IMG/VR virus record: IMGVR_UViG_3300042878_001497
Span: 109,416 to 173,415 of that record
DNA from: a virus
DNA length: 64,000 nucleotides
Direction: 5' to 3' (one strand)
The translations under genes and the position numbers were made by a program. Of the stretch, positions 1-64,000 are shown piece after piece. Position 1 is the first letter of the stretch. Each line of letters starts with the position of its first letter. The notes beneath the pieces are model-generated. The model was given only the letters and a program-made list of their open reading frames with translations, was not told the origin of the DNA and searched no databases.

Positions 1-1
1 T

Positions 2-451
2 AAAGGAGTTCCCAAGTTTCTAACAGGAAGAGCTAAACAAGCTCCTTTGAAAGAGATCTTAGACGGAACGTTCCCAGTAGAACATTTTAAGCCAGCTAAG
101 ATCAAGGCAGCTCTAATTTCAGAAGGGTACCTAGCCGAGCAGTGTAATAGATGTGACTTTGGAGAAGCTAGATTGCTTGACGGTAAAGTACCTCTCATTC
201 TTACTTTCAAAGATAAGAATAAACATAACTACCATCGAGATAACATCGAGCTACTTTGTTATAACTGCTCCTTTCTCTATGCTGCTTCTCCTATTTCCGA
301 TGATCAGGTAGAACAGATGGAGGATTATGTAGAGCTGCAAGTAAAAGACTATGATTGGGAGATCGATCAAGCACATATCGATCACCTAAAGGAGTTAGGA
401 CTGTGGGAAGATAATAAAAAACCTGGTGAGGAATTTATATCTCGGCAATGA
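2..451 (+). CDS. HNH-like zinc-binding protein, 5' end outside window
   Basis: The frame is open from the first bases, so the gene begins upstream; an internal TTG at 47 is not needed as a start. It carries two Cys pairs (CNRC near base 143 and CYNC near base 257) that would bind one zinc. Between them lies an His/Asn-rich loop (NKHNYHRDN) like that of HNH endonucleases. The usual catalytic His after the beta strand appears to be replaced (LTFKDKN), so it may be a degenerate HNH fold acting as a DNA-binding protein rather than an active nuclease. The stop overlaps the next start (ATGA). Confidence 0.6.
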   Translation, partial: KGVPKFLTGRAKQAPLKEILDGTFPVEHFKPAKIKAALISEGYLAEQCNRCDFGEARLLDGKVPLILTFKDKNKHNYHRDNIELLCYNCSFLYAASPISDDQVEQMEDYVELQVKDYDWEIDQAHIDHLKELGLWEDNKKPGEEFISRQ

Positions 452-669
452 AAGTACCTAAGAAGCGACAAAGACCTCAGCTAGATTCAGAGAAGAATAA
501 ACAGTTCCTACTAAAGAAGCACGCTGATAAACTTCTTGAACAGGACCAAAAAAATAAAAAGCTGTCGGAAAAGTTGCTCAATCGAGACATCTTTACTATC
601 TTTAGTGAAGAAGAAACAAATAAAGGTTATGAGCGAGAAGAGAGGACAGACGGAGAAGATCAGATTTGA
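448..669 (+). CDS. small highly charged hypothetical protein
   Basis: A 73-residue Lys/Glu-rich protein whose ATG overlaps the previous TGA, implying translational coupling. No domain is recognised; a helical or coiled segment is likely. Its last third holds the promoter and leader of the next gene in another frame, which may constrain its C-terminal sequence. Confidence 0.5.
   Translation: MKVPKKRQRPQLDSEKNKQFLLKKHADKLLEQDQKNKKLSEKLLNRDIFTIFSEEETNKGYEREERTDGEDQI
574..604 (+). promoter_or_regulatory. early promoter inside an upstream gene
   Basis: TTG at 574-576, 20 nt, then TATCTTTA at 597-604, matching the other early promoters of the window. The start codon it serves (629) is 24 nt downstream after an A-rich leader ending GGTTATG. 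Confidence 0.6.
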
Positions 670-904
670 CTTCAATACCGCAGGTGTATTAGAGATTCAA
701 CTTCATAACGAAACCTGGTACCGAGTTACTGCTGCTACTTTCCGTGCTTACGACGGACCTCGCCGCATTACCGAGCCTCAGTTTACTGAACGAGGTAACC
801 CCTGGGTACCTATGCATACCTATGTATACGAAGGACCGGTATATTACTACGGCTCTAATAAGCAAGCTACCAAGCAGAATAACTATACTACCCGACAGCT
901 ATGA
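629..904 (+). CDS. hypothetical early protein
   Basis: A 91-residue protein, MSEKRGQTEKIRFDF onward. I chose 629 rather than the longer frame from 536 because the GGTTATG leader and a promoter precede it exactly as in the other early genes. The sequence looks like a compact beta fold (EIQLHNETWYRV, then many Tyr residues near the end). No known family is recognised. It overlaps the preceding gene by 41 nt. Confidence 0.6.
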   Translation: MSEKRGQTEKIRFDFNTAGVLEIQLHNETWYRVTAATFRAYDGPRRITEPQFTERGNPWVPMHTYVYEGPVYYYGSNKQATKQNNYTTRQL

Positions 905-1209
905 AACAATTTGTATTTGAATCTCCGCAAGAGTTTGATGCTTTCTTTACCGGAGAGAATCTCAAAGTAACAGAAGCAATCACTGAGGGTATTCGACTGG
1001 CTGTGCAAGCTAAGAAGAGGCATGCCGACCTATTTGAAGTTAGCTTTGAAGGAGGAGATACTGCATTTGATATCAGCCTTCCGTCTATGGAGTGGCCTCA
1101 AGCATTATCTAAATGCCTGGAGATCTATGAGCAGAAAGAGATGTACGATGATGCAATCGATACCTATCAGTTAATCAAACAGATTTCAGATGCAAGAGAT
1201 CTTATCTAA
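901..1209 (+). CDS. hypothetical acidic protein
   Basis: A 102-residue, mostly helical protein. Its ATG overlaps the previous TGA, so it is probably in the same operon. No domain is recognised. Confidence 0.55.
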   Translation: MKQFVFESPQEFDAFFTGENLKVTEAITEGIRLAVQAKKRHADLFEVSFEGGDTAFDISLPSMEWPQALSKCLEIYEQKEMYDDAIDTYQLIKQISDARDLI

Positions 1210-1423
1210 GACTCACTCAGACGGAACTACCATTAGGTACTTTATGTCTGAAAATGGAAGGGTTATAACATCTGAAACCTCTTACAGTAAGGGTCATAAG
1301 AGTCTCTATGAAGAGTTAGAAGAGAAGAATAAAGGACTACCTAAGACCAAACACCAGTACATGACTGATGAAGGTAAGGTGGTAGGATATCTTACTGCAA
1401 AAAAGTTAGGAATTATTACTTAG
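1190..1423 (+). CDS. hypothetical protein
   Basis: A 77-residue protein overlapping the upstream gene by 20 nt. It is rich in Lys, Thr and Tyr and has no recognisable domain. The next promoter follows at once, so it ends the transcription unit. Confidence 0.5.
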   Translation: MQEILSKTHSDGTTIRYFMSENGRVITSETSYSKGHKSLYEELEEKNKGLPKTKHQYMTDEGKVVGYLTAKKLGIIT

Positions 1424-1428
1424 AAGAG

Positions 1429-1459
1429 TTGGAACCAACGAAGTTAGTTCCTATCTTTA
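1429..1459 (+). promoter_or_regulatory. early promoter
   Basis: TTG 1429-1431, 20 nt, TATCTTTA 1452-1459. It lies 24 nt before the ATG at 1484. Confidence 0.65.
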
Positions 1460-1483
1460 AGTATAATTAAAAACAAAATGGTT

Positions 1484-2305
1484 ATGATGATTTCAAACAG
1501 CAATGCAGACCGCGTAATGACAATCGAAGAGTTGAAGAAGGTAGTTCCTTTTGCCTTCATCGACAAGCCTACTCGACAGGTATCAGACAAGTACGTTCAC
1601 GTACCTACTAGCCGAGTAATTGAAGACTTAACGACGATGGGATGGGAGCCAGTTCAAGCTGCTCAACGCCGAGGTCGTGCAGGTAAGACTTCTATCTTCT
1701 CTAAGCACATGATTAAGTTTCAGAACCCTAACCTCCTTATCAAAGGTGCAGAAGGTGATGATGTATTTCCTCAGATCATTCTGACTAACTCTCACGATGG
1801 TACTCAATCATTCAAGTTTATGATGGGGCTGTATCGTCTGGTGTGCAGCAATGGATTGGTAGTAGCTGATGAGCAGTTTGCTAACTTTAAGATCCGCCAC
1901 ATGGGTTACTCGTTTGAGGATCTGCAGAAGCTTATTGAGACTGCAGTGCAGGAGCTACCTAAGAAGGTTGAGGTTATCAACAAGATGAAAGAGGTTGTGA
2001 TGACGGAAGAGCAGCAGAAAGACTTTGCTTTGAAGGCTTACCTACTACGTCGTGGTATCGAACTAACCGATGAGGTTAAAGTAGAAGATGAGGTGTTGGA
2101 AGGTATTCTTTCTAGCCGCCGTAAGCAAGACGAAGGAAATGATTTGTGGTTGACTTTCAACCGAGTACAGGAAGCTATCACCCAAGGAGGCTTCAAAGGA
2201 GCATTGAATGGAGCTAAGGTACGCCAGGTACGTAAGATTCGTTCATTCGAGAAAGACTTGAAGATCAATCAAGACCTATTCGAACTTGCTCTGCAGTATG
2301 CGTAA
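1484..2305 (+). CDS. DUF932-like protein
   Basis: A 273-residue protein resembling the DUF932 (phage/plasmid-like TIGR03299) family. The characteristic middle part reads LTNSHDGTQSFKFMMG, then YRLVCSNGLVV and a following IRHMGYS. The function of the family is unestablished; it is common in phages and plasmids and is thought to be early acting. I start it at 1484 rather than 1478 because 1484 is the ATG of the conserved GGTTATG leader. The gene overlaps the next start by 8 nt. Confidence 0.75.
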   Translation: MMISNSNADRVMTIEELKKVVPFAFIDKPTRQVSDKYVHVPTSRVIEDLTTMGWEPVQAAQRRGRAGKTSIFSKHMIKFQNPNLLIKGAEGDDVFPQIILTNSHDGTQSFKFMMGLYRLVCSNGLVVADEQFANFKIRHMGYSFEDLQKLIETAVQELPKKVEVINKMKEVVMTEEQQKDFALKAYLLRRGIELTDEVKVEDEVLEGILSSRRKQDEGNDLWLTFNRVQEAITQGGFKGALNGAKVRQVRKIRSFEKDLKINQDLFELALQYA

Positions 2306-2462
2306 GATCAGAGATAAGAAAGCTACCCCACCTGTCCGTTTCGAAAGAGACGGGCAGCTGTGGGAGGTAGTTCACAAGACTTCTCAAATGGCGTACGCTG
2401 TGAGGTTGTGTAAGAAAGGTTATGCGTTCGGTGTTGTTGAAAGATTCTATGAGCATGTCTAA
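2298..2462 (+). CDS. small basic hypothetical protein
   Basis: A 54-residue protein starting MRKIRDKKATPPVRF. Its ATG lies inside the end of the DUF932-like gene and its stop overlaps the next start, so it fills the gap between them in a translationally coupled chain. It is basic, with a WEVVHKTSQMAYAV core that may be a small beta-hairpin. Function unknown. Confidence 0.5.
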   Translation: MRKIRDKKATPPVRFERDGQLWEVVHKTSQMAYAVRLCKKGYAFGVVERFYEHV

Positions 2463-2898
2463 GATTAAAGCAATTATCGATCAGAAGTTTAAACTGGTAG
2501 GCACGATGGCTACCGGGATGAAGGGTGGTGAAGAAGGTAAGAGAGGTAGAAAGGTTAACCCAAGTAAAAGACTTATCTTTAACTTCAACCCAGACCTAGC
2601 CAAAGAAGAAGATGTAGTGTATATGATGTGCGATGGAGAAGAGATTCTTTACATCGGGTATACAGCTAACTCTCTACAGCAACGCTTTGAAGGATACGAC
2701 AAAGGCCGCTTTGCAAAGATGGGCGGAACTAACAAGAAGATCTTTAAGAAGATGATTGAGAACGATCACATGCTTGAGATATATTCCACAAAGGGGGATA
2801 AATTATTCTGGCATGGTGTTATTCTCTCACTAAGCAGGAGCTTGGAATACGCTTTGATTAACAAATACAGTCCAAAGTGGAACAGCAGGGTCCGGTAA
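2455..2898 (+). CDS. GIY-YIG-like nuclease domain protein
   Basis: A 147-residue protein with a GIY-YIG-like core: VVYMMCDG near residues 54-61, LYIGYT near 65-70, an Arg at 77 (LQQRF), and a distal Glu followed by NKYSPKWN near the C-terminus. The family cuts DNA with one Tyr/Arg/Glu site; roles range from homing to repair. The start at 2455 is preferred over 2422 because it overlaps the preceding stop. There is no separate DNA-binding domain apart from a basic N-terminal stretch (GKRGRKVNPSKR), so the target is unknown. Confidence 0.6.
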   Translation: MSKIKAIIDQKFKLVGTMATGMKGGEEGKRGRKVNPSKRLIFNFNPDLAKEEDVVYMMCDGEEILYIGYTANSLQQRFEGYDKGRFAKMGGTNKKIFKKMIENDHMLEIYSTKGDKLFWHGVILSLSRSLEYALINKYSPKWNSRVR

Positions 2899-3003
2899 GC
2901 AGGGAGGCCGAGGGGCGAGCAGGGGGCGTTTCCCTCTCTCGCACCGAAGGTGCCACGCGCATTCTCATCAAAAGCCCGCAGGGCTTGTAATCAAAACTTA
3001 ACA
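2899..3003 (+). other. GC-rich intergenic stretch with hairpins
   Basis: Noticeably GC-richer than its neighbours. Contains a hairpin AAGCCC-GCA-GGGCTT near 2976-2990, which could be a weak terminator, although no T run follows. No early promoter motif is seen before the next gene. Confidence 0.3.
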
Positions 3004-3258
3004 ATGGCGTACGGAAGTATTAAATGGGAACCTTGGGTAGTAGTGCTTAAGGATGAAAAGAAGAGGACAGTAGAGGTTGTAAGATTTGACAACTTCGAAG
3101 ATATGATGATATGGAAGAAGTCCGAAGAAGGGACGGCTGTCCATAACATGCAGTTCCTAACAGTTGTCTCAATGACCGAGCGGTACTATCTTCAGTTATA
3201 CTCCTACGAACAGGAGGTGTGGTGGAATGAAGTCGAACATCTAATCAGAAAGCTATGA
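3004..3258 (+). CDS. hypothetical protein
   Basis: An 84-residue protein, MAYGSIKWEPWVVVL onward, likely an alpha/beta fold. I place the start at 3004, after an A-rich ACTTAACA leader, because the longer frame from 2950 runs through the GC-rich hairpin stretch. Its stop overlaps the next ATG. No family is recognised. Confidence 0.5.
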   Translation: MAYGSIKWEPWVVVLKDEKKRTVEVVRFDNFEDMMIWKKSEEGTAVHNMQFLTVVSMTERYYLQLYSYEQEVWWNEVEHLIRKL

Positions 3259-3389
3259 CCAAGAGAATACCTCTAGACCAGGACCCGGCCTTTCGGGACC
3301 TAAATTGGGACCTTCCTTCAATCCAGGAATGGGATAATACATTACAAGACGGACTAGAGGATGAGGAGTGGAGTGATGATGAAGAGTGA
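3255..3389 (+). CDS. very small acidic protein
   Basis: A 44-residue protein, MTKRIPLDQDPAFRD onward, ending in a run of Asp and Glu. Its ATG overlaps the previous stop (ATGA) and its end overlaps the next start, so it belongs to a chain of overlapping small genes. Function unknown. Confidence 0.45.
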   Translation: MTKRIPLDQDPAFRDLNWDLPSIQEWDNTLQDGLEDEEWSDDEE

Positions 3390-3489
3390 AGAAAGAGAAG
3401 AGAATGGCTATGAAGATGGAGTAGATATCTTCTCAGCATACAAAAGAAAAAAGACAACCTTCAGTGAATCTTTAGAAGATGATGAATAA
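3376..3489 (+). CDS. very small charged protein
   Basis: A 37-residue protein, MMKSEERE onward, overlapping both neighbours. Support is only the coupled overlaps and the coding-like composition. Confidence 0.35.
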   Translation: MMKSEEREENGYEDGVDIFSAYKRKKTTFSESLEDDE

Positions 3490-3742
3490 GATAAAATCAA
3501 CACATAAGGCAGAGTTACTCGGCTACCACTGGACAGAGGCATACTCTAAAACTAGGAATACAATCTGGACAAGTACTGGGGAGGAACATCTGGAGGCATG
3601 TCTGAGGATGGTAGAAAATTATGAGAGACTTGTGCTAGACTTTGGTCCTACCTCCCTACAAGGACGTCAAATTGCTAAAGGGACTGTTAATGATCTCCTT
3701 TCTCTCATTAAGATAAAACGTAAGTTGATTAAGAAGGGATGA
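3479..3742 (+). CDS. hypothetical helical protein
   Basis: An 87-residue protein starting MMNKIKSTHKAELL; the second Met at 3482 is an equally possible start. Predicted mainly helical and basic at both ends. It is the last gene of the overlapping chain from 3004 and is followed by a long gene-free stretch. Confidence 0.5.
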   Translation: MMNKIKSTHKAELLGYHWTEAYSKTRNTIWTSTGEEHLEACLRMVENYERLVLDFGPTSLQGRQIAKGTVNDLLSLIKIKRKLIKKG

Positions 3743-4215
3743 TGTTTAGAGGAAACCGTAGCGTATATAAAGATATTTGTATAGAGTGATATAGAGATAT
3801 GGAGATATAAATTGTGTGTAGACTTAAAGCAGAGAGTGAAGTTAAAGTAAAGATTCAATAGCTAGTACCTGCCTACCCCTCTTGCAACTTTTTTCTCTAT
3901 AGAATTTATTAAATTTTCAACCTTAAAGTAAAGCTTTAAGTATTCAGTAAACCGTAGAAAAAACCGTAACCCAGAAAACCGTATGCAGATAATCCTCCTT
4001 ACAATCATCAGTGCCTTAACGTACAGAAAACCGTACCTACTAGGTAACCGTAGCCAGGAAACCGTCCCAGGTAACCGTAGGGAGACAACCGTCCAGAAAA
4101 CCGTAGGAGGAAACCGTAGGGAGGGAACCGTCCAGCCAACCGTCCGTCTAGTGATCGATCTAGAGACTGGGACAGTTAAATCAAAGCTTGAAGTTAAAGC
4201 AGAGCTTTAAGTCGG
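3743..4215 (+). other. gene-free stretch with two repeat families
   Basis: About 470 nt with no convincing gene. It holds 13 copies of AACCGT and copies of a CTTTAAG-type repeat, described separately. A frame at 3983-4210 exists but its protein is a by-product of the repeats. Candidate roles are a replication origin, a protein-binding array or a regulatory RNA. Confidence 0.55.
3754..4143 (+). repeat. 13-copy AACCGT array
   Basis: AACCGT starts at 3754, 3950, 3962, 3977, 4029, 4046, 4060, 4073, 4087, 4099, 4112, 4126 and 4138. From 4029 the spacing is 12-17 nt, mostly 12-14. Most copies read AAACCGTA or AAACCGTC with variable spacers. The spacing is not a multiple of three, so it is not explained by a repeated peptide. 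All copies are in the same orientation. Confidence 0.85.
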
Positions 4216-4600
4216 ATGTACGTGGTGTATGCTCTGAGGCTGGATGACTATGTAGGTGTCCGCCTCTCTCCCTCTCAGGTTATTCTTAAGGTAGGAGTGT
4301 CGATGCATGATGCGGAGTACCGCCTAGACGCTAATGAGCGCTACGAAGGTAGAAATTCCTATCGAGCGCTTTTTAAAAAAATAGAAGTACTAGGGCAGAA
4401 AAAATTTAGGACCAAGGTAGAGGCTCTAGGGTATGAGCAAGCCCTACTGCAGGAGTTAGGCAGCAAGGACCTTAGTATACAGGAGCAGGTGAAGGGAGTA
4501 ACTGAGTTGAGAGTTCTGACTCCAGACCGCCTGGCAGTAGTGCATCAGTGGATGAAATAACCTTCAAGCAAAGCTTTAAGTTAAAGTAAAGCTTTAAGTC
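3821..4600 (+). repeat. dispersed AAAGTAAAG / CTTTAAG repeats
   Basis: Related elements lie at 3821-3855, 3921-3940, 4183-4213 and 4561-4600, built from TTAAAGTAAAG followed by CTTTAAG. The last site has two tandem copies. Several contain the palindrome AAAGCTTT. They flank the AACCGT array and the 4216-4560 gene, as iterons or operators might. Confidence 0.6.
4216..4560 (+). CDS. hypothetical protein, possibly GIY-YIG-related
   Basis: A 114-residue protein. Its start (MYVVYALRLDDYVGV, then VILKVGVS, then an Arg) faintly resembles the two strands and Arg of T5orf172/GIY-YIG proteins, but no clear catalytic Glu is assigned. It sits between two copies of the CTTTAAG repeat family, so it may be a gene associated with that element. 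Low certainty on function. Confidence 0.5.
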   Translation: MYVVYALRLDDYVGVRLSPSQVILKVGVSMHDAEYRLDANERYEGRNSYRALFKKIEVLGQKKFRTKVEALGYEQALLQELGSKDLSIQEQVKGVTELRVLTPDRLAVVHQWMK

Positions 4601-4709
4601 TAGAGTATAAGGTACCGGCCCGTCTACTCTTCCGCCTCTCTTCCAAGGGCAGGCCCGTCAACCATCCTAAATGTACGAAAAAAAAAGTTTGTGACCAACT
4701 AAAAAAAAG

Positions 4710-4740
4710 TTGGATTGAAAAAAGTTTGTGCCTATCTTTA
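4710..4740 (+). promoter_or_regulatory. early promoter
   Basis: TTG 4710-4712, 20 nt, TATCTTTA 4733-4740; ATG follows at 4766. A-runs lie just upstream. Confidence 0.65.
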
Positions 4741-4765
4741 GGTACAATTAAAAACAACAACTGTT

Positions 4766-5011
4766 ATGGCAAACATGAGCTACTGTCGATTTGAGAATAC
4801 GTATAACGATCTTTTAGATTGTTTTGAGAATATCTGGAATGAAGCTGAAAACGAAAGAGATGAAAGGTATCGTGTTCGAATGATTCGTTTCCTTAAGGAG
4901 CAGCTTAATGAGATTGAGGAACTGAATGAAGAGTTAGATTTGAATGAAGAGTTAGATAAACCCGGAATGTTTATCGATGATAAAGAATGGGAAAAAGAAA
5001 TGGGTCGATAG
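4766..5011 (+). CDS. MSYCRFEN-type small phage protein
   Basis: An 81-residue acidic protein starting MANMSYCRFENTYNDL, an N-terminus I recognise from small hypothetical proteins of many phages. The rest is helical and Glu-rich with a repeated LNEELD. Function unknown. Confidence 0.6.
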   Translation: MANMSYCRFENTYNDLLDCFENIWNEAENERDERYRVRMIRFLKEQLNEIEELNEELDLNEELDKPGMFIDDKEWEKEMGR

Positions 5012-5042
5012 TTGACTATTTTAAATATAGTTCCTATCTTTA
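5012..5042 (+). promoter_or_regulatory. early promoter
   Basis: TTG 5012-5014 directly after the previous stop, 20 nt, TATCTTTA 5035-5042. Confidence 0.65.
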
Positions 5043-5065
5043 GTAAACAAATAAAAACAACGGTT

Positions 5066-5398
5066 ATGAAAAAAGAAAAGTTAATATTGAATGAGGAGAT
5101 GGTTGGTACTTATATCAACCGGGTGCTATGGTCGGATATTATGCCCTTAGGTAGGATAGTATCTATCAAGAGTAAGACCAAGGTACTAGTCCAGAGAGTG
5201 AAAGCAGGAGAGAATAAGGTCAAGATGGAGTTTGTGCCCGGAGGCTTTGCAGGTCATTGTGTCAACAACTACCAGCAGGACTATGACTTCTACGATGAAG
5301 GGCAGCCCTTTGAGCTTTCTCTCAGTAGGAGCTCTATGAAGAGAAGCTTCTTGCAGTTTGCTAACTGCCCGATGAAGCATCACGATTATAACTTCTAG
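5066..5398 (+). CDS. hypothetical early protein
   Basis: A 110-residue protein from MKKEKLILNEEMVGTY. A longer frame from 5012 is rejected because it translates the promoter and leader. It looks like a small beta-rich fold; the phrase LGRIVSIKSKTKVLVQRV suggests a beta barrel. No family is recognised. Confidence 0.6.
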   Translation: MKKEKLILNEEMVGTYINRVLWSDIMPLGRIVSIKSKTKVLVQRVKAGENKVKMEFVPGGFAGHCVNNYQQDYDFYDEGQPFELSLSRSSMKRSFLQFANCPMKHHDYNF

Positions 5399-5417
5399 GA
5401 AAAAAGTTTTGGGAGGG

Positions 5418-5434
5418 GGTTGGTTTATCCAACC
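5418..5434 (+). terminator. hairpin overlapping the next promoter
   Basis: GGTTGG (5418-5423), loop TTTAT, CCAACC (5429-5434). The -33 TTG of the following promoter lies inside the 5' arm. No strong T run follows, so attenuation rather than full termination is possible. Confidence 0.45.
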
Positions 5435-5450
5435 TTCCTTCGTATATTTA
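5420..5450 (+). promoter_or_regulatory. early promoter
   Basis: TTG 5420-5422, 20 nt, TATATTTA 5443-5450; ATG at 5475. Confidence 0.6.
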
Positions 5451-5474
5451 GGTACAAACAAAAAAATAAAGGTT

Positions 5475-5627
5475 ATGAATGAAAACATTAAAGAATTGGT
5501 GGTTGAATTTGCAGAAGCATTAGACGAATCAGTTGTAATAGCATTATTTGATGAGCTAAAAGCTGAGGATAAGCCTTTTGCAAAAGAGGCACTACTTCGG
5601 TATTTGTCAAAATATTTACCAATTTAG
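5475..5627 (+). CDS. small acidic early protein
   Basis: A 50-residue helical protein starting MNENIKELVVEFAEAL. The start is set by the AAAGGTTATG leader; the longer frame from 5409 reads through the hairpin and promoter. Function unknown. Confidence 0.55.
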   Translation: MNENIKELVVEFAEALDESVVIALFDELKAEDKPFAKEALLRYLSKYLPI

Positions 5628-5657
5628 GTAAGATAATTTCAAAAAAGTTTAGGAGGG

Positions 5658-5674
5658 GGTTGGTTTTACCGACC
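5658..5674 (+). terminator. hairpin overlapping the next promoter
   Basis: GGTTGG (5658-5663) pairs with CCGACC (5669-5674), including one G-T pair. The stem is kept relative to the hairpins at 5418 and 5967 although the sequence differs. Confidence 0.45.
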
Positions 5675-5690
5675 CTCTTTCTTATCTTTA
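5660..5690 (+). promoter_or_regulatory. early promoter
   Basis: TTG 5660-5662, 20 nt, TATCTTTA 5683-5690; ATG at 5719 with the longest leader of the series (28 nt). Confidence 0.6.
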
Positions 5691-5718
5691 GGTATTAATA
5701 ACAACAAACACAACAGTT

Positions 5719-5961
5719 ATGGAATTGAAATTGAAAGAAAGAGTTTTCGGATTTACTTGGAACTTCGAAACTGGTGAAGTAGGAGAAGTGTTTACTGAAG
5801 AGCTTACTTCAAAAGAGGTCCAGTTGATAGGTCGTGTCATGGGAGATGATGTATCATTGATTATATATAACTCAGATATCAGTTTAGTATTTGGTGATGA
5901 TATCGAAAACCAAGATGAATTAGAGGAGATGGGATTAGCTGAAGTAATGGAATTTCTTTAG
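5719..5961 (+). CDS. hypothetical early protein
   Basis: An 80-residue acidic protein, MELKLKERVFGFTWN onward, with alternating strands and an acidic C-terminus. No family is recognised. Confidence 0.55.
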   Translation: MELKLKERVFGFTWNFETGEVGEVFTEELTSKEVQLIGRVMGDDVSLIIYNSDISLVFGDDIENQDELEEMGLAEVMEFL

Positions 5962-5966
5962 GAGGG

Positions 5967-5983
5967 GGTTGGTTTATCCAACC
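5967..5983 (+). terminator. hairpin overlapping the next promoter
   Basis: GGTTGG (5967-5972), loop TTTAT, CCAACC (5978-5983), with an extra G-C pair at 5966/5984. Third member of this hairpin set. Confidence 0.45.
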
Positions 5984-5999
5984 CTTCTTCGTATCTTTA
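5969..5999 (+). promoter_or_regulatory. early promoter
   Basis: TTG 5969-5971, 20 nt, TATCTTTA 5992-5999. Confidence 0.6.
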
Positions 6000-6022
6000 G
6001 TAAACAAATAAAAAAAACGGTT

Positions 6023-6223
6023 ATGGAATTAGTAGAAGTAAAAAATCAGACTATCAATTATACTATCAAATTCGGTGGTAATATTTACAACCTCTTCTAT
6101 TATGAAGATTTGATGTCTTATTCAGAGGAATTGACTGAAGTTTCAACTGGTTTGCCAGTCACAGATGATGATGAGTATGAAGCAGTGATGGAATTTTTTG
6201 CTGACAATCAGCCAAAGCTTTAA
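6023..6223 (+). CDS. small early protein
   Basis: A 66-residue protein from MELVEVKNQTINYTI. The longer frame from 5969 is rejected because it covers the promoter. Its first half looks like beta strands and its second half is acidic. Function unknown. Confidence 0.55.
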   Translation: MELVEVKNQTINYTIKFGGNIYNLFYYEDLMSYSEELTEVSTGLPVTDDDEYEAVMEFFADNQPKL

Positions 6224-6231
6224 AAAAATAG

Positions 6232-6262
6232 TTGCTCAATTGAAATTTCGTTCTTATCTTTA
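6232..6262 (+). promoter_or_regulatory. early promoter
   Basis: TTG 6232-6234, 20 nt, TATCTTTA 6255-6262. Confidence 0.6.
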
Positions 6263-6285
6263 GGTAAATAAAAACAACAACGGTT

Positions 6286-6396
6286 ATGGATGTACGTGAT
6301 GTACTTGCTCAAAAGGAATTTGGAATGGATTATAATCAATTAGGTCCAAATGAGAAGGAGTGGGTGAATGATGAACTTGATAATTCCCTTAACTAA
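6286..6396 (+). CDS. 36-residue early protein
   Basis: MDVRDVLAQKEFGMDY onward, ending DNSLN. It is supported by a full promoter and ACGGTTATG leader identical in layout to its neighbours. It may be a small helical inhibitor-type protein; no homologue is recognised. Confidence 0.5.
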   Translation: MDVRDVLAQKEFGMDYNQLGPNEKEWVNDELDNSLN

Positions 6397-6399
6397 TAG

Positions 6400-6430
6400 T
6401 TGGTTGGTATTAGTCTAGTTACTATCTTTA
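6400..6430 (+). promoter_or_regulatory. early promoter, duplicated
   Basis: TTG 6400-6402, 20 nt, TATCTTTA 6423-6430. The surrounding 50 nt is nearly identical to that of the promoter at 6890-6920. Confidence 0.65.
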
Positions 6431-6454
6431 GGTAAATAAAAACAACAAATGGTT

Positions 6455-6694
6455 ATGGGTTATCCTAGAAATTCAGTTAATCAAGTAGTAGAATATTTGA
6501 AAAAGCATAATTTTCAAACAGAATCTGAAATTCAAGAAAATGTTTGGGGTTATTTTAGAAATGAAACTAGGTTAGCAAATAAGAAATTTGCTGACTTATT
6601 AAGAAGGGGTTTACGTAAAGGTTTATATTATAGAGTTAAACATAAAAAAAATAAAAGTCAATATGTTTATTTTATAGTTCCAGAAAATACCTAA
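6455..6694 (+). CDS. possible winged-helix small protein
   Basis: A 79-residue basic protein, MGYPRNSVNQVVEYL onward. The pattern of helices followed by LLRRGLRKGLYYRV and a final YVYFIV strand is compatible with a winged helix, so it may be a small DNA-binding regulator; this is inference only. I start it at 6455 rather than 6449 from the GGTTATG leader. Confidence 0.5.
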   Translation: MGYPRNSVNQVVEYLKKHNFQTESEIQENVWGYFRNETRLANKKFADLLRRGLRKGLYYRVKHKKNKSQYVYFIVPENT

Positions 6695-6729
6695 TTATAA
6701 AGGGTCTAGTTTAACCCAGATCTTGTTCG

Positions 6730-6737
6730 TATATTTA
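6730..6737 (+). promoter_or_regulatory. early promoter with weak -33
   Basis: TATATTTA 6730-6737 before the ATG at 6764. At the expected -33 position there is no TTG, only a nearby GTTT at 6709-6712. Confidence 0.45.
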
Positions 6738-6763
6738 GGTATAATAAGAAATAAATAAAGGTT

Positions 6764-6889
6764 ATGAAAAAGAATGATTTGATTGTAGTAATGCAGATAG
6801 CTATTTCGCTTTTAGATAAAGGTGAAGCAAATAAAGCTAATGGAGTTTTGAAAATAGCTCTAACGGAGGAATTTAGTTCTGGAAAATAG
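6764..6889 (+). CDS. 41-residue early protein
   Basis: MKKNDLIVVMQIAISL onward. One amphipathic or membrane-associated helix is possible near residues 6-17. Supported by the AAAGGTTATG leader. Function unknown. Confidence 0.5.
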   Translation: MKKNDLIVVMQIAISLLDKGEANKANGVLKIALTEEFSSGK

Positions 6890-6920
6890 TTGGTTGGTAT
6901 TAGTCTAGTTACTATCTTTA
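6890..6920 (+). promoter_or_regulatory. early promoter, duplicated
   Basis: TTG 6890-6892, 20 nt, TATCTTTA 6913-6920. Near-copy of the 6400-6430 promoter and its flanks. Confidence 0.65.
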
Positions 6921-6943
6921 GATAAATAAAAACAACAACGGTT

Positions 6944-7420
6944 ATGAAAGTAAAAGAATTGAATGAAGGAATTTACAAGAAATTGGTTAATCTAGACTAC
7001 AGCCGCAAAGAAAATTATTTGTATAAAACAAATGAAACTGAGTGGTGTGAGTTGGATGGTGAAATAAAAGATACAATTTTATCTTTTCCTATTCTCCAAA
7101 TAGATTGGTATGCAGATCTAATGGATATTGAAGTCCTAGATGGTGACCAACAGTTTTACTTATTTGAAAGTGAAGGTAGAACGTTTCTAGTAGATACACA
7201 GGGTTATAATTACCCACGCTATATCATTGAGTTAAAAGGGTTCAATGGTGTAGATGACACATATGAACGAATGGATGGATTGGTTCGAATTGCTGATGTT
7301 GCGATTTTGAAATCTGTGGTTAAGAGTTTGGCTTTTGATTTGCAGGAAGAAGGATTTGATAGAGCAGATATCATCAACTTCATCGATGCTCAAATCTACG
7401 GAGCACTTTTAGAAAAATAG
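6944..7420 (+). CDS. hypothetical early protein
   Basis: A 158-residue acidic alpha/beta protein, MKVKELNEGIYKKLV onward. No motif or family is recognised. It has its own promoter and leader and is followed directly by the next one. Confidence 0.6.
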   Translation: MKVKELNEGIYKKLVNLDYSRKENYLYKTNETEWCELDGEIKDTILSFPILQIDWYADLMDIEVLDGDQQFYLFESEGRTFLVDTQGYNYPRYIIELKGFNGVDDTYERMDGLVRIADVAILKSVVKSLAFDLQEEGFDRADIINFIDAQIYGALLEK

Positions 7421-7451
7421 TTGCCTCCTAAGAGTATAGTTCGTATCTTTA
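7421..7451 (+). promoter_or_regulatory. early promoter
   Basis: TTG 7421-7423, 20 nt, TATCTTTA 7444-7451; ATG at 7478. Confidence 0.65.
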
Positions 7452-7477
7452 GGTATAATTAAAAACAAACAACGGTT

Positions 7478-8230
7478 ATGATGAATGAAATTCAAGATCC
7501 CAATCAGCTTACTCTCGGTATTGAAAGCCAAGTATTGACTGTCGATCAGATAGAGCGAGTGGAAGCATTTAAAGAGCGATTGGATAAGAGTAATAAGAAT
7601 CTGAAAGCTTCTTTGCTCCGTAAGCAAGCTCTACTGTTAGAAAATGGCTTTGTCGAAGGTAAGGATTTTAGCTTCTCTATGGAGGAGGTAAATGAAAACG
7701 TAGATGTTAATGCTAATGGCTGGAATGATGCTGAATTAATCGTTACTGTGGATATTCTGCACGTCAAGGGGCAGTGTGCATTACTCTACGATCGATATGA
7801 AGTTACTTCTGATACGATTGTTCAGTCGACGGCTGGCTTTAGTATCGAGCAAAATAAAGTAGAGTGTTATACTATCAATAATAATGGCCGGTGGGTTACC
7901 TTCCGTACGCTAAAAGAGAAGTTGGCTGATAAGAATTCTGCTGCTGAATGGGAGATGATATCTACTCGTAATAGGAAGTCAGTACTCAGCTATACTGCTG
8001 AGAAGTATCAGAAGCTTGCTCCTGGGGCTGAAGTGGTGGTGGGTCGTGATGGTACGTCTAGAGGCCGTGATTACTACTCCTTCGATACTGTGACTGTAAA
8101 GTTTGAGAATGGTAATCTGTTAGTTGTTAAGCCCGGATTTAAGAATGATGAGGAGTCAGTTTATCGCTTTATCGATGTAACGACTACTGGTAAGAGTGCT
8201 GAAGAATTGGCTCAGTACCTCGGTCAATGA
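7478..8230 (+). CDS. hypothetical early protein, 250 residues
   Basis: The second-largest protein of the early block. A helical N-terminal third (residues about 20-60, Leu and Lys rich) precedes a beta-rich remainder. No catalytic motif is seen. The TGA overlaps the next ATG, so the small downstream gene is probably co-translated. Confidence 0.6.
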   Translation: MMNEIQDPNQLTLGIESQVLTVDQIERVEAFKERLDKSNKNLKASLLRKQALLLENGFVEGKDFSFSMEEVNENVDVNANGWNDAELIVTVDILHVKGQCALLYDRYEVTSDTIVQSTAGFSIEQNKVECYTINNNGRWVTFRTLKEKLADKNSAAEWEMISTRNRKSVLSYTAEKYQKLAPGAEVVVGRDGTSRGRDYYSFDTVTVKFENGNLLVVKPGFKNDEESVYRFIDVTTTGKSAEELAQYLGQ

Positions 8231-8394
8231 GGAGTAAGCTGATCAGAGTCTCTGAAGAGATTGCTAAGACGCTACGGAGGTGGGATCCTAGTTCGCTAGG
8301 GTCCTACTCCATCGAGAGGAAGAAAGGTCCTAGGTACTTCACTGCAGTACAGGATTCGGACGGATGGGATATTATAACCTATTACGTCGACTAA
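8227..8394 (+). CDS. small basic protein
   Basis: A 55-residue protein, MRSKLIRVSEEIAKT onward, ending in WDIITYYVD. The start overlaps the previous stop (ATGA). Function unknown. Confidence 0.5.
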   Translation: MRSKLIRVSEEIAKTLRRWDPSSLGSYSIERKKGPRYFTAVQDSDGWDIITYYVD

Positions 8395-8484
8395 GATATT
8401 TAGCCTCCTGGTTGGGCGCATATACACCAGGGTTGTTGTTTGTCTGGGTTGGGATCCTTCGGGATCTCTTCCTGGTTACAATAG
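8395..8484 (+). other. structured intergenic stretch
   Basis: Two possible stems: CCTGG (8407-8411) with CCAGG (8427-8431), and GATCC-TTCG-GGATC (8453-8466). It may be a bipartite terminator or structured leader; no run of T follows. Confidence 0.35.
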
Positions 8485-8515
8485 TTGCCTTTAGAGAGTT
8501 TAGTTCGTATATTTA
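8485..8515 (+). promoter_or_regulatory. early promoter
   Basis: TTG 8485-8487, 20 nt, TATATTTA 8508-8515; ATG at 8542. Confidence 0.65.
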
Positions 8516-8541
8516 GGTATAATTAAAAACAAATAAAGGTT

Positions 8542-8724
8542 ATGTCAAACATCAAAGAAGAAGCGCTAATGGAAGTCGCTTATGCTTACGCTCATGCAGT
8601 AGGCATCCTCTCAGGCACTATGAATGTCCTGATCGATCATGTAGCTTCTTACACTGAAGAAGAGAAGATCGAGATGATGAAGAAAGCTTTGAAAGAGGCT
8701 GATGAAGCAATCGCTAATGCCTAA
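8542..8724 (+). CDS. small helical early protein
   Basis: A 60-residue protein, MSNIKEEALMEVAYA onward, likely a helical hairpin. Function unknown. Confidence 0.55.
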   Translation: MSNIKEEALMEVAYAYAHAVGILSGTMNVLIDHVASYTEEEKIEMMKKALKEADEAIANA

Positions 8725-8731
8725 ATAAGAG

Positions 8732-8762
8732 TTGGCCCTTCGGGGCCTTCTTCTTATCTTTA
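8732..8762 (+). promoter_or_regulatory. early promoter sharing a terminator stem
   Basis: TTG 8732-8734, 20 nt, TATCTTTA 8755-8762; ATG at 8786. The spacer contains the hairpin at 8734-8747. Confidence 0.6.
8734..8747 (+). terminator. hairpin with TTCG loop
   Basis: GGCCC-TTCG-GGGCC followed by TTCTTCTT. It is placed between two genes and inside the spacer of the next promoter. Confidence 0.5.
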
Positions 8763-8785
8763 GTTAAATAAAAACAACAACGGTT

Positions 8786-9052
8786 ATGGTAAAAGAAATC
8801 ACCTCAATGATGTCAGCACTCAAAGCAAAGGGTGTGAAGGTATGCGGCACAGCTTCAGAGTTCTACAGTGCTAAGACTCACATCGACGGTATCTGGGTAG
8901 CAGCTGAGTACACCCCGGACCTATTCAACTACTGGTCTGAGGCTTGGGCTGATACGTTCGGTGTTAAGCCTTCACTCAACAAGCTGGTTGAGGAGTCGGG
9001 CTGGTACTTTGAGTGGCATGACGCCGGTACGATGATGGTGTGGAAGCAGTAA
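8786..9052 (+). CDS. hypothetical early protein
   Basis: An 88-residue protein with many Trp residues, MVKEITSMMSALKAK onward. It appears to be a small alpha/beta fold; no family is recognised. Confidence 0.55.
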   Translation: MVKEITSMMSALKAKGVKVCGTASEFYSAKTHIDGIWVAAEYTPDLFNYWSEAWADTFGVKPSLNKLVEESGWYFEWHDAGTMMVWKQ

Positions 9053-9059
9053 CATAGAG

Positions 9060-9090
9060 TTGTCACCTGAGAGTATCCTTCATATCTTTA
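9060..9090 (+). promoter_or_regulatory. early promoter
   Basis: TTG 9060-9062, 20 nt, TATCTTTA 9083-9090. The leader differs from the others (CAGCAAGACATG). Confidence 0.6.
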
Positions 9091-9122
9091 GTAAACAGAA
9101 TAACAACTAACAACAGCAAGAC

Positions 9123-9350
9123 ATGAACAAGAAAAAGTATCCTAAAGCCCAGCTTGACGCAGTCCTAGAAGGTGTATTGGTAGAATCACTACAGCTCTGG
9201 CAGAATGCATTCATCCAGGAGTTAGACAAGATGAAGGCCGATGGTAAGATCCCGATGTTCCATCCTAACTGGACCGCTCAAATGCTGAGAGAGTTCGGAC
9301 ATCGGTTCAGGGTGCAGGAGCTAATCGATACCCCGGCAGTACAGGATTAA
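9123..9350 (+). CDS. small helical early protein
   Basis: A 75-residue protein, MNKKKYPKAQLDAVL onward, the last gene of the early block before a strong terminator. Function unknown. Confidence 0.55.
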   Translation: MNKKKYPKAQLDAVLEGVLVESLQLWQNAFIQELDKMKADGKIPMFHPNWTAQMLREFGHRFRVQELIDTPAVQD

Positions 9351-9353
9351 GAG

Positions 9354-9381
9354 AGAGGGCCCTTAGGGGCTCTTTTTTTTT
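9354..9381 (+). terminator. strong intrinsic terminator
   Basis: A GCCC-TTAG-GGGC core extended by AGAGG/TCT pairs, followed by about nine T. It closes the early block directly after the stop at 9350. Confidence 0.8.
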
Positions 9382-9578
9382 GACTGATGTCGTCAGGAGG
9401 TCAAGGTGAGAGCGGGGTGACGGCAAGGTGCTATAAACCTGCTAGTATATTTCACTATACGGTTTTCTCGACGGTTAGCTAGAGGTAACCCTAGTAATGC
9501 ATCGCTGATCAAATTTTAAGGTATACTAATATATATTTATATATAGAAAGCAAGGGTACAAGCGCTTCAACGGGTTAA
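9382..9578. other. intergenic spacer at the strand switch
   Basis: No gene seen. AT-rich in its right half, with alternating TATATA near 9528-9546. It lies between a + strand terminator and the 3' end of the only minus-strand gene. Confidence 0.4.
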
Positions 9579-9857
9579 TTAATTAGATTTAGTTGAAGCT
9601 AGATCCTTCAACTCCTTTTTTGTTCTCTCTTCACATTTATCCACCCTACTGTCGATATGACGGTAGACTGCCTCCAGGTCCCGCCTTATGGCATTGTCCT
9701 GTTCGTTACTAAATTCGTATAACCTTTGTTCAGCTTTCTCAAAATCAGCTACTGCTTTGATAAGACTCTTAATTGTCACATAGTTCATAAACGTAACCGC
9801 AACTACTACCGAAGTAATAACAGCACCTACACCTAAAAGAAATGATATTGTTTCCAT
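9579..9857 (-). CDS. membrane-anchored coiled-coil protein, only minus-strand gene
   Basis: A 92-residue protein with one membrane helix (about residues 5-28, LLGVGAVITSVVVAV) followed by a charged coiled coil. This is the organisation of many small phage inner-membrane proteins, and the 12843 gene has the same layout. The composition is clearly coding-like although the strand is opposite to everything else. It may be expressed separately from the neighbouring operons. Its function is unknown; a host-takeover membrane protein is possible. Confidence 0.65.
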   Translation of the reverse strand: METISFLLGVGAVITSVVVAVTFMNYVTIKSLIKAVADFEKAEQRLYEFSNEQDNAIRRDLEAVYRHIDSRVDKCEERTKKELKDLASTKSN

Positions 9858-10047
9858 ATTATATATTTTATATATGTCAAAGCACTTGTAGCACCCTTAC
9901 TACGGTTTTAATATAAGAACTTTTGGTAGAAAAACCAACTATGTCCGGGGAAATTTTCCGGAAAAATTTTTATATATGTAGTTGTCTATATAATTATATC
10001 TTTATATATTTAATAATATAGGAGGAATCCTATTTATATAAAAAACT
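9858..10047. promoter_or_regulatory. divergent AT-rich regulatory region
   Basis: Separates the minus-strand gene from the + strand gene at 10048. Contains the 12-base palindrome TTTTCCGGAAAA (9954-9965), a nearby CCGGGGAAATTTTCCGG, long TATATA tracts, and a late-type TATTTATA at 10031-10038. It likely drives both directions. Confidence 0.5.
10031..10038 (+). promoter_or_regulatory. late-type motif TATTTATA
   Basis: First of 17 copies of TATTTATA or TATTTATT placed just before + strand genes. Here the ATG follows after 9 nt. The octamer is the reverse complement of the T4 late promoter TATAAATA. Confidence 0.5.
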
Positions 10048-10431
10048 ATGAAGCTTATCTCTGCTCTTCTTTCGGAATCTAAAAGCGGTATCTTTGACGG
10101 TAAAACTTACCTTGATGATGCTACTTCGGCTATGGAGTTTGAGAAAGGGTACGAGGCCTTAGCTAGATTTGTTCATCCTAGACTAGTTATCAAAAAAGGC
10201 CACGATCCCGATCTAAAAATGGATTTAACCATAGCTTATGAAGAGCCTTCGGATTTACACTTTAGGTATATCGAGACTACGGGAGAATTTTTCTACGATG
10301 AAAAAATCTTCAAAGCAATCCTTCAGACCCCGGCCGTAAGAGAGAAACTAGGTAAGCTTTGGAATATCTCCCCGGACCCGGTAGAGGTATTTCGCCGCTA
10401 CGGTGCTGTTACAACTAAACTATCAGCGTGA
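10048..10431 (+). CDS. hypothetical protein with capsid-targeting-like N-terminus
   Basis: A 127-residue protein starting MKLISALLSE-S. The first ten residues match the pattern MKLxxxLLxE shared by many proteins in the window and end in a possible T4-type prohead protease site (L-S-E before S). The rest is alpha/beta and unrecognised. It may be a packaged internal head protein; this rests only on the N-terminus and the late-type motif upstream. Confidence 0.6.
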   Translation: MKLISALLSESKSGIFDGKTYLDDATSAMEFEKGYEALARFVHPRLVIKKGHDPDLKMDLTIAYEEPSDLHFRYIETTGEFFYDEKIFKAILQTPAVREKLGKLWNISPDPVEVFRRYGAVTTKLSA

Positions 10432-10856
10432 AAGCTCTACCACCTGCCTTTCTATCGATCTTCGATTACGATGATCAGGATGACCTTAGTAAGGAGGGGT
10501 TTACTAAGGCGGTGATCGATTACACCCAGCATCCGTACATCATTTTCGGTACCGTGATCAAATGCGTTGAGAACTTCTTTATCATTAATGAGATGTACCG
10601 TAAAAAATACGGAGAGAGATATCAATCAATTGAGCAGACCGTGCGAAAGACTTACTTTGATAGAGTATTCACTTACCTAGAAAGATTCGATGAGAGTAGA
10701 TATGAGCATATAGTAGAGGCTAGAAAATTTACTCCTCAGGAAATTGCCTTTGCTATGGAGGAGTTAAGAGATCACTATGAGGGTATTGAAGAGTATGAAA
10801 GATGTGCACGAATCCAAAAGATTTATAATATTTTAGCAGTAGAAGTTGCTTCTTAA
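10428..10856 (+). CDS. hypothetical helical protein
   Basis: A 142-residue protein starting with GTG that overlaps the preceding TGA. Mostly helical with many aromatic and charged residues. No family is recognised. Confidence 0.55.
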   Translation: MKALPPAFLSIFDYDDQDDLSKEGFTKAVIDYTQHPYIIFGTVIKCVENFFIINEMYRKKYGERYQSIEQTVRKTYFDRVFTYLERFDESRYEHIVEARKFTPQEIAFAMEELRDHYEGIEEYERCARIQKIYNILAVEVAS

Positions 10857-10876
10857 GCATTTACTTACTATCTTTA
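10845..10876 (+). promoter_or_regulatory. early-type promoter
   Basis: TTG 10845-10847 and TATCTTTA 10869-10876, spacing 21 nt. The -33 overlaps the end of the previous gene. Confidence 0.55.
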
Positions 10877-10899
10877 AGTATCAATAAAAAATAAAGGTT

Positions 10900-11103
10900 A
10901 TGCTTAGTACGATCATTTACTACATCATTGTAGGAGTTACTTTTAACTTCCTATGGGATTTTGTTGTCTCAAAGACTCGAAAAGAGGAAAACCGTTTCAC
11001 TATGTTAGAGCGTATTATCGTGACTATTATCTGGCCGATAACTATACTCTTCTTTATCTTTATTTTAGCTAGGAATCTATTTTTCGGTAACGATCAAGAG
11101 TAA
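10900..11103 (+). CDS. small membrane protein
   Basis: A 67-residue protein with two hydrophobic segments (about residues 3-22 and 37-58) separated by a basic loop (SKTRKEENR). It probably spans the inner membrane twice. It has the AAAGGTTATG leader of the early genes. Function unknown; a holin is possible but unsupported. Confidence 0.55.
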   Translation: MLSTIIYYIIVGVTFNFLWDFVVSKTRKEENRFTMLERIIVTIIWPITILFFIFILARNLFFGNDQE

Positions 11104-11106
11104 GTT

Positions 11107-11736
11107 ATGTCTTTAAAGAAACTATCCTTCGAAGAGGCTTTAGAACTTGAATCTGAGTCTCTCATTACCATCTACGATTTCTACCCAGATACCTCTGAGC
11201 TAGACTATCACCCCAAGGCTAAGGAATGGTTTCAGAACTACGCCGATATGCGCTTTAAGTTTCGTCAGCATAATCCTGCCGATGTCTCTAATATGCTTAA
11301 CTGTGACTACCGTATTGAGGTCCCTATGGCTTATGAGCCTGAAACCAATACCCATTCCTGGAAGTACTTATTTGCTAAGCTGACTCAAGATCTTAATAAG
11401 TTCAAGCAGTATCATTCTAGAGGAAGTTATATCTACATCCTCACCAACGAGGCTTACCCGGGATTTGTCAAGATTGGTAAAGCGGTTAATCCCTTGCGGA
11501 GAGTTGAACAGATTAACGGTGCTGGTGTTGTTTCGGAATGGAAGCTTCGGTATTCACTCCCGGTAGAGAATGATTATCTGTTAGAGCATTCCGTTCACGA
11601 GTATTTAGTTAACCACCGCCGGACTACCGATCAAGGATCTTCCCGTGAATTCTTTGAGGTTACGCTAGACCGTGCTATTGAAGTTATTGAACTGTTAGGT
11701 GCACAAATGAAGATCGGAGATGCTTTCTATTACTAG
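11107..11736 (+). CDS. T5orf172/MUG113-type GIY-YIG protein
   Basis: A 209-residue protein. Its C-terminal half (from about residue 105) has the pattern GSYIYILTNEAYPGFVKIG, KAVNPLRRVEQIN, an HSVHEYL stretch and a final EFFEV, typical of the MUG113/T5orf172 branch of GIY-YIG. The N-terminal 100 residues are unrecognised and may bind DNA. The branch is usually assigned to DNA binding or cleavage; the specific role is unknown. Confidence 0.7.
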   Translation: MSLKKLSFEEALELESESLITIYDFYPDTSELDYHPKAKEWFQNYADMRFKFRQHNPADVSNMLNCDYRIEVPMAYEPETNTHSWKYLFAKLTQDLNKFKQYHSRGSYIYILTNEAYPGFVKIGKAVNPLRRVEQINGAGVVSEWKLRYSLPVENDYLLEHSVHEYLVNHRRTTDQGSSREFFEVTLDRAIEVIELLGAQMKIGDAFYY

Positions 11737-11785
11737 ATTTGCGGGGCGGCTTCGTGCGCGGCGCGGCGCGTGTGAAAACTTTTTT
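11737..11785 (+). terminator. GC-rich possible terminator
   Basis: A very GC-rich run (GCGGGGCGGCTTCGTGCGCG onward) that can fold several ways, followed by CTTTTTTATA. Unusual for this AT-rich genome. Confidence 0.35.
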
Positions 11786-11794
11786 ATAAAACAG

Positions 11795-11825
11795 TTGTTT
11801 CGCATTGATTTATTTCGTATATTTG
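11795..11825 (+). promoter_or_regulatory. promoter closest to the Bacteroidota consensus
   Basis: TTG 11795-11797, 20 nt, TATATTTG 11818-11825: a perfect TAnnTTTG -7 element. It starts a transcript with an unusually long purine-rich leader (about 85 nt) before the gene at 11918. Confidence 0.7.
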
Positions 11826-11917
11826 AAACGAAGGGGAGGAAAAAAAGGGGAGAGTAAAAATATTATATAGATAATATTAGTATATTATATATAAAGATTA
11901 ATAATTATTAAGTACTT

Positions 11918-12100
11918 ATGAAAAACAAAAATTTATATCAAGAAAAAATTAATCGTCTTGAATCACAAATCAAGAAGATTGAACACAGTGTTGCAACTCT
12001 AAATAGAGATCAAGCTTATGTAGAGTTAGATAAAGCTCGAGAGATCCTTCGAGATATGCAAACTATGATTAACCGAGAAGAGGAATACTTTAAAGCTTAA
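11918..12100 (+). CDS. small coiled-coil protein
   Basis: A 60-residue protein, MKNKNLYQEKINRLE onward, with heptad-like Leu/Ile spacing throughout. Function unknown. First gene of the operon that leads to the late sigma factor. Confidence 0.55.
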   Translation: MKNKNLYQEKINRLESQIKKIEHSVATLNRDQAYVELDKAREILRDMQTMINREEEYFKA

Positions 12101-12102
12101 CT

Positions 12103-12840
12103 ATGCAGCTCACACCCGAACAAGTAGAAGCTAATTGGAATCGTCATCTTCAATACGTTGAAGATTATATTACCGGAGAACGTAAGGAAAAGCTTAAAGC
12201 TACTTACGAATCTCTTGCTGAACACATGGTTCTTGCTCCTGCCTCCTCAAAAACATGGTACCACAATGCATTTCCGGGAGGATATGTAGAGCATGTTAAT
12301 AGAGTAGTAGAGCTTGCACTCCGTACTATGAAATTCTGGGCAGTATCCGGTGCAAATATTGATTTTACCGAGGAAGAACTTGTTTTTGCTGCTTTAAACC
12401 ATGATCTAGGTAAGATCGGTGACGGAGAACAGGACGGTTACCTACCTCAAACCGATAATTGGAGGAGAGACAAGCTAAAAGAGGAGTATTCTATTAATAC
12501 TTCCCTAGATTTTATGCTTATTCAAGATAGATCCCTTTATCTCCTTCAGAAATACGGTATTTCCATGTCTCAGAAAGAGTATTTAGGTATCAGACTCCAT
12601 GATGGCATCTTCGATGATGCAAATAAGGCGTATTTCTTCAATCATAACCCAGATTCTAGGTTCAAAACCAATATAGTCTTTGTCCTACACCAGGCTGACT
12701 TCATGGCTTCTAAGATTGAGTATGATCGCTGGTTAGGAAACGGAGGTAAAAGCACTCCAAACGTAAGTAAAACAGGTACCTCTACCGGTAAAACTGTTAA
12801 ATCTTCAGAAAATTTAAGTAATTTATTAAAAAACATCTAA
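12103..12840 (+). CDS. HD-domain phosphohydrolase
   Basis: A 245-residue protein of the HD superfamily. Visible metal ligands are His64 (GGYVEHVNR), the HD pair His100-Asp101 (NHDLGK), a following RLHDGIF and an HQADF near residue 200. HD proteins hydrolyse phosphoester bonds of nucleotides or cyclic nucleotides, so a role in nucleotide metabolism or in removing a host signalling nucleotide is possible. The C-terminal tail is Ser/Thr/Lys rich and probably disordered. Confidence 0.75.
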   Translation: MQLTPEQVEANWNRHLQYVEDYITGERKEKLKATYESLAEHMVLAPASSKTWYHNAFPGGYVEHVNRVVELALRTMKFWAVSGANIDFTEEELVFAALNHDLGKIGDGEQDGYLPQTDNWRRDKLKEEYSINTSLDFMLIQDRSLYLLQKYGISMSQKEYLGIRLHDGIFDDANKAYFFNHNPDSRFKTNIVFVLHQADFMASKIEYDRWLGNGGKSTPNVSKTGTSTGKTVKSSENLSNLLKNI

Positions 12841-12842
12841 AA

Positions 12843-13112
12843 ATGTTGGTTCTATCCATTTTTCTAGCTATATTAGCATCAGTCCTCGGGTTTTCTACAT
12901 GGAATCTCCTAAGAAAACTAGAGAAGTTAGAGGACACCGTTCAAGATCAACAAAGATACGTTGAGAATATCTCCAATATTATTGAGGATTCAAACAAAAG
13001 GTTACGTGAAATCGACGACAAAGGGCACTTCAGTGCAGATGATGAAGTCGGTTTCTTCTTTGAAAACCTAAAAGAAATACAGAGTGCTCTCGATGGTTAC
13101 AGACTAAGATAA
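12843..13112 (+). CDS. membrane-anchored coiled-coil protein
   Basis: An 89-residue protein with an N-terminal membrane helix (about residues 2-20) and a long coiled coil. Same architecture as the minus-strand gene at 9579. Function unknown. Confidence 0.6.
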   Translation: MLVLSIFLAILASVLGFSTWNLLRKLEKLEDTVQDQQRYVENISNIIEDSNKRLREIDDKGHFSADDEVGFFFENLKEIQSALDGYRLR

Positions 13113-13115
13113 CCT

Positions 13116-13817
13116 ATGGGAAGAAAGAAGAGTAATACAAACTATTTTACACAAGATACCGAGAATGCAATAGTAGCTTACAACAACTCAACCGATACAA
13201 CCTTCAGACAGAAGATTTTTACGGATGAAATCTACTACCCTTTCTACAAGCTCGTAGAAAACATCATTCACACCTTTAGATTCTACTACACCGACGTTGA
13301 TGACCTCGAAGATTTAAAACACGAGGTCATTTCCCTGTTAATAGAGGAGAAGATTCATATGTTTGACCCTACTAGAGGTGCAAAAGCCTACTCGTACTTC
13401 GGTACAATTGTGAAAAGGCACTTAATCAACTACAATAATAAGAACTACAAGCGCCTCAAATCATTAGCTCCTGTCGAAGACTTTAACGGAACCTATGATT
13501 TAGATACATCTGAAGTACGTCCGTACGCGTTTACATTACGTCAAATCTTCGATATCTATATAGAACGTACTTATAGCAAACTAGACGCCCTTTTCCCTAA
13601 AGAATCAGATAAGAAGGTAGCTGATGCTATTTTAACGCTTTTTGAAAAACGTTACGATCTCGACATTTTTAAGAAGAAAGCGTTATACATCTATATACGA
13701 GAGATTACCGGTACTGAAACTCCGTACCTTACTAAAGTTATCAACGTATTGAAAGAAGAGTTCTATACTTTATATAATGGATTAGAGCAGGAAGGTTTAA
13801 TTGACCTAAAAAACTAA
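13116..13817 (+). CDS. gp55-like late sigma factor
   Basis: A 233-residue protein resembling T4 gp55, the sigma factor that directs host RNA polymerase to late promoters. The key part is a region-2-like segment: DLKHEVISLLIEEKIHMFDP, then RGAKAYSYFGTIVKRHLINY. This is the FDP-x-(R/K)GAKAxSYF pattern of environmental T4-like phages. It is encoded directly before the late structural genes, and 17 late-type motifs in the window are candidate targets. The longer C-terminal half is unlike T4 gp55 and may contact a different sliding clamp or host polymerase. Confidence 0.7.
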   Translation: MGRKKSNTNYFTQDTENAIVAYNNSTDTTFRQKIFTDEIYYPFYKLVENIIHTFRFYYTDVDDLEDLKHEVISLLIEEKIHMFDPTRGAKAYSYFGTIVKRHLINYNNKNYKRLKSLAPVEDFNGTYDLDTSEVRPYAFTLRQIFDIYIERTYSKLDALFPKESDKKVADAILTLFEKRYDLDIFKKKALYIYIREITGTETPYLTKVINVLKEEFYTLYNGLEQEGLIDLKN

Positions 13818-13823
13818 CCTTTC

Positions 13824-13831
13824 TATTTATA
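13824..13831 (+). promoter_or_regulatory. late-type motif TATTTATA
   Basis: Ten nt before the ATG at 13842, directly after the sigma gene. Confidence 0.5.
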
Positions 13832-13841
13832 AAGAAAGAGT

Positions 13842-14180
13842 ATGGCACTGGATAAGGAGCTATTTAACGGCAAGACTGTTTCTAACGTACTAGAGGAGAT
13901 TTATAACAACTCTAAGAAAAAAGATAAACAGATCAATGCTCTCATCGGAGAGCTTAAGCCTCTTATTGAAAATATCGGGGACGCTACCCTAGTAGTCCCC
14001 ATGATCGCTAACTACCTAGAGATCGGAGTTAAGAACGATGAGATGCTCGTAAAAATGCTCACCATCGTCCAGAGAATGGATAATGCTAGGACATCTGGTG
14101 ATACAGCAGGATTTGAACTAGGAGCAGAAGAACTAGCCCAGATCCTAGAACAAGCCAATGCATTAGGAGAGCAAAAATAA
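13842..14180 (+). CDS. conserved structural-cluster protein
   Basis: A 112-residue helical protein, MALDKELFNGKTVSN onward. First gene of the baseplate cluster and coupled to the next gene (TAATG). No function recognised; a small baseplate or chaperone protein is a reasonable guess. Confidence 0.5.
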   Translation: MALDKELFNGKTVSNVLEEIYNNSKKKDKQINALIGELKPLIENIGDATLVVPMIANYLEIGVKNDEMLVKMLTIVQRMDNARTSGDTAGFELGAEELAQILEQANALGEQK

Positions 14181-15241
14181 TGGCATACGAATACGGCCCG
14201 TCTAAAAAAGACAGGAAATATGGTAGTTCCTTAAAGCAGGTCTACGATATATTCCTTGCTAAGGTAATCTCCACAGATCTTTCAACAGTAGATCCTGAGA
14301 GTACTTTTAAGATTAAGTACACTAAGGACCTAGATAACCCAGTATCGAGAGATAGTACAGCATATAGTACAGCGCTTCCATATAGTAGCGCTTATAAAAA
14401 ACCACCCCTACCGGGAGAGGTAGTTTTAGTCATACGTACACAGATAAAGAGTCAAGGTAAAACTTCTACACCTCTAGAAAACTCTTACTACTTAGAACCT
14501 CTTAACTTATGGAAACATCCTCAACACGGGCAGACTCCTATAGGTAATGAAGATAATGTAACGACTGTCAAGGATTTTACAGAGAGGAGCGATATTAACC
14601 CGCTTACTCCTTACGCTGGGGATGTTCTATTTGAAGGAAGGCAAGGGCAGAGTCTTAGATTTTCACAAAGTATTCCTAATAAGACTCCCTGGAATGGTCC
14701 TTTAGGAGAACCTATTATGGTTCTGAGTAATGGTCAAGTTACAGTTAATAATGGATTTGAATACATAAAAGAAGATGTAAATGAAGATTACGCTTCTTTA
14801 TATCTAACTTCTACTCAAAAACTCCCACTAACCCCAGGTAACAAGCTTACCCAACCACTAAACGAGTACGACCAGCCTCAAGCTATCTTAACTAGCGGCA
14901 GAGTAGTACTTAACGCTCGAGACAACAACCTGATCTTATCTACTCCCGCTGCTTTAGAAGCTTCAGGAAGAGTTGTAAACATCAAAGCAGAAGACACTAT
15001 AACTAGTGAAGCTCCTCAAATCAAACTAGGAGAACAGGCAGATCAAAAAGCAATATTAGGAGATAGAATGTTAGCAGATCTATCAGCGGTTTTAATTGAA
15101 CTTACTAAGGTAACTGCTGCACTCGGATCACTAGGTATAGCTCCCCTTACAGCACCTGCCGCTTCATTTACCGAGCGAGCAACAAGGTTCATATTAGAGG
15201 TAGAGCAAATGAAATCAAACAAAGTACTTATCCAGAAATGA
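14180..15241 (+). CDS. gp5-like baseplate hub protein
   Basis: A 353-residue protein resembling the gp5/VrlC-type baseplate proteins of environmental T4-like phages. Near the N-terminus is an OB-like segment (PPLPGEVVLVIRTQ). The middle has the signature YAGDVLFEGRQGQSLRF, then PWNGPLGEPIMVLSNGQ. No lysozyme domain is visible, unlike T4 gp5. The C-terminus is helical. It overlaps the next gene by 4 nt. Confidence 0.65.
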   Translation: MAYEYGPSKKDRKYGSSLKQVYDIFLAKVISTDLSTVDPESTFKIKYTKDLDNPVSRDSTAYSTALPYSSAYKKPPLPGEVVLVIRTQIKSQGKTSTPLENSYYLEPLNLWKHPQHGQTPIGNEDNVTTVKDFTERSDINPLTPYAGDVLFEGRQGQSLRFSQSIPNKTPWNGPLGEPIMVLSNGQVTVNNGFEYIKEDVNEDYASLYLTSTQKLPLTPGNKLTQPLNEYDQPQAILTSGRVVLNARDNNLILSTPAALEASGRVVNIKAEDTITSEAPQIKLGEQADQKAILGDRMLADLSAVLIELTKVTAALGSLGIAPLTAPAASFTERATRFILEVEQMKSNKVLIQK

Positions 15242-16440
15242 GCGAGTTTGATCTACAGCCCTGCGACGGCAGGCATCTCATACAAAAGCTTAGCGATGAG
15301 CTTTTAAAAGCCTTAGCTCAAGCCAAGCAAAAATCCTGTGATGAACTAGCCCAGATCTTGACTGAATTCGGAATAGAAGATGTTAAGCCATGTGATCTTG
15401 TAAGCGAGAGATTTCTCAGACTGATTGCAAATAATCAAACCGACGAAGCAATCAACTTACTACTTTCTGGACTAAACCTACCCCCACACACTCTTAAACT
15501 ATTGATTCAAGGGTTTGATAAACTTACCCCGCAAGAGCAGGCAGATGTAGTACTATATATAGAAGCTTCTGGAGTCTCTTTACCTCCTTACACTGCTAAA
15601 ATTATACAAGCTGAAGGAGGAATCAAAACTGGGTTAAATAAACTTTCAGAACAAGAGAGGAAAGAGTTCAACCAATGGTTCCAAGATAGAGGGACAGCCT
15701 ACACTCTAAGCTTTCTGACCCCCATCATACTCTCTCAGGTTACTCAAAAGATTCAATGTCCAACCGGTCAAACACTTCAAACACTAATTAACGTAGTTAG
15801 AACCATTAAGAAGTTTGTAAACAGTCTTGCAACAAAGCTACAAACTCTTACACAGGTTGTAAATCTAACTTCATCTGCTATCAATGCAATAAGCTTAACC
15901 CTTACTGCATTAGAAGAAGCTGCTAAAGCTTCTGAAGCAAGTACTTTTGCTTCCGCCGCTACCCCAAGCGGTGCATCCGGAGTGTTCGCCCTACTTACTG
16001 CTAGAGTTTATAGACTAGCAGATCGCATCAGGCCTGATATTCAAGGTCCCAGTAACCGCTACGGAGAGAAAGGATTAGACGGGATAGCCTGTCAAGCAGC
16101 TAAAACAGTTACATATATTACAATTCAAGTAAACACCGTTCAAGCTATTATCACAATCATTGATACGCTACTACAATCCTGCAGTAAAGATCAAATAGAC
16201 ACAGGTAACTTTATACCAGTACAACTTTCACAGAGCGGGGAAAATAACCTAGGTACATATCAAGGTTACAGGATTGAAGTTCGTATTGACCCAAACTCAC
16301 CACCAGTCGCTCCTAGGCGTTACGCAGTAGCTATTGACTCTATTGGAGCAGTCGTGCTAGAAGGTAACAAGTCCTTCTCTAGCTCTAACGAACTTCTTAT
16401 AGAAGAGCTTAAGCTAGCCATTGATCGACTAGTTAATTAA
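15238..16440 (+). CDS. baseplate-associated structural protein
   Basis: A 400-residue protein, helical for roughly 330 residues with long Thr/Ile/Val-rich helices (about residues 170-240), then a beta C-terminus (YRIEVRIDPNSPP onward). Its place between gp5-like and gp25-like genes suggests a baseplate or tail component. I do not recognise the family. Confidence 0.5.
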   Translation: MSEFDLQPCDGRHLIQKLSDELLKALAQAKQKSCDELAQILTEFGIEDVKPCDLVSERFLRLIANNQTDEAINLLLSGLNLPPHTLKLLIQGFDKLTPQEQADVVLYIEASGVSLPPYTAKIIQAEGGIKTGLNKLSEQERKEFNQWFQDRGTAYTLSFLTPIILSQVTQKIQCPTGQTLQTLINVVRTIKKFVNSLATKLQTLTQVVNLTSSAINAISLTLTALEEAAKASEASTFASAATPSGASGVFALLTARVYRLADRIRPDIQGPSNRYGEKGLDGIACQAAKTVTYITIQVNTVQAIITIIDTLLQSCSKDQIDTGNFIPVQLSQSGENNLGTYQGYRIEVRIDPNSPPVAPRRYAVAIDSIGAVVLEGNKSFSSSNELLIEELKLAIDRLVN

Positions 16441-16443
16441 ATC

Positions 16444-16451
16444 TATTTATT
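16444..16451 (+). promoter_or_regulatory. late-type motif TATTTATT
   Basis: Only 3 nt before the ATG at 16455, too close for an ordinary promoter of that gene. Confidence 0.35.
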
Positions 16452-16454
16452 ATT

Positions 16455-16880
16455 ATGAAAGCTAGTGAATTTAAAAGTCTAATTAAAGAAGCTGTAAGAG
16501 AAGCTATCAGAGAAGAACTTTCTGAAATGAAAGCTCCCGCTCCTATGCAGACTGAAGCTACAGCACCTGCACCTAAGCCATTACAATTCTCAGGAGGAAA
16601 TCCTCTTATGGAAGCCCTTAATATGACTAGCCGTTCTATGACTTCGGAAGATTACCGCAGCATGGGAACAGCAACAGCTAATATGGCTGAAATGTTTGAT
16701 AGAGGCGCATTCACGCCCAGGCAGGCCTTCAAACCAGTCTCTGAAGATCCTAGAGCAGTAGCTCAAGCTGTAGCCGCCGCCCCAAAAGTAGGGCTAGATC
16801 TATCCCAGTTGAGCTTTGTTAATAAAGCAGCAGCAATTGTAAAGCAAGCAAATAAGAAGAGAGATCCATATGGCGTATAA
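16455..16880 (+). CDS. small protein with MKxSEF-type N-terminus
   Basis: A 141-residue protein. The first 24 residues (MKASEFKSLIKEAV onward, reaching I-R-E at 18-20 and L-S-E at 22-24) match the 20-residue targeting-like class seen at 38085 and 46201. A Pro/Ala-rich linker and a helical C-terminus follow. It overlaps the gp25-like gene by 11 nt. It may be a virion protein processed by the prohead protease, although its neighbours are baseplate genes. Confidence 0.5.
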   Translation: MKASEFKSLIKEAVREAIREELSEMKAPAPMQTEATAPAPKPLQFSGGNPLMEALNMTSRSMTSEDYRSMGTATANMAEMFDRGAFTPRQAFKPVSEDPRAVAQAVAAAPKVGLDLSQLSFVNKAAAIVKQANKKRDPYGV

Positions 16881-17280
16881 CGTACAGAGAATTAACCCAT
16901 TAGACCTTCAGCCTAGAAAAGCTGTAGGGGTTGCTTTACCTTTCCAAGGTAGAGCTGTTTTTAATTCTACGTATACTACCAAAGACGCTACTAAAGCTAA
17001 TCTTATCAATTTCTTTCTCACCGGACAGAATGAAAGAGTTTTCAATGTAGATTTTGGAGCAGGTCTTCGAAATTTTGTATTTGAAGCTATTACCCAAGAT
17101 AGCGTTGAAGAGATCACAGAACGTATAGAGACCTCACTAAAACTATACTTTCCACAAGTTCAGGTTAAGACTTTAAAACTTACACCAGAACCGGACCAAA
17201 ACTTAATCTCTTTTGAATTAAAATACTCTGTTAGAGAAACCAACATTACAGATGAGATTGTAATTAACTTTGAGCAATAA
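16870..17280 (+). CDS. 25: gp25-like baseplate wedge protein
   Basis: A 136-residue protein of the gp25/lysozyme-like baseplate family. It shows the typical KANLINFFLTGQNERVFNVD and the following FGAGLRNFVFE, then EEITERIETSLKLYFPQVQV. In T4 and related contractile systems gp25 forms the core wedge bundle and contacts the sheath. Length fits the family. It is directly followed by gp6-like (stop/start overlap), the usual order. Confidence 0.8.
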   Translation: MAYNVQRINPLDLQPRKAVGVALPFQGRAVFNSTYTTKDATKANLINFFLTGQNERVFNVDFGAGLRNFVFEAITQDSVEEITERIETSLKLYFPQVQVKTLKLTPEPDQNLISFELKYSVRETNITDEIVINFEQ

Positions 17281-19109
17281 TGGCACAGGAAAGAGATATA
17301 AAATATGTAGGAAAGTCTTTTAGCGATTTTCGTCAACAGTTAGTAGACTACGCTAAAAACTACTTCCCAGACACCTACAACGACTTTTCTCCAACATCAC
17401 CAGGTATGATGTTTATGGAGATGGCAGCTTACGTAGGAGATGTACTCTCATTCTACCAAGACGTACAGCTTCAAGAAACCTTCCTACAGTACGCTAAAGA
17501 ACCAGGTAATCTGTATACATTAGCTTACATGATGGGTTACCGTCCTAAAATAAGCGCAGCTGCAACGGTAGACTTAGACATCTACCAAAGAGTACCTTCC
17601 AAGCTAGTAAGTGGACAATGGATACCAGATTACGATTACGCAGTCACTATTAGTGAAAATTCACAACTACAGTCTACTACTAATCCTCCTGTAAAGTTTC
17701 TTATAGATAATAAGATTAATTTTACCTTCTCAAGCTCTTACGATCCTACAGATGTATCAGTTTATGCAGATGACGGGGTTAAACCCACCTTATTTCTATT
17801 AAAGAAAAAAACTAAAGCTATTTCTGCCGAGGTAAAAACTACCACAATCACAGTAACAGCTCCGGAAAAATTTAGAACTGTTGTAGTAGAGGATACCGAT
17901 ATACTAGGTGTATTAGATATTACAGATGCAAGTAGTAATAGGTGGTACGAAGTACCTTACCTGGCACAAGACAGTATCTTTTTAGATCAGTCAAATAATG
18001 CAGCAGATTCTAGCTTAGTACCCTATACCCTACAGCTTCAAAAAGTACCTAGAAGATTCGTATCAAGATTTAACTCAGCAGGTAATTTAGAAATTCAATT
18101 TGGAGCAGGAACAGTAGGAGGATCCGATACTGTATTCACACCAGATCCTACTAATGTAGGTTTAGGAGATCAAATTATAGGGGTATCTAAAATAGATAAG
18201 GCCTACGACCCTTCAAATTTTATGTTTACAGGAACATATGGTCTAGCTCCTGCTAACACAGTATTGACGATCCGCTACCTAGCCGGCGGCGGAGTTGAAG
18301 CAAACGTACCCTCCGATACCGTAACTACTATCCTATCATCCACTAGAACTGCTACTTTAGCAGGGTATGAAAACACAGTAGCATTCAATAATCCCGCTGC
18401 AGCAGTTGGAGGAAAAGATGGAGATACTTCTGACGAGTTACGTGAAAATAGTTTAAAAGCTTATGCAGAACAGCTGAGAGCTGTAACAAAAGAAGACTAC
18501 ATAATTCGTACCCTATCACTACCTTCTAAGTTTGGATCTGTAGCAAAAGCGTATATAGTTCAAGATCAGCTAAGCTCTACTAAGTCAACTACAGATAATA
18601 TAGTAGACAGTAACCCCTTATCCTTATCTCTATATGTACTAGCTTACGATAATAATAAGAAACTTACTACAGCTTCTAATACTCTCCGAAATAATCTAAA
18701 AACATATCTCTCCCAGTACAGGTTATTAACAGATGCTATCAATATCAAAGATGCATTTGTAGTTAATATTGGGGTAAAGTATGATATTTTGGTATTACCT
18801 AACTACACAGGTAGAGATGTTCTTCTAGCATGCACTCAAGTATTAAAAGAATACTTCTCAGTAGAAAAGTGGTCAATTAACCAGCCTATAAATCTATCTA
18901 CCCTGTATACCCTACTTGATAGAGTTAAAGGAGTTCAAACAGTTCAAAATATTGAAGTAGAAAACAAAGTAGGAGGAGCATACTCACAGTATGCCTACGA
19001 TGTGAAAGGAGCTACTAAGAATAATATTGTATACCCTTCCTACGATCCTTGTATCTTTGAAGTAAAATTCCCAGACACAGACATTACCGGTCGCGTAACT
19101 TCATTGTAA
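17280..19109 (+). CDS. 6: gp6-like baseplate wedge protein
   Basis: A 609-residue protein resembling T4 gp6 / phage J-type baseplate proteins, which form the ring of the baseplate. Visible support: the N-terminal DTYNDFSPTSPGMMFMEMAA and AYVGDVLSFYQD, and a later GGKDGDTSDELRENSLKA segment followed by RAVTKEDY, the standard J-family pattern. Coupled to gp25-like upstream. Confidence 0.8.
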   Translation: MAQERDIKYVGKSFSDFRQQLVDYAKNYFPDTYNDFSPTSPGMMFMEMAAYVGDVLSFYQDVQLQETFLQYAKEPGNLYTLAYMMGYRPKISAAATVDLDIYQRVPSKLVSGQWIPDYDYAVTISENSQLQSTTNPPVKFLIDNKINFTFSSSYDPTDVSVYADDGVKPTLFLLKKKTKAISAEVKTTTITVTAPEKFRTVVVEDTDILGVLDITDASSNRWYEVPYLAQDSIFLDQSNNAADSSLVPYTLQLQKVPRRFVSRFNSAGNLEIQFGAGTVGGSDTVFTPDPTNVGLGDQIIGVSKIDKAYDPSNFMFTGTYGLAPANTVLTIRYLAGGGVEANVPSDTVTTILSSTRTATLAGYENTVAFNNPAAAVGGKDGDTSDELRENSLKAYAEQLRAVTKEDYIIRTLSLPSKFGSVAKAYIVQDQLSSTKSTTDNIVDSNPLSLSLYVLAYDNNKKLTTASNTLRNNLKTYLSQYRLLTDAINIKDAFVVNIGVKYDILVLPNYTGRDVLLACTQVLKEYFSVEKWSINQPINLSTLYTLLDRVKGVQTVQNIEVENKVGGAYSQYAYDVKGATKNNIVYPSYDPCIFEVKFPDTDITGRVTSL

Positions 19110-19110
19110 A

Positions 19111-19118
19111 TATTTATT
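19111..19118 (+). promoter_or_regulatory. late-type motif TATTTATT
   Basis: Seven nt before the ATG at 19126. Confidence 0.45.
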
Positions 19119-19125
19119 ATAAAAG

Positions 19126-20265
19126 ATGGCAATCTACAGAATTTTTCCTGAGAAGGACGCAACCTTATACTCTAGGTATGAAGCTTCTAATACCGGATTA
19201 GACGAAATCCTTGAGATTAGTTCATTCTACTTAGGAAGTAGTAGCTTTGCTAACAGAACCGTAATTCAGTTTAACAACTCAGAAATTGAGGATGTTATAG
19301 AGAGTAAAATATCCCCGACTGTTATTGCAGGAGGACAGATGGAGTTTTCTGCATCTATTAAACTATACTTAGCAGAAGGAGAGGAAGTACCTACCGGATA
19401 CGCTATTGAAGCTTCCCCTCTGTATGATTCTTGGGATACAGGAACTGGAAAATACGGAGACAACCCAATTAATAAAACAGGAGTAAGCTGGTTTTACACA
19501 AAACCAGGGACACGTTGGACTAACCCTACCCCCGCTAATACAGCAGCTTATTATAATTCTGGAAGCGTAGCTATTGGAGGTGTTTGGTACACCGGCTCTT
19601 ACGGAATTAATCTAGTACACTTCCAATCACATTCCACAGTATCTACTCACGATATTGATCTAGATGTAACACCTTCTGTAAAACTACATTATTCACAGTC
19701 CCAAGGGTTAACAGGTATTACTAACAACGGATTCATTTTAAAGTTAAACAGTGTTAATGAATTTCAAACAGGGAGTCTCACCTTCTTAAAGTACTTCTCT
19801 AGTAACACTCATACCATTTACCCTCCGTGTCTGGAGTTTAAGTGGAATGATTTTGTAACAAGTAGTTTGGTTGCAACTCGAGCGGTAACAGACCCTACCT
19901 GTATTGTAGGTATTAAAAACGCTAAAGACCGTTACACTGATGAAGGTAAGTACCGCTTCCGCTTAAACGTAAGACCTAAATACCCAGCCAGAACTTTTGT
20001 AACCTCTTCAAACTACATCACTCAACACTACTTACCCACAACATCGTACTGGGGACTTAGAGATGAGAATACAGAAGAAATGGTTGTAGATTTTGATACA
20101 ACTTACACAAAGATTAGTAGTGATAACACTAGCAACTACTTCGATGTGTATATGAACGGTTTACAGCCCGAAAGACATTATAGACTTCTAATTAAAACTA
20201 CCATCGACGGATCAACATCAGTACTTGACAACGGAGTAACTTTTAAAGTCGTAAGAAATGGCTGA
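19126..20265 (+). CDS. baseplate/tail structural protein
   Basis: A 379-residue beta-rich protein, MAIYRIFPEKDATLY onward. The N-terminal half resembles carbohydrate-binding-like jelly-roll domains of tail proteins (a Ser/Thr-rich region with GVSWFYTKPGTRW). The C-terminus reads like an Ig-like module (RHYRLLIKTTIDG). It overlaps the next gene by 8 nt. Specific role not established. Confidence 0.55.
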   Translation: MAIYRIFPEKDATLYSRYEASNTGLDEILEISSFYLGSSSFANRTVIQFNNSEIEDVIESKISPTVIAGGQMEFSASIKLYLAEGEEVPTGYAIEASPLYDSWDTGTGKYGDNPINKTGVSWFYTKPGTRWTNPTPANTAAYYNSGSVAIGGVWYTGSYGINLVHFQSHSTVSTHDIDLDVTPSVKLHYSQSQGLTGITNNGFILKLNSVNEFQTGSLTFLKYFSSNTHTIYPPCLEFKWNDFVTSSLVATRAVTDPTCIVGIKNAKDRYTDEGKYRFRLNVRPKYPARTFVTSSNYITQHYLPTTSYWGLRDENTEEMVVDFDTTYTKISSDNTSNYFDVYMNGLQPERHYRLLIKTTIDGSTSVLDNGVTFKVVRNG

Positions 20266-20599
20266 AGAAGTTAAATTACAAAAAACGGTTTACGACCCGG
20301 TTAATTTTAGAAGAGTTGTAGATACTTCCTTCAAAACATTTGCACAACCAGTACCTGCTGTTGATACAGATACCGTAGAGGAGCTTTTTAGACTATACAA
20401 TAAACTGTACTTACGTATACCGGTAGAAGGGGATACAAACTCCCACCAGTACCTAGTGACTGAAAGCTCCAAACTCTACTCACAGCAAGTACAATCAGTA
20501 GATGTACAACCTCTCCTTGACGAGATTACACAGCTCAGACAACAGCTCCTTTCAGCAAATCAGGAAATATTAGCACTTTCAGTACAACAGGGTAAATAA
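20258..20599 (+). CDS. small structural-cluster protein
   Basis: A 113-residue protein with a C-terminal coiled coil (residues about 85-110, LLDEITQLRQQLLSANQEIL). It sits between two tail genes with coupled starts, suggesting a linker or chaperone. Confidence 0.5.
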   Translation: MAEEVKLQKTVYDPVNFRRVVDTSFKTFAQPVPAVDTDTVEELFRLYNKLYLRIPVEGDTNSHQYLVTESSKLYSQQVQSVDVQPLLDEITQLRQQLLSANQEILALSVQQGK

Positions 20600-23500
20600 T
20601 GGCTACAGTTCAATACAACGTAATTCCAGCTAACACTGCAGATCTAGGAGTTGAAACTTATTCAACTTCTGATACTACATTAGTGAATTCTTTCGCAATC
20701 AACTCTAACTACAATGTTGATGAGCATTTTATAGAACTACACGCTTATTCTGCAGCAGGTGAATTACTGACTTCAGTCTACAATTACCAAAATGAAAAAC
20801 AACTTCTAAACTCAGCAGGAGCTGGTCAGGACGGCGCTAGCACATTATACATTGATCCGGTTTTAGATGCAAATAGTTTAGGATACACTCAAGGTGGAGT
20901 ATCACTCCTATATCATTTTTTAAGACCTATCCTGCCAAGCTCTTTATACATCTCTGATATATCACCAGACAGAACAGAGCTTAGAACTAGAGGAGTAGAA
21001 GTATCTCCTGCATTACTGCAGATATTAACCGACTACAAAACTCAGCTACAAGCTAACTCATACTTCACAGAGTTTCGGTTAAATTTCAAAAATAACGATC
21101 TGTTTATTGGAGTTAATCTTGATATAGAGACAGACGGTAGCGTACTTGTTAAACTATACGAACCGCTTCCTGCCAACATACTATTAAAGAACACTTTCGA
21201 ACTGGTAGAACTAGTAGCAGACAGTATATCTTATCAGGTAGAGGCTACGTTTACTCCAGAACCAGAACAACCAGTATTTTTAAAAGGACCGAATTTTACA
21301 TTAGAGGATAGAGAACAAAACGTACTCAACACCGGCTACCTTAACTACAATGAGCTTTTCTCGTATCCCGTTACAGGAAGCTACCATAAGTTACTACTTC
21401 AAGCCAGTCAAAGCGGGATACAGGTCAGTATAGATTATTCAGACTACAGCAACTTCATACACTTCTCATCAGCCCAAGAGAGGTTAGAGAACTTTAATTA
21501 CAAAATAGGTCTAGTACAGTACTACGAGAGTAAATCTATCTCTATCAAGAGTACACTATCAGTAAACGCTTCTGCTGCAGTGAGTGAAAGCAGTACATAT
21601 TATGATAATTTAGTAAGCGGTATTATTGGAAAGTTTGACGGATATGAACAGTATCTTTACTTTGAGAGTACAAGCTTTGCTTGGCCTAAATCAAACAACC
21701 TACCTCCTTACATAAATCTTACCGGATCAAGCGCTACGGTAACTAACTGGTACACTACTCAATTTGCATCAGCCTCTCTATACGACGAACTGAATCAGAG
21801 CAACTTAGTGTATACTGTTCCGGAATTTATCCGCCAGGATGATGCTAACGCACCGTATTCGGTATTTTTAAACATGATCGGTCAGCATTTTGACAACATC
21901 TGGATTTATGCTAAAGCTGTTACCGATAAGTATGATGCTGATAATAGACTTGACTACGGAATCTCTAAAGATCTAGTCGGGGAAGCCCTTAGAAGCTTTG
22001 GAGTAAAGTTATACTCCTCAAACTTCTCAGTAGCCTCCCTTTCATCCTTACTGCTAGGAGAGTGGTACGATAGCGGATCTGAACAAATTACATCATTTGT
22101 AACTGCTTCAAACTCCCCTACCCCTGATAAAGATATCATCCAGGAAACTTACAAGAGACTGTACCATAACCTTCCTTACCTTATTAAGACAAAGGGAACC
22201 GAGCGCGGTTTAAGGGCGCTTATTAACTGCTTTGGCATACCTAGCGGGTCTTTAGAAATTAAAGAATTCGGTGGAGTTGGTAGATCTTCTCCTATTTACT
22301 TTGCAGCTGAAACAGGCTCTGTAGATAAAATCAGAATAAGTAATACAGGAAGCATTGTACCGGGAAATACGCTCTCTCAGTATACTTCTATTCAAAACCC
22401 TGCAGGAGAATATACAGAAGATATTCATACACTAGAAGTAGGCTTCTCACCTACCTATTACGTAGATAAGTACATAGTCGACAACATCACCAGCAGCTTC
22501 AATATAGATAACTACATTGGAGACCCTAGAACAGCTCACGATTCTAGATACACAACCCTACAGCCCTTCATCTCTTCAAGCCTTGGCAATTTATCAAGAT
22601 ACGATATGTTTGACTTTGTCAGACTTATTAAGTTCTTTGATAACCAGGTCTTCAAGATGGTAAAAGATTTTGTACCTGTAAGAGCAAGTGCAACAACAGG
22701 TATTATTATCAAGCCTCACCTGCTAGAAAGAGGTAAGATAAAACAACCTACTCTATCCCTTACCCAGCCGGAATACTCTGCTTCTATTAACACAGCTTTC
22801 TTAGAAGCCCAGGATGGAGGAGTGATTAATGAACTCTCTACAACTAATACAGTTGAAATAAAAACTCCTGCAGGAACTGTTACAGAAACTAAAACTACCG
22901 GAGTTGAGAAATATAACGGAGAACTAGGAGGTTCTTTTATAGACGTAGTAACAGGAGAGCTTAATGATGAAAATCCATTCAAGCATGAAGTACACCCGGA
23001 ACTTAACTACTCATTAACAGAGTACCTATCAACCCTTACCCCGGCGCCAGGATTTGATGAAGTAACAGCAAACGATTTTCTAACCCAGGTTATATCAGTA
23101 GGAAATATGCACTTTTTCTGGGAGTATAATTCCAAAGGAGGGTATAACTACCTTAGATATATTCGCTTTAGGAACACACTAACAGGGGGGGTAGACATAT
23201 ACACCTCTGTATTAGAGCTGGAAAAAATAAAGATAGCGGGAGTTGAATATCCTTTCTTAAATAAAACAGTAACTACGTCCACAACCGTACTAACACTAGG
23301 AGACCCAGGATCAGGCCTAGGACTTAGCCCCGCCGCATACCCAACTACTCCCACAACAGTACAGGTAATTTTACAGCCATATTTACCATCTACTTTTGAA
23401 AACTCTGATTATAATCCTCTACTAAACAACGCTACTGCAATTGCAAATTCTGCAAAATTACGTAAGGTTGATTATTCAAATGGAGTTATGGTTCCAAGTA

Positions 23501-25326
23501 ATATTCAAGCTTTGAGAGACAATACAGCAGATATAGCTGACGTACAGGAGTACCTTTACAACAGTGCAGGCATTGTTAGCGGCAGATATACAGGTAAACA
23601 GCTTTTTGCAGAACAGGTTAACGTATTCAACAGAGCAACTGATAAATCCTACGGAAGCACTCCAGTAATAGAGCAGACAGTGCCGTATTTTGGAACTTTC
23701 AGTCAAATGTCAGCAACTCAAGACCTACTTAATGCTGTTGAGATGACTATTCCTTATGTGACGTTTCAAAACGGCGACATTTATTCTTCTAATACTAATC
23801 CCGATACTGCTAAAGATATGCAATTTATCTTTACAGAGAATAAAAATGCTACCATACTTTTTAAAACTAACACATCAGGTTCTAGAAAGGTGCTTGCACT
23901 TAACGGAGAGTATAGAATTAAAAAAGGAGGAAAGAGAGTTGAACCTATCCTAGTTACTCAAAGTGGATCGTTTAATTCTACCGGAAAACTAGTAACAACT
24001 TCAGGATCTTATTTTAATACGATATTCTTTGGCGAAGATACCGGCGTTGGAGAATACAGGCTGCAAGGAGTAGCTTCAGGATCTACCGACCGAGCTACAC
24101 AGATTACGAATAGCTCAACCCTAATCGTGTACTTTGCAACTGCCAGCAGCGGTAACACCCTCGCTAGATGGGATGTACCTGATCGTGCGTATAGTCTCCC
24201 ATCTATACAAGCTAACACAAGTATAAAGTACGATACTGATGTATATCTTGAATTCGATAGAGATGGCTCAAAATGGTCAGACAGTATTTCTGTAGACGTA
24301 GTGTTAGAATACTACGACGGAAGTACTTGGACGACTCTAGATACTAAAACTATTAAACCAACCTGGAATAGGTCTGGAGTCAAACACGAACAGCCTGATG
24401 GTATTGATATCGTAGGACACGTAGAATCTGGAACCGCCGGCGTAGTTTACGTGTACGTAAAAGCTACTATGTCTACTGGGTTTATACCTTTCGGTTCAAG
24501 CTTAACTACTCAAAAAATAAGAGTAAAAGTTGTAAATAATACAACCGGGAACGACGATGTGTACCTTCTAGACTATATTGATGTATACAAAGCAGGAGGG
24601 TGGCCTGCAATAAAGGCTAGAGAGAATATATACAGAGGAACAAATTATAGTGCGTTTGGATCTTTCGGTCCCGCTATCACTACTGTTGTACACGGACCTA
24701 AATTTCAAACACCCCCAGATTACAGAAAACTTAAATCAAACTTTGCAGTAGATCAGGAAGTTAAACCACAAGGATCGGTTATTTTTCCAACTAGTCAAGC
24801 TGTTGTACCTTTTGCTCCGTCTGAATACCACCCTACCTCTAGTGTAGGTACTAGTATTACAAGCGCTGCCTTCAATCCCTACATATGGGTATCTTCCAGT
24901 CTCACTGAAAATTTCGGAGCTTTTCAAACCTCTGACAACCATGAAAGCTTAGGGTTCAAAGAATTTATAACTCCGTTTACAATTCAACTAGGAGATGAAT
25001 TAAGAGCAGAAGGTAACGAGAATAAAGTTTATACAGTTATTGACATCTGGGAGAAAGGGGACAGTCGAATAAACAATAGTCATTTATTTGCAGCTAGACC
25101 AGATAAAGGAATGGTAATAAAAGTAGCTCCCCCTGTTCCACGCGGCACTTTACTTTCTAACATCTTAATTAGAAGGTACGTAGATGACCCAACAAAAGTA
25201 CTCCTATATACTTCAAACCCAAAAACAGTCGATGAGTTTGGAACTATTACCCCGCAATACATCTCCCAGGATCTTCAAGCAAACTTTGAAAGTTATGCGG
25301 ACAAAGCCTTCACATTAATACAGTAA
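20599..25326 (+). CDS. giant baseplate/tail protein, 1575 residues
   Basis: The longest gene of the window. Around residues 470-560 it has a segment resembling P2 gpI-type tail proteins: KRLYHNLPYLIKTKGTERGL, then RALINCFGIPSGSLEI. The flanking parts are long beta-rich domains, including a possible jelly-roll near residues 1225-1290 (YLEFDRDGSKW, LEYYDGSTWTTLD). In position and size it could replace the T4 gp7/gp10 group, linking the wedge to fibres. Start overlaps the previous stop. Confidence 0.6.
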   Translation: MATVQYNVIPANTADLGVETYSTSDTTLVNSFAINSNYNVDEHFIELHAYSAAGELLTSVYNYQNEKQLLNSAGAGQDGASTLYIDPVLDANSLGYTQGGVSLLYHFLRPILPSSLYISDISPDRTELRTRGVEVSPALLQILTDYKTQLQANSYFTEFRLNFKNNDLFIGVNLDIETDGSVLVKLYEPLPANILLKNTFELVELVADSISYQVEATFTPEPEQPVFLKGPNFTLEDREQNVLNTGYLNYNELFSYPVTGSYHKLLLQASQSGIQVSIDYSDYSNFIHFSSAQERLENFNYKIGLVQYYESKSISIKSTLSVNASAAVSESSTYYDNLVSGIIGKFDGYEQYLYFESTSFAWPKSNNLPPYINLTGSSATVTNWYTTQFASASLYDELNQSNLVYTVPEFIRQDDANAPYSVFLNMIGQHFDNIWIYAKAVTDKYDADNRLDYGISKDLVGEALRSFGVKLYSSNFSVASLSSLLLGEWYDSGSEQITSFVTASNSPTPDKDIIQETYKRLYHNLPYLIKTKGTERGLRALINCFGIPSGSLEIKEFGGVGRSSPIYFAAETGSVDKIRISNTGSIVPGNTLSQYTSIQNPAGEYTEDIHTLEVGFSPTYYVDKYIVDNITSSFNIDNYIGDPRTAHDSRYTTLQPFISSSLGNLSRYDMFDFVRLIKFFDNQVFKMVKDFVPVRASATTGIIIKPHLLERGKIKQPTLSLTQPEYSASINTAFLEAQDGGVINELSTTNTVEIKTPAGTVTETKTTGVEKYNGELGGSFIDVVTGELNDENPFKHEVHPELNYSLTEYLSTLTPAPGFDEVTANDFLTQVISVGNMHFFWEYNSKGGYNYLRYIRFRNTLTGGVDIYTSVLELEKIKIAGVEYPFLNKTVTTSTTVLTLGDPGSGLGLSPAAYPTTPTTVQVILQPYLPSTFENSDYNPLLNNATAIANSAKLRKVDYSNGVMVPSNIQALRDNTADIADVQEYLYNSAGIVSGRYTGKQLFAEQVNVFNRATDKSYGSTPVIEQTVPYFGTFSQMSATQDLLNAVEMTIPYVTFQNGDIYSSNTNPDTAKDMQFIFTENKNATILFKTNTSGSRKVLALNGEYRIKKGGKRVEPILVTQSGSFNSTGKLVTTSGSYFNTIFFGEDTGVGEYRLQGVASGSTDRATQITNSSTLIVYFATASSGNTLARWDVPDRAYSLPSIQANTSIKYDTDVYLEFDRDGSKWSDSISVDVVLEYYDGSTWTTLDTKTIKPTWNRSGVKHEQPDGIDIVGHVESGTAGVVYVYVKATMSTGFIPFGSSLTTQKIRVKVVNNTTGNDDVYLLDYIDVYKAGGWPAIKARENIYRGTNYSAFGSFGPAITTVVHGPKFQTPPDYRKLKSNFAVDQEVKPQGSVIFPTSQAVVPFAPSEYHPTSSVGTSITSAAFNPYIWVSSSLTENFGAFQTSDNHESLGFKEFITPFTIQLGDELRAEGNENKVYTVIDIWEKGDSRINNSHLFAARPDKGMVIKVAPPVPRGTLLSNILIRRYVDDPTKVLLYTSNPKTVDEFGTITPQYISQDLQANFESYADKAFTLIQ

Positions 25327-25347
25327 TCTAAAACCTCCCTTAGGCTC

Positions 25348-25355
25348 TATTTATA
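25348..25355 (+). promoter_or_regulatory. late-type motif TATTTATA
   Basis: Eighteen nt before the ATG at 25374. Confidence 0.5.
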
Positions 25356-25373
25356 ATTAAAATCTAACAAGAA

Positions 25374-26027
25374 ATGGGATATTTAAATAACTCAGTAGTA
25401 ACAGTTGATGCGATCCTTACCAAAAAAGGTAGAGAGCTTCTAGCAAGAGGCGACGGATCTTTCCGCATCACTCAATTCGCTCTATCTGACGATGAAATCG
25501 ACTACACACTTTACAATACTTCTCACCCTTCAGGCTCTGCCTACTATGGAGAAGCTATTGAAGCTATGCCGCTACTTGAAGCATTCCCAGACGAGACTCA
25601 AATTATGAAGTACAAGCTTACTACTCTTCCTAGAGGTACAGCTCGTCTTCCAATCCTAGCTACCAAGTCTGTAGTAACATTAAAGCAAGGTCAATCAGAG
25701 GCTATCACCCCTCAGACCCTTAACTACCTCGGTAACAATCAGACTTTTGAAACAAGCGGATATACGTTTACAATTGCTGATGCAAGAGTTGCTTCTGCAT
25801 TCCAAGGAGTAGGAATCAACACAGAAGAAGCAAATAGACTAAATAACACTACAACTCTTGGAACAAATGTATCTAAGACTGTAATTGGAACTAGCCTGAA
25901 CATCACAGCTACAAACGTAAACACTCTATTTGGAACCAATACCCAGCTACAAACCACTCTAACCATTATCGGCAGAGATTCAGGAGCTAGAGTGACCATT
26001 CCTGTAACAATTACAAAAGTAAATTAA
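25374..26027 (+). CDS. tail/baseplate structural protein
   Basis: A 217-residue protein. Its N-terminus (MGYLNNSVVTVDAILTKKGR, ELLARGDGSFRITQFALSDD) is of a type common in environmental T4-like structural clusters. The C-terminal half is Thr/Asn-rich and beta. Role not known. Confidence 0.55.
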   Translation: MGYLNNSVVTVDAILTKKGRELLARGDGSFRITQFALSDDEIDYTLYNTSHPSGSAYYGEAIEAMPLLEAFPDETQIMKYKLTTLPRGTARLPILATKSVVTLKQGQSEAITPQTLNYLGNNQTFETSGYTFTIADARVASAFQGVGINTEEANRLNNTTTLGTNVSKTVIGTSLNITATNVNTLFGTNTQLQTTLTIIGRDSGARVTIPVTITKVN

Positions 26028-26033
26028 TAGCAT

Positions 26034-27050
26034 ATGTCATTTAAAAGATTTGACGCCGAAGACTTAGTAATCGCTTCCGAAGCTGTATCAGCCCCGGTTT
26101 GGTCAACAGGAGATCCCATACTTTCAACTCTCTTTACATCCTCTACTCAACCTAATCTAGAGTCAGGTAAGTTTTACTACGATGTATACCAGACAGGTTC
26201 AACTTTAGAAAACGCAGCAGTACAGTTTTCAATTGCTTACGGCGATTTAGACGGTTCAGGATCTGCTCCTTATAACCCTTCTGTTGTAGGTAAATCACCT
26301 TCTTCTACAATCTACGGACAGTATAGAACATTAGTGTTAGGAGACGAAGAAACCTCATTTAGCTTTGGTGGAGTAAATCAAGAATATTTTTACGCTATTG
26401 CTATTGATAGAGACAGATTCAAAGAATCTCTACTGCCAGCTTCTTTTAATTTAACTTTAAAGAATACGAGCAATAAAACTTTAAAGCTAACAGACAATAG
26501 CGCGGCAGTTACTACAGTAAGTTACAATGATGCAGGTAGAGTCTACCAAGTGGTCAGTGGATCTAACGGCACTCCCTACACCGGAGTTAATGCAAATGGA
26601 TATACAGGTACTTCAGGATCTTACGGACTATTCCTTCCAGACGTCGGAGTGATCCTACTAAACGGAGCAGCACTTGATATCAGCGGTACTGCGGAAGGCG
26701 TAGCACTTGGTACTACTAGAGGAACTACAAATGCAGGTAATCCTGGAAAGCTTTTCCAACTAATTAACTCAGGTAGCTCATTCCAACTTAATTACAAAGA
26801 AACAGTAACTTCTCAGTTTGTTTTTGCTAGAGTAAGAAACAGCGAGTTCAACTACTCTACTAACCCTTCTTACATTACAGGATCCGGGGATCTTAGAATT
26901 AGCAGTATGTTAGATACTCCGCAGAGCTACATCACAACAGTAGGTATGTATAATGATAATAACGAGCTTGTAGCAGTAGCTAAACTATCAAGACCTCTAC
27001 TAAAAGACTTTACTAAAGAAGCTCTTATCAGAATCAAGCTTGATTTCTAA
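26034..27050 (+). CDS. structural protein, paralogue of next gene
   Basis: A 338-residue beta-rich protein. The C-terminal 75 residues (FVFARVRNSEFNYSTNPS, then TTVGMYNDNNELVAVAKL) are clearly related to the end of the 27055 product. Probable baseplate or fibre-attachment component; exact role unknown. Confidence 0.55.
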   Translation: MSFKRFDAEDLVIASEAVSAPVWSTGDPILSTLFTSSTQPNLESGKFYYDVYQTGSTLENAAVQFSIAYGDLDGSGSAPYNPSVVGKSPSSTIYGQYRTLVLGDEETSFSFGGVNQEYFYAIAIDRDRFKESLLPASFNLTLKNTSNKTLKLTDNSAAVTTVSYNDAGRVYQVVSGSNGTPYTGVNANGYTGTSGSYGLFLPDVGVILLNGAALDISGTAEGVALGTTRGTTNAGNPGKLFQLINSGSSFQLNYKETVTSQFVFARVRNSEFNYSTNPSYITGSGDLRISSMLDTPQSYITTVGMYNDNNELVAVAKLSRPLLKDFTKEALIRIKLDF

Positions 27051-27054
27051 ATGA

Positions 27055-27948
27055 ATGAGTGCATTTATAAAGCTAAACAAACAGGATGCATTCGTAACTC
27101 CTTATACCGCGTATAAGAGCTGGTCTATTAGTAGCGCTAGTCTGCAAGACTACAGCATCGAAACTTTTACAGCTGAAGCTACAGGATCATATACGGGTAT
27201 CTTTAGCCCGATTTTATCAGATACTAGCGGTCAATCTAACTCGGAATACAACACCCTAATACACAGGTCCCTAAAACATCTATATTACTCCGGTGTTTTT
27301 ACAGGAGCAGAAACTAGTAGCTCTTTTGAAGACTACAAACAAACTGATATACAGCCTAGTATGTCTCGAGCTATTTCTAACGATCTACTAGTTGTTAGTA
27401 TTCCTCGTAACATTGTAGGGTCTGCAATCAAACCCGGTACCTTTTCACTAGGAACTGAAGCAGCAATCTCTGCTTACGTTTCAGGAGGTTACGTTAGTCC
27501 TGGCTATGTAGTAGGATCAACCTCAGGAAGCTTTATTATATACGATGACGGAGAAGGTAAACTACTAGTAAGCGGTAGTGTTGCAAAAATTGGAGATATA
27601 ATCTACCCTCACGGTCTTGCAATACTAACCGATTCAGCCTCAATCTCTTCGATACAGTCTCTACCGAGCTACAGTATGCATTGGCAATCTACCTACGAAG
27701 TATATACCCATAACTACAAATGCAGAGTAAGAGAACAGGACTTTAATTACTCTCAGAATCCTTCAATTAAATCAGGAAGCAACGGAGACATTTATGACTT
27801 TGCTACCGGAAGTTATTTCCAACCTTATGTAACAACAGTTGGATTATACAATGATTCTAACGAACTTATAGCAGTAGGAAAGTTAGGTCAACCTATACCT
27901 AAGTCAAGGTATAACGATATGACTTTCGTCATTACATTAGACATTTAA
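27055..27948 (+). CDS. structural protein, paralogue of previous gene
   Basis: A 297-residue protein whose C-terminus (YKCRVREQDFNYSQNPS, then TTVGLYNDSNELIAVGKL) matches the upstream protein while the N-terminal two thirds differ. This points to duplication of a shared attachment or folding domain. Confidence 0.55.
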   Translation: MSAFIKLNKQDAFVTPYTAYKSWSISSASLQDYSIETFTAEATGSYTGIFSPILSDTSGQSNSEYNTLIHRSLKHLYYSGVFTGAETSSSFEDYKQTDIQPSMSRAISNDLLVVSIPRNIVGSAIKPGTFSLGTEAAISAYVSGGYVSPGYVVGSTSGSFIIYDDGEGKLLVSGSVAKIGDIIYPHGLAILTDSASISSIQSLPSYSMHWQSTYEVYTHNYKCRVREQDFNYSQNPSIKSGSNGDIYDFATGSYFQPYVTTVGLYNDSNELIAVGKLGQPIPKSRYNDMTFVITLDI

Positions 27949-27952
27949 AACT

Positions 27953-28405
27953 ATGACTGAACCTACCTGGACTTATAAGGGTAGGGGTATCACTGAGATT
28001 TCTGACATGCCGGAAGGCACTTACGGATTTATCTATCAGATTACTCACACCCCTACCAACAAAAAATACCTCGGCAAAAAAGTCGTATACTTTACCCGCA
28101 AGGTAAAACTTACTAAAAAAGAGATTGCCGAACAGACTGGTCCTGGCCGCAAGCCAACTACCAAGCTCGTTACCAAAGAAAGTGATTGGGATAGTTACTA
28201 TGGATCAAATAAAGAGTTTCTAACCCTAACTAGAACCTACCCTAAAGAAGAATTCCAGAAAGAAATCCTAGAGTTTGTATCTTCCAAAAAGATGCTTACT
28301 TACTTTGAGTGTAAATATTTATTTAAATACGATGCTATTGAGAATAATCCTTTATACTACAATGATAACATCCTAGGTAAATTCTACAGGAAAGATTTTC
28401 TATGA
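27953..28405 (+). CDS. GIY-YIG-like endonuclease protein
   Basis: A 150-residue protein with YGFIYQITHTPTNKKYLGKK at about residues 23-42, then a Lys/Thr-rich insert and SDWDSYYGSNKEF near residues 79-91. The end has YYNDNILGKFYR. This is the pattern of GIY-YIG-like proteins of T4-like phages that lack a separate binding domain. It may be a free-standing homing-type endonuclease or a DNA-processing factor. Its stop overlaps the next start. Confidence 0.6.
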   Translation: MTEPTWTYKGRGITEISDMPEGTYGFIYQITHTPTNKKYLGKKVVYFTRKVKLTKKEIAEQTGPGRKPTTKLVTKESDWDSYYGSNKEFLTLTRTYPKEEFQKEILEFVSSKKMLTYFECKYLFKYDAIENNPLYYNDNILGKFYRKDFL

Positions 28406-28941
28406 AACTAATACAAGCCCTTCTTACTGAGAGCACTTACTCTAAAATCAAAGATGCTTTTAAGAAAGCCGGAGTTACCTATGTAGGGGGAGGATCTCAT
28501 GGGGTTGTTTATAATGCACCCAATCCTGTGCCGGAATTCGGATACGAACCTAAAGAAGGCTACCTAGTAAAAATTACTCAGGATGACATCGAAATGCAGG
28601 CTATGCTCAAGGCTCAAGGTAAGAGCTTTAAATACCTGGCAAACGTTGGCAAGGCAGTGGAGATGGAAAAAGGAGGCTGGTACCAGGTTGAGAACTTAGA
28701 ACCACTACCGCAAGAATACTCTCAGGAAATTAAAAAGAACGTTCGTATATTAGATGAGTTCTTTATGGAAGGAGATAAGAGCATACTTTCAAATCTATCC
28801 CCGTACCTACAGAAGGTCTTTATCGGTGCAAGACAGGAAATGATTCAAGCCGGAGTCGACCCTGAAGATGTTGATATGTACGGAGATGATAACAACGTAA
28901 TGGCAACCGCCGACGGTCAGATAAAATTAATCGACTATTAA
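28402..28941 (+). CDS. minimal protein-kinase-like protein with targeting-like N-terminus
   Basis: A 179-residue protein. Residues 1-10 (MKLIQALLTE, then S) match the capsid-targeting-like pattern with a possible protease site after Glu10. The rest reads as a kinase fold: Gly-rich loop GGGSHGVVY (29-37), a candidate Lys57 (LVKIT), a catalytic-loop-like DMYGDDNNVM (158-167), and IKLIDY at the extreme C-terminus in place of DFG. The usual C-lobe after DFG is absent. It may be a compact or inactive kinase. Confidence 0.6.
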   Translation: MKLIQALLTESTYSKIKDAFKKAGVTYVGGGSHGVVYNAPNPVPEFGYEPKEGYLVKITQDDIEMQAMLKAQGKSFKYLANVGKAVEMEKGGWYQVENLEPLPQEYSQEIKKNVRILDEFFMEGDKSILSNLSPYLQKVFIGARQEMIQAGVDPEDVDMYGDDNNVMATADGQIKLIDY

Positions 28942-28942
28942 G

Positions 28943-28973
28943 TTGGTTCGGAACGGTTTCGTTCTTATATTAA
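28943..28973 (+). promoter_or_regulatory. early-type promoter before primase
   Basis: TTG 28943-28945, 20 nt, TATATTAA 28966-28973. The -7 deviates slightly. It gives the replication genes their own early start inside a late region. Confidence 0.5.
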
Positions 28974-28998
28974 GGTTATAACTAGTTAATACCTCCTA

Positions 28999-29922
28999 AT
29001 GGAGAACCCTGTTTTATTAAACGCAGTTGAAAACGTACTCGGAAAGTCTCATAAGAGAGCTCGGGATAACTATGCTTTTAGCTGTCCGTTTTGTAATCAT
29101 CGCAAACCTAAGCTAGAGGTTAAACTCTCGACCAACGAGAAGGGGGAAAATCCATGGGAGTGCTGGGTGTGCAATACCCGAGGTCGTACCATTAAATCGC
29201 TTCTAAGACAGATGAAGCTTTCAAGAGAGGAAGCTAATGAAGTGCTTAAGTACGTTAGAAAAGGAGAGACAGCTGACTACGAGGTAACGTTTGTAGAACT
29301 TCCTAAAGAATTTCAAGCACTAGCTACTGCCTCTCAGACCTCAGTAATTGCAAATAAGATCAGAAACTACCTCTACAGGAGAGGTTTGACAGAGAACGAT
29401 TTTATTAAGTATAACATAGGCTACTGCACAACAGGAGAATATGCCGGTAGAATTATCGTACCTTCATACGATGATAATAATCAGCTAAACTTCTTTGTTG
29501 GTAGAACATTTGAAAATAGTTATTTTAAATATAAGAATCCTTCTGCATCCAAGGATATAGTAGGGTTTGAAAATATGATTAACTGGGACCAGCCCGTCAT
29601 CTTGGTTGAAGGAGTCTTCGATGCCATGGCTGTTAAACGTAATGCCGTTCCAATCTTAGGTAAATCTTTATCTAAGAGTTTATTAATGAAATTAGTGTCT
29701 AACAAGGTTCAAGACATTTATATAGCGTTGGATAAAGATGCTTTAAAAAGTGCGCTACGATACTCTGAGCAATTCCTTGCTATGGGTAAAAGAGTGTTCC
29801 TTGTTGACATGGTCGATAAAGATCCTTCCGAAATGGGTTTTACTAATTTCACCCACCATATCCAACAATCCCAGGAGCTAACCTTCAGCGACCTCCTAAG
29901 ATACAAATTAGCATTCGTATGA
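28999..29922 (+). CDS. DNA primase (gp61-like)
   Basis: A 307-residue DnaG/gp61-type primase that would make RNA primers for lagging-strand synthesis. A zinc-binding module is formed by Cys29, Cys32, His34, Cys55 and Cys58 (CPFCNH, CWVC). A Toprim domain has VILVEGVFDAMAV and later ALDKDALK and VDMVDKDPSEM. Length fits phage primases. It overlaps the next gene by 4 nt. Confidence 0.8.
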   Translation: MENPVLLNAVENVLGKSHKRARDNYAFSCPFCNHRKPKLEVKLSTNEKGENPWECWVCNTRGRTIKSLLRQMKLSREEANEVLKYVRKGETADYEVTFVELPKEFQALATASQTSVIANKIRNYLYRRGLTENDFIKYNIGYCTTGEYAGRIIVPSYDDNNQLNFFVGRTFENSYFKYKNPSASKDIVGFENMINWDQPVILVEGVFDAMAVKRNAVPILGKSLSKSLLMKLVSNKVQDIYIALDKDALKSALRYSEQFLAMGKRVFLVDMVDKDPSEMGFTNFTHHIQQSQELTFSDLLRYKLAFV

Positions 29923-30701
29923 TTTATCCAGGTTCCAATTTTCTTTTAGAGCATAAGCAAAAACGCATTAAGTTCGACGGAGAGCTAAAGCAGATCACTT
30001 TACCGGACCGCCGGGTTTATAAAAGAAGCGAAGGCCTTTATTACCCCTCCGTTACTACGATCCTGCAGTACATGCCTAAGAATAAGTTCTTTGAGCAGTG
30101 GATTAAGGACGTAGGTCATAACGCCGATCTCATTATGAGAAGGGCAGGTGAAGAGGGGACGGCAGTCCACAACGCAGCCGAAGAGCTGATCAAAGGCGGG
30201 GAAGTCCAATGGATGGATGACTACGGCAAGGCTAAGTACTCGCTGCTGGTATGGCAGATGATCAATAAGTTCGTTGAAGCTTGGAAGGCTATGGCTCCTG
30301 AAGTCATCGCTACAGAAGAGTTTACCTTCTCGGACGTCCATAAGTACGCCGGTACTGCTGACATCATCGCTAAGATCGGTGATGAGGTTTGGCTGTTAGA
30401 TATCAAGACCTCTAACTCTTTGCATAAGTCTCACGAGTTACAGCTGTCGGCCTATGCCAAGGCCTGGGAGGAGATGTACGGTCAGAAAATCGACCGGACA
30501 GGTATCATCTGGCTAAAATCAACCAAGAGAACTACCTCTAGCAAAGACGGAGCATTCCAAGGTAAGGGCTGGGAGCTTAAAGTAGTTGATAACATCGATG
30601 AAAACTTCGAACTGTTTCAACTCATTTACAAATTATACCTTTTAGAGCATCCTGCTGACGAACCATCCTTTCAGACATATCCTCTATCGGTAAAGTTGTA
30701 A
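29919..30701 (+). CDS. PD-(D/E)XK nuclease, RecB/Cas4-like
   Basis: A 260-residue protein with the RecB-family nuclease pattern: GTAVHNAAE with His84, Glu133/134 (ATEEFTF), Asp148, the core Asp161-Ile-Lys163 (WLLDIKTS) and Gln175 (LQLSAYAKAW). It is likely a single-strand or end-processing exonuclease in phage replication or recombination. It is translationally coupled to primase. Confidence 0.75.
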   Translation: MIYPGSNFLLEHKQKRIKFDGELKQITLPDRRVYKRSEGLYYPSVTTILQYMPKNKFFEQWIKDVGHNADLIMRRAGEEGTAVHNAAEELIKGGEVQWMDDYGKAKYSLLVWQMINKFVEAWKAMAPEVIATEEFTFSDVHKYAGTADIIAKIGDEVWLLDIKTSNSLHKSHELQLSAYAKAWEEMYGQKIDRTGIIWLKSTKRTTSSKDGAFQGKGWELKVVDNIDENFELFQLIYKLYLLEHPADEPSFQTYPLSVKL

Positions 30702-30726
30702 GCTATTTATAAAGAGCCTATCTTTA
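30696..30726 (+). promoter_or_regulatory. early-type promoter overlapping a late motif
   Basis: TTG 30696-30698, 20 nt, TATCTTTA 30719-30726. A TATTTATA lies within the spacer (30704-30711). Confidence 0.55.
30704..30711 (+). promoter_or_regulatory. late-type motif TATTTATA
   Basis: Thirty-four nt before the ATG at 30746. A reverse copy GATAAATAG lies at about 30731. Confidence 0.45.
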
Positions 30727-30745
30727 GGGTGATAAATAGCACAAA

Positions 30746-31657
30746 ATGGGAGGAAACGTATTCGGAACCACAGACAAGATTAAGAGGGAGGACATCAAGC
30801 CTACCCTCTTAAACTTTTTAAAAGAATTCAAGAGATTATTTCCTCAAGCAGAACCTCACTTCCGTCAAATGCAGACCCTAGGATCTGTAGGTAAGAAGGA
30901 GGTTTCTGGAGATATCGATTTAGCGATTTCCGATAAAAGCTTTGATAAGATTCAGGACTGGGGTCTAGATCAGCAGCACGTCCAGGAGCTTTTCGAACTC
31001 TTCAAAAAGAGATCAAGAACAGCCTCGGAAGAGCAGCTTATGAAAAGAGCTGTGATTGTTGCTATTGCTGAAAAGATCCAAGATGCTGATACCGACCTTG
31101 CTGTCGACGTAAAAGGTTCAGCTTCGGGTGCATTATTCCTGCAAGCTCCTCAATACAACGAAGCAGGAGAGCAGCTAGATAGCAACGTTCAAATCGATAT
31201 AAATGTCGGGGATGTTGACTGGCTTAAATTTGCTTACTACTCTAGCGTTTATTCTGGAAATGTGAAAGGATTGCACCGTACCCAGTTACTGGTTGCCCTA
31301 TTTGCAAATAAAGGATATATCTTCTCTCACAACTACGGAGTTAAGAATAGAGACACCCAGGAAATAGAAGCTAAATCTCCAACTGAAGCTATCGAGCTTT
31401 TAAACAAGCTCTACAAAGCAGACTTTACTTCCGAGATTCTAGAGAACTACTTCAGTGTTATGGAGGCTCTCAAAAACAATCTAAGTGAGCAGGATCTAAA
31501 TAAGGTCTACGATATCTACCTCAAGATTCTTGACAGCACTAGAGCCGACATTCCGGAAGATTTACAGGACTACTGGATTGCAAATCAGGAGAGACTGCAG
31601 CTCAAAGGTAAGTTCCTTCCAGACGATTCTAATTTAGTAAAATATAAAGTACAATGA
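30746..31657 (+). CDS. pol-beta-type nucleotidyltransferase
   Basis: A 303-residue protein. The nucleotidyltransferase signature is TLGSVGKKEVSGDIDLAI, with Gly46-Ser47, Asp56 and Asp58, and a third acidic residue Asp151 in VQIDINVGDVDW. Such enzymes transfer a nucleotide to RNA, protein or a small molecule; the substrate cannot be told. The next gene starts with a related domain and overlaps by 4 nt, suggesting a paired function. Confidence 0.7.
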   Translation: MGGNVFGTTDKIKREDIKPTLLNFLKEFKRLFPQAEPHFRQMQTLGSVGKKEVSGDIDLAISDKSFDKIQDWGLDQQHVQELFELFKKRSRTASEEQLMKRAVIVAIAEKIQDADTDLAVDVKGSASGALFLQAPQYNEAGEQLDSNVQIDINVGDVDWLKFAYYSSVYSGNVKGLHRTQLLVALFANKGYIFSHNYGVKNRDTQEIEAKSPTEAIELLNKLYKADFTSEILENYFSVMEALKNNLSEQDLNKVYDIYLKILDSTRADIPEDLQDYWIANQERLQLKGKFLPDDSNLVKYKVQ

Positions 31658-34509
31658 GCGGTGTAGCCGGAGGAAATAGAATTAAAAAGCAAGACGTCCA
31701 AGATACGTTTAATGATTTTGAGAATAAAGTTCTCAAGAAAATCCCTGGTTACAAAGCTGCAAGTCTATCTGGAAGCGTTAAAGCTGGCACTAAAGCCGAC
31801 TTCGGAGACTTAGACGTTATTAGTACCTTTGAATACGGTGATAAGAAGCTTGCCAAGCAAGCAATCATCGACACGGTATCTAAGATGCCAGACTCTCTAA
31901 TTATGCCCTTCCAAAGCGATCGGTATAAAGGTAAGAAATTTTATAACTCCGGAGAGATTATCTCGGTACTCTACCCAATCAAAGGAGCACCGGGCGAAAC
32001 TATTCAAGTTGATGTTATGGTTTCTCTTTCTGAAACCGAACACCAGTTTAAGAACTCGTTTTTAGACCTACCTGCCGAAGTGCAGGGTCTAATCTTAGGA
32101 CTAGTTAAGACTGCATTAGTAGAGCAGAAGCCGGCCGAAGTATTCGCCCGTATGGGAATTAAAAATCTACCCCCCTTAGAAGCAAATCAGGAATACGAAT
32201 TTAACCTTTCTAGCGTAAATCTAACTCTCAGAAAAGTAACCCTAGACAACTTTAAAGAAGTAGCTAGAGAGGAAATCTGGAAATCAAATAACTGGTCTGA
32301 CGTACAGAACCTATTAAAGGATTTTGATCTTAATCAGCCCTTTGAAAAGCTTTTAGACCAGATAACAAGATCGCTTACCAATCCTAGAAGTAAGAACCGC
32401 GTAGCAGGAATCTTCCGCTCGATGGTATCGGTTAAATCCGGTGAAGTAGGTACTCCTAAAGGAGATAATAAAGAGAAGGCTTTGTCACAAGTTGCTCAAA
32501 CTCTAACAGAAGGAGAAGAAAGCACCATCGGACTTTACGGAGGTGGATTCAAACCCCCTCACCGCGGTCACTTCCACATCGCTAAAGAGCTAGCCAAGGA
32601 CGTAGATTCAATTAAGATCTACATCGGTGGTACAATCAGAAAAGGAGAAATAATTACAGCTCAGCAGTCAAAAGATATCTGGGGGATCTATGCCAAGTAT
32701 TTAGGTGTGCCCACTGAAATTGAAATAGCACCGGTCACCCCTATCCTTTCAATCTACCAGGAAATCGAAGCTAACAAAAAACAAGACTACTTAGTAGGTT
32801 CCTCTACTGACCCGGCAGATCTAGCTAAGTTTAAAGCTCTACAGCTCAATAAGGATAATCTCTACGATAGAGCAAAATTAAAAATTGTGTCAACGATCAA
32901 CGAAGAAAAGCTATCTGCTACTACAATTAGAACAGATATGGACTACCTAAAAGCAGGTCAATGGATGCCTGAAGAACTTTCAGCAGACGATAAAAAAACA
33001 GTACTAGGAATCCTAAAAGCAACCCCAGAGTACAAAATGGCAGAAGCCATCGACGATGTATTCAACAGCTTCCTAGGAGAAGGTACAAAAGAAAAAGCAG
33101 AAAAGAAAGAAGAAGAAACTTCTGAAGTAACCATGGGAACTCCCATGGCACCGATTGCCGTAGTACCTTCTGAGATTCGTCAGAAAATGCAAAACCTTAC
33201 CGCATACTTCCAGAAGCTTGCCCCGGACGATGTGATCGTAGACTTTAACGGTCAATCGATCGTTATTACCCCGATGTACTACAACAAAGCTCTACCGATG
33301 GGACCAGCTGACTACACTCCCGAGCAGAAACCTATCGACGAATACCAGGATACTGCAGCAGCTATCAACTACGTACCTTATATCGCTGGTATTCTAGAGC
33401 ATATGATTAAGAAGGGTATGACGGTATTACCGCTGCCGGAGATCAAAACTAGAGAAGATGAAGAAAACGCTGCTAACGTTTTTGGTAGGACTGCTTACTA
33501 CGATCCTACTAAGAAAGAAGTCGTGCTGTATGTAACAGGACGTCACCCTAAAGATGTACTGCGTTCATTCTGCCATGAGATGATTCATCACATGCAGAAC
33601 CTAGAAGATCGTCTACCAGCTTTTACTACTACCAACACCCAGGAAGATTCTACATTAAATGATATTGAAAAGGAAGCTCATTTCCTTGGTAGCATGCTCA
33701 TGAGAGAGTACGAAGATTCGATTAAGAAGGAAGATAGCCTGGAAGAAGGTACCAAATACCGTTCAATCGTTGCTGACGTTAGAAGAGCTGTTAACGATGC
33801 TCTTAATGTCTTAATTAGTGGTAAAAAGCTAAAAGGATATAACGTTAAGACCAAAAGAGAGCCTACTAAAAAGGATTTAGAGTTTGCTGAAAAATACGGA
33901 ATGTCTCCTTTAGGAGCTATGCTTTACAACGAATATCAATCAGCATACCTGGGAGAGTTTACAAGCAAAAGCGAGAAAGGAACTAAGACAGAAGACGGCA
34001 AGCCGGTAAATGTAGGGGTAAGTTTAAAATTTGCTCAAACCGACCAAGTAGCACCGGGCAAATTCCACATCGACGGTGAAGCCGGTTCCGATGAAGGAGA
34101 AATCGATATCATACTAGCTTTTAATCCGGCTGACGGGACTAATATGCTTCAACAAATCCAACCAATCTTAACCGATCTTATTCGTCACGAAACCGAACAC
34201 CTAACCCAATCCGGGGTAGAAGTTCGCCCGGATAAGTGGATGAGAAAGGACGAAGCTAGAAGAAGAGCTATTCGTCAGAACCCGGAGATATGGTACAAGT
34301 ATTACATGCTTCCTAAAGAAGTAGATGCTAACATCCAGGGCTTGCATACAAAGTCAAAGTACGAGAAGAAAGACTTCCAGTCAACCGTTGACCAGTACCT
34401 AGAAGACCTAGTACAGGGTGAAATTATAACAGTTGCAAATAAGCAAAAAATTTACGATCTTTGGAAGAGCAGAATTCCCCAAATCGGAGGTATTCCAAAC
34501 TTAAAATAA
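31654..34509 (+). CDS. multi-enzyme polyprotein: nucleotidyltransferase, NMNAT-like, two metalloproteases
   Basis: A 951-residue protein with four domains. Domain 1 (about 1-285) is a pol-beta-type nucleotidyltransferase (Gly40-Ser41, Asp52, Asp54, Asp120). Domain 2 (about 290-475) is a HIGH-type nucleotidylyltransferase (PPHRGH at 301-306, ISAT-like SATTIR at 421-426), as in NMNAT/PPAT enzymes. Domain 3 (about 480-695) is a zincin with HEMIH (641-645) and possible ligand Glu674. Domain 4 (about 700-951) is another zincin with HETEH (845-849) and possible ligand Glu889. Between them lie L-T-E/G (286/287), L-G-E/G (476/477) and L-E-E/G (698/699), all matching the T4 prohead protease consensus. 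Confidence 0.7.
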   Translation: MSGVAGGNRIKKQDVQDTFNDFENKVLKKIPGYKAASLSGSVKAGTKADFGDLDVISTFEYGDKKLAKQAIIDTVSKMPDSLIMPFQSDRYKGKKFYNSGEIISVLYPIKGAPGETIQVDVMVSLSETEHQFKNSFLDLPAEVQGLILGLVKTALVEQKPAEVFARMGIKNLPPLEANQEYEFNLSSVNLTLRKVTLDNFKEVAREEIWKSNNWSDVQNLLKDFDLNQPFEKLLDQITRSLTNPRSKNRVAGIFRSMVSVKSGEVGTPKGDNKEKALSQVAQTLTEGEESTIGLYGGGFKPPHRGHFHIAKELAKDVDSIKIYIGGTIRKGEIITAQQSKDIWGIYAKYLGVPTEIEIAPVTPILSIYQEIEANKKQDYLVGSSTDPADLAKFKALQLNKDNLYDRAKLKIVSTINEEKLSATTIRTDMDYLKAGQWMPEELSADDKKTVLGILKATPEYKMAEAIDDVFNSFLGEGTKEKAEKKEEETSEVTMGTPMAPIAVVPSEIRQKMQNLTAYFQKLAPDDVIVDFNGQSIVITPMYYNKALPMGPADYTPEQKPIDEYQDTAAAINYVPYIAGILEHMIKKGMTVLPLPEIKTREDEENAANVFGRTAYYDPTKKEVVLYVTGRHPKDVLRSFCHEMIHHMQNLEDRLPAFTTTNTQEDSTLNDIEKEAHFLGSMLMREYEDSIKKEDSLEEGTKYRSIVADVRRAVNDALNVLISGKKLKGYNVKTKREPTKKDLEFAEKYGMSPLGAMLYNEYQSAYLGEFTSKSEKGTKTEDGKPVNVGVSLKFAQTDQVAPGKFHIDGEAGSDEGEIDIILAFNPADGTNMLQQIQPILTDLIRHETEHLTQSGVEVRPDKWMRKDEARRRAIRQNPEIWYKYYMLPKEVDANIQGLHTKSKYEKKDFQSTVDQYLEDLVQGEIITVANKQKIYDLWKSRIPQIGGIPNLK

Positions 34510-34510
34510 A

Positions 34511-35071
34511 ATGGGCAAGTTAGCTGACTTACTACTTACTGAAGAGGAGCAAAATCCAAAACCAAAAGGCAAACTATTCTGTGATATGGATGGCGTGCTT
34601 ACGGATTTTGTAGGCCGCTTTGACCATTACTTCGGTATGCATCCAAACGAGTACAAGGAGAAAAAAGGTGACGGAGGCTTCTGGAGCGTCATTGCACCTA
34701 TCGGTCAGATCTTTTGGGAAGGAATGGAATGGACCCCGCACGGCCTACAGCTATGGGAACACATTAGAGATTTTAACCCAACTCTCTTAACTGCCCCCTC
34801 TGAAGAACAGTCTTCAAGAGACGGTAAGGTAGAATGGGCAAATAGGGAATTAGAACCTATTCCTCCGATCATCTTCCGTCCGGCTAAAGAAAAGCATCTA
34901 GAGTGTACAGGACCCGATGATATCCTAATCGACGATAGGGAAGATACCATTCAGAGATGGATAGATGCAGGAGGTGTAGGAATCTACCATCCAGAAAACG
35001 GAGACCCATCCAACGTTATTATAAGATTAGAAAAGTTAGGTTATGTCAAGCCATCTGAAGAAAGAATTTGA
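34511..35071 (+). CDS. HAD-family 5'-nucleotidase-like phosphatase with targeting-like N-terminus
   Basis: A 186-residue protein. Residues 1-11 (MGKLADLLLTE) match the targeting-like pattern. The body is a HAD phosphatase with FCDMDGVLTDF (nucleophile Asp25, acid Asp27) and a distal DDILIDDRED, resembling 5'(3')-deoxyribonucleotidases, which dephosphorylate nucleoside monophosphates. It may alter nucleotide pools in the infected cell. It overlaps the next gene by 29 nt. Confidence 0.7.
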   Translation: MGKLADLLLTEEEQNPKPKGKLFCDMDGVLTDFVGRFDHYFGMHPNEYKEKKGDGGFWSVIAPIGQIFWEGMEWTPHGLQLWEHIRDFNPTLLTAPSEEQSSRDGKVEWANRELEPIPPIIFRPAKEKHLECTGPDDILIDDREDTIQRWIDAGGVGIYHPENGDPSNVIIRLEKLGYVKPSEERI

Positions 35072-35615
35072 TGAAAGGGCTGTAAATCGGGCCCGAAACA
35101 TTATTTCTAAAAACTTTACATCCCGTACCATGGTTGGTTCCGGGTACGAGAAAGCGAAAGAAAAGCATAGCGAAGGTGACGTCTGGGAAGAAGATGGTAG
35201 AGCATGGACCATTAAAAACGGTCTTAAACAAAATGTTACCAAGTTAGATGCTGCTAAAAAGCTAACTCAAATACCGTTAACTTGTCCTTCCTGCGGTGGT
35301 TCAATGAATCATCACCTAGCCAAGAAGATGTACAAAATCCATGGCTTCTGCTTTGACTGTACCGTTGATATGGAAGCCGGTCTACGTAGAGCCGGCCTCT
35401 ACAAGGAGTATGAAAAGCAGATGATGCAGGGCAACATGCAGGCCTGGGCACAAGGACTTGAGCAATGGGTTCAAGAGCAGATTAACGAATCTATGACTTT
35501 TGTAACCGAAGACGGAACGATAGAAGATTGGAATAATAATTCTGCCAAGCAGAAAGCCGAAATTACGAAGAACGTCAACGAGTACCTACAGCACCTTAAG
35601 AAGCACCTGGAGTAA
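35043..35615 (+). CDS. zinc-ribbon protein
   Basis: A 190-residue protein with one zinc ribbon: CPSC (Cys81, Cys84) and CFDC (Cys103, Cys106). The N-terminal part is basic and may bind nucleic acid. Helices follow to the C-terminus. Proteins of this layout are found in environmental T4-like phages; function unknown. Confidence 0.6.
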   Translation: MSSHLKKEFDERAVNRARNIISKNFTSRTMVGSGYEKAKEKHSEGDVWEEDGRAWTIKNGLKQNVTKLDAAKKLTQIPLTCPSCGGSMNHHLAKKMYKIHGFCFDCTVDMEAGLRRAGLYKEYEKQMMQGNMQAWAQGLEQWVQEQINESMTFVTEDGTIEDWNNNSAKQKAEITKNVNEYLQHLKKHLE

Positions 35616-35616
35616 C

Positions 35617-35624
35617 TATTTATA
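35617..35624 (+). promoter_or_regulatory. late-type motif TATTTATA
   Basis: Eleven nt before the ATG at 35636. Confidence 0.5.
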
Positions 35625-35635
35625 AAGAAACTCCA

Positions 35636-36565
35636 ATGCTTTTAACTGAGTCAAAAGTTACTGCGGTATTAACAGAAGGTCTTCGCTACCATTTGCAGAC
35701 CGGTACTCCCTTATACGAGAACATCTACCGTCCAGGATCAGAACAATACTTTACTACCATCCGTCAGGCACGTCTTCTTATGAATGAAGGTCTACTACGG
35801 TGCCTCTGCCTAGAAGATATGGAACTTCTATTTGAAACCGAGGTAGGAGAGTACGCAGAGTTTGAAGGCAAGCAAGTACCTTTAGATTTCCCAATGATTG
35901 GAGAAATTAGCTTTATAATTCCGGATGCAGAAGCAACCTGGCAGCAAGCCTCTACCAATCCTCAGATCCAGAAGATGGGTGAGGAGCAGTGGAAGAAGCT
36001 TTCCGACATCTCAAAAGCAGCCGGAGGATTTGGATATACAGCCAAATACACAGACATCGATCCAGTGATGGCTGATCTATCAGGAGAAGAAACAGTTACT
36101 TTTTCAGACGACGATCAAATCCAGATGCCAGTAGTGCTTAAGTACCAGGAAGCCGGTCAAGTAAAATACGAAATCGTAGTAGGAGAAGATATCCTACATA
36201 GCCTCATTTCTTCAGGCAAGGATACAGACCCGGACATCTGGGTAGTTGATATCACAAGCGAGGCTCTAGCAGAGGCTAAGTACCGTGGATCAGAAGTAGC
36301 TCTAAACAAACCCAAAAGAGGAGGACCTAAGAAATTCTACGTTTATACTCGTAACCCTAAGACAGGAAAGATCATCAAAGTCAACTTCGGAGGTACTACA
36401 GGACTGACTGCCAAGATCAACAATCCTGAAGCACGCCGGAACTTCGCCAGCCGTCATAACTGCGCTACTAAAAACGACAAAACCAAGCCCGGGTACTGGT
36501 CTTGCAGACTACCAAGGTACGCCAAGCTTATCGGACTCAAATCAAGCTTTGGAGGATTCTGGTGA
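35636..36565 (+). CDS. hypothetical late protein with targeting-like N-terminus
   Basis: A 309-residue protein starting MLLTESKVTAVLTE-G, which offers two (L)-x-E sites (after Glu5 and Glu14). The C-terminal 85 residues have the pattern KKFYVYTRNPKTGKIIKVNF and NFASRHNC, ending PGYWSCRLPRYAK, a module recurring in T4-like virion-region proteins. The middle is alpha/beta and unrecognised. A late-type motif precedes it. Confidence 0.6.
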   Translation: MLLTESKVTAVLTEGLRYHLQTGTPLYENIYRPGSEQYFTTIRQARLLMNEGLLRCLCLEDMELLFETEVGEYAEFEGKQVPLDFPMIGEISFIIPDAEATWQQASTNPQIQKMGEEQWKKLSDISKAAGGFGYTAKYTDIDPVMADLSGEETVTFSDDDQIQMPVVLKYQEAGQVKYEIVVGEDILHSLISSGKDTDPDIWVVDITSEALAEAKYRGSEVALNKPKRGGPKKFYVYTRNPKTGKIIKVNFGGTTGLTAKINNPEARRNFASRHNCATKNDKTKPGYWSCRLPRYAKLIGLKSSFGGFW

Positions 36566-36866
36566 TCGTCCGTACATCGATCTAGAAAGCGGAATCGATG
36601 AGAATGGCGAACATTACGTCATTCGAAAGTTTGATAGCGATATCGATATTCAAGAGCTGTACTGGCATAGAGACGATGAGGATCGCGAGATTCATATACT
36701 GGAATGCGGTTATGAATGGCACATACAATTTGACGATCAACTCCCGATCCTGCTCTGGCCGGGAGATAAGCTATTTATACAAAGGCACGATTGGCATCGT
36801 GTCATTAAAGGTTCCGGTCATTTACTTATAAAAATTTTTAAACATGGCAAAGAAAAAGCAAACTGA
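36549..36866 (+). CDS. cupin-like small protein
   Basis: A 105-residue beta-rich protein with a cupin-like double strand pattern: YWHRDDEDREIHILE, then a GDKLFIQRHDWHRVI end. The His residues could bind a metal. TTG at 36549 is the apparent start, inside the previous gene. Role unknown. Confidence 0.5.
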   Translation: MEDSGDRPYIDLESGIDENGEHYVIRKFDSDIDIQELYWHRDDEDREIHILECGYEWHIQFDDQLPILLWPGDKLFIQRHDWHRVIKGSGHLLIKIFKHGKEKAN

Positions 36867-37143
36867 TAACGAGATTATCGACGAAGTAGTAGCTGAAGTA
36901 ACTCCAGAAGAGACTCTGGTAGTTGAAGAAGTAGCAGTAGTTGAAGAGCCAGTAGTTATCGAAGCACCAGTAGCAACCCCTGCTCCTAAAGCAGAGAAGA
37001 AAGCTGAGACATTAGCTCCAGGAGAATACTACCAGGGAAAAAAGATTGAGAAATACGTCTCTAACCTAGGAAAGAAGGCCGTTGCAATCATCGACGGAAA
37101 AAGAGTTAAAGTCCTTAAAGCAGACGTAGTCAAAGTCAAGTAA
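36844..37143 (+). CDS. acidic protein with basic C-terminus
   Basis: A 99-residue protein. Residues about 8-45 are a Val/Glu-rich acidic stretch, then a Pro/Ala linker, then a Lys-rich beta tail (GKKAVAIIDGKRVKVL). The tail may be a small barrel that binds nucleic acid. It overlaps both neighbours. Confidence 0.5.
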   Translation: MAKKKQTDNEIIDEVVAEVTPEETLVVEEVAVVEEPVVIEAPVATPAPKAEKKAETLAPGEYYQGKKIEKYVSNLGKKAVAIIDGKRVKVLKADVVKVK

Positions 37144-37286
37144 TGGCTAAGATCAAGTCTCAAGCGGTCTCAACATTCCAGGACAGGCCGAAGGTCAGCA
37201 GACCGGGGGTACATTCTAAGACTAAGACTTCAGTTCTAAAAACTAGCAAGAACTACACCAAGAAGTACCGTGGCCAAGGTAAGTAA
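37143..37286 (+). CDS. small basic conserved protein
   Basis: A 47-residue very basic protein, with SRPGVHSKTKTSVLKTSKNY and KKYRGQGK. I recognise this type from environmental T4-like phages. It starts in the previous stop (TAATG). It could bind DNA or RNA, perhaps inside the head; not proven. Confidence 0.6.
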   Translation: MAKIKSQAVSTFQDRPKVSRPGVHSKTKTSVLKTSKNYTKKYRGQGK

Positions 37287-37467
37287 ATCTGCTATGCACG
37301 CTTTTATGCGAGAGCTACTCCTAGAGGTAATCAAGGAGAAGCCCGGACTATGGGCTAATATCCGTGCACAAAAAGCTAGAGGAGAGAAACCTTCTCACCC
37401 AAACAGTAAAGCTTTCAAAGATGCTGTTAAGGCTGGAAGAGAGATTCTTAAAAAAGAAAAGAAATGA
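37270..37467 (+). CDS. small basic conserved protein
   Basis: A 65-residue protein starting at GTG 37270; ATG 37294 is an alternative that yields MHAFMRELLLEVIKE, a targeting-like N-terminus. The core WANIRAQKARGEKPSHPNSK is typical of small conserved proteins in T4-like phages. Overlaps both neighbours. Confidence 0.55.
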   Translation: MAKVSKSAMHAFMRELLLEVIKEKPGLWANIRAQKARGEKPSHPNSKAFKDAVKAGREILKKEKK

Positions 37468-37685
37468 AACTAATAGACCTCCTCTTAGAAGAGAACAACC
37501 CGGAAGATAAAGTTACTTTTGATATTCCCTTATTCATCAGACTTCTAGAGTACGCCAGAGAAGACGCCCAGGCAGACGTAGATCTACACTTTATGGCCGA
37601 TAACGCTATCAGACTCTCTGTAGAGGGTGAAACTCTAACAATGGATCATTACGATCAAATCGTTAAGCAAGATGAAGCTAAGTAA
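37464..37685 (+). CDS. small acidic protein with targeting-like N-terminus
   Basis: A 73-residue protein starting MKLIDLLLEE-N. The remainder is acidic and helical. The start overlaps the previous stop. Candidate packaged protein. Confidence 0.55.
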   Translation: MKLIDLLLEENNPEDKVTFDIPLFIRLLEYAREDAQADVDLHFMADNAIRLSVEGETLTMDHYDQIVKQDEAK

Positions 37686-38085
37686 ACTCATCAGCGAAGC
37701 AGAGGTTAAATGTCCTCCTGCCACCCAAAACATCGATCTCAATCTTGAGAACAGACAGAAAGCCATTGACGAATACGGATACGGCCCTGCTGACCCTTCC
37801 CAGAAGAACGAAAAATTCTGGAAGAAGAAAATGGATATGTGGCAGGTCGATACGGCTGAAGAGCTTAAGAATATGGTGTGCGGTACTTGTGCTGCCTTCG
37901 ATATTACTTCTAAGACTTTAGACTGTATCGCTAAGGGCATCGGATCAGACATGGGTTCGGAAGATCCTTACGATGTTATTGATGCCGGTCAGCTTGGTTA
38001 CTGCCGCTTTTTAAAGTTCAAGTGTGCAGCTGCTAGAACCTGTGACGCCTGGGTGATCGGAGGCCCGATCAAAGATAAGGAGTAA
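37672..38085 (+). CDS. Cys-rich conserved phage protein with targeting-like N-terminus
   Basis: A 137-residue protein starting MKLSKLISE-A. At least seven Cys (CPPAT, CGTCAAF, DCIAKGI, YCRFLKFKC, CDAW) suggest a metal or disulfide centre. The pattern CPPATQNIDLNLENRQKAID occurs in many environmental T4-like phages. Function unknown. Confidence 0.6.
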   Translation: MKLSKLISEAEVKCPPATQNIDLNLENRQKAIDEYGYGPADPSQKNEKFWKKKMDMWQVDTAEELKNMVCGTCAAFDITSKTLDCIAKGIGSDMGSEDPYDVIDAGQLGYCRFLKFKCAAARTCDAWVIGGPIKDKE

Positions 38086-38297
38086 TGAAAAAATCTGAAT
38101 TCCAGAACTTGATTCAAGAGCTAGCAGCAGAAGTGCTAACAGAAGGAATTCACGATCCTATGAATCCTGGCATTCTCAAAAAGAGGTTAGGTAAGCTTTC
38201 ATGCTCTAAAGTAAGAGCGGCTAGAGGAAAACTTAAAGATAAAGGTACTACATATGCTAAAGCCCTGCAGAGGTACCTTAACTATCACTGTCAGTGA
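38085..38297 (+). CDS. small basic protein with 20-residue targeting-like N-terminus
   Basis: A 70-residue protein. MKKSEFQNLIQELAAEVLTE is followed by Gly21, giving L-T-E/G at 18-21. The predicted mature 50 residues are strongly basic, as expected for a DNA-condensing internal head protein. The start overlaps the previous stop. Confidence 0.6.
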   Translation: MKKSEFQNLIQELAAEVLTEGIHDPMNPGILKKRLGKLSCSKVRAARGKLKDKGTTYAKALQRYLNYHCQ

Positions 38298-38299
38298 TC

Positions 38300-38307
38300 T
38301 ATTTATA
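38300..38307 (+). promoter_or_regulatory. late-type motif TATTTATA
   Basis: Sixteen nt before the ATG at 38324. Confidence 0.5.
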
Positions 38308-38323
38308 AAGAAAAAACCTTGCC

Positions 38324-38548
38324 ATGTCTAAAGTAACTTTCAACGGAGGCTATTACCTAACAGGTACTTCACCAGTATCAGGTAGCTGGAGAGCAATTAC
38401 CTCAGTATCTTCAAGCACTGTGATCGAATCTGCTGTATTTGCAGACGGTAGTACAGTTGCAAACCTACCTCTACCAGCTGGTCTTAACCTAGAAGTAAAG
38501 ATCAGACAAATTAAACTTTCAACCGGAGGAGCTTTTTTAGCTAAGTAA
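38324..38548 (+). CDS. small beta-rich protein
   Basis: A 74-residue protein, MSKVTFNGGYYLTG onward, Ser/Thr/Gly-rich and beta throughout. The strong late-type motif and size suit an abundant virion decoration protein, but I cannot assign it. Confidence 0.5.
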   Translation: MSKVTFNGGYYLTGTSPVSGSWRAITSVSSSTVIESAVFADGSTVANLPLPAGLNLEVKIRQIKLSTGGAFLAK

Positions 38549-38549
38549 T

Positions 38550-39434
38550 ATGAAGCTACAGGAAAGTATTATGAGCGATTTGGATGCTCTTGCAAGAGAG
38601 TATTCAGATGTAGAGGAGTACATCCTAGCAGCTTTTTCAGATAAGTACTTTAATCTTAAGAAAGATAAAGACACCATTGAGTTTTTAAGGATTATTTTTG
38701 ATAATGCACACAAGGACCTAGACATGGCTCCTATGCAAGTAACCGAGAAAAAAGCTACATACTGCGGCAGATGCGGACACACTCACGTTAAAGGAACTCC
38801 TTGCCCAAGACCTTTTAAAGAAGGGTTATCACCTTACGGCGATGATGCATACTTCGTAGTACCAAACAAAGGAAAGATGAAAAAAGAAGATATTTTAAAA
38901 GCTATTAAAGAAGTACTAGCTGAAAATACAGTACAAGTCAGCAAAATAACCGGCCGTACTGGAGAAACAGAAGTGGATGTGGTAACACCTAAGCAGAAGG
39001 CAGAGTTAGAAAAAGCTGGTGCAAGAGTCACCCCAATGGAGGAAGACCTAGATCTAGGACACCAGGATGACGAACCGCATATGATCAAATCAGAGCTTTA
39101 CAAGATTGCTAAATACGCTCTTGAGCTCTACAAAATGGTTGATCAGTTTGAAGGTAAAGGAGAAGTAGATTTTCCGGCCTGGTGGCAGTCTAAAGTCACA
39201 AAAGCATCTTCGATGGTTAGCAGTGCCAAGCACTACCTTGAGTTCGAACTAGCTGAACCGGCAATGGATCAGGCAGTAGTAGGCGATGAAATGCCTGTTA
39301 CAGAAAAACTAGACCCAGTCGGCCACGAAGATGAGGATGTTGATAATGACGGTAAGAAGAATACCAAAACCGACAAGTACATCAAAAACAGAAGAGTAAA
39401 GATCGGTCAAGCAATCGCAAGTCATAAGAAGTAA
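38550..39434 (+). CDS. zinc-motif protein with targeting-like segments
   Basis: A 294-residue protein. MKLQESIMSD begins a helical N-terminus. Then comes a zinc motif (CGRCGHTHVKGTPC, Cys72, Cys75, Cys85 with His residues). A second targeting-like stretch KKEDILKAIKEVLAE ends at Glu125. The C-terminus has DEDVDNDGKKNTKTDKYI, a calcium-loop-like acidic motif common in T4-like head-core proteins. It may be cut into parts by the prohead protease. Confidence 0.55.
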   Translation: MKLQESIMSDLDALAREYSDVEEYILAAFSDKYFNLKKDKDTIEFLRIIFDNAHKDLDMAPMQVTEKKATYCGRCGHTHVKGTPCPRPFKEGLSPYGDDAYFVVPNKGKMKKEDILKAIKEVLAENTVQVSKITGRTGETEVDVVTPKQKAELEKAGARVTPMEEDLDLGHQDDEPHMIKSELYKIAKYALELYKMVDQFEGKGEVDFPAWWQSKVTKASSMVSSAKHYLEFELAEPAMDQAVVGDEMPVTEKLDPVGHEDEDVDNDGKKNTKTDKYIKNRRVKIGQAIASHKK

Positions 39435-39997
39435 TGAAGCTACAGGATCTAAGACATATCATCGAGGAAGCCTATCTTGAGGTGCTAATTGAAGCAGCTG
39501 AAGAACCAGCTACCGGTCCTAAGAGAGATCAAACGGACCCGACACTAGATATTCTTCAAAAATTTCCTACCTTACAGAAGACGTTAACACATTTGTTAAC
39601 TTCCCAATATATGGAATTTGTAGAAAAGGTAGGATGGATGTCACCCAAACCTTCTACGTTTAAGGTCGAATTTAAATCCGGACAGGATATGACCTTAAAG
39701 TGGATGGGTAAAAACTTTGAAGCCAATATTGAAGGCAAGCGCTACTACCTAGCCAACCTTCCGGAATTCCAGCAGGCATTAGACAAGATCGGAATGATGC
39801 TCGCACACGGTCCTATTCAGACAGGAATGGATGCATTAGGAGGAGAAGAAGGAGCCGGAGGCGATGTATTCGCCGGAGCCGGAGCACCTGAACCCGCAGC
39901 CGGAGCAGAAACAGGAGCTGAAGCCGGTGCTGGAGCAGGAGCAGAAACACCCGCTACACCAGCCGCAGGAGAAGAAGACGTATTTGCAGGACTATAA
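39434..39997 (+). CDS. late protein with 20-residue targeting-like N-terminus
   Basis: A 187-residue protein. MKLQDLRHIIEEAYLEVLIE is followed by Ala21, giving L-I-E/A. The middle is a small alpha/beta domain and the last 50 residues are a Gly/Ala/Glu-rich low-complexity tail. Candidate internal head protein. Confidence 0.6.
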   Translation: MKLQDLRHIIEEAYLEVLIEAAEEPATGPKRDQTDPTLDILQKFPTLQKTLTHLLTSQYMEFVEKVGWMSPKPSTFKVEFKSGQDMTLKWMGKNFEANIEGKRYYLANLPEFQQALDKIGMMLAHGPIQTGMDALGGEEGAGGDVFAGAGAPEPAAGAETGAEAGAGAGAETPATPAAGEEDVFAGL

Positions 39998-41157
39998 TGA
40001 ATCTAATAGATAAGGTTATTGAGGAATGGGCTTGGAGATGCCCTAAAGGATACCCACAGTTGGACTCTAAGGAAGATCTTCGTATCTTTGAAGGATTATT
40101 CAATATAAACCTTACCGAAGCATCTGTGAAGTCTAATACGCTCGCCGCCAAGCAAGTACTCTTACAAAAATATCCCGAGACTTTCTCGGCAATGGCTGAT
40201 TCTGCCCCCCACCGTATAGGTAACAGAGGTAAGATATCTGCTGCGGATTTTACTGCTATCATCGAAAAAGAATTTGGCACCGCCCCAGAATATTTCGCTC
40301 CAAACACATCTCAGAACAATAAACAAATTAAACCAGACGGTAGCCGAACATTCCCATTATTCCGATTTAAAACAGAGAAAGGAGATGTTGCTCTAATTCT
40401 AGCCGGCGGTCCTAAAGAAGAGACCTCTGAAAGACAGGAGCACGGAGTGATCAACACTATTAATTCTATTGAAGGAATTAAGACAATTAAAGATCAAAAC
40501 GGACACACTATCGAAGGTGTAGTTCGGGCAGAAAAAATGTCACCAGTGCCGGGATACAGGCATGAACCTTACTCTGATATTAAACTTGTAATTCAAGGTA
40601 CCGAAGATCCTTTCTTAATCTCAGCTAAAGGGCTTACCTCTCCTACCATTGCAGGAGGAGGCCTACAGGGAGCTATGAAACTATCCCCTAAAGTACAAGA
40701 GTTTATAAAACAGTTCTACGAAGATGCATACCAGTATTACAAAAAGATCTTTGAAGAGCATTCCGAACTGACTCCCGAATATAACCTCTACAAAACAAGC
40801 TACTTTAAAGACGTTAACAGAAAAGTTCCTGAAGATATTGTACTAGAGATCGTAAAAGGTACCCCAGCAGTAGGAGGAGAAGTAGACGCATACTACATCG
40901 GAGATATGAACGTACAGCCTCAGGTAGAAGGAAACGTAATTACTTTTAATGGTAATATTAAACCAGTAGAAGAGTTTGCAAAGCAGGATTTATATCTTCA
41001 TATTAGAAAAAGAGATGGAGATTACTACTTTGTAGATAATATGCAGACAGTCAACGGAGTAACCATGCCGAGAATCTTCGCTAGCAAACCTAACGGAACT
41101 ACAGCTAGCTCTAGATTAGGATCACACACCTCCCTACGTGGAACAGTAATTATTTAA
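39997..41157 (+). CDS. late protein, possible PD-(D/E)XK fold, targeting-like N-terminus
   Basis: A 386-residue protein. It starts MNLIDKVIEEWAWRCP and has N-L-T-E/A at 41/42, a possible protease site that would release a 41-residue leader. A segment HEPYSDIKLVIQG, then PFLISAKG resembles the D...xAK core of PD-(D/E)XK nucleases; no second check is possible here. It could also be a non-enzymatic virion protein. Confidence 0.5.
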   Translation: MNLIDKVIEEWAWRCPKGYPQLDSKEDLRIFEGLFNINLTEASVKSNTLAAKQVLLQKYPETFSAMADSAPHRIGNRGKISAADFTAIIEKEFGTAPEYFAPNTSQNNKQIKPDGSRTFPLFRFKTEKGDVALILAGGPKEETSERQEHGVINTINSIEGIKTIKDQNGHTIEGVVRAEKMSPVPGYRHEPYSDIKLVIQGTEDPFLISAKGLTSPTIAGGGLQGAMKLSPKVQEFIKQFYEDAYQYYKKIFEEHSELTPEYNLYKTSYFKDVNRKVPEDIVLEIVKGTPAVGGEVDAYYIGDMNVQPQVEGNVITFNGNIKPVEEFAKQDLYLHIRKRDGDYYFVDNMQTVNGVTMPRIFASKPNGTTASSRLGSHTSLRGTVII

Positions 41158-41160
41158 GCC

Positions 41161-41505
41161 ATGCAAAAATTACAATCAATAGTTACTCTTATAGCAATCG
41201 CAATTGCTATATTAGCAATGACCGGAGTTTTAAATCCGTACAAGAAAAAATACCTGACCGAACTAAAGGCTCAAGAAGAAGCTAGCCAAGCCAAAGTAGA
41301 TACTCTGCAATCAGAGATCTTTATGCTGGAAGTAGAAAATGCAATCTTAGAAGAGAGAACAGATTCTGTGCTAGTAGTTCTAGGAACTTCAGAAACCAAA
41401 CGTAAACAAGAAAGAGATGCACACAATCGTAAAATGGCTGAGCTTGGTAAGCTTTCTAATGCTGAGCTTGCCCGCTACTTCGCAGAGCGTTACAATCGTA
41501 AATAA
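41161..41505 (+). CDS. inner-membrane spanin-like protein
   Basis: A 114-residue protein with an N-terminal membrane helix (about residues 6-22, SIVTLIAIAIAILAM) and a long coiled coil, the layout of Rz-type i-spanins that help disrupt the envelope at lysis. The next gene starts inside it in another frame, as Rz1 does in Rz. Confidence 0.5.
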   Translation: MQKLQSIVTLIAIAIAILAMTGVLNPYKKKYLTELKAQEEASQAKVDTLQSEIFMLEVENAILEERTDSVLVVLGTSETKRKQERDAHNRKMAELGKLSNAELARYFAERYNRK

Positions 41506-41836
41506 CGACACCCTAATCTGCCTGCCAGATTCAATTGCTAGAAAAGTTATCGCTGATCTAGAGGAAGGAGACTTATGTCAAAGAGAGCTTCTAAGCTACA
41601 AAAAAGACGTTGAAAGCTACCTTACTCTAATCGGTATTAAAGAAGAAGAAATTACAAACTTTAAAACTATTGTGACTAAGAAAGACGGCATTATTACCGA
41701 ACTTAATGTACAATTAGGAATTAAAGAAAAAGAAATCGCAGTACTAAAGACCGGCAAAGCCGCTAACTACTGGAAAGGGTTATTCACCGGACTAGGAGCA
41801 GGTGCAGGCCTAGTACTGGTATTAACATTGTTATGA
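41417..41836 (+). CDS. exported coiled-coil protein, possible spanin partner
   Basis: A 139-residue protein overlapping the upstream gene by 89 nt in a different frame. It has a signal-peptide-like start (WLSLVSFLMLSLPATSQS), a central coiled coil and a C-terminal hydrophobic helix (about 118-139). There is no lipobox Cys, so it is not a classical Rz1. It may bridge the periplasm. Its stop overlaps the terminase start. Confidence 0.5.
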   Translation: MHTIVKWLSLVSFLMLSLPATSQSVTIVNNDTLICLPDSIARKVIADLEEGDLCQRELLSYKKDVESYLTLIGIKEEEITNFKTIVTKKDGIITELNVQLGIKEKEIAVLKTGKAANYWKGLFTGLGAGAGLVLVLTLL

Positions 41837-43413
41837 GTGAACAACCAGTAAATGTCAAACAGCTAGTAATTCAAGAATACGCAAAGTGTGCCCAAGACCC
41901 GGCATACTTCATGCGTAAATATTGTTATATTCAGCACCCTACCCGAGGTAGAATCCTATTCAATCTCTACCCATTCCAGGATAAGGTTTTACACCTTTTT
42001 AGAGATAATCAGTTCCTGATTACGCTAAAATCTAGACAGCTTGGTATCTCAACCCTAGCATCAGGGTATGCTCTGTGGTTGATGCTGTTTCACAAAGACA
42101 AGAACGTCCTTGCGCTTGCAACCACCCAATCTACTGCTAGAAATCTAGTAACTAAAGTACAGTTTATGTACGATCAGCTACCAAGCTGGCTGAGACTAAA
42201 ATCAGTAGAAAAGAACAAACTATCCCTACGTCTCACCAACGGGTCAAGGATCTCAGCTAAATCATCTAATTCAGATGCTGCTCGATCGGAAGCTGTATCT
42301 CTGCTTTTAATTGATGAAGCTGCATTCATTGAGAACATCGACGAGACGTTCGCAGCAGCCCAACAAACCCTAGCAACAGGAGGTCAGTGTATGGCACTAT
42401 CTACTCCTAACGGTGTAGGTAACTGGTTCCATCAAACCTGGGTAAAAGCAGAAACAAGAGAGAATTCTTTTATACCTGTTAAGCTACCTTGGACCGTTCA
42501 CCCGGAAAGAACCCAAGCCTGGAGAGATCAGCAGGATGCTGACCTAGGGCCTAGAATGGCAGCACAGGAATGTGACTGTGACTTCCTTGCATCCGGTGAG
42601 ACAGTATTTGAGCCTGAATATCTTTCATTCTACGAACAGACTTACCAGAAGGACCCTAGCGAAAAAAGAGGAGTTGATAGCAACTTATGGATCTGGGAAT
42701 ATCCCGACTATACAAAGTCATACATGGTTGTGGCTGACGTAGCAAGAGGGGACGGAGCCGACTACTCTACCTTCCATATCATGGACGTTGAAGGGGCTAC
42801 GCAAATCGGAGAGTATAGAAGCAAGGTATCTCCTAGGGATTTCGGTAACATTTTAGTAGGAATAGCCTCAGAATACAACAACGCCCTACTAGTAGTAGAA
42901 AATGCTTCAATGGGATGGGCTACAATCGAGCAGATCCTAGAAAGAGAATATCCAAACCTTTATTATTCATCCAGATCAGACCAGGATACGGTTGAGAGTT
43001 ATATGACAAAGTATGAGCGGGGTAATCTAGTACCTGGCTTTACCATGTCTATGAAGACTCGTCCCCTGGTTATCGCCAAGATGATGGAATATATCCGAGA
43101 TAAATCAGTAACCATTCAGTCAAAAAGGTTGCTGGAAGAGATGAGAGTATTTGTTTGGAAGAATGGAAAGGCTCAAGCACAGAATGGCTACAACGATGAT
43201 CTTATTATAGCTTTCGCTACCTCATTATACGTTAGAGATACAGCTCTAAGACTAAGACAACAGGGTATGGACCTGGCTAGAGCACAGCTATCTTCGTTTT
43301 CTAGTCTAAATAATCGTCAGGCTCCCGTGTATAATGTTGGAAATATGCAAAATAACCCGTATATTATGGATACTCCGTACGGAAAAGAGGACATCTCTTG
43401 GTTACTCCGCTAG
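41833..43413 (+). CDS. 17: terminase large subunit
   Basis: A 526-residue gp17-type packaging motor. Walker A-like SRQLGIST (67-74) and Walker B LLLIDE (157-162) mark the ATPase. The nuclease half has Asp302 (VADVARGDGADYS), Glu356 (LVVENASMG) and Asp455/456 (GYNDDLIIA). It packages DNA through the portal, encoded next. Small terminase was not recognised nearby. Confidence 0.9.
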   Translation: MSEQPVNVKQLVIQEYAKCAQDPAYFMRKYCYIQHPTRGRILFNLYPFQDKVLHLFRDNQFLITLKSRQLGISTLASGYALWLMLFHKDKNVLALATTQSTARNLVTKVQFMYDQLPSWLRLKSVEKNKLSLRLTNGSRISAKSSNSDAARSEAVSLLLIDEAAFIENIDETFAAAQQTLATGGQCMALSTPNGVGNWFHQTWVKAETRENSFIPVKLPWTVHPERTQAWRDQQDADLGPRMAAQECDCDFLASGETVFEPEYLSFYEQTYQKDPSEKRGVDSNLWIWEYPDYTKSYMVVADVARGDGADYSTFHIMDVEGATQIGEYRSKVSPRDFGNILVGIASEYNNALLVVENASMGWATIEQILEREYPNLYYSSRSDQDTVESYMTKYERGNLVPGFTMSMKTRPLVIAKMMEYIRDKSVTIQSKRLLEEMRVFVWKNGKAQAQNGYNDDLIIAFATSLYVRDTALRLRQQGMDLARAQLSSFSSLNNRQAPVYNVGNMQNNPYIMDTPYGKEDISWLLR

Positions 43414-43416
43414 GAC

Positions 43417-43424
43417 TATTTATA
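43417..43424 (+). promoter_or_regulatory. late-type motif TATTTATA
   Basis: Sixteen nt before the portal ATG at 43441. Confidence 0.5.
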
Positions 43425-43440
43425 TTTAAACTGCTTTTAC

Positions 43441-45318
43441 ATGGCTGATACTTCATTATTTAGTAGATTACAGAGACTTTTCTCTACCGACGTAGTTATT
43501 CGCAACGTTGGCGGTAATCAGCTCAAGATAGCAGACGTAAACCACATTCAGAGCACCGGTCGATACGAGACTAACTCGTTGGTTGACCGTTTCTCTCGTC
43601 TTTACATCTACAATAATAAGAACATTTTTAATCCGAACCTTAACTACCAGACGTTAAGGATTCAACTTTACTCGGATTACGAAGCAATGGACTCTGATCC
43701 AATCATCGCTTCAGCACTTGATATCCTAGCCGACGAAGCTACCCTGAGAAATGATATGGGGGATGTACTTACAGTTAAGACATCGGACGAGAACATTAAG
43801 AAGATCTTAAATAACTTATTTTACGACGTACTTAATATCGAGTTCAATCTTTGGTCTTGGACTCGTAATATGTGTAAGTATGGTGATTTCTTCCTTAAGC
43901 TAGAGATTGCAGAAACATTCGGTGTTTACAACGTACTGCCGTATACAGTCTACAGTATGGTACGCCATGAGAGTCAGGATCCTAACGCTCCTGCTAAGGT
44001 AACCTTTACCATCGACCCAGATGGAATCGCTTCATCTACCGATCCTAACTACATTCCTAGACATAAGGATAAAGTAATTCAGCTAGATAACTACGAAGTA
44101 GCACACTTCCGTCTTTTATCTGATACTAACTTCCTTCCTTACGGACGTTCTTACCTAGAGCCTGCTAGAAAAGTATACAAGCAGTTGATACTAATGGAAG
44201 ATGCGATGCTGATTCACCGCATCATGAGAGCTCCTGAGAAGAGAACTTTCTATGTCAACGTTGGTAACGTACCACCAAACGAGGTTGAGCAGTTCATGCA
44301 GAAGACTATCAACCAGATGAAGAAAACTCCTTATGTAGATCCTCAAACCGGTCAATACAACCTGCGTTTCAATATGCAGAACATGATCGAGGACTTCTAC
44401 ATCCCTGTTCGTGGAGGAGATACTTCAACTAGAATCGAAACAACTAAAGGACTTGAGTACGACGGCACCAACGACGTCGCTTACTTAAGAGATAAAATGT
44501 TTGCTGCCCTTAAAGTACCTAAAGCGTACTTTGGATACGAAGGAGATCTTCAAGGTAAAGCAACTCTAGCTGCAGAAGATATTCGTTTTGCAAGAACAAT
44601 CGAAAGAATCCAGCGCATCATCGAATCAGAGCTTACTAAGATTGCTCTTATTCACTTATACACCCAGGGCTACAAGGGTGAAAGCTTAACAAACTTTGAA
44701 CTTAAGCTTACAACTCCTTCTATCATTTACGAACAGGAGAAAGTTGCCCTTCTAAAAGAGAAGATCGACCTAGCAAGCCAGATGATGGACAGTAAGTTAT
44801 TCTCTTCTGACTACATCTACGAAAACATCTTTAACCTATCTGAAGATCAGTACAACGAAATGCGCGATCTTATCAGAGAAGATAGTAAGAGAACCTTCCG
44901 TGCAACTCAAATTGAGAACGAAGGCAATGACCCAGCTAAATCAGGTATATCTTACGGAACTCCTCACGACCTTGCTTCGATGTACGGTAGAAGAGGATCA
45001 GATTCACAAAAAGTACCTGTTGGTTACGATGAACTAGTAGGTGAGCCTAACCCGGAAGGTCGCCCTAGAACCAATATCTCTATCTACGGAACTCAAGAAG
45101 ATCCGTTAGGCAGAGACAGACTTGGACAACATGATATGAAAGGAGGCTACGAATCTCAGAATGACAAACTGAAGGAAGGCAGTCTCGCTACTAGAGCAGT
45201 GTTCTATCAAAATCAGGATCTATTCAAAGAGCGTAAAAAGCTAATCTTTGAACAGGACCATACTGCAGAATCCAGCACACTACTGGATGAAAGCAATATT
45301 AAGGATTTAGATAAGTAA
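43441..45318 (+). CDS. 20: portal protein (gp20-like)
   Basis: A 625-residue T4-type portal protein forming the dodecameric head vertex. Characteristic stretches are YEAMDSDPIIASALDILADE, YGRSYLEPARKVYKQLILME, and RAPEKRTFYVNVGNVPPNE. The later EDFYIPVRGGDTSTRIET and KVPKAYFGYEGD are also typical. Length is close to gp20 with a longer C-terminus. Confidence 0.9.
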   Translation: MADTSLFSRLQRLFSTDVVIRNVGGNQLKIADVNHIQSTGRYETNSLVDRFSRLYIYNNKNIFNPNLNYQTLRIQLYSDYEAMDSDPIIASALDILADEATLRNDMGDVLTVKTSDENIKKILNNLFYDVLNIEFNLWSWTRNMCKYGDFFLKLEIAETFGVYNVLPYTVYSMVRHESQDPNAPAKVTFTIDPDGIASSTDPNYIPRHKDKVIQLDNYEVAHFRLLSDTNFLPYGRSYLEPARKVYKQLILMEDAMLIHRIMRAPEKRTFYVNVGNVPPNEVEQFMQKTINQMKKTPYVDPQTGQYNLRFNMQNMIEDFYIPVRGGDTSTRIETTKGLEYDGTNDVAYLRDKMFAALKVPKAYFGYEGDLQGKATLAAEDIRFARTIERIQRIIESELTKIALIHLYTQGYKGESLTNFELKLTTPSIIYEQEKVALLKEKIDLASQMMDSKLFSSDYIYENIFNLSEDQYNEMRDLIREDSKRTFRATQIENEGNDPAKSGISYGTPHDLASMYGRRGSDSQKVPVGYDELVGEPNPEGRPRTNISIYGTQEDPLGRDRLGQHDMKGGYESQNDKLKEGSLATRAVFYQNQDLFKERKKLIFEQDHTAESSTLLDESNIKDLDK

Positions 45319-45322
45319 CATA

Positions 45323-45330
45323 TATTTATA
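45323..45330 (+). promoter_or_regulatory. late-type motif TATTTATA
   Basis: Nineteen nt before the ATG at 45350. Confidence 0.5.
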
Positions 45331-45349
45331 TTAGTAGAATTACATACTC

Positions 45350-46204
45350 ATGAAAATTAAGCATTCAAAGTATAAAAACACTGGCCTTATTTTTGAGCTA
45401 TTGGTAAAGCAGATCGCTGCCGATACTCTATCGAGGAAAGACTCCCCGGCAGTGAAGGTACTCAAGAAGTTCTACACAGGAAAGACATCGCTAGTTAGAG
45501 AATTTAAACTCTACGAATACATCCTTAAGAACAAAGGAGTATCCCAGCCCAAAGCCGACACCATCGTCTCCACTATCATCGAGATCTCTAACAAGTTAGA
45601 TAGAACTGCTATCAAGAAGCAGAAGTACGATCTTATCAAAGAGATTAAAGAGTCTTACGACCTAGAGGAGTTCTTCTCTATGAAGGTCCGGGACTATAAG
45701 CCGTTAGCTGCTCTGTACTGCTTGATGGAGACTCAAAGCTCTGAAGATCTCGCTGATCCTAAGTTCATCGTCGATAACAGAGTTACTATTCTAGAGCACT
45801 TGACTGCTAAGAAGCAAAATGAGGTTGACGTAAAAGATGCACTAATTGAAGAGTACGCAAAATACGATAAGGACTTAAGACTCCTTACCTACAGAATTCT
45901 ACTTGAGAAGTTTAACGGCGAGTACGAAAACTTCCTACCTGAGCAGAAAGCAATCCTTAGAGAGTTTATCACAGCTTCTGAATCTCAGGTTAAGTTAAGA
46001 AATATGATCAACGAAGAATTAGAGAAGATCTCTAAAGAAGTTGAAACTTTGAAGGCTAAAGTAAACGACGAGATTGTAAAAATCAAGCTTGACGAAGTAC
46101 ATAAGATTATCAAACCTTTAGATAAGAAGACTCGTATCGACGATAATCATATTGTTAATTTGTTGCAATACTACGAATTAGTAAATGAGTTAAAGTCAAT
46201 ATGA
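45350..46204 (+). CDS. conserved helical head-cluster protein
   Basis: A 284-residue, entirely helical protein, MKIKHSKYKNTGLIFELL onward. A protein of this type lies after the portal gene in environmental T4-like phages. Function unknown; head assembly is likely from position. Overlaps the next gene by 4 nt. Confidence 0.6.
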   Translation: MKIKHSKYKNTGLIFELLVKQIAADTLSRKDSPAVKVLKKFYTGKTSLVREFKLYEYILKNKGVSQPKADTIVSTIIEISNKLDRTAIKKQKYDLIKEIKESYDLEEFFSMKVRDYKPLAALYCLMETQSSEDLADPKFIVDNRVTILEHLTAKKQNEVDVKDALIEEYAKYDKDLRLLTYRILLEKFNGEYENFLPEQKAILREFITASESQVKLRNMINEELEKISKEVETLKAKVNDEIVKIKLDEVHKIIKPLDKKTRIDDNHIVNLLQYYELVNELKSI

Positions 46205-46419
46205 AAAAGAGCGAATTCATCGAAGTACTAAGAGAGCTCATTCAACAGGAGCTCAACGAGGTGAACGTAACAGGAGCTATTGCACCTATCACAACTCCTT
46301 TCGCTTTTTCAAAAGGAAAAAAAGACAACAGAGCCGTTAAGACAATGAAGGGCTTTGGTTACACTAAAGCAGAAAGACCAAAGAGACCCTCACACACTAA
46401 AATGTTTGATTTCAAATGA
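46201..46419 (+). CDS. small core protein with 20-residue targeting-like N-terminus
   Basis: A 72-residue protein starting MKKSEFIEVLRELIQQELNE, giving L-N-E at 18-20. The mature part is basic. It is in the position of the small prohead core proteins (T4 gp67/gp68 region), and its leader is a close relative of the one at 38085. Confidence 0.6.
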   Translation: MKKSEFIEVLRELIQQELNEVNVTGAIAPITTPFAFSKGKKDNRAVKTMKGFGYTKAERPKRPSHTKMFDFK

Positions 46420-47276
46420 GAACACTACAGGAAAAATATAATGCTGTTCTAGAAGGAAACTTCTCAAAAGAGCAATTTAGGAGAGATGCAGTTATGCAGC
46501 TTCCTAACGTTGTTTCTAAGTTTAACAGCTTTGAAGATATGACAGCCATCCTCAAGAACAGAGGTATGATTGCTGAAGCTAAAAAAGAAGAAGTAACAGC
46601 CTACAAAAAGCCAGAAGTAGATCCTATCGATTTAATTGCCCCGGACCTTTTAGATGACGGCATCAGAGCTGAACTAGAAGCTAAGGGCATCGAAGGAACT
46701 CCTTCTGAAGAAGAGTACACAAAAGCAAAAGAGAAAGCAGCTAAGAATCTAGCAAAAGATCCTCTTCATTATAAGAATGCCCAGACCATGCCTGAGATGG
46801 GTGAGAAAATGGAGAAAGCAAAGCTTCAAGAAGGTGACACTCAAAATACTTTCTTAAGAGACCGTGAAAGACTAAGAGATGAACTTTCAGACAAGGAAGT
46901 AGCTGCTGCAGTAGCAGATGAGCCTAACAATGTAGGTAAAGCATTCAGAGATATGGTAATGCAAGAGCCTGAGACGTATGTGAAAATGTCTAAAGACGAG
47001 CTTATTGCTGCTTTCAAAGACTACAAAGAGAACTACTACATCGATCAAGAAGCTCAAGAGCGAATGGATGCTATTGCAGGTCAGCCTGACTTCCAAGAAG
47101 GAGCAGAAGACGTTAATGTAGATGATTTTGAAGCTAACAGAACCAATACTAGAGATTTCGCTTCAAGCCATCCAAAAAAGAAAGACGACGGCACTTACGA
47201 CATCAAAGACATAATGAAAGAAGCCCAGCTCAAAGAAGCAGTAAAGGCTTTAATTAAGAAGACTCTAGAATCATAA
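46416..47276 (+). CDS. prohead core-type protein
   Basis: A 286-residue acidic helical protein. The start MRTLQEKYNAVLEGNFSKEQ is typical of a core protein family in T4-like cyanophages and relatives, and contains V-L-E/G at 13/14. It is encoded directly before the protease, suggesting a scaffold or core component that is proteolysed on maturation. Confidence 0.65.
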   Translation: MRTLQEKYNAVLEGNFSKEQFRRDAVMQLPNVVSKFNSFEDMTAILKNRGMIAEAKKEEVTAYKKPEVDPIDLIAPDLLDDGIRAELEAKGIEGTPSEEEYTKAKEKAAKNLAKDPLHYKNAQTMPEMGEKMEKAKLQEGDTQNTFLRDRERLRDELSDKEVAAAVADEPNNVGKAFRDMVMQEPETYVKMSKDELIAAFKDYKENYYIDQEAQERMDAIAGQPDFQEGAEDVNVDDFEANRTNTRDFASSHPKKKDDGTYDIKDIMKEAQLKEAVKALIKKTLES

Positions 47277-47278
47277 TC

Positions 47279-47857
47279 ATGGCAAATCTCTTAATTGAAT
47301 ATACCCCCTTCCGTCCTACGATCACCGAGTCCGTCAAAAGACCCGGTATCTTTGAGGTGACAGGTGTTATGCAGAGAGCCGGAAAGAAGAACCAAAACGG
47401 AAGAATCTACGAAAGAGCTATCCTCGATAGAGAGGTTAAGAAGTACATGGAAGCTTTCGTTAAAGTAGGTAACGCATACGGTGAACTAGATCACCCAGAA
47501 TCTCCAATTGTATCACTAAAGAATGCTTCACACGTTGTGAAGGATTTATGGTGGGATGGAGATGATCTAATGGGTAAGGTTGAGCTACTCAACACCCCGG
47601 CCGGTAACATCGTAAAAGAAATCATCAAAGGCGGACACACAATCGGTATCTCTTCTAGAGGTACAGGTTCAGTCCAGCCAATTGGTGAGAACACCCTAAT
47701 GGTTAAAGACGATTTTGAATTGGTGTGCTGGGATTTCGTATCGAATCCTTCTACACACGGAGCATTTCTAAACCCCGTCTCTTTAAATGAAACAAAGCAA
47801 GTTGTAGACCGCTACAGCAAGCTTCATAACATTATCGGAGACATTTTAAGAGCATAA
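47279..47857 (+). CDS. 21: prohead protease (gp21-like)
   Basis: A 192-residue serine protease of the T4 gp21 family. His72 (GELDHPES) and Ser125/126 (GISSRGTGS) mark the active site, followed by ELVCWDFVSNPSTHGAFL. It should cut head proteins after (L/I)-x-E. A possible autoprocessing site is I-T-E/S at 17/18. It lies between core and scaffold genes as in T4. Confidence 0.9.
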   Translation: MANLLIEYTPFRPTITESVKRPGIFEVTGVMQRAGKKNQNGRIYERAILDREVKKYMEAFVKVGNAYGELDHPESPIVSLKNASHVVKDLWWDGDDLMGKVELLNTPAGNIVKEIIKGGHTIGISSRGTGSVQPIGENTLMVKDDFELVCWDFVSNPSTHGAFLNPVSLNETKQVVDRYSKLHNIIGDILRA

Positions 47858-47880
47858 AACTAAAAAAAAAGTAAAAGAAG

Positions 47881-48177
47881 ATGGAAAACTTTGATTTAAA
47901 AAAATTCTTAGTAGAGAATAAGCTTACTGATAATTCTAAGGAATTATTAGAATATGATATTAAATCGACCGGTGAGGAAGAAATTATCTACGAAGTAGAG
48001 GTACTTGATGAAGACGGTAAAATAAAGTCCTATACTAAACTTAGCGCCGAGAAGTTTGACCTGTACATAAAAAATAGCCCCCTACCAGTAACAATCAAAT
48101 TCAAAAACAGAACAGTAAGAGCTGTTACGAAAATCACAGGAGTCACTGACGATATGGGTCGTCCGATGAACCTATAG
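47881..48177 (+). CDS. head-cluster hypothetical protein
   Basis: A 98-residue protein, MENFDLKKFLVENKLT onward, with a helical start and a beta C-terminus (YEVEVLDEDGKIKSYTKL). It is preceded by an A-rich run rather than a late-type motif. Function unknown. Confidence 0.55.
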   Translation: MENFDLKKFLVENKLTDNSKELLEYDIKSTGEEEIIYEVEVLDEDGKIKSYTKLSAEKFDLYIKNSPLPVTIKFKNRTVRAVTKITGVTDDMGRPMNL

Positions 48178-48210
48178 TAAACCCAAACCCTAATTTTAAT
48201 TATATTTGTT

Positions 48211-48384
48211 ATGACATCACAAGAGTTATTCGAAAAAATTGATGCCCTGTACCAGGAATTCGTTTCTAATCACAACAAAGAGACTAAGGCCGCTAAAGCA
48301 AGAGCCCGTAAGAATCTAGGAGAGATTAAAAAACTTGTTACCGAATACAGAAAAGTTTCAACTGCTGAAAGTAAGGCAAAGTAA
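48211..48384 (+). CDS. histone H1-like (Hc1-type) protein
   Basis: A 57-residue protein. The core KAAKARARKNLGEIKKLVTE and the following YRKVS closely match small Bacteroidota histone H1-like (Hc1) proteins, which bind and compact DNA. Here it lies in the head gene cluster between protease and scaffold. It may coat packaged DNA or act on the host nucleoid. Missed by size filters; supported by the coupled TAATG to the next gene. Confidence 0.7.
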   Translation: MTSQELFEKIDALYQEFVSNHNKETKAAKARARKNLGEIKKLVTEYRKVSTAESKAK

Positions 48385-48506
48385 TGGCAAAGTCAGCCAA
48401 GAGAAGACAAGCCGCTTTCAAGCCCTTAAGTAGAAAATCTCAGGTTAAATTCAAAAAAAGAATGCAGACCAATAACGAGATCTTAAGCAAGTTAGAAGCT
48501 AAATAA
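48384..48506 (+). CDS. 40-residue basic protein
   Basis: MAKSAKRRQAAFKPLS onward, with 12 Lys/Arg in 40 residues. It starts inside the previous stop and ends just before a terminator. It probably binds nucleic acid together with the histone-like protein. Confidence 0.5.
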   Translation: MAKSAKRRQAAFKPLSRKSQVKFKKRMQTNNEILSKLEAK

Positions 48507-48532
48507 AACTCCCTCGGGCGCTACCTTGGGCA

Positions 48533-48559
48533 CCTCGGTCGAAAGGCCGGGGTTTTTTT
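48533..48559 (+). terminator. intrinsic terminator
   Basis: CCTCGGTC-GAAA-GGCCGGGG followed by seven T. It separates the protease/histone unit from the scaffold and capsid unit. Confidence 0.85.
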
Positions 48560-48577
48560 GTTTTTGTAACTCATATG

Positions 48578-48585
48578 TATTTATA
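48578..48585 (+). promoter_or_regulatory. late-type motif TATTTATA
   Basis: Lies 94 nt before the scaffold ATG at 48680, the longest such leader here. Confidence 0.45.
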
Positions 48586-48679
48586 TACGAATATATCGTC
48601 ACAGATACGATATCGAATGTAAACAAACTACATTACACCCCCACAAATTTAATGGGTGTACAAATCCAAAGTTAACAAC

Positions 48680-50035
48680 ATGGCTAACAAAGATTTATTT
48701 AAGCAGGCTATTGCCGATGCTAAGTCTATTCGTGAAGCTGCCATTGCTAATGCTAAACTTGCTTTGGAAGAGTCTCTAACTCCTCAATTGAAAGAGCTTC
48801 TAGCTCAACGTCTCGCTGAGATGGAAGAAGAGGAAGCACCTGCCGCTGTAATTTCTGAAGAAGAAGTAACAGAGGAAGTAGCTGAAGAGTCTCTTGAAGA
48901 AGCAATCGGACCAGACGGCCTACGGGCTGTTGCCGAAGCAGAAGAAGAAGGCGCTGAAGAAGAAGGCGAAGAAGAAGGTGAAGAAGCTGGCGAAGAAGCC
49001 GAGGGTGACTCTGAAGAATCAGAGGACGAGGCAGAAGAAGAGGTTGGTGAGATGAGCGTTGATGACCTTAAGGACTTAATCCGCGACGTACTTATGCAAG
49101 TAATGGGCGACAAGGAAGCAGGACAAGAGGACGAACTAGAGGCTGGTGCTGAGGAAATGGGTGCTGAAGATATGACCGCTGTAACTGATACAGAGATCAA
49201 TATCGACGAACTTATGGCCGAGCTAGCTCTTATCAATGACCCAGAAGGACCTACAGCACACGGTAACATTCCGGAGGCTAAGAAAGAAGCAGATCCACTT
49301 GCTGAAGCTGCAGTAAACGAATTAATGGGCTACCTAAAAGCCGAAGTTAAGCAGACTGTAGGTGCTTTTGCTGAACGCAAAGGTATGACTCTACAAGAGG
49401 TGATGACGGAGATGGCTAAGTACGGTGCATCCGTTGATATGAAAGAAGTTGCTAAGATGCTTGAAGCTGCTCACGGATTAGGTGAGGCTGCTTGCAACAG
49501 AGTAATGGAAAGACTTATCACAACTCCTGTAGCTACTGCTCCCGCAATGGAAGAAAGCGCTGAGGATGTAATTGAAAAAATTAAAAGTATGGGCAAAGAC
49601 GCTGCTAAAGCAGTCGTTAAAGCAGTTACTGATTTTATTGACTACACACCACTTGATCCAAGAAACCGATACGAAAGCGCTGACATACAGGAAGCTCTAT
49701 CTACCATCGAAACTCTCCGTAACGAATTAAACGAGACTAACTTGCTTAACGCTAAGTTACTCTACGTAAACAAAGTGTTCAAGGCTAACAACTTGACTGA
49801 AGGTCAGAAAGCAAACGTAATCGCTACTTTCGATAAGGCTGAAACAGTTAAGGAAGTTAAGCTAGTATACGAAACAGTTAGTAACAACGTTACTGCTGGA
49901 GGTAAGAAAGAAGTAGTGAAGGAAGCCAAGGGCTTTGCTTCAGCTGCTGCAGGAATCTCTACCAAGCCAGAAGTAATCACTGAAACTAATGCGGCTGTAC
50001 TGCGTATGCAAAAACTTGCAGGTATTATTAAATAA
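48680..50035 (+). CDS. 22: scaffold protein (gp22-like)
   Basis: A 451-residue acidic, Glu/Ala-rich helical protein in the place of the T4 scaffold. It contains many protease-type sites: L-E-E/A (74/75), L-A-E/A (209/210), L-G-E/A (269/270), L-T-E/G (374/375), fitting a scaffold that is chopped up on maturation. The very acidic stretch at about 85-125 is low complexity. ATG 48680 is preferred over GTG 48656. Confidence 0.8.
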   Translation: MANKDLFKQAIADAKSIREAAIANAKLALEESLTPQLKELLAQRLAEMEEEEAPAAVISEEEVTEEVAEESLEEAIGPDGLRAVAEAEEEGAEEEGEEEGEEAGEEAEGDSEESEDEAEEEVGEMSVDDLKDLIRDVLMQVMGDKEAGQEDELEAGAEEMGAEDMTAVTDTEINIDELMAELALINDPEGPTAHGNIPEAKKEADPLAEAAVNELMGYLKAEVKQTVGAFAERKGMTLQEVMTEMAKYGASVDMKEVAKMLEAAHGLGEAACNRVMERLITTPVATAPAMEESAEDVIEKIKSMGKDAAKAVVKAVTDFIDYTPLDPRNRYESADIQEALSTIETLRNELNETNLLNAKLLYVNKVFKANNLTEGQKANVIATFDKAETVKEVKLVYETVSNNVTAGGKKEVVKEAKGFASAAAGISTKPEVITETNAAVLRMQKLAGIIK

Positions 50036-50052
50036 AAACCCAAATTTCAAAC

Positions 50053-51630
50053 ATGGAATTAAATTCTCTTTTAAACGAATCAGCACAGGGCTTCAAGTCT
50101 CTGCAAGCTGATGCTGCTAGACTCGCTGACAAGTGGTCTGCAACTGGTCTTCTTGAGGGTCTTGGCAACGAGATCGACAAGAACAATATGTCTATGATCC
50201 TTGAGAACCAGGCAAAACAAATCATCAAGGAATCCAACGCTACCAATGCTAACGGCGGAGCCGAGCAGTGGGCTGGTGTTGCTCTACCGCTTGTAAGAAA
50301 GGTATTCGCTCAGATCGCTGCTAAAGATTTCGTATCTGTACAGCCTATGAACCTTCCTTCAGGTCTTGTATTCTATCTTGACTTCAAGTACGGTACTACT
50401 GCTAACGGAAGAACTGACGGTGACAATATGTACGGTAACGTATCTACTGCTAACAACAAGATGTCTGTAGACGAGGAAGTTTCTGGCGGCCTTTACGGTG
50501 CTGGTCAATTCGGCTACACTATCAACTCAGCTTCTTTAGCTATCACTCAATCTACTGGTGCTGCTACTTCAGCTTCTATCGGATACCGTGACGAACTAGC
50601 TGGAACTTTATTCAAGACTGTATCAGTTTCTGCTGCTAGCTTCACAGCCCCAGATCTTAAGGGTGTAAGAGCTTTCCGTCTTCGTTCTGGTTCAACTGAC
50701 GTAACTAACTACCCAGAATTCACTACTTACGACGGTACTAACATTATCTTCGTAGTTAAAGCTAGCGACCTTTCTGTAACTGGAGAAATCACTGGATCAG
50801 TAATGTACCACAAGCAGCCTACTGACACTACTAGAGGTGACTTCGAATTCACTGGTGGTGTTGACGACAGAAGCCCAGCTATCCCTGAGATCAACGTATC
50901 TCTTGCTTCTGAGGCTATCGTTGCTAAGACTAGAAAGCTTAAAGCTCAATGGTCTCCAGAATTCGCTCAAGACTTGAACGCTTACCACAGCATCGATGCT
51001 GAGGCCGAGCTTACCTCACTTCTATCAGAGTACATCTCTATGGAAATCGATCTTGAGCTTCTTGACATGCTTATCCAAGACGCAGTTACTACTGAGCGTT
51101 GGTCAGCTGAGAACAACAAAGTGTGGAATGCCACTACTGGCTTGTGGTCTACTGCTACTGCAGACTTCTACAACACTCAAGGTCAGTGGTTCCAAACTCT
51201 TGGTACTAAGGTCCAGAAGGTGTCTAACAAGATCCACCAGAAGACTCTACGTGGCGGTGCAAACTTCCTAGTAGTTTCTCCGACTGTTGCAACTATCCTC
51301 GAGTCAATCCCAGGATATGCTGCTGATACAAACGGAGACAAGATGGACTTCGCAATGGGCGTACAGAAGGTAGGTCAGCTTAACAGCCGCTTCCGCGTAT
51401 ACAAGAACCCATACATGACTGAGAACGTAATCCTTATGGGCTACAGAGGTTCACAGTTCCTAGAGACTGGTGCGGTTTACGCTCCTTACATCCCTCTAAT
51501 GATGACTCCATTAGTGTACGATCCTGCTAACTTCACTCCAACGAAGGGCATCATGACTCGTTACGCTAAGAAGATGATCCGTCCAGAATTCTACGGTAAG
51601 ATCTACGTTTCTGACGTAGCTACTATCTAA
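50053..51630 (+). CDS. 23: major capsid protein (gp23-like)
   Basis: A 525-residue gp23-type capsid protein. The signature is WAGVALPLVRKVFAQIAAKD, then FVSVQPMNLPSGLVFYLDF. Candidate maturation sites are L-N-E/S (9/10), L-L-E/G (35/36) and I-K-E/S (60/61); the last is closest to the T4 gp23 cut after residue 65. The first nine residues MELNSLLNE resemble the leader of many other late proteins here. Confidence 0.9.
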   Translation: MELNSLLNESAQGFKSLQADAARLADKWSATGLLEGLGNEIDKNNMSMILENQAKQIIKESNATNANGGAEQWAGVALPLVRKVFAQIAAKDFVSVQPMNLPSGLVFYLDFKYGTTANGRTDGDNMYGNVSTANNKMSVDEEVSGGLYGAGQFGYTINSASLAITQSTGAATSASIGYRDELAGTLFKTVSVSAASFTAPDLKGVRAFRLRSGSTDVTNYPEFTTYDGTNIIFVVKASDLSVTGEITGSVMYHKQPTDTTRGDFEFTGGVDDRSPAIPEINVSLASEAIVAKTRKLKAQWSPEFAQDLNAYHSIDAEAELTSLLSEYISMEIDLELLDMLIQDAVTTERWSAENNKVWNATTGLWSTATADFYNTQGQWFQTLGTKVQKVSNKIHQKTLRGGANFLVVSPTVATILESIPGYAADTNGDKMDFAMGVQKVGQLNSRFRVYKNPYMTENVILMGYRGSQFLETGAVYAPYIPLMMTPLVYDPANFTPTKGIMTRYAKKMIRPEFYGKIYVSDVATI

Positions 51631-51652
51631 TAGAACTCGGATAGAGAAACAA

Positions 51653-51683
51653 GGAGGGGCTTTCGGGCCCCTCTTTTTTTTAT
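51653..51683 (+). terminator. intrinsic terminator after capsid gene
   Basis: GAGGGGC-TTTCGG-GCCCCTC followed by eight or more T. Confidence 0.85.
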
Positions 51684-51686
51684 CCC

Positions 51687-51694
51687 TATTTATA
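51687..51694 (+). promoter_or_regulatory. late-type motif TATTTATA
   Basis: Twenty-four nt before the ATG at 51719, just after the terminator. Confidence 0.5.
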
Positions 51695-51718
51695 GGTGTA
51701 TAACCTAACGTTACATTT

Positions 51719-52405
51719 ATGGCCTCAAACCACCACGAAGACGAGATCTTCAAAGCAAAGAGACGCCCCAAGAATCCTATCAAGTTTAATATCACTCTAA
51801 ATGAGGAACAGAAGGCTGCCAAAGAGGTCATTCTGTCTAACCCCGTAACTGTCTTAAGAGGCATGGCCGGATCAGGTAAAACATTAGTGGCAGTTCAAAC
51901 TGCACTTGATTTACTATTTACCGGGGAAGTCGAAAAAATTATTATCACCCGTCCAACTGTATCGAAAGAAGATATCGGATTCTTACCCGGTGACATCAGA
52001 GAAAAGATGGACCCGTGGCTTGCTCCGATCTATCACAACCTTTACCTGTTATACGATAAGGTGAAAGTCGACCGTGAGGTAGAAGACGGAAGGATAGAGA
52101 TTCTACCCTTCGCGTTTATGAGAGGTAGGACTTTTATCAATGCATTTGTGATTGTGGATGAAGCCCAGAACGTAACCCACACCCAGATGGAGATGGTGCT
52201 AGGAAGATTAGGTAAAAATAGCTGGATGTCAATCTGCGGAGATATCGCCCAGATCGATCTTAAAGTCAAAAAAGAGACAGGTCTTTCTTTCTTAACTCGA
52301 GTTGAAGAGCAGGTTAAGGGCGTACGTGTTGTTACCCTTAAACAGAACCACAGACACCCAATCGTTGAACCGATCTTAAAGGTATACGAGACATTTAGGG
52401 ATTAA
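51719..52405 (+). CDS. phoH: PhoH-like ATPase
   Basis: A 228-residue PhoH-family P-loop protein. Walker A GMAGSGKTLVA is near residues 46-56, and Walker B AFVIVDEAQNVT near residues 142-153. PhoH proteins are common in marine and freshwater phages; their role is thought to be RNA-related but is not settled. Expressed with late genes here. Confidence 0.85.
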   Translation: MASNHHEDEIFKAKRRPKNPIKFNITLNEEQKAAKEVILSNPVTVLRGMAGSGKTLVAVQTALDLLFTGEVEKIIITRPTVSKEDIGFLPGDIREKMDPWLAPIYHNLYLLYDKVKVDREVEDGRIEILPFAFMRGRTFINAFVIVDEAQNVTHTQMEMVLGRLGKNSWMSICGDIAQIDLKVKKETGLSFLTRVEEQVKGVRVVTLKQNHRHPIVEPILKVYETFRD

Positions 52406-52416
52406 AGCGCAAATCC

Positions 52417-52424
52417 TATTTATT
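52417..52424 (+). promoter_or_regulatory. late-type motif TATTTATT
   Basis: Thirteen nt before the ATG at 52438; overlaps an inverted ATAAAT. Confidence 0.45.
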
Positions 52425-52437
52425 ATAAATCTCTCTC

Positions 52438-52818
52438 ATGGCTGCAGGCAAATACTCATTCACAGTTGAACAGGGCTCTACCACAAGCTTCCAGGTTGTA
52501 TACAAAGATGCAAACGGAACTCCGGTAAATCTATCCGGATATCATGCCCGTATGCAGATCAGAGAAACTATTGGCTCGTCTACAATTATCGGCCGTCTCT
52601 CTAGTTCTTTAGATGCTGATGGAACAGGCCTGAATCTTAGCGGATCAGCCGGAACTCTACCTCTATCTTCAGGATCAATCGGAGTTTATATCTCAGCAGC
52701 TTCTTCATCAGGTTTTACTTTTGATACAGCAGTTTATGATTTAGAGCTAGTAACAGGTATTACAGTTACAAGGCTACTTCAAGGAACTATTAAATTAGAT
52801 AAAGAAGTAACCCGATGA
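52438..52818 (+). CDS. BppU-N-like fibre-attachment protein
   Basis: A 126-residue beta-rich protein, FTVEQGSTTSFQVVYKDANG followed by TPVNLSGYHARMQIR. This resembles the N-terminal BppU-type domain found on baseplate and fibre proteins. It is coupled to the following collagen-like fibre gene, so it may anchor that fibre. Confidence 0.55.
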   Translation: MAAGKYSFTVEQGSTTSFQVVYKDANGTPVNLSGYHARMQIRETIGSSTIIGRLSSSLDADGTGLNLSGSAGTLPLSSGSIGVYISAASSSGFTFDTAVYDLELVTGITVTRLLQGTIKLDKEVTR

Positions 52819-54035
52819 GTTTAACAGTACAGGTTAGCGGAACCGACTTATCAGTATCTCAAACAGGTACTACCGCAGTAACAGTATCGTCTACAGGAAT
52901 TGTTGGAGCTACTGGAGCTACAGGTGTCCAAGGTGTACAAGGTACAACAGGTAACCAGGGCGTACAGGGAATACAAGGTATACAAGGAACCCAAGGAATA
53001 CAGGGTAACAACGGTACAGGAACCCAAGGAATTCAAGGTACTTCAGGAACCGGCACTCAAGGAATTCAAGGTACACAAGGTACATCAGGAGCAAGTGACT
53101 GGAACAGTATCAGCAGCAAGCCAGCCGGACTAGTATCTGGATCTTCCCAGATCAACGGTACACAGATTACAAATAACAGTATTGCTCTAGGAAATACCGG
53201 TATTAGTTTAGGAAACACTCCTTCTTTTCCGTTTTATATCAACGGAGTTAGTTTAGTAGATTCTACAGCTACAGGATCATTTACAGGGTCTTTTAAAGGA
53301 GATGGATCAGGACTTACTGGAATAACAGGAACATCTGCATTTCCATACTCAGGAACAGCTCAAATCACAGGATCGTTAGAGATACTTAACACAGGATCTA
53401 ATGCCATCACAACAACCAGTGACGGAGGTATTAAAGTTGTAAGACATTCAAGCGCTTTTGGATTCCCGAACACAGCATGGGGCGGGTATTTATACCCGTT
53501 AGTTGCTAGATCGCTATACAACCAAGCCGGCAGTACCTTCGGAACAACTAAAAACCCGGTAGTATTACAGCCACTCAGCACCGCCCAGGACATTGCACTA
53601 GCGACCGTAAACCACGGAGTAAACGTATTTGTTTCTGCAAGTAACGAAATTTATTTAGGATTCGGTAGTAATTCTCCTGCAAAAAACTATATAAGAGACT
53701 TACTAGTAATGAGCGGATCATTACAGGGAAGTGTCAGTCCGCTGACTATAACTTCTTCTACTGCGTCTCTAAATATGTCTGCATCAAATTTCTTCACTTT
53801 GCAACTAGCAGCAGGAAGTAACACACACGTTAATGTTAGTGGACAGCAACCAGGACAGACAGTAAACCTTAGAATCAACACAGGAGGTTCAGGAACAGTA
53901 ACTTTTAACTCAGCTGTTAAACAAGTCAGCGGCTCAAGCTACACTCCTACAGCCGGAACCGGAGTTGACATTGTATCCCTTATTACATTCGATTCTACCG
54001 ACGTATATTTAGCTAACGTTAAGAACCTGATTTAA
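52815..54035 (+). CDS. collagen-like fibre protein
   Basis: A 406-residue fibre. Residues about 29-95 are Gly-x-y repeats (GATGATGVQGVQ, then GIQGTQ types) with two interruptions (GTGTQG), which would form a collagen-like triple helix. The rest is Ser/Thr/Gly-rich beta, with FTGSFKGDGSGLTGITG typical of tail fibres. Trimeric fibre or head fibre for host or mucus binding is likely. Confidence 0.7.
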   Translation: MSLTVQVSGTDLSVSQTGTTAVTVSSTGIVGATGATGVQGVQGTTGNQGVQGIQGIQGTQGIQGNNGTGTQGIQGTSGTGTQGIQGTQGTSGASDWNSISSKPAGLVSGSSQINGTQITNNSIALGNTGISLGNTPSFPFYINGVSLVDSTATGSFTGSFKGDGSGLTGITGTSAFPYSGTAQITGSLEILNTGSNAITTTSDGGIKVVRHSSAFGFPNTAWGGYLYPLVARSLYNQAGSTFGTTKNPVVLQPLSTAQDIALATVNHGVNVFVSASNEIYLGFGSNSPAKNYIRDLLVMSGSLQGSVSPLTITSSTASLNMSASNFFTLQLAAGSNTHVNVSGQQPGQTVNLRINTGGSGTVTFNSAVKQVSGSSYTPTAGTGVDIVSLITFDSTDVYLANVKNLI

Positions 54036-54514
54036 TGTTTGTTCCGTTTGCATTTAGGCAACAGCCAGCACCGGTACAGGTTATAACCCCGCCAATCGGA
54101 CCTACGTTTTCACAACTCTTTACTCAAAACCAGGCTCCCTCTACCGCAGTTGAGACAGCATGGAATACTTTTAGAGCAAGCTTAACAGGTACGTACACCT
54201 CCTTTACATGGTCTAGTACTAACGGCAATAGCTTAACTGTCACACATCCAACTCACGTACAGACTCTAGCAAACGGACTGAGGAACGCAACCAACGGAAC
54301 TGTAGTGGCAATTGATACAGTTTTTTGGAGAGTTGGGACTGGGTGCGGAACCCCGAAAATCGGCGGAGTAGCTGTTGAGTTCTCGAATACTGCTTCCTGC
54401 AGTGCTACTAGTACCTACGCTTTGAGACCTATGATTAATAATCAGAACTGGGGTGGTACAAATGAATACACTGTTAACGCCCCTACACAGACGATAACTT
54501 TGACTTTTTTCTAA
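54035..54514 (+). CDS. possible fibre-tip or adhesin protein
   Basis: A 159-residue protein coupled to the fibre gene. It is Thr/Asn/Trp-rich and beta, with two Cys near residues 105 and 120 that may pair. Position suggests a tip or binding domain of the preceding fibre. Confidence 0.5.
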   Translation: MFVPFAFRQQPAPVQVITPPIGPTFSQLFTQNQAPSTAVETAWNTFRASLTGTYTSFTWSSTNGNSLTVTHPTHVQTLANGLRNATNGTVVAIDTVFWRVGTGCGTPKIGGVAVEFSNTASCSATSTYALRPMINNQNWGGTNEYTVNAPTQTITLTFF

Positions 54515-54548
54515 AAGGTACTCATACACAGTAGGTGTACAAAGTTGC

Positions 54549-54556
54549 TATTTATA
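54549..54556 (+). promoter_or_regulatory. late-type motif TATTTATA
   Basis: Ten nt before the ATG at 54567. Confidence 0.5.
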
Positions 54557-54566
54557 AAGAAAAAGC

Positions 54567-55709
54567 ATGGCTGACGTAACAATCTGGACCGGTACTAGTA
54601 CATTCTTTCCAGGAGAAACACCTTTTGGCTTTTATGACAGCGACACACAGTTTCAAGCTGATGCCGATAAGGTAGCTTCATTTTGTGCCACCCGCTTAGG
54701 ATATCCTCTGATGGATGTAGAGCTTCAGGCTAGATCTTTTTATGCCTGTTTTGAAGAAGCAGTAACAACTTACGGCAACGAAGTATTCCAGTATAAAGTA
54801 AGAGAGAACTATCTCTCAATGGAAGGAGCTTCTTCAGCCGGATCTTTTAATAACACCTTAGTTCAACCTTCATTAGACAGAGTAATTCAAATCTCTCAGA
54901 ACTACGGTACTGAAGCCGGTGTTGGAGGAAGTATAGAGAAGTACTCTGGACTATTACAGCTTTCCTCTAGCGTACAGACTTATGATTTAGACGCATGGGC
55001 AACATCACAAGGCATCACCGGAGGAATTGAAATTGTAAAAGTTTACTACGAAGCACCTCCTGCAATCCTTCGCTACTTTGACCCGTATGCAGGAACCGGT
55101 ACCGGTATCCAATCTTTAATGGATGCATTTGACTTTGGTTCATACTCACCAGGTATCAACTTCCTTTTAATGCCAGCATACTATGATATGCTGAAAGTAC
55201 AGGCAATCGAGTTTAACGATCAGATTAGAAAATCTTCTTATAGCTTTGAATTAATAGGAAACAAGCTTTCAATCTTACCAGTTCCTAGAGAAAGACTAGC
55301 AATCAGAATTGATTACTTCAAGAGATCAGAAAGAACAGCTGCAGTATCAGGTTCAGGAGCAGGTCTAATTACCAACGTAGGAGAAGTTCCTTACGATAAC
55401 CCAACCTACACAGGAATCAACTCAGTAGGTCGTCAGTGGATCTACCGGTATGCTTTAGCTCTATCAAAAGAACTTTTAGGATATATCAGAGGAAAGTACC
55501 AGCAGGTACCGGTTCCGGGTTCAAACACAACCCTAAACCAGGCCGATCTTCTTACAGATGCTAGAACAGAAAAAACTGAATTGCTTACTCAATTAAGAGA
55601 CATGCTTGAGCAAACCTCAAGACGTAATCAGCTTGAAAGAAAAGCTAACGAAAGTGAATTTATAAAAACAACACTTCAGAGTGTTCCAATGACTATCTTT
55701 GTAGGATGA
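54567..55709 (+). CDS. 13: neck protein (gp13-like)
   Basis: A 380-residue protein resembling T4-like gp13 neck proteins: GNEVFQYKVRENYLSMEGAS early, then VQTYDLDAWATSQGI, and later RIDYFKRSER. gp13 joins the head to the tail with gp14, encoded two genes downstream. Overlaps the next gene by 4 nt. Confidence 0.75.
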   Translation: MADVTIWTGTSTFFPGETPFGFYDSDTQFQADADKVASFCATRLGYPLMDVELQARSFYACFEEAVTTYGNEVFQYKVRENYLSMEGASSAGSFNNTLVQPSLDRVIQISQNYGTEAGVGGSIEKYSGLLQLSSSVQTYDLDAWATSQGITGGIEIVKVYYEAPPAILRYFDPYAGTGTGIQSLMDAFDFGSYSPGINFLLMPAYYDMLKVQAIEFNDQIRKSSYSFELIGNKLSILPVPRERLAIRIDYFKRSERTAAVSGSGAGLITNVGEVPYDNPTYTGINSVGRQWIYRYALALSKELLGYIRGKYQQVPVPGSNTTLNQADLLTDARTEKTELLTQLRDMLEQTSRRNQLERKANESEFIKTTLQSVPMTIFVG

Positions 55710-56020
55710 TTACACTAGAGCAGTTACTAAGCGAGGTAGAATTTAGGATGTACAAAACGTACGTATACGTTGAGTTCAATCCCGAGACAGATATTACTAC
55801 TGTCGCACAGCTTATTAGAAGCGTAGACAAGGTTGCAGTTGTAAACAATAAATCGAATAAGGAAGACCCTAGACCTAGAGGTCTGCTATTGATTAAAATT
55901 ATTACAACTAAGCCAGCCCTTGAGACGTTCCAAGAAGTTCAGAAAGCAGCAATGACTGCTATTCCTGATCTCAAAAAATTTCAATTCTCTGAACGCCACA
56001 TAGAACAGTCAGAGATATGA
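55706..56020 (+). CDS. hypothetical protein between neck genes
   Basis: A 104-residue alpha/beta protein starting MITLEQLLSE-V, which also fits the targeting-like pattern. It may be a small head or neck component. Overlaps both neighbours by 4 nt. Confidence 0.55.
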   Translation: MITLEQLLSEVEFRMYKTYVYVEFNPETDITTVAQLIRSVDKVAVVNNKSNKEDPRPRGLLLIKIITTKPALETFQEVQKAAMTAIPDLKKFQFSERHIEQSEI

Positions 56021-56502
56021 GCTTATTCGGCAGTCAAAGAGACTTTGCTCTTATTCGACATATGAATAGAGAGATCATCCAGGACATCATCCAGCAGGAA
56101 ATCGCTTACTATAAATTTTCTCTGGTAGATACTCAAGCTAACATTTACGGGGAGTCTTTAGAAAAAACTTTCTACGGACCTTTACTCTTTAACTGCCTTG
56201 TTACTAGAGGAGATCAGACTATGACTGCTGATGAATTTGGAGGAGATCTAACCAGAGAGAGTTCATTTGCTTTCCTAAGAGATGATCTAGTAGATAAACA
56301 GTTAGTACCGGAAGTAGGAGATATTATAATGTGGCAGGAGGACTACTACGAAGTAGATAACGTTAGCGAGAATGAGCTATTCTGGGGTAAAGATCCTTCC
56401 TACAACTACGGTAGAAGTTCTGACTACGGTACTAGTGTTTCTATCATCTGTAAAGCACACCTAACAAGAGCAGACAAGCTCGGTATAACTACAGTTAGAT
56501 AA
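56017..56502 (+). CDS. 14: neck protein (gp14-like)
   Basis: A 161-residue protein shorter than T4 gp14. Typical stretches are ANIYGESLEKTFYGPLLFNC, DLVDKQLVPEVGDIIMWQED and YYEVDNVSENELFWGKDPSY. It would complete the neck with the gp13-like protein. Confidence 0.7.
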   Translation: MSLFGSQRDFALIRHMNREIIQDIIQQEIAYYKFSLVDTQANIYGESLEKTFYGPLLFNCLVTRGDQTMTADEFGGDLTRESSFAFLRDDLVDKQLVPEVGDIIMWQEDYYEVDNVSENELFWGKDPSYNYGRSSDYGTSVSIICKAHLTRADKLGITTVR

Positions 56503-57758
56503 TGGCACAACCTAAAAAAAGAGTGCCCGTACCAAAGACTCAATCAGAGTTAACGCGTGAACAAATCGTTCCTTATGACGCGTTGAAGGGTGCTGTGCCT
56601 GCTTCAAGTAAATCTAAAAGAGAGAATCAAATCTCACTTAAAGACGATACGGTAAAATTACCAGTTGTTGGCTTTAAGGATATGGATGAAGCAATCATCT
56701 ACTACTTTAACAATGTAATCAAACCTTCAGTAATTCAGAACGGTAACAAAGTAGACGTACCGGTTCTTTACGGATCTCCTGAAAGATGGTCATCCGTTCA
56801 AGCTGGAGGATTTTATAGAGATAAGAACGGTAAGATTCAAGTACCGTTAATTATGTTTAAGAAGAGTAATATTGAAAAGAATAGAACTCTAGGAAACAAG
56901 TTAGACGGTAACGAAGTTAACAACTTTGTAATTTACGAGAAGAAATACTCTAAGAGAAATATCTACGATAGATTCTCAGTTCTATCAAACAGAAATCCTT
57001 CTCAGGAACTATACGGAGTAGTAGTACCGGACTACGTTACCATCACCTACCAGTGCATTATGTTTACCGACTACGTAGAGCAGTGTGATAAGCTGATTGA
57101 AGCTCTGAACTTTGCCTCGGATTCATATTGGGGGGATAAAGACCGTTACCGCTTTAGAGCGATGATCGACTCCTACACCCCTACTGTAGAAGTACTACAG
57201 GGTCAGGATAGGGGAGTTAAAGCTACATTTAGCATAAAGTTAAATGGATATATAATTACAGATACGTATAATAGAGATAAGGCCAACCTTAAGAAATTTT
57301 ATTCAAAATCCCAGCTTCTGTTCAGCACAGAGACTGTTACTGATGTGACGGGTACGGAAGTACAGTCACAATCGTTTACTAATAAGGGAGCGGTAAGATT
57401 CTACGACGGACAGCTTAACTCAACTCAGTTAGTATCAGAAATCGTAGCAGGTATGACAGCAGCAGAAATAGTTTACGTTTCATTAAGGAACGCAGGAATC
57501 GCCACCACCAAGTCGGGCGGCACTGCTACATTTACGGGTAGAACTATTGCAACTCCGCCTCCAGGCTTTGCTGCAATCACTACTAAGGACTTTGAAGTTT
57601 ATGTAAACGGTAGAAGAGTTCCGGATTCTCAGATCACCTCAGTTACTCAAGTAAGTGTTAATATTGAAGTACTACTCGATGTTGCAGGATTCTTTGAGCA
57701 AGCTGGTGCAGTTTTAGAGGCAGCAGACGAAGTTCTACTTATAGGTAAGTTTAATTAA
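56502..57758 (+). CDS. conserved T4-like structural protein
   Basis: A 418-residue protein. The segment DVPVLYGSPERWSSVQAGGF, followed by RDKNGKIQVPLIMFKKSNIE, is well conserved in environmental T4-like phages. The C-terminal part has a small beta module (EVYVNGRRVPDSQIT). It lies next to the neck genes; tail completion or tail terminus is possible, not certain. Confidence 0.6.
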   Translation: MAQPKKRVPVPKTQSELTREQIVPYDALKGAVPASSKSKRENQISLKDDTVKLPVVGFKDMDEAIIYYFNNVIKPSVIQNGNKVDVPVLYGSPERWSSVQAGGFYRDKNGKIQVPLIMFKKSNIEKNRTLGNKLDGNEVNNFVIYEKKYSKRNIYDRFSVLSNRNPSQELYGVVVPDYVTITYQCIMFTDYVEQCDKLIEALNFASDSYWGDKDRYRFRAMIDSYTPTVEVLQGQDRGVKATFSIKLNGYIITDTYNRDKANLKKFYSKSQLLFSTETVTDVTGTEVQSQSFTNKGAVRFYDGQLNSTQLVSEIVAGMTAAEIVYVSLRNAGIATTKSGGTATFTGRTIATPPPGFAAITTKDFEVYVNGRRVPDSQITSVTQVSVNIEVLLDVAGFFEQAGAVLEAADEVLLIGKFN

Positions 57759-57759
57759 G

Positions 57760-58014
57760 ATGTCTAGAGTTAGGTTAAGAGAATTAGATCCATCAGGATC
57801 GTTAAACATAACAGGATCCTTCTCAGTTCAAGGGCAAACCACGCTATACCAAACAACAGCAGCCCAGAGCGCTTTGATAGTCTCAGGAGCTATAGAGATC
57901 GTAAAAGCAGAGATTCAATCCCAAGTAGTTTCTGCTAGTTTAACAATTCAAAACCTGGGTACTCTTGCAGATCGAAGTAGTAATGCTAATTTAGATTTAG
58001 GAGGTTTTTATTGA
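57760..58014 (+). CDS. small fibre-type protein
   Basis: An 84-residue protein with the fibre-like phrase GSLNITGSFSVQGQTTLYQT. It may be a cofactor or the N-terminal piece of the fibre encoded next. Confidence 0.5.
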   Translation: MSRVRLRELDPSGSLNITGSFSVQGQTTLYQTTAAQSALIVSGAIEIVKAEIQSQVVSASLTIQNLGTLADRSSNANLDLGGFY

Positions 58015-58022
58015 TATTTATA
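58015..58022 (+). promoter_or_regulatory. late-type motif TATTTATA
   Basis: Twenty-six nt before the ATG at 58049. Confidence 0.5.
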
Positions 58023-58048
58023 TAAAGACTCAAACAACAACGTAGAGA

Positions 58049-60013
58049 ATGGCACAAAAAATATTAATTAGGAGAGGTAGTATAGGCAATCTAGGGACTA
58101 CTATCGCCGTATCAAAAGGAGAATTACTTTTTGCTACAGGCAGTAATAGTGGAATCGAGAACGTAGTATTCGTCGGTAATGCAGACGGTAACAATACCTT
58201 TACTCCTATAAACAAGCTCTACACAGGTACTGCTTTAGCGAGTTCTTTTATTAACACCCTCAACGGGCTACCATATTACAAGACTGACTCCCAAGCCCTC
58301 TTTATTCTTAATAACGCCGGCAGTACTGCATTAGACCTTTCAGGTAACTTAGAAGGTACTACGATCTCAAGTATTATTGCTTCAGGCTCATTTAGCGGAT
58401 CATTTACCGGTAATGGTTCAGCATTAACGAACCTTTCTCTAGCAAGTATTACAGCACCAGGTAATACCACTGAAGTACTTTTTAACAACGCCGGAGCAGT
58501 TGCAGCAACAAGTAACTTAAAGGTTACTGCAACAGCTTTAGATGCTACAACTTTAAATATTAACACAACCGGTAACATTTCCGGTTCTAATTTAAAGTTG
58601 ACAGGAAATGCTGACATTAGCGGTAACGTAGTTATCGGAGGTAACATCACAGTAGGTGATGCTACAACAGACTTTGTAAACTTTGGAGCTGAAATTTCTT
58701 CATCGTTTGTACCTGACGTTGATAGTGCATTTGACCTAGGTAGCACTACCAAATACTGGAAGACAGTTTACGCTGACAACTTCAGCGGTTCAGCAGGATC
58801 AGCTGCTTCTGTAGACTTTTTAAATGTCGGTGTACTTGCATCTGCTTCTGCTCTATACGTAGATAACAGTGCCGTCATTCAGGACAACCTAACAATCGGA
58901 GCTATCACTACTGCCCTAGACCTATACGTAGGTACAGGCGGTAGTATAGGTACCTTCCAGATGGGTACCGGTAATACTGAGAAATTCTTAGTAAAGTCCG
59001 ACACAGGTAACACTAAGATCGCCGGCACTTTAATCTTAACAGGCTCAGCTGTACTAGGAAGCTCGTTAACAGTAGCGGGTACAACAACCCTTAATGGAAA
59101 TGTAAACCTAGGTGATGCTGCAACAGATGTTGTAACTTACAAAGCAGATGTAAGCTCTAGTATTATACCTTCAGCTAATAATGCCTTCGATCTTGGTGCT
59201 TCTTCTGATAAGTGGAGAGTTGGCTACTTCGTAAGTGCATCTATCGATAGCTTAACTATTGGTGGTATCAATCCAGCTTCATTACCTCTAGACGATATCA
59301 TGAACAACGGTAATTCTACCGATAATGATTTCGTCTTAAATAATAACGGCAACCAATCCATCACCCACACCGGAGCAACTGGTAATCTTTCAATTGCTTC
59401 AACCAACGGAGACGTTTACGTAGAAGGTACTCGCTTTACAGGCAACGATGTAATTGTTGCAGGAAACCTCACTGTAACAGGCACCCAGACAATTGTCAAC
59501 TCAACTACTGTTGAGATTGGAGATAATATCATCGTACTAAACGCAGCAGGTGTTGCAGCAGACGGCGGTATCGTAGTAAGAGACGCATTAGGAGCACAGC
59601 TACTTTCAGGTTCATTGCTCTGGAATGCAACAGACGACTACTGGTATGCAGGTCTTAGCGGATCTACTCAATACAGGTTAACTACCTACGATAACGCCTC
59701 TCCTGCTGCCAACAGCATTCAGAAAGTAGACAGTAACAAAAGATTAGTAGCATCAATCATTACCGACAACGGCAGTACTGTAACTGTAGCAGGTACTGTT
59801 AGCGGTAGCGTCGTAAATGCTGCAACAGGTATTACAGCAGTAGGACTTCAAGGAGTAATCGATACATCTTCTAGAGTAATTTTTAGAGACGGATCAAACA
59901 GATTAGGAGCTCTCGCCAATACAGACTCAGCTGTTGAAGTATCAACACTAGTCGGATACAAAGCAGACGGAACATTTGTAGCAACTTCGGTAATCGACGG
60001 AGGAACGTTCTAA
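58049..60013 (+). CDS. long tail-fibre protein
   Basis: A 654-residue fibre. It has repeated beta modules, such as SGSFSGSFTGNGSALTNLSL and two paired SAFDLGSTTKYWKTVYAD / NAFDLGASSDKWRVGYFV units. These are typical of T4-like fibre shafts. It probably takes part in receptor binding; no chaperone or peptidase domain is seen. Confidence 0.7.
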   Translation: MAQKILIRRGSIGNLGTTIAVSKGELLFATGSNSGIENVVFVGNADGNNTFTPINKLYTGTALASSFINTLNGLPYYKTDSQALFILNNAGSTALDLSGNLEGTTISSIIASGSFSGSFTGNGSALTNLSLASITAPGNTTEVLFNNAGAVAATSNLKVTATALDATTLNINTTGNISGSNLKLTGNADISGNVVIGGNITVGDATTDFVNFGAEISSSFVPDVDSAFDLGSTTKYWKTVYADNFSGSAGSAASVDFLNVGVLASASALYVDNSAVIQDNLTIGAITTALDLYVGTGGSIGTFQMGTGNTEKFLVKSDTGNTKIAGTLILTGSAVLGSSLTVAGTTTLNGNVNLGDAATDVVTYKADVSSSIIPSANNAFDLGASSDKWRVGYFVSASIDSLTIGGINPASLPLDDIMNNGNSTDNDFVLNNNGNQSITHTGATGNLSIASTNGDVYVEGTRFTGNDVIVAGNLTVTGTQTIVNSTTVEIGDNIIVLNAAGVAADGGIVVRDALGAQLLSGSLLWNATDDYWYAGLSGSTQYRLTTYDNASPAANSIQKVDSNKRLVASIITDNGSTVTVAGTVSGSVVNAATGITAVGLQGVIDTSSRVIFRDGSNRLGALANTDSAVEVSTLVGYKADGTFVATSVIDGGTF

Positions 60014-60034
60014 AAGACTCATATATAGATTAGG

Positions 60035-60054
60035 AGCCGGCAACAGCCGGCTTT
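60035..60054 (+). terminator. hairpin terminator
   Basis: AGCCGGC-AACA-GCCGGCT with a perfect 7-bp stem; only a short TTT follows. Confidence 0.6.
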
Positions 60055-60056
60055 CC

Positions 60057-60064
60057 TATTTATA
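60057..60064 (+). promoter_or_regulatory. late-type motif TATTTATA
   Basis: Lies 51 nt before the ATG at 60116. Confidence 0.45.
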
Positions 60065-60115
60065 ATAGTCTACATAGACATTTTCCGGTTTATACCTTAA
60101 AAAAGTTCCATACAT

Positions 60116-63100
60116 ATGGCCCAACAAATCAAACTCAAAAGGTCGGCGATAGCCGGTAAAGTACCTTCAACAGGCTCGTTATCCACAGGAGAGCTTGCAA
60201 TTAATACTGTTGACGGTAAAGTATACTTTAAGCGAGATGATGATACTATTCAAACTATCGTCACTACTAATGCTGTAATAACGGGTAGCTTAAATATCAA
60301 CGGGCCAGTAACAGCTTCATTTTTTAAAGGTAACGGAAGTGCAATCACAGGAGTAGTTTCTTCTTCCTATACGGCAACAGCATCATACGTAAACCCTCTA
60401 GATCAGACAGTACAGGTAACAGGAGGAATAAGTGCTTCTCAAGACAGTTACTTTAACTTAATTAAGATCGGCAGACCTGCCAATCAGTCTGCAGGCAACC
60501 TAACCAGTCTTGCAATCGGACACCAGACACTTGGGAGTAATGCAATGCCAAACCCAGGAAGTATTGCTATCGGCTACCAGGCTCTACGTAACAGCACTGC
60601 AGGATACTTGAATGTTGCTGTAGGTAACAACGCTTTAGACTCCTTAACATCCGGTAGCAGTAATACCGCTGTAGGTCATACTGCTCTAGGAGGATTAGAT
60701 AATATAGGTGCCTCTGAATTTAATGCCTGGAATAGTGCTCTAGGCCGCCATAGTCTACAGACCCTTAATATGGGTGGATATAATGCAGGATTAGGAGCCT
60801 ATGCAGGCTACTACCTGTACTCTGGGAGTAATAACGTACTGCTAGGATATCGAGCAGGCGGTACCGCTCAATACTCTTCTGATAGCGTCTTTATCGGAAC
60901 AGGAGCAGGACCTATCGGAGGACTTGTTACTGTATCTAACAAACTCTACATACACAACACAGGCAGTAACCAGCCTCTACTTTACGGTGAGTTTGACAAT
61001 CAGCTTTTAAAAGTCTACGGAGATTTGCATGTATCTGAGAGCTTAACAGTAACCGGTAGCTTAAATACTAATGGTTCGATCACAGGTTCAGATGTTAGAA
61101 TTGACCAATGGGGGTCAGTATCAGCTTCTCTATCCAGTGTAAGCTCTCAAGCAGCCGTAGTACCGACTTTACAACAAGTCACCACTCAAGGAAATACTAC
61201 AACCACCTCTATTACTGCAGCATCGTTTACAGGTTCGTTGTTCGGTACAGCATCGCTTGCTTTAAATGCACTTTCATCATCCTACGCACTTTCAGCATCT
61301 TATGCTCTTACAGCATCCCATGCTGCGAACCTAACCATCTCAGGAAGCATAGCCAATGTAAACTATATTGACTTTAATACAGGATCCGCAACCCCTGCTT
61401 GGAAATCAGGTAGAGTATTTTGGGATAACACAGATGGAGCTTTATCAGTTTATAATGCTGAAGCAGATATTACATTACAAGTAGGACAGGAAAACTGGAC
61501 AAGAGTTTTTAATGCCAGCGGGGTATTAATACAAGATGGTACTCCAGTAAGACTTGTAGGATCTCACGGAGACGTTCCTGAAATACAGCTAGCACAAGCT
61601 ATTGCAGTATCAGGAAGTGTAGAAACAAGTAATCAAATACTAGGTCTTGCTACTCATGATATTGAGATAAACACTATAGGATATGTCACCACTGAGGGAC
61701 TTGTTAAAGGATTAAATACAAATGCGTTTAGCGATGGGGATAGGTTATTTGTATCATCATCAGCAGGTAAACTTACCAAAGTAGCTCCTCCGGCTCCTTA
61801 TGAGGTAATCCCAGTAGGAATTGTTGTTAAAGCGGGCCCCGGTGGAAGTGGTATTATATACGTAACTACAGAACAACCAAAAGACTTTGCAGACCTAAGC
61901 TCAGTTAGAGTAGAGGGAGCGTATACTCACGGAGACCTGCTAATCTACAGCGGAAGTGGAACCGGAGGGGTATGGCGTCACACCCGTAATCTGATTGGAG
62001 CCTACCAACTCACCGGTAGCTTAGGGATAAATGGAACCCTAACAGGAAACCTTACCGGCAATGCTTCTACAGCCACCACTGCATCTTATGCCTTAAAAGC
62101 CGAGTCAGTAGGGCAGCTAAATCAGAACGTAGTAATAAACGGGAATCTTCAAGTATTCGGAACTTCGTCACTTACCTACGTAACCTCCTCACAGTTAAAC
62201 GTCGCAGCCTCGTTCATTTCTGTAAACATATTTGAACCTGCAGAAAGATTCGGAGGATTAAAAGTATACGATTCAGGATCTCTATCCCACCAGGCTACAG
62301 CATCTCTTGCTTGGGACTCACTGCACAACCACTGGGTATATCAGAATGTAAGCGGGTCTACGTATACCGGAGGTATGCTACTAGCTGGCCCCAGAAACAC
62401 AGGATCACTAGGTGATGAACCTAACCTTACAAAATGGTTTGTCCCAAGGTCTGATGGCGGAGATCACTTAAACGATTCTCAAATCTTTACAAGCGGATCT
62501 ACAACCATTATTACGGGTTCACTAACCACTACCGGAAAAGTAAACATTAATACGGTGGATAACTTCGGTTCAGATCCGGATAAGTTCCTAGCACTTACGG
62601 GTGCAGAAGTAGTCTACAGAACTGGTGCACAGCTACTCTCTGATATCGGAGGTCAAACCGCCGGTACATTTGTACAGAATGCCGGCAGTGGAGGTGTAGC
62701 TCGTTACATCATGCGCTATGAAGATTCAAACAGTGCAACTACTTCTTCGATTTATGAAGATACTTCCGGCAATATAGGTATCAAAAAGATTACTCCGTCA
62801 GCAGCTATAGATGTTAATGGAAGTGCAATAGTTTCAGGCTCATTAACCATTCAAGGTACTACAGCAGTTGTACAGCAAGGCATTCTAGTAAGCGGAACTA
62901 CTTCACTCACCGTTACATCTATCAGCACAGGTTCTTACGAAGGAGCATTCCTGGACTATGTAATCGCTAGCGGGAGTAACAAACGTGCAGGTACTTTAGC
63001 TACAGTCTGGACTCCTTTAGACATTGAATGGAATGATGTATCTACCTTAGACCTAGGAAGTACTGTAGGTGCAGAATTTACTCCGACTCTTGCCGGATCT

Positions 63101-63169
63101 AACGCAAATCTGATATTAGCAGTACCGGCCGGCACCTGGACAGTAAAAGGACACCTAAGATATATGTAA
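60116..63169 (+). CDS. giant fibre/adhesin protein, 1017 residues
   Basis: The N-terminus (MAQQIKLKRSAIAGKVPSTG onward) is the usual phage-fibre start. Residues about 140-260 contain YadA-head-like repeats (SIAIGYQALRNSTAG, VAVGNNALDSLTSGSSNTAV, GHTAL), which form a left-handed beta roll in trimeric adhesins. After residue 420 there are Ser/Thr/Gly fibre modules. Likely a long host-recognition fibre. Confidence 0.7.
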   Translation: MAQQIKLKRSAIAGKVPSTGSLSTGELAINTVDGKVYFKRDDDTIQTIVTTNAVITGSLNINGPVTASFFKGNGSAITGVVSSSYTATASYVNPLDQTVQVTGGISASQDSYFNLIKIGRPANQSAGNLTSLAIGHQTLGSNAMPNPGSIAIGYQALRNSTAGYLNVAVGNNALDSLTSGSSNTAVGHTALGGLDNIGASEFNAWNSALGRHSLQTLNMGGYNAGLGAYAGYYLYSGSNNVLLGYRAGGTAQYSSDSVFIGTGAGPIGGLVTVSNKLYIHNTGSNQPLLYGEFDNQLLKVYGDLHVSESLTVTGSLNTNGSITGSDVRIDQWGSVSASLSSVSSQAAVVPTLQQVTTQGNTTTTSITAASFTGSLFGTASLALNALSSSYALSASYALTASHAANLTISGSIANVNYIDFNTGSATPAWKSGRVFWDNTDGALSVYNAEADITLQVGQENWTRVFNASGVLIQDGTPVRLVGSHGDVPEIQLAQAIAVSGSVETSNQILGLATHDIEINTIGYVTTEGLVKGLNTNAFSDGDRLFVSSSAGKLTKVAPPAPYEVIPVGIVVKAGPGGSGIIYVTTEQPKDFADLSSVRVEGAYTHGDLLIYSGSGTGGVWRHTRNLIGAYQLTGSLGINGTLTGNLTGNASTATTASYALKAESVGQLNQNVVINGNLQVFGTSSLTYVTSSQLNVAASFISVNIFEPAERFGGLKVYDSGSLSHQATASLAWDSLHNHWVYQNVSGSTYTGGMLLAGPRNTGSLGDEPNLTKWFVPRSDGGDHLNDSQIFTSGSTTIITGSLTTTGKVNINTVDNFGSDPDKFLALTGAEVVYRTGAQLLSDIGGQTAGTFVQNAGSGGVARYIMRYEDSNSATTSSIYEDTSGNIGIKKITPSAAIDVNGSAIVSGSLTIQGTTAVVQQGILVSGTTSLTVTSISTGSYEGAFLDYVIASGSNKRAGTLATVWTPLDIEWNDVSTLDLGSTVGAEFTPTLAGSNANLILAVPAGTWTVKGHLRYM

Positions 63170-63171
63170 CC

Positions 63172-63179
63172 TATTTATT
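63172..63179 (+). promoter_or_regulatory. late-type motif TATTTATT
   Basis: Lies 50 nt before the ATG at 63230. Confidence 0.45.
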
Positions 63180-63229
63180 AGTATAATTTTCTAATACCGT
63201 CCTTTGGAAAGTGAAAAAGGATCAAAACT

Positions 63230-64000
63230 ATGGCAGATAAAAAGTTTGTTGCCCGTAACGGGTTTGTGTCCAAAGGGGACTCAAGCGTAACAGGTAGTTT
63301 TGCTGTTACTGGAAGTATTGCAGTAACACAAGTTACTACCGATAATGCGCTAACAGACTTTATTGTACTTGCCGCGGACGGTACGCTAAAGAAAAGAACT
63401 TCAGGTGCTCAAGGTATACAGGGTACTCAGGGTATAACCGGAACTCAAGGTACAACCGGAACTCAAGGTATTCAAGGCATCACCGGAACTCAAGGAATTC
63501 AAGGTATCACCGGAACTCAAGGAACCACTGGAACTCAAGGTATCCAAGGTATTACAGGAACCCAAGGCACACAAGGTACAACCGGTAATCAAGGCATTCA
63601 AGGTATTACAGGCACTCAAGGTACAACCGGAACTCAAGGTACTAATGGTACTCAAGGTATACAGGGTATCACTGGAGCTCAAGGTACAACCGGAACACAA
63701 GGTACTCAAGGTACTAACGGTACTCAGGGTATACAAGGTATCACCGGAGCTCAAGGCGTACAAGGCACCACCGGAACTCAAGGTACTGATGGTACTCAGG
63801 GTATACAAGGTATCACTGGAGCTCAAGGTATCACCGGAACTCAAGGTACTCAAGGCACAACCGGTAATCAAGGTATTCAAGGAATAACCGGCACCCAGGG
63901 TACTACAGGTACCCAAGGAATTCAAGGCATTACCGGCACCCAGGGTACTACAGGTACCCAAGGAATTCAAGGCATTACCGGCACCCAGGGTACTACAGGT
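63230..64000 (+). CDS. collagen-like fibre protein, truncated by window end
   Basis: MADKKFVARNGFVSKG begins a short fibre head of about 57 residues, followed by an uninterrupted Gly-x-y domain (GTQGIQGITGTQG type) that is still running at the window end. 257 residues are visible. The frame has no stop within the window. Gln, Thr and Ile dominate the x and y positions. Confidence 0.75.
   Translation, partial: MADKKFVARNGFVSKGDSSVTGSFAVTGSIAVTQVTTDNALTDFIVLAADGTLKKRTSGAQGIQGTQGITGTQGTTGTQGIQGITGTQGIQGITGTQGTTGTQGIQGITGTQGTQGTTGNQGIQGITGTQGTTGTQGTNGTQGIQGITGAQGTTGTQGTQGTNGTQGIQGITGAQGVQGTTGTQGTDGTQGIQGITGAQGITGTQGTQGTTGNQGIQGITGTQGTTGTQGIQGITGTQGTTGTQGIQGITGTQGTTG
63405..64000 (+). repeat. tandem DNA repeats coding for collagen-like triplets
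   Basis: Multiples of 9 and 45 nt. The last copies near 63890-64000 repeat a 45-nt unit with almost no change (GGCACCCAGGGTACTACAGG core), suggesting recent expansion. Confidence 0.8.

Follow-up and report, generated by a model that had tools for sequence, protein, structure and literature searches.

The window analyzed here is a stretch of 64,000 nucleotides at the very end of a virus record of 173 kb (IMG/VR IMGVR_UViG_3300042878_001497). The phage is T4-like, and the host of its nearest isolated relative is Flavobacterium. The head gene cluster runs from gp17, an ORF that we take to be the terminase from its relatives and general knowledge of such genes, through gp20, three ORFs of 284, 72, and 286 aa, the gp21 prohead protease, a 98-aa ORF, a 57-aa Hc1-type protein (Hc1), a very basic 40-aa protein (the 40-mer), a terminator, and a gp22-like ORF to gp23 (Table 1). 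A sequence-only reading of the window had placed a histone-like protein and its basic partner in the head cluster, between the prohead protease and the scaffold. Both ORFs are present, sharing one base in TAATG, and the head-cluster setting holds. One detail required correction: the 98-aa ORF separates the protease from Hc1. The scaffold is a candidate named by its position and acidity (pI 4.3), with no family match above the cutoff in Pfam or PHROGs.

Table 1. Features of the head gene cluster, in window coordinates
Feature	Coordinates	Strand	Evidence or remark
Terminase ORF (putative gp17)	start 41833		
Portal (gp20)	start 43441		PF07230
gp21-type prohead protease (Peptidase_S77)	47279..47857	+	Pfam PF03420, E = 6e-31; phrog_207, E = 1e-49
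98-aa acidic ORF, tag-like N-terminus MENFDLKKFLVENKLT	47881..48177	+	Between protease and Hc1
Hc1-type (PF07432) 57-aa protein	48211..48384	+	Pfam match, selection, AlphaFold2 hairpin
40-aa very basic protein, over the Hc1 stop codon (TAATG)	48384..48506	+	8 homologues, selection
Conserved GCTACCTT loop element	48515..48535	+	Short hairpin between Hc1/40-mer genes and terminator
Intrinsic terminator, setting Hc1/40-mer apart from gp22	48532..48560	+	9-pair stem, then T run; fold z = -2.0
gp22-like acidic scaffold candidate	48680..50035	+	Position and pI 4.3 only
gp23 major capsid protein	50053..51630	+	Pfam PF07068, E = 2e-81

Pairwise comparison of dN with dS among four relatives indicated that both ORFs are constrained as proteins. 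Hc1 yielded dN values of 0.026 to 0.074 and dS values of 0.37 to 2.57 (six comparisons; dN/dS well under 1), and the 40-mer yielded dN values of 0.13 to 0.28 and dS values of 0.82 to 1.65. Thus, both are genuine genes under purifying selection, and the possibility that they are chance ORFs is ruled out. Selection on Hc1 is strong, and the constraint is much stronger than that on the 40-mer.

The 57-aa protein belongs to the Hc1 family, as had been proposed from the sequence: it matched Pfam Hc1 (PF07432) over nearly its full length at 44 bits (E = 1.1e-11 to 2e-11), above the curated gathering cutoff of 23.5. PHROGs offered no clear family for it (best E = 0.01), the best match among PDB sequences had an E value of 0.59, and a plasmid search gave no match. 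The AlphaFold2 model is a two-helix hairpin (residues 3 to 21 and 26 to 56; mean pLDDT of 97.2) and therefore does not represent the canonical histone fold, which has three helices. Fold searches with this model returned common hairpins only, with no match at an E value of 0.001 or better; a predicted structure labeled "Histone H1" from an uncultured virus aligned with it at a TM score of 0.92, though with an E value of 0.25. The predicted hairpin is a common shape that matches many unrelated chains. The conserved ARK motif and the basic helix 2 of the two-helix core are present in the window protein, and 25 phage Hc1 rows all share, among other invariant positions, R33, K34, K40, K41, and R47. 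The K and R residues of helix 2 lie on the side opposite the hydrophobic face (clustering P = 0.014 by permutation for the window protein), and mean net charge ranged from +3 to +6.3 for helix 2 and from -1.8 to -4.0 for helix 1 in 11/11 groups. DNA binding by bulk charge is not a given, because some Hc1 relatives (L024) have a net charge of 0.

The 40-mer contains 13 K or R residues and 2 D or E residues. With a pI of 11.6 and the TAATG overlap, it bears out the earlier claim that Hc1 is coupled to a very basic peptide; only 4 of the 198 window ORFs of 35 to 60 aa reach a net charge of at least +11. It matched no family in the libraries searched. An alignment of 8 homologues has 11 invariant columns, and the predicted model consists of two short helices (pLDDT of 90). 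We saw the 40-mer in 32 loci, many of them copies of the same contigs, each time directly behind Hc1, and a separate scan with its alignment gave 17 loci. It was found only at head-cluster copies of Hc1, in close relatives; thus, only some of the close relatives have the pair, and Hc1 alone is broader. We also considered a frameshift that would fuse Hc1 with the 40-mer. Both arrangements of the junction give the 40-mer the same frame offset, and coupled translation is preferred because inspection of the junctions revealed no clear slippery site.

Between the pair and the terminator, the GCTACCTT loop is invariant in 12/12 aligned loci, and the stems differ. The pattern CTACCYTRGG occurred in 28/44 Hc1-bearing gp21-gp22 intervals versus 0/46 Hc1-less ones; an Rfam search returned a PsrR1 match at an E value of 0.43, far under the gathering score of that family. 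An AT-rich element, TATGTATTTATATACGAATATATCGTC, lies at 48574 to 48600, upstream of gp22, and is also found upstream of gp22 in relatives. It has no second good copy within the window and is a probable gp22-gp23 promoter.

Seven related records longer than 100 kb, picked through their protease or terminase and not through Hc1, each contain exactly one Hc1. Two shorter records from the same survey lack it and carry little weight. In a wider set of 24 records, some of them selected by their Hc1, 14 had a match, and all 10 records without one were shorter than 65 kb. Hc1 thus seems to belong to the core gene set of these phages. Its location varies. In five of the seven large relatives, Hc1 sits behind the phage GroEL gene, outside the head cluster; the distance is about 20 bases in G002 and G129, and Hc1 is one gene away from GroEL in G001 and two genes away in G128. 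In phage immuto, it directly follows GroES-GroEL and lacks the 40-mer. The window phage has its own GroEL at 68608 to 70128 of the record, next to other small ORFs and no Hc1. Among 80 loci fetched through the protease, some of which end before the relevant place, 26 have Hc1 behind it; where both the protease and gp22 were detected, Hc1 lies between them in 44 loci and is missing from 46. The gp21-gp22 interval of Hc1-less relatives spans 119 to 1,071 bases and holds varied, unrelated small genes. From these gene orders, we conclude that Hc1 has changed place within the group, with the gp21-gp22 interval serving as a permissive slot; the move would have been from GroEL to the head cluster. 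The position of Hc1 by the head genes seems to reflect a local rearrangement and does not prove that the protein is packaged with the DNA.

A motif scan of viral contigs, together with earlier scans, gave at least 256 loci, a few of them cellular, which encode at least 156 distinct Hc1 proteins. Neighbors within 700 bases were recorded, and the resulting counts of distinct proteins, which come from motif-driven scans and are not prevalences, were at least 47 beside gp5/gp25/gp6 baseplate genes, 21 beside cupin or FAD-oxidoreductase genes, 13 at gp21/gp22, 13 beside a hub protein, 7 beside a ClpP-like protease, 5 beside GroEL, 1 beside a clamp loader, and 49 beside none of these. PHROGs supplied the names of the baseplate, hub, tail-tube, and protease genes; the cupin, FAD-oxidoreductase, and clamp loader names are our reading of the sequences and are putative. 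In T4-like contigs (L198, L209, L264, and at least about 50 others), Hc1 lies exactly between the gp5 baseplate hub/lysozyme and the gp25 baseplate wedge genes. At least 11 loci (L279, L207, L231, and L300 among them) have Hc1 directly behind the ClpP-like protease, which falls in phrog_94 (head maturation protease); genes resembling clamp loaders lie close by. In a 634-kb uncultured phage, Hc1 follows a gene that is, by our recognition, presumably UvsX-like, and further members occur in Lak megaphages and in Synechococcus phage S-SRM01.

Relative to the cellular Hc1 rows obtained, the inter-helix loop of the window protein is four residues shorter, and the GNKAAG of the usual motif is replaced. 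When loop columns were removed, a tree of few columns and many open forks separated 56 short-loop proteins from 95 others on one branch (SH-aLRT of 99.5). This clade takes in the window protein and members from the gp21/gp22, cupin/FAD, and GroEL contexts. It contains phage sequences only and none of the five rows from the Marinimicrobiota phylum or the four rows from viral contigs that we take to be Bacteroidota-style. Because the clade held only phage sequences, recent capture from the host is disfavored in this tree, whose rows did not include Bacteroidota chromosomal Hc1s, and the suggestion that the gene was captured from the present host gains no support. A scan of genome contigs gave four Hc1 loci, and Hc1 is present in 3 of 100 genomes sampled from the phylum to which G025, a Marinimicrobiota metagenome-assembled genome (MAG), belongs. 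Chromosomal-looking Hc1 genes were seen in Marinimicrobiota and uncultured MAGs (L172 to L174).

We favor, with a probability of roughly 0.55, the reading that the 57-aa protein is a phage-lineage Hc1 nucleoid-associated protein that acts on intracellular DNA as several hairpins, strengthened by the 40-mer. DNA binding by Hc1 is suggested by the conserved basic stripe and by the finding that chlamydial HctA condenses the Escherichia coli nucleoid (PMC13317200). In the predicted antiparallel hairpin, helix 2 would pack its hydrophobic face on helix 1 and expose the invariant Arg/Lys stripe on the opposite side. Several hairpins may come together with this stripe facing double-stranded DNA, so that the large pool of replicated phage DNA would be compacted or protected in the cell before packaging. 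Through coupled translation, the 40-mer probably supplies a charged tail equivalent to the one that HctA carries itself. Replication, chaperone, and structural genes all neighbor Hc1 across phages, and a general DNA role therefore fits better than that of a single head part.

The sequence-only reading took the placement of the pair as a sign of a role with packaged DNA, and Hc1 may be present in virions. Placement is no evidence for packaging, however, because the same gene lies behind GroEL in most of the large relatives and in other contexts elsewhere; the variable gp21-gp22 interval and the lack of a tag-like N-terminus also fail to bear the claim out. An N-terminus of the form M...L-L-x-E-S/A/N/G, a pattern that we defined ourselves, is carried by 10 of the 85 window genes of at least 60 aa (mean of 2.0 and maximum of 6 in 500 shuffles). 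This predicted tag is found on gp23 and the 98-aa ORF and is absent from Hc1 and the 40-mer. Similar N-termini (MKLxxLLxES, MENFDLKKFLVENKLT, and MELNSLLNES of gp23) occur at 10048, 28402, 37464, 37672, 39434, 47881, 50053, and other positions, and that of the 98-aa ORF recurs in relatives on proteins that differ in the rest of their sequence. They possibly form a family of tags for capsid targeting and protease processing that identify packaged proteins; if so, the lack of one would be mild evidence against packaging of Hc1 by means of a tag. Some T4 core proteins have no tag of this kind. For the T4 internal proteins, entry into the prohead depends on a capsid targeting sequence at the N-terminus, which is removed afterward (PMC7697877).

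It is rather unlikely that Hc1 and the 40-mer are taken up into the prohead core and remain with the packaged DNA as the T4 internal proteins do. The gp21-gp22 location of some distinct Hc1 proteins, the tight placement of many more beside baseplate genes, and the confinement of the 40-mer to head-cluster copies are consistent with such a fate, and compaction during packaging is also suggested in a report on moraphages (PMC12619734). Against it stand the terminator between Hc1 and gp22, the position of Hc1 outside the head cluster in most large relatives, and the missing N-terminal tag, which T4 internal proteins need (PMC7697877). We regard as quite unlikely a more far-reaching proposal, in which a large T4-like clade would condense its DNA for packaging with a dedicated histone system of two components, the Hc1 hairpin and a separate basic tail peptide, some of it staying in the head, and other T4-like lineages would do the same by moving Hc1 into the baseplate operon. 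If that were true, the packaged genome would be partly protein-condensed.

Improbable, in our view, is a takeover function in which the phage protein would compete with the nucleoid proteins of the host, or take their place, to silence host transcription. Bacteroides ihuae, the sole Bacteroides genome among 14 controls, has an Hc1, and E. coli synthesizes less protein and DNA in the presence of chlamydial Hc1 (cited in PMC12619734); however, the phage proteins group apart in the short-loop clade, and the neighbors in the window are of late type, whereas early genes would be expected. The repeated closeness to morphogenesis genes (GroEL, prohead protease, baseplate wedge, and hub) and the zero net charge of some members also fit a helical hairpin that aids folding or assembly of virion parts without binding DNA, the account that we rate least probable. 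The invariant basic stripe, the known DNA-binding family member HctA, and the copies behind a UvsX-like gene and near clamp-loader-like genes speak against it.

The presence of one Hc1 per large relative examined, at differing sites, suggests that many large phages control the shape of their DNA in the cell, a function that has hardly been annotated, and immuto phages, grown on Flavobacterium sp. LMO8, offer a testable system. Phage PF07432 proteins are already in print, and the family is common in large phages. In the open-licence literature that we searched, PMC12619734 was the only paper to contain the term PF07432, and we found no mention of a place in the head cluster, a basic partner, conservation as one copy in the group, the GroEL link, the baseplate-operon members, or the short-loop clade.

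The window protein shares with Pfam Hc1 the near-full-length match, the two-helix core, and the basic second helix. Its likeness to the T4 internal proteins IPI to IPIII is that these are small phage proteins of the head. IPI to IPIII carry a capsid targeting sequence (PMC7697877), whereas the window Hc1 and 40-mer have no comparable tag. Among large phages predicted to infect Bacteroidota, the moraphages (2025) encode a PF07432 histone H1-like protein in four complete genomes, for which compaction in packaging was suggested; they are a different phage lineage, and the available excerpt of the report mentions neither a head-cluster position nor a basic partner (PMC12619734). The S-SRM01 protein annotated as "histone H1" (MW015081), which a search with a different viral Hc1 identified as belonging to the family, differs in host and in its place between hypothetical genes and a porin; the main text of the S-SRM01 paper (PMC8557907) contains neither the word histone nor virion mass spectrometry. 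The immuto (NC_055915) hypothetical protein KNV73_gp196 is 70% identical to the window Hc1 and has the same short loop, but it differs in place, directly behind GroES-GroEL and without the 40-mer. Chlamydial HctA carries a Lys-rich C-terminal tail on its own chain. Such a tail is absent from the window ORF, which stops after the core and is followed by the separate basic 40-mer; Hc1 with its basic peptide would thus be a natural split form of a core-plus-tail histone.
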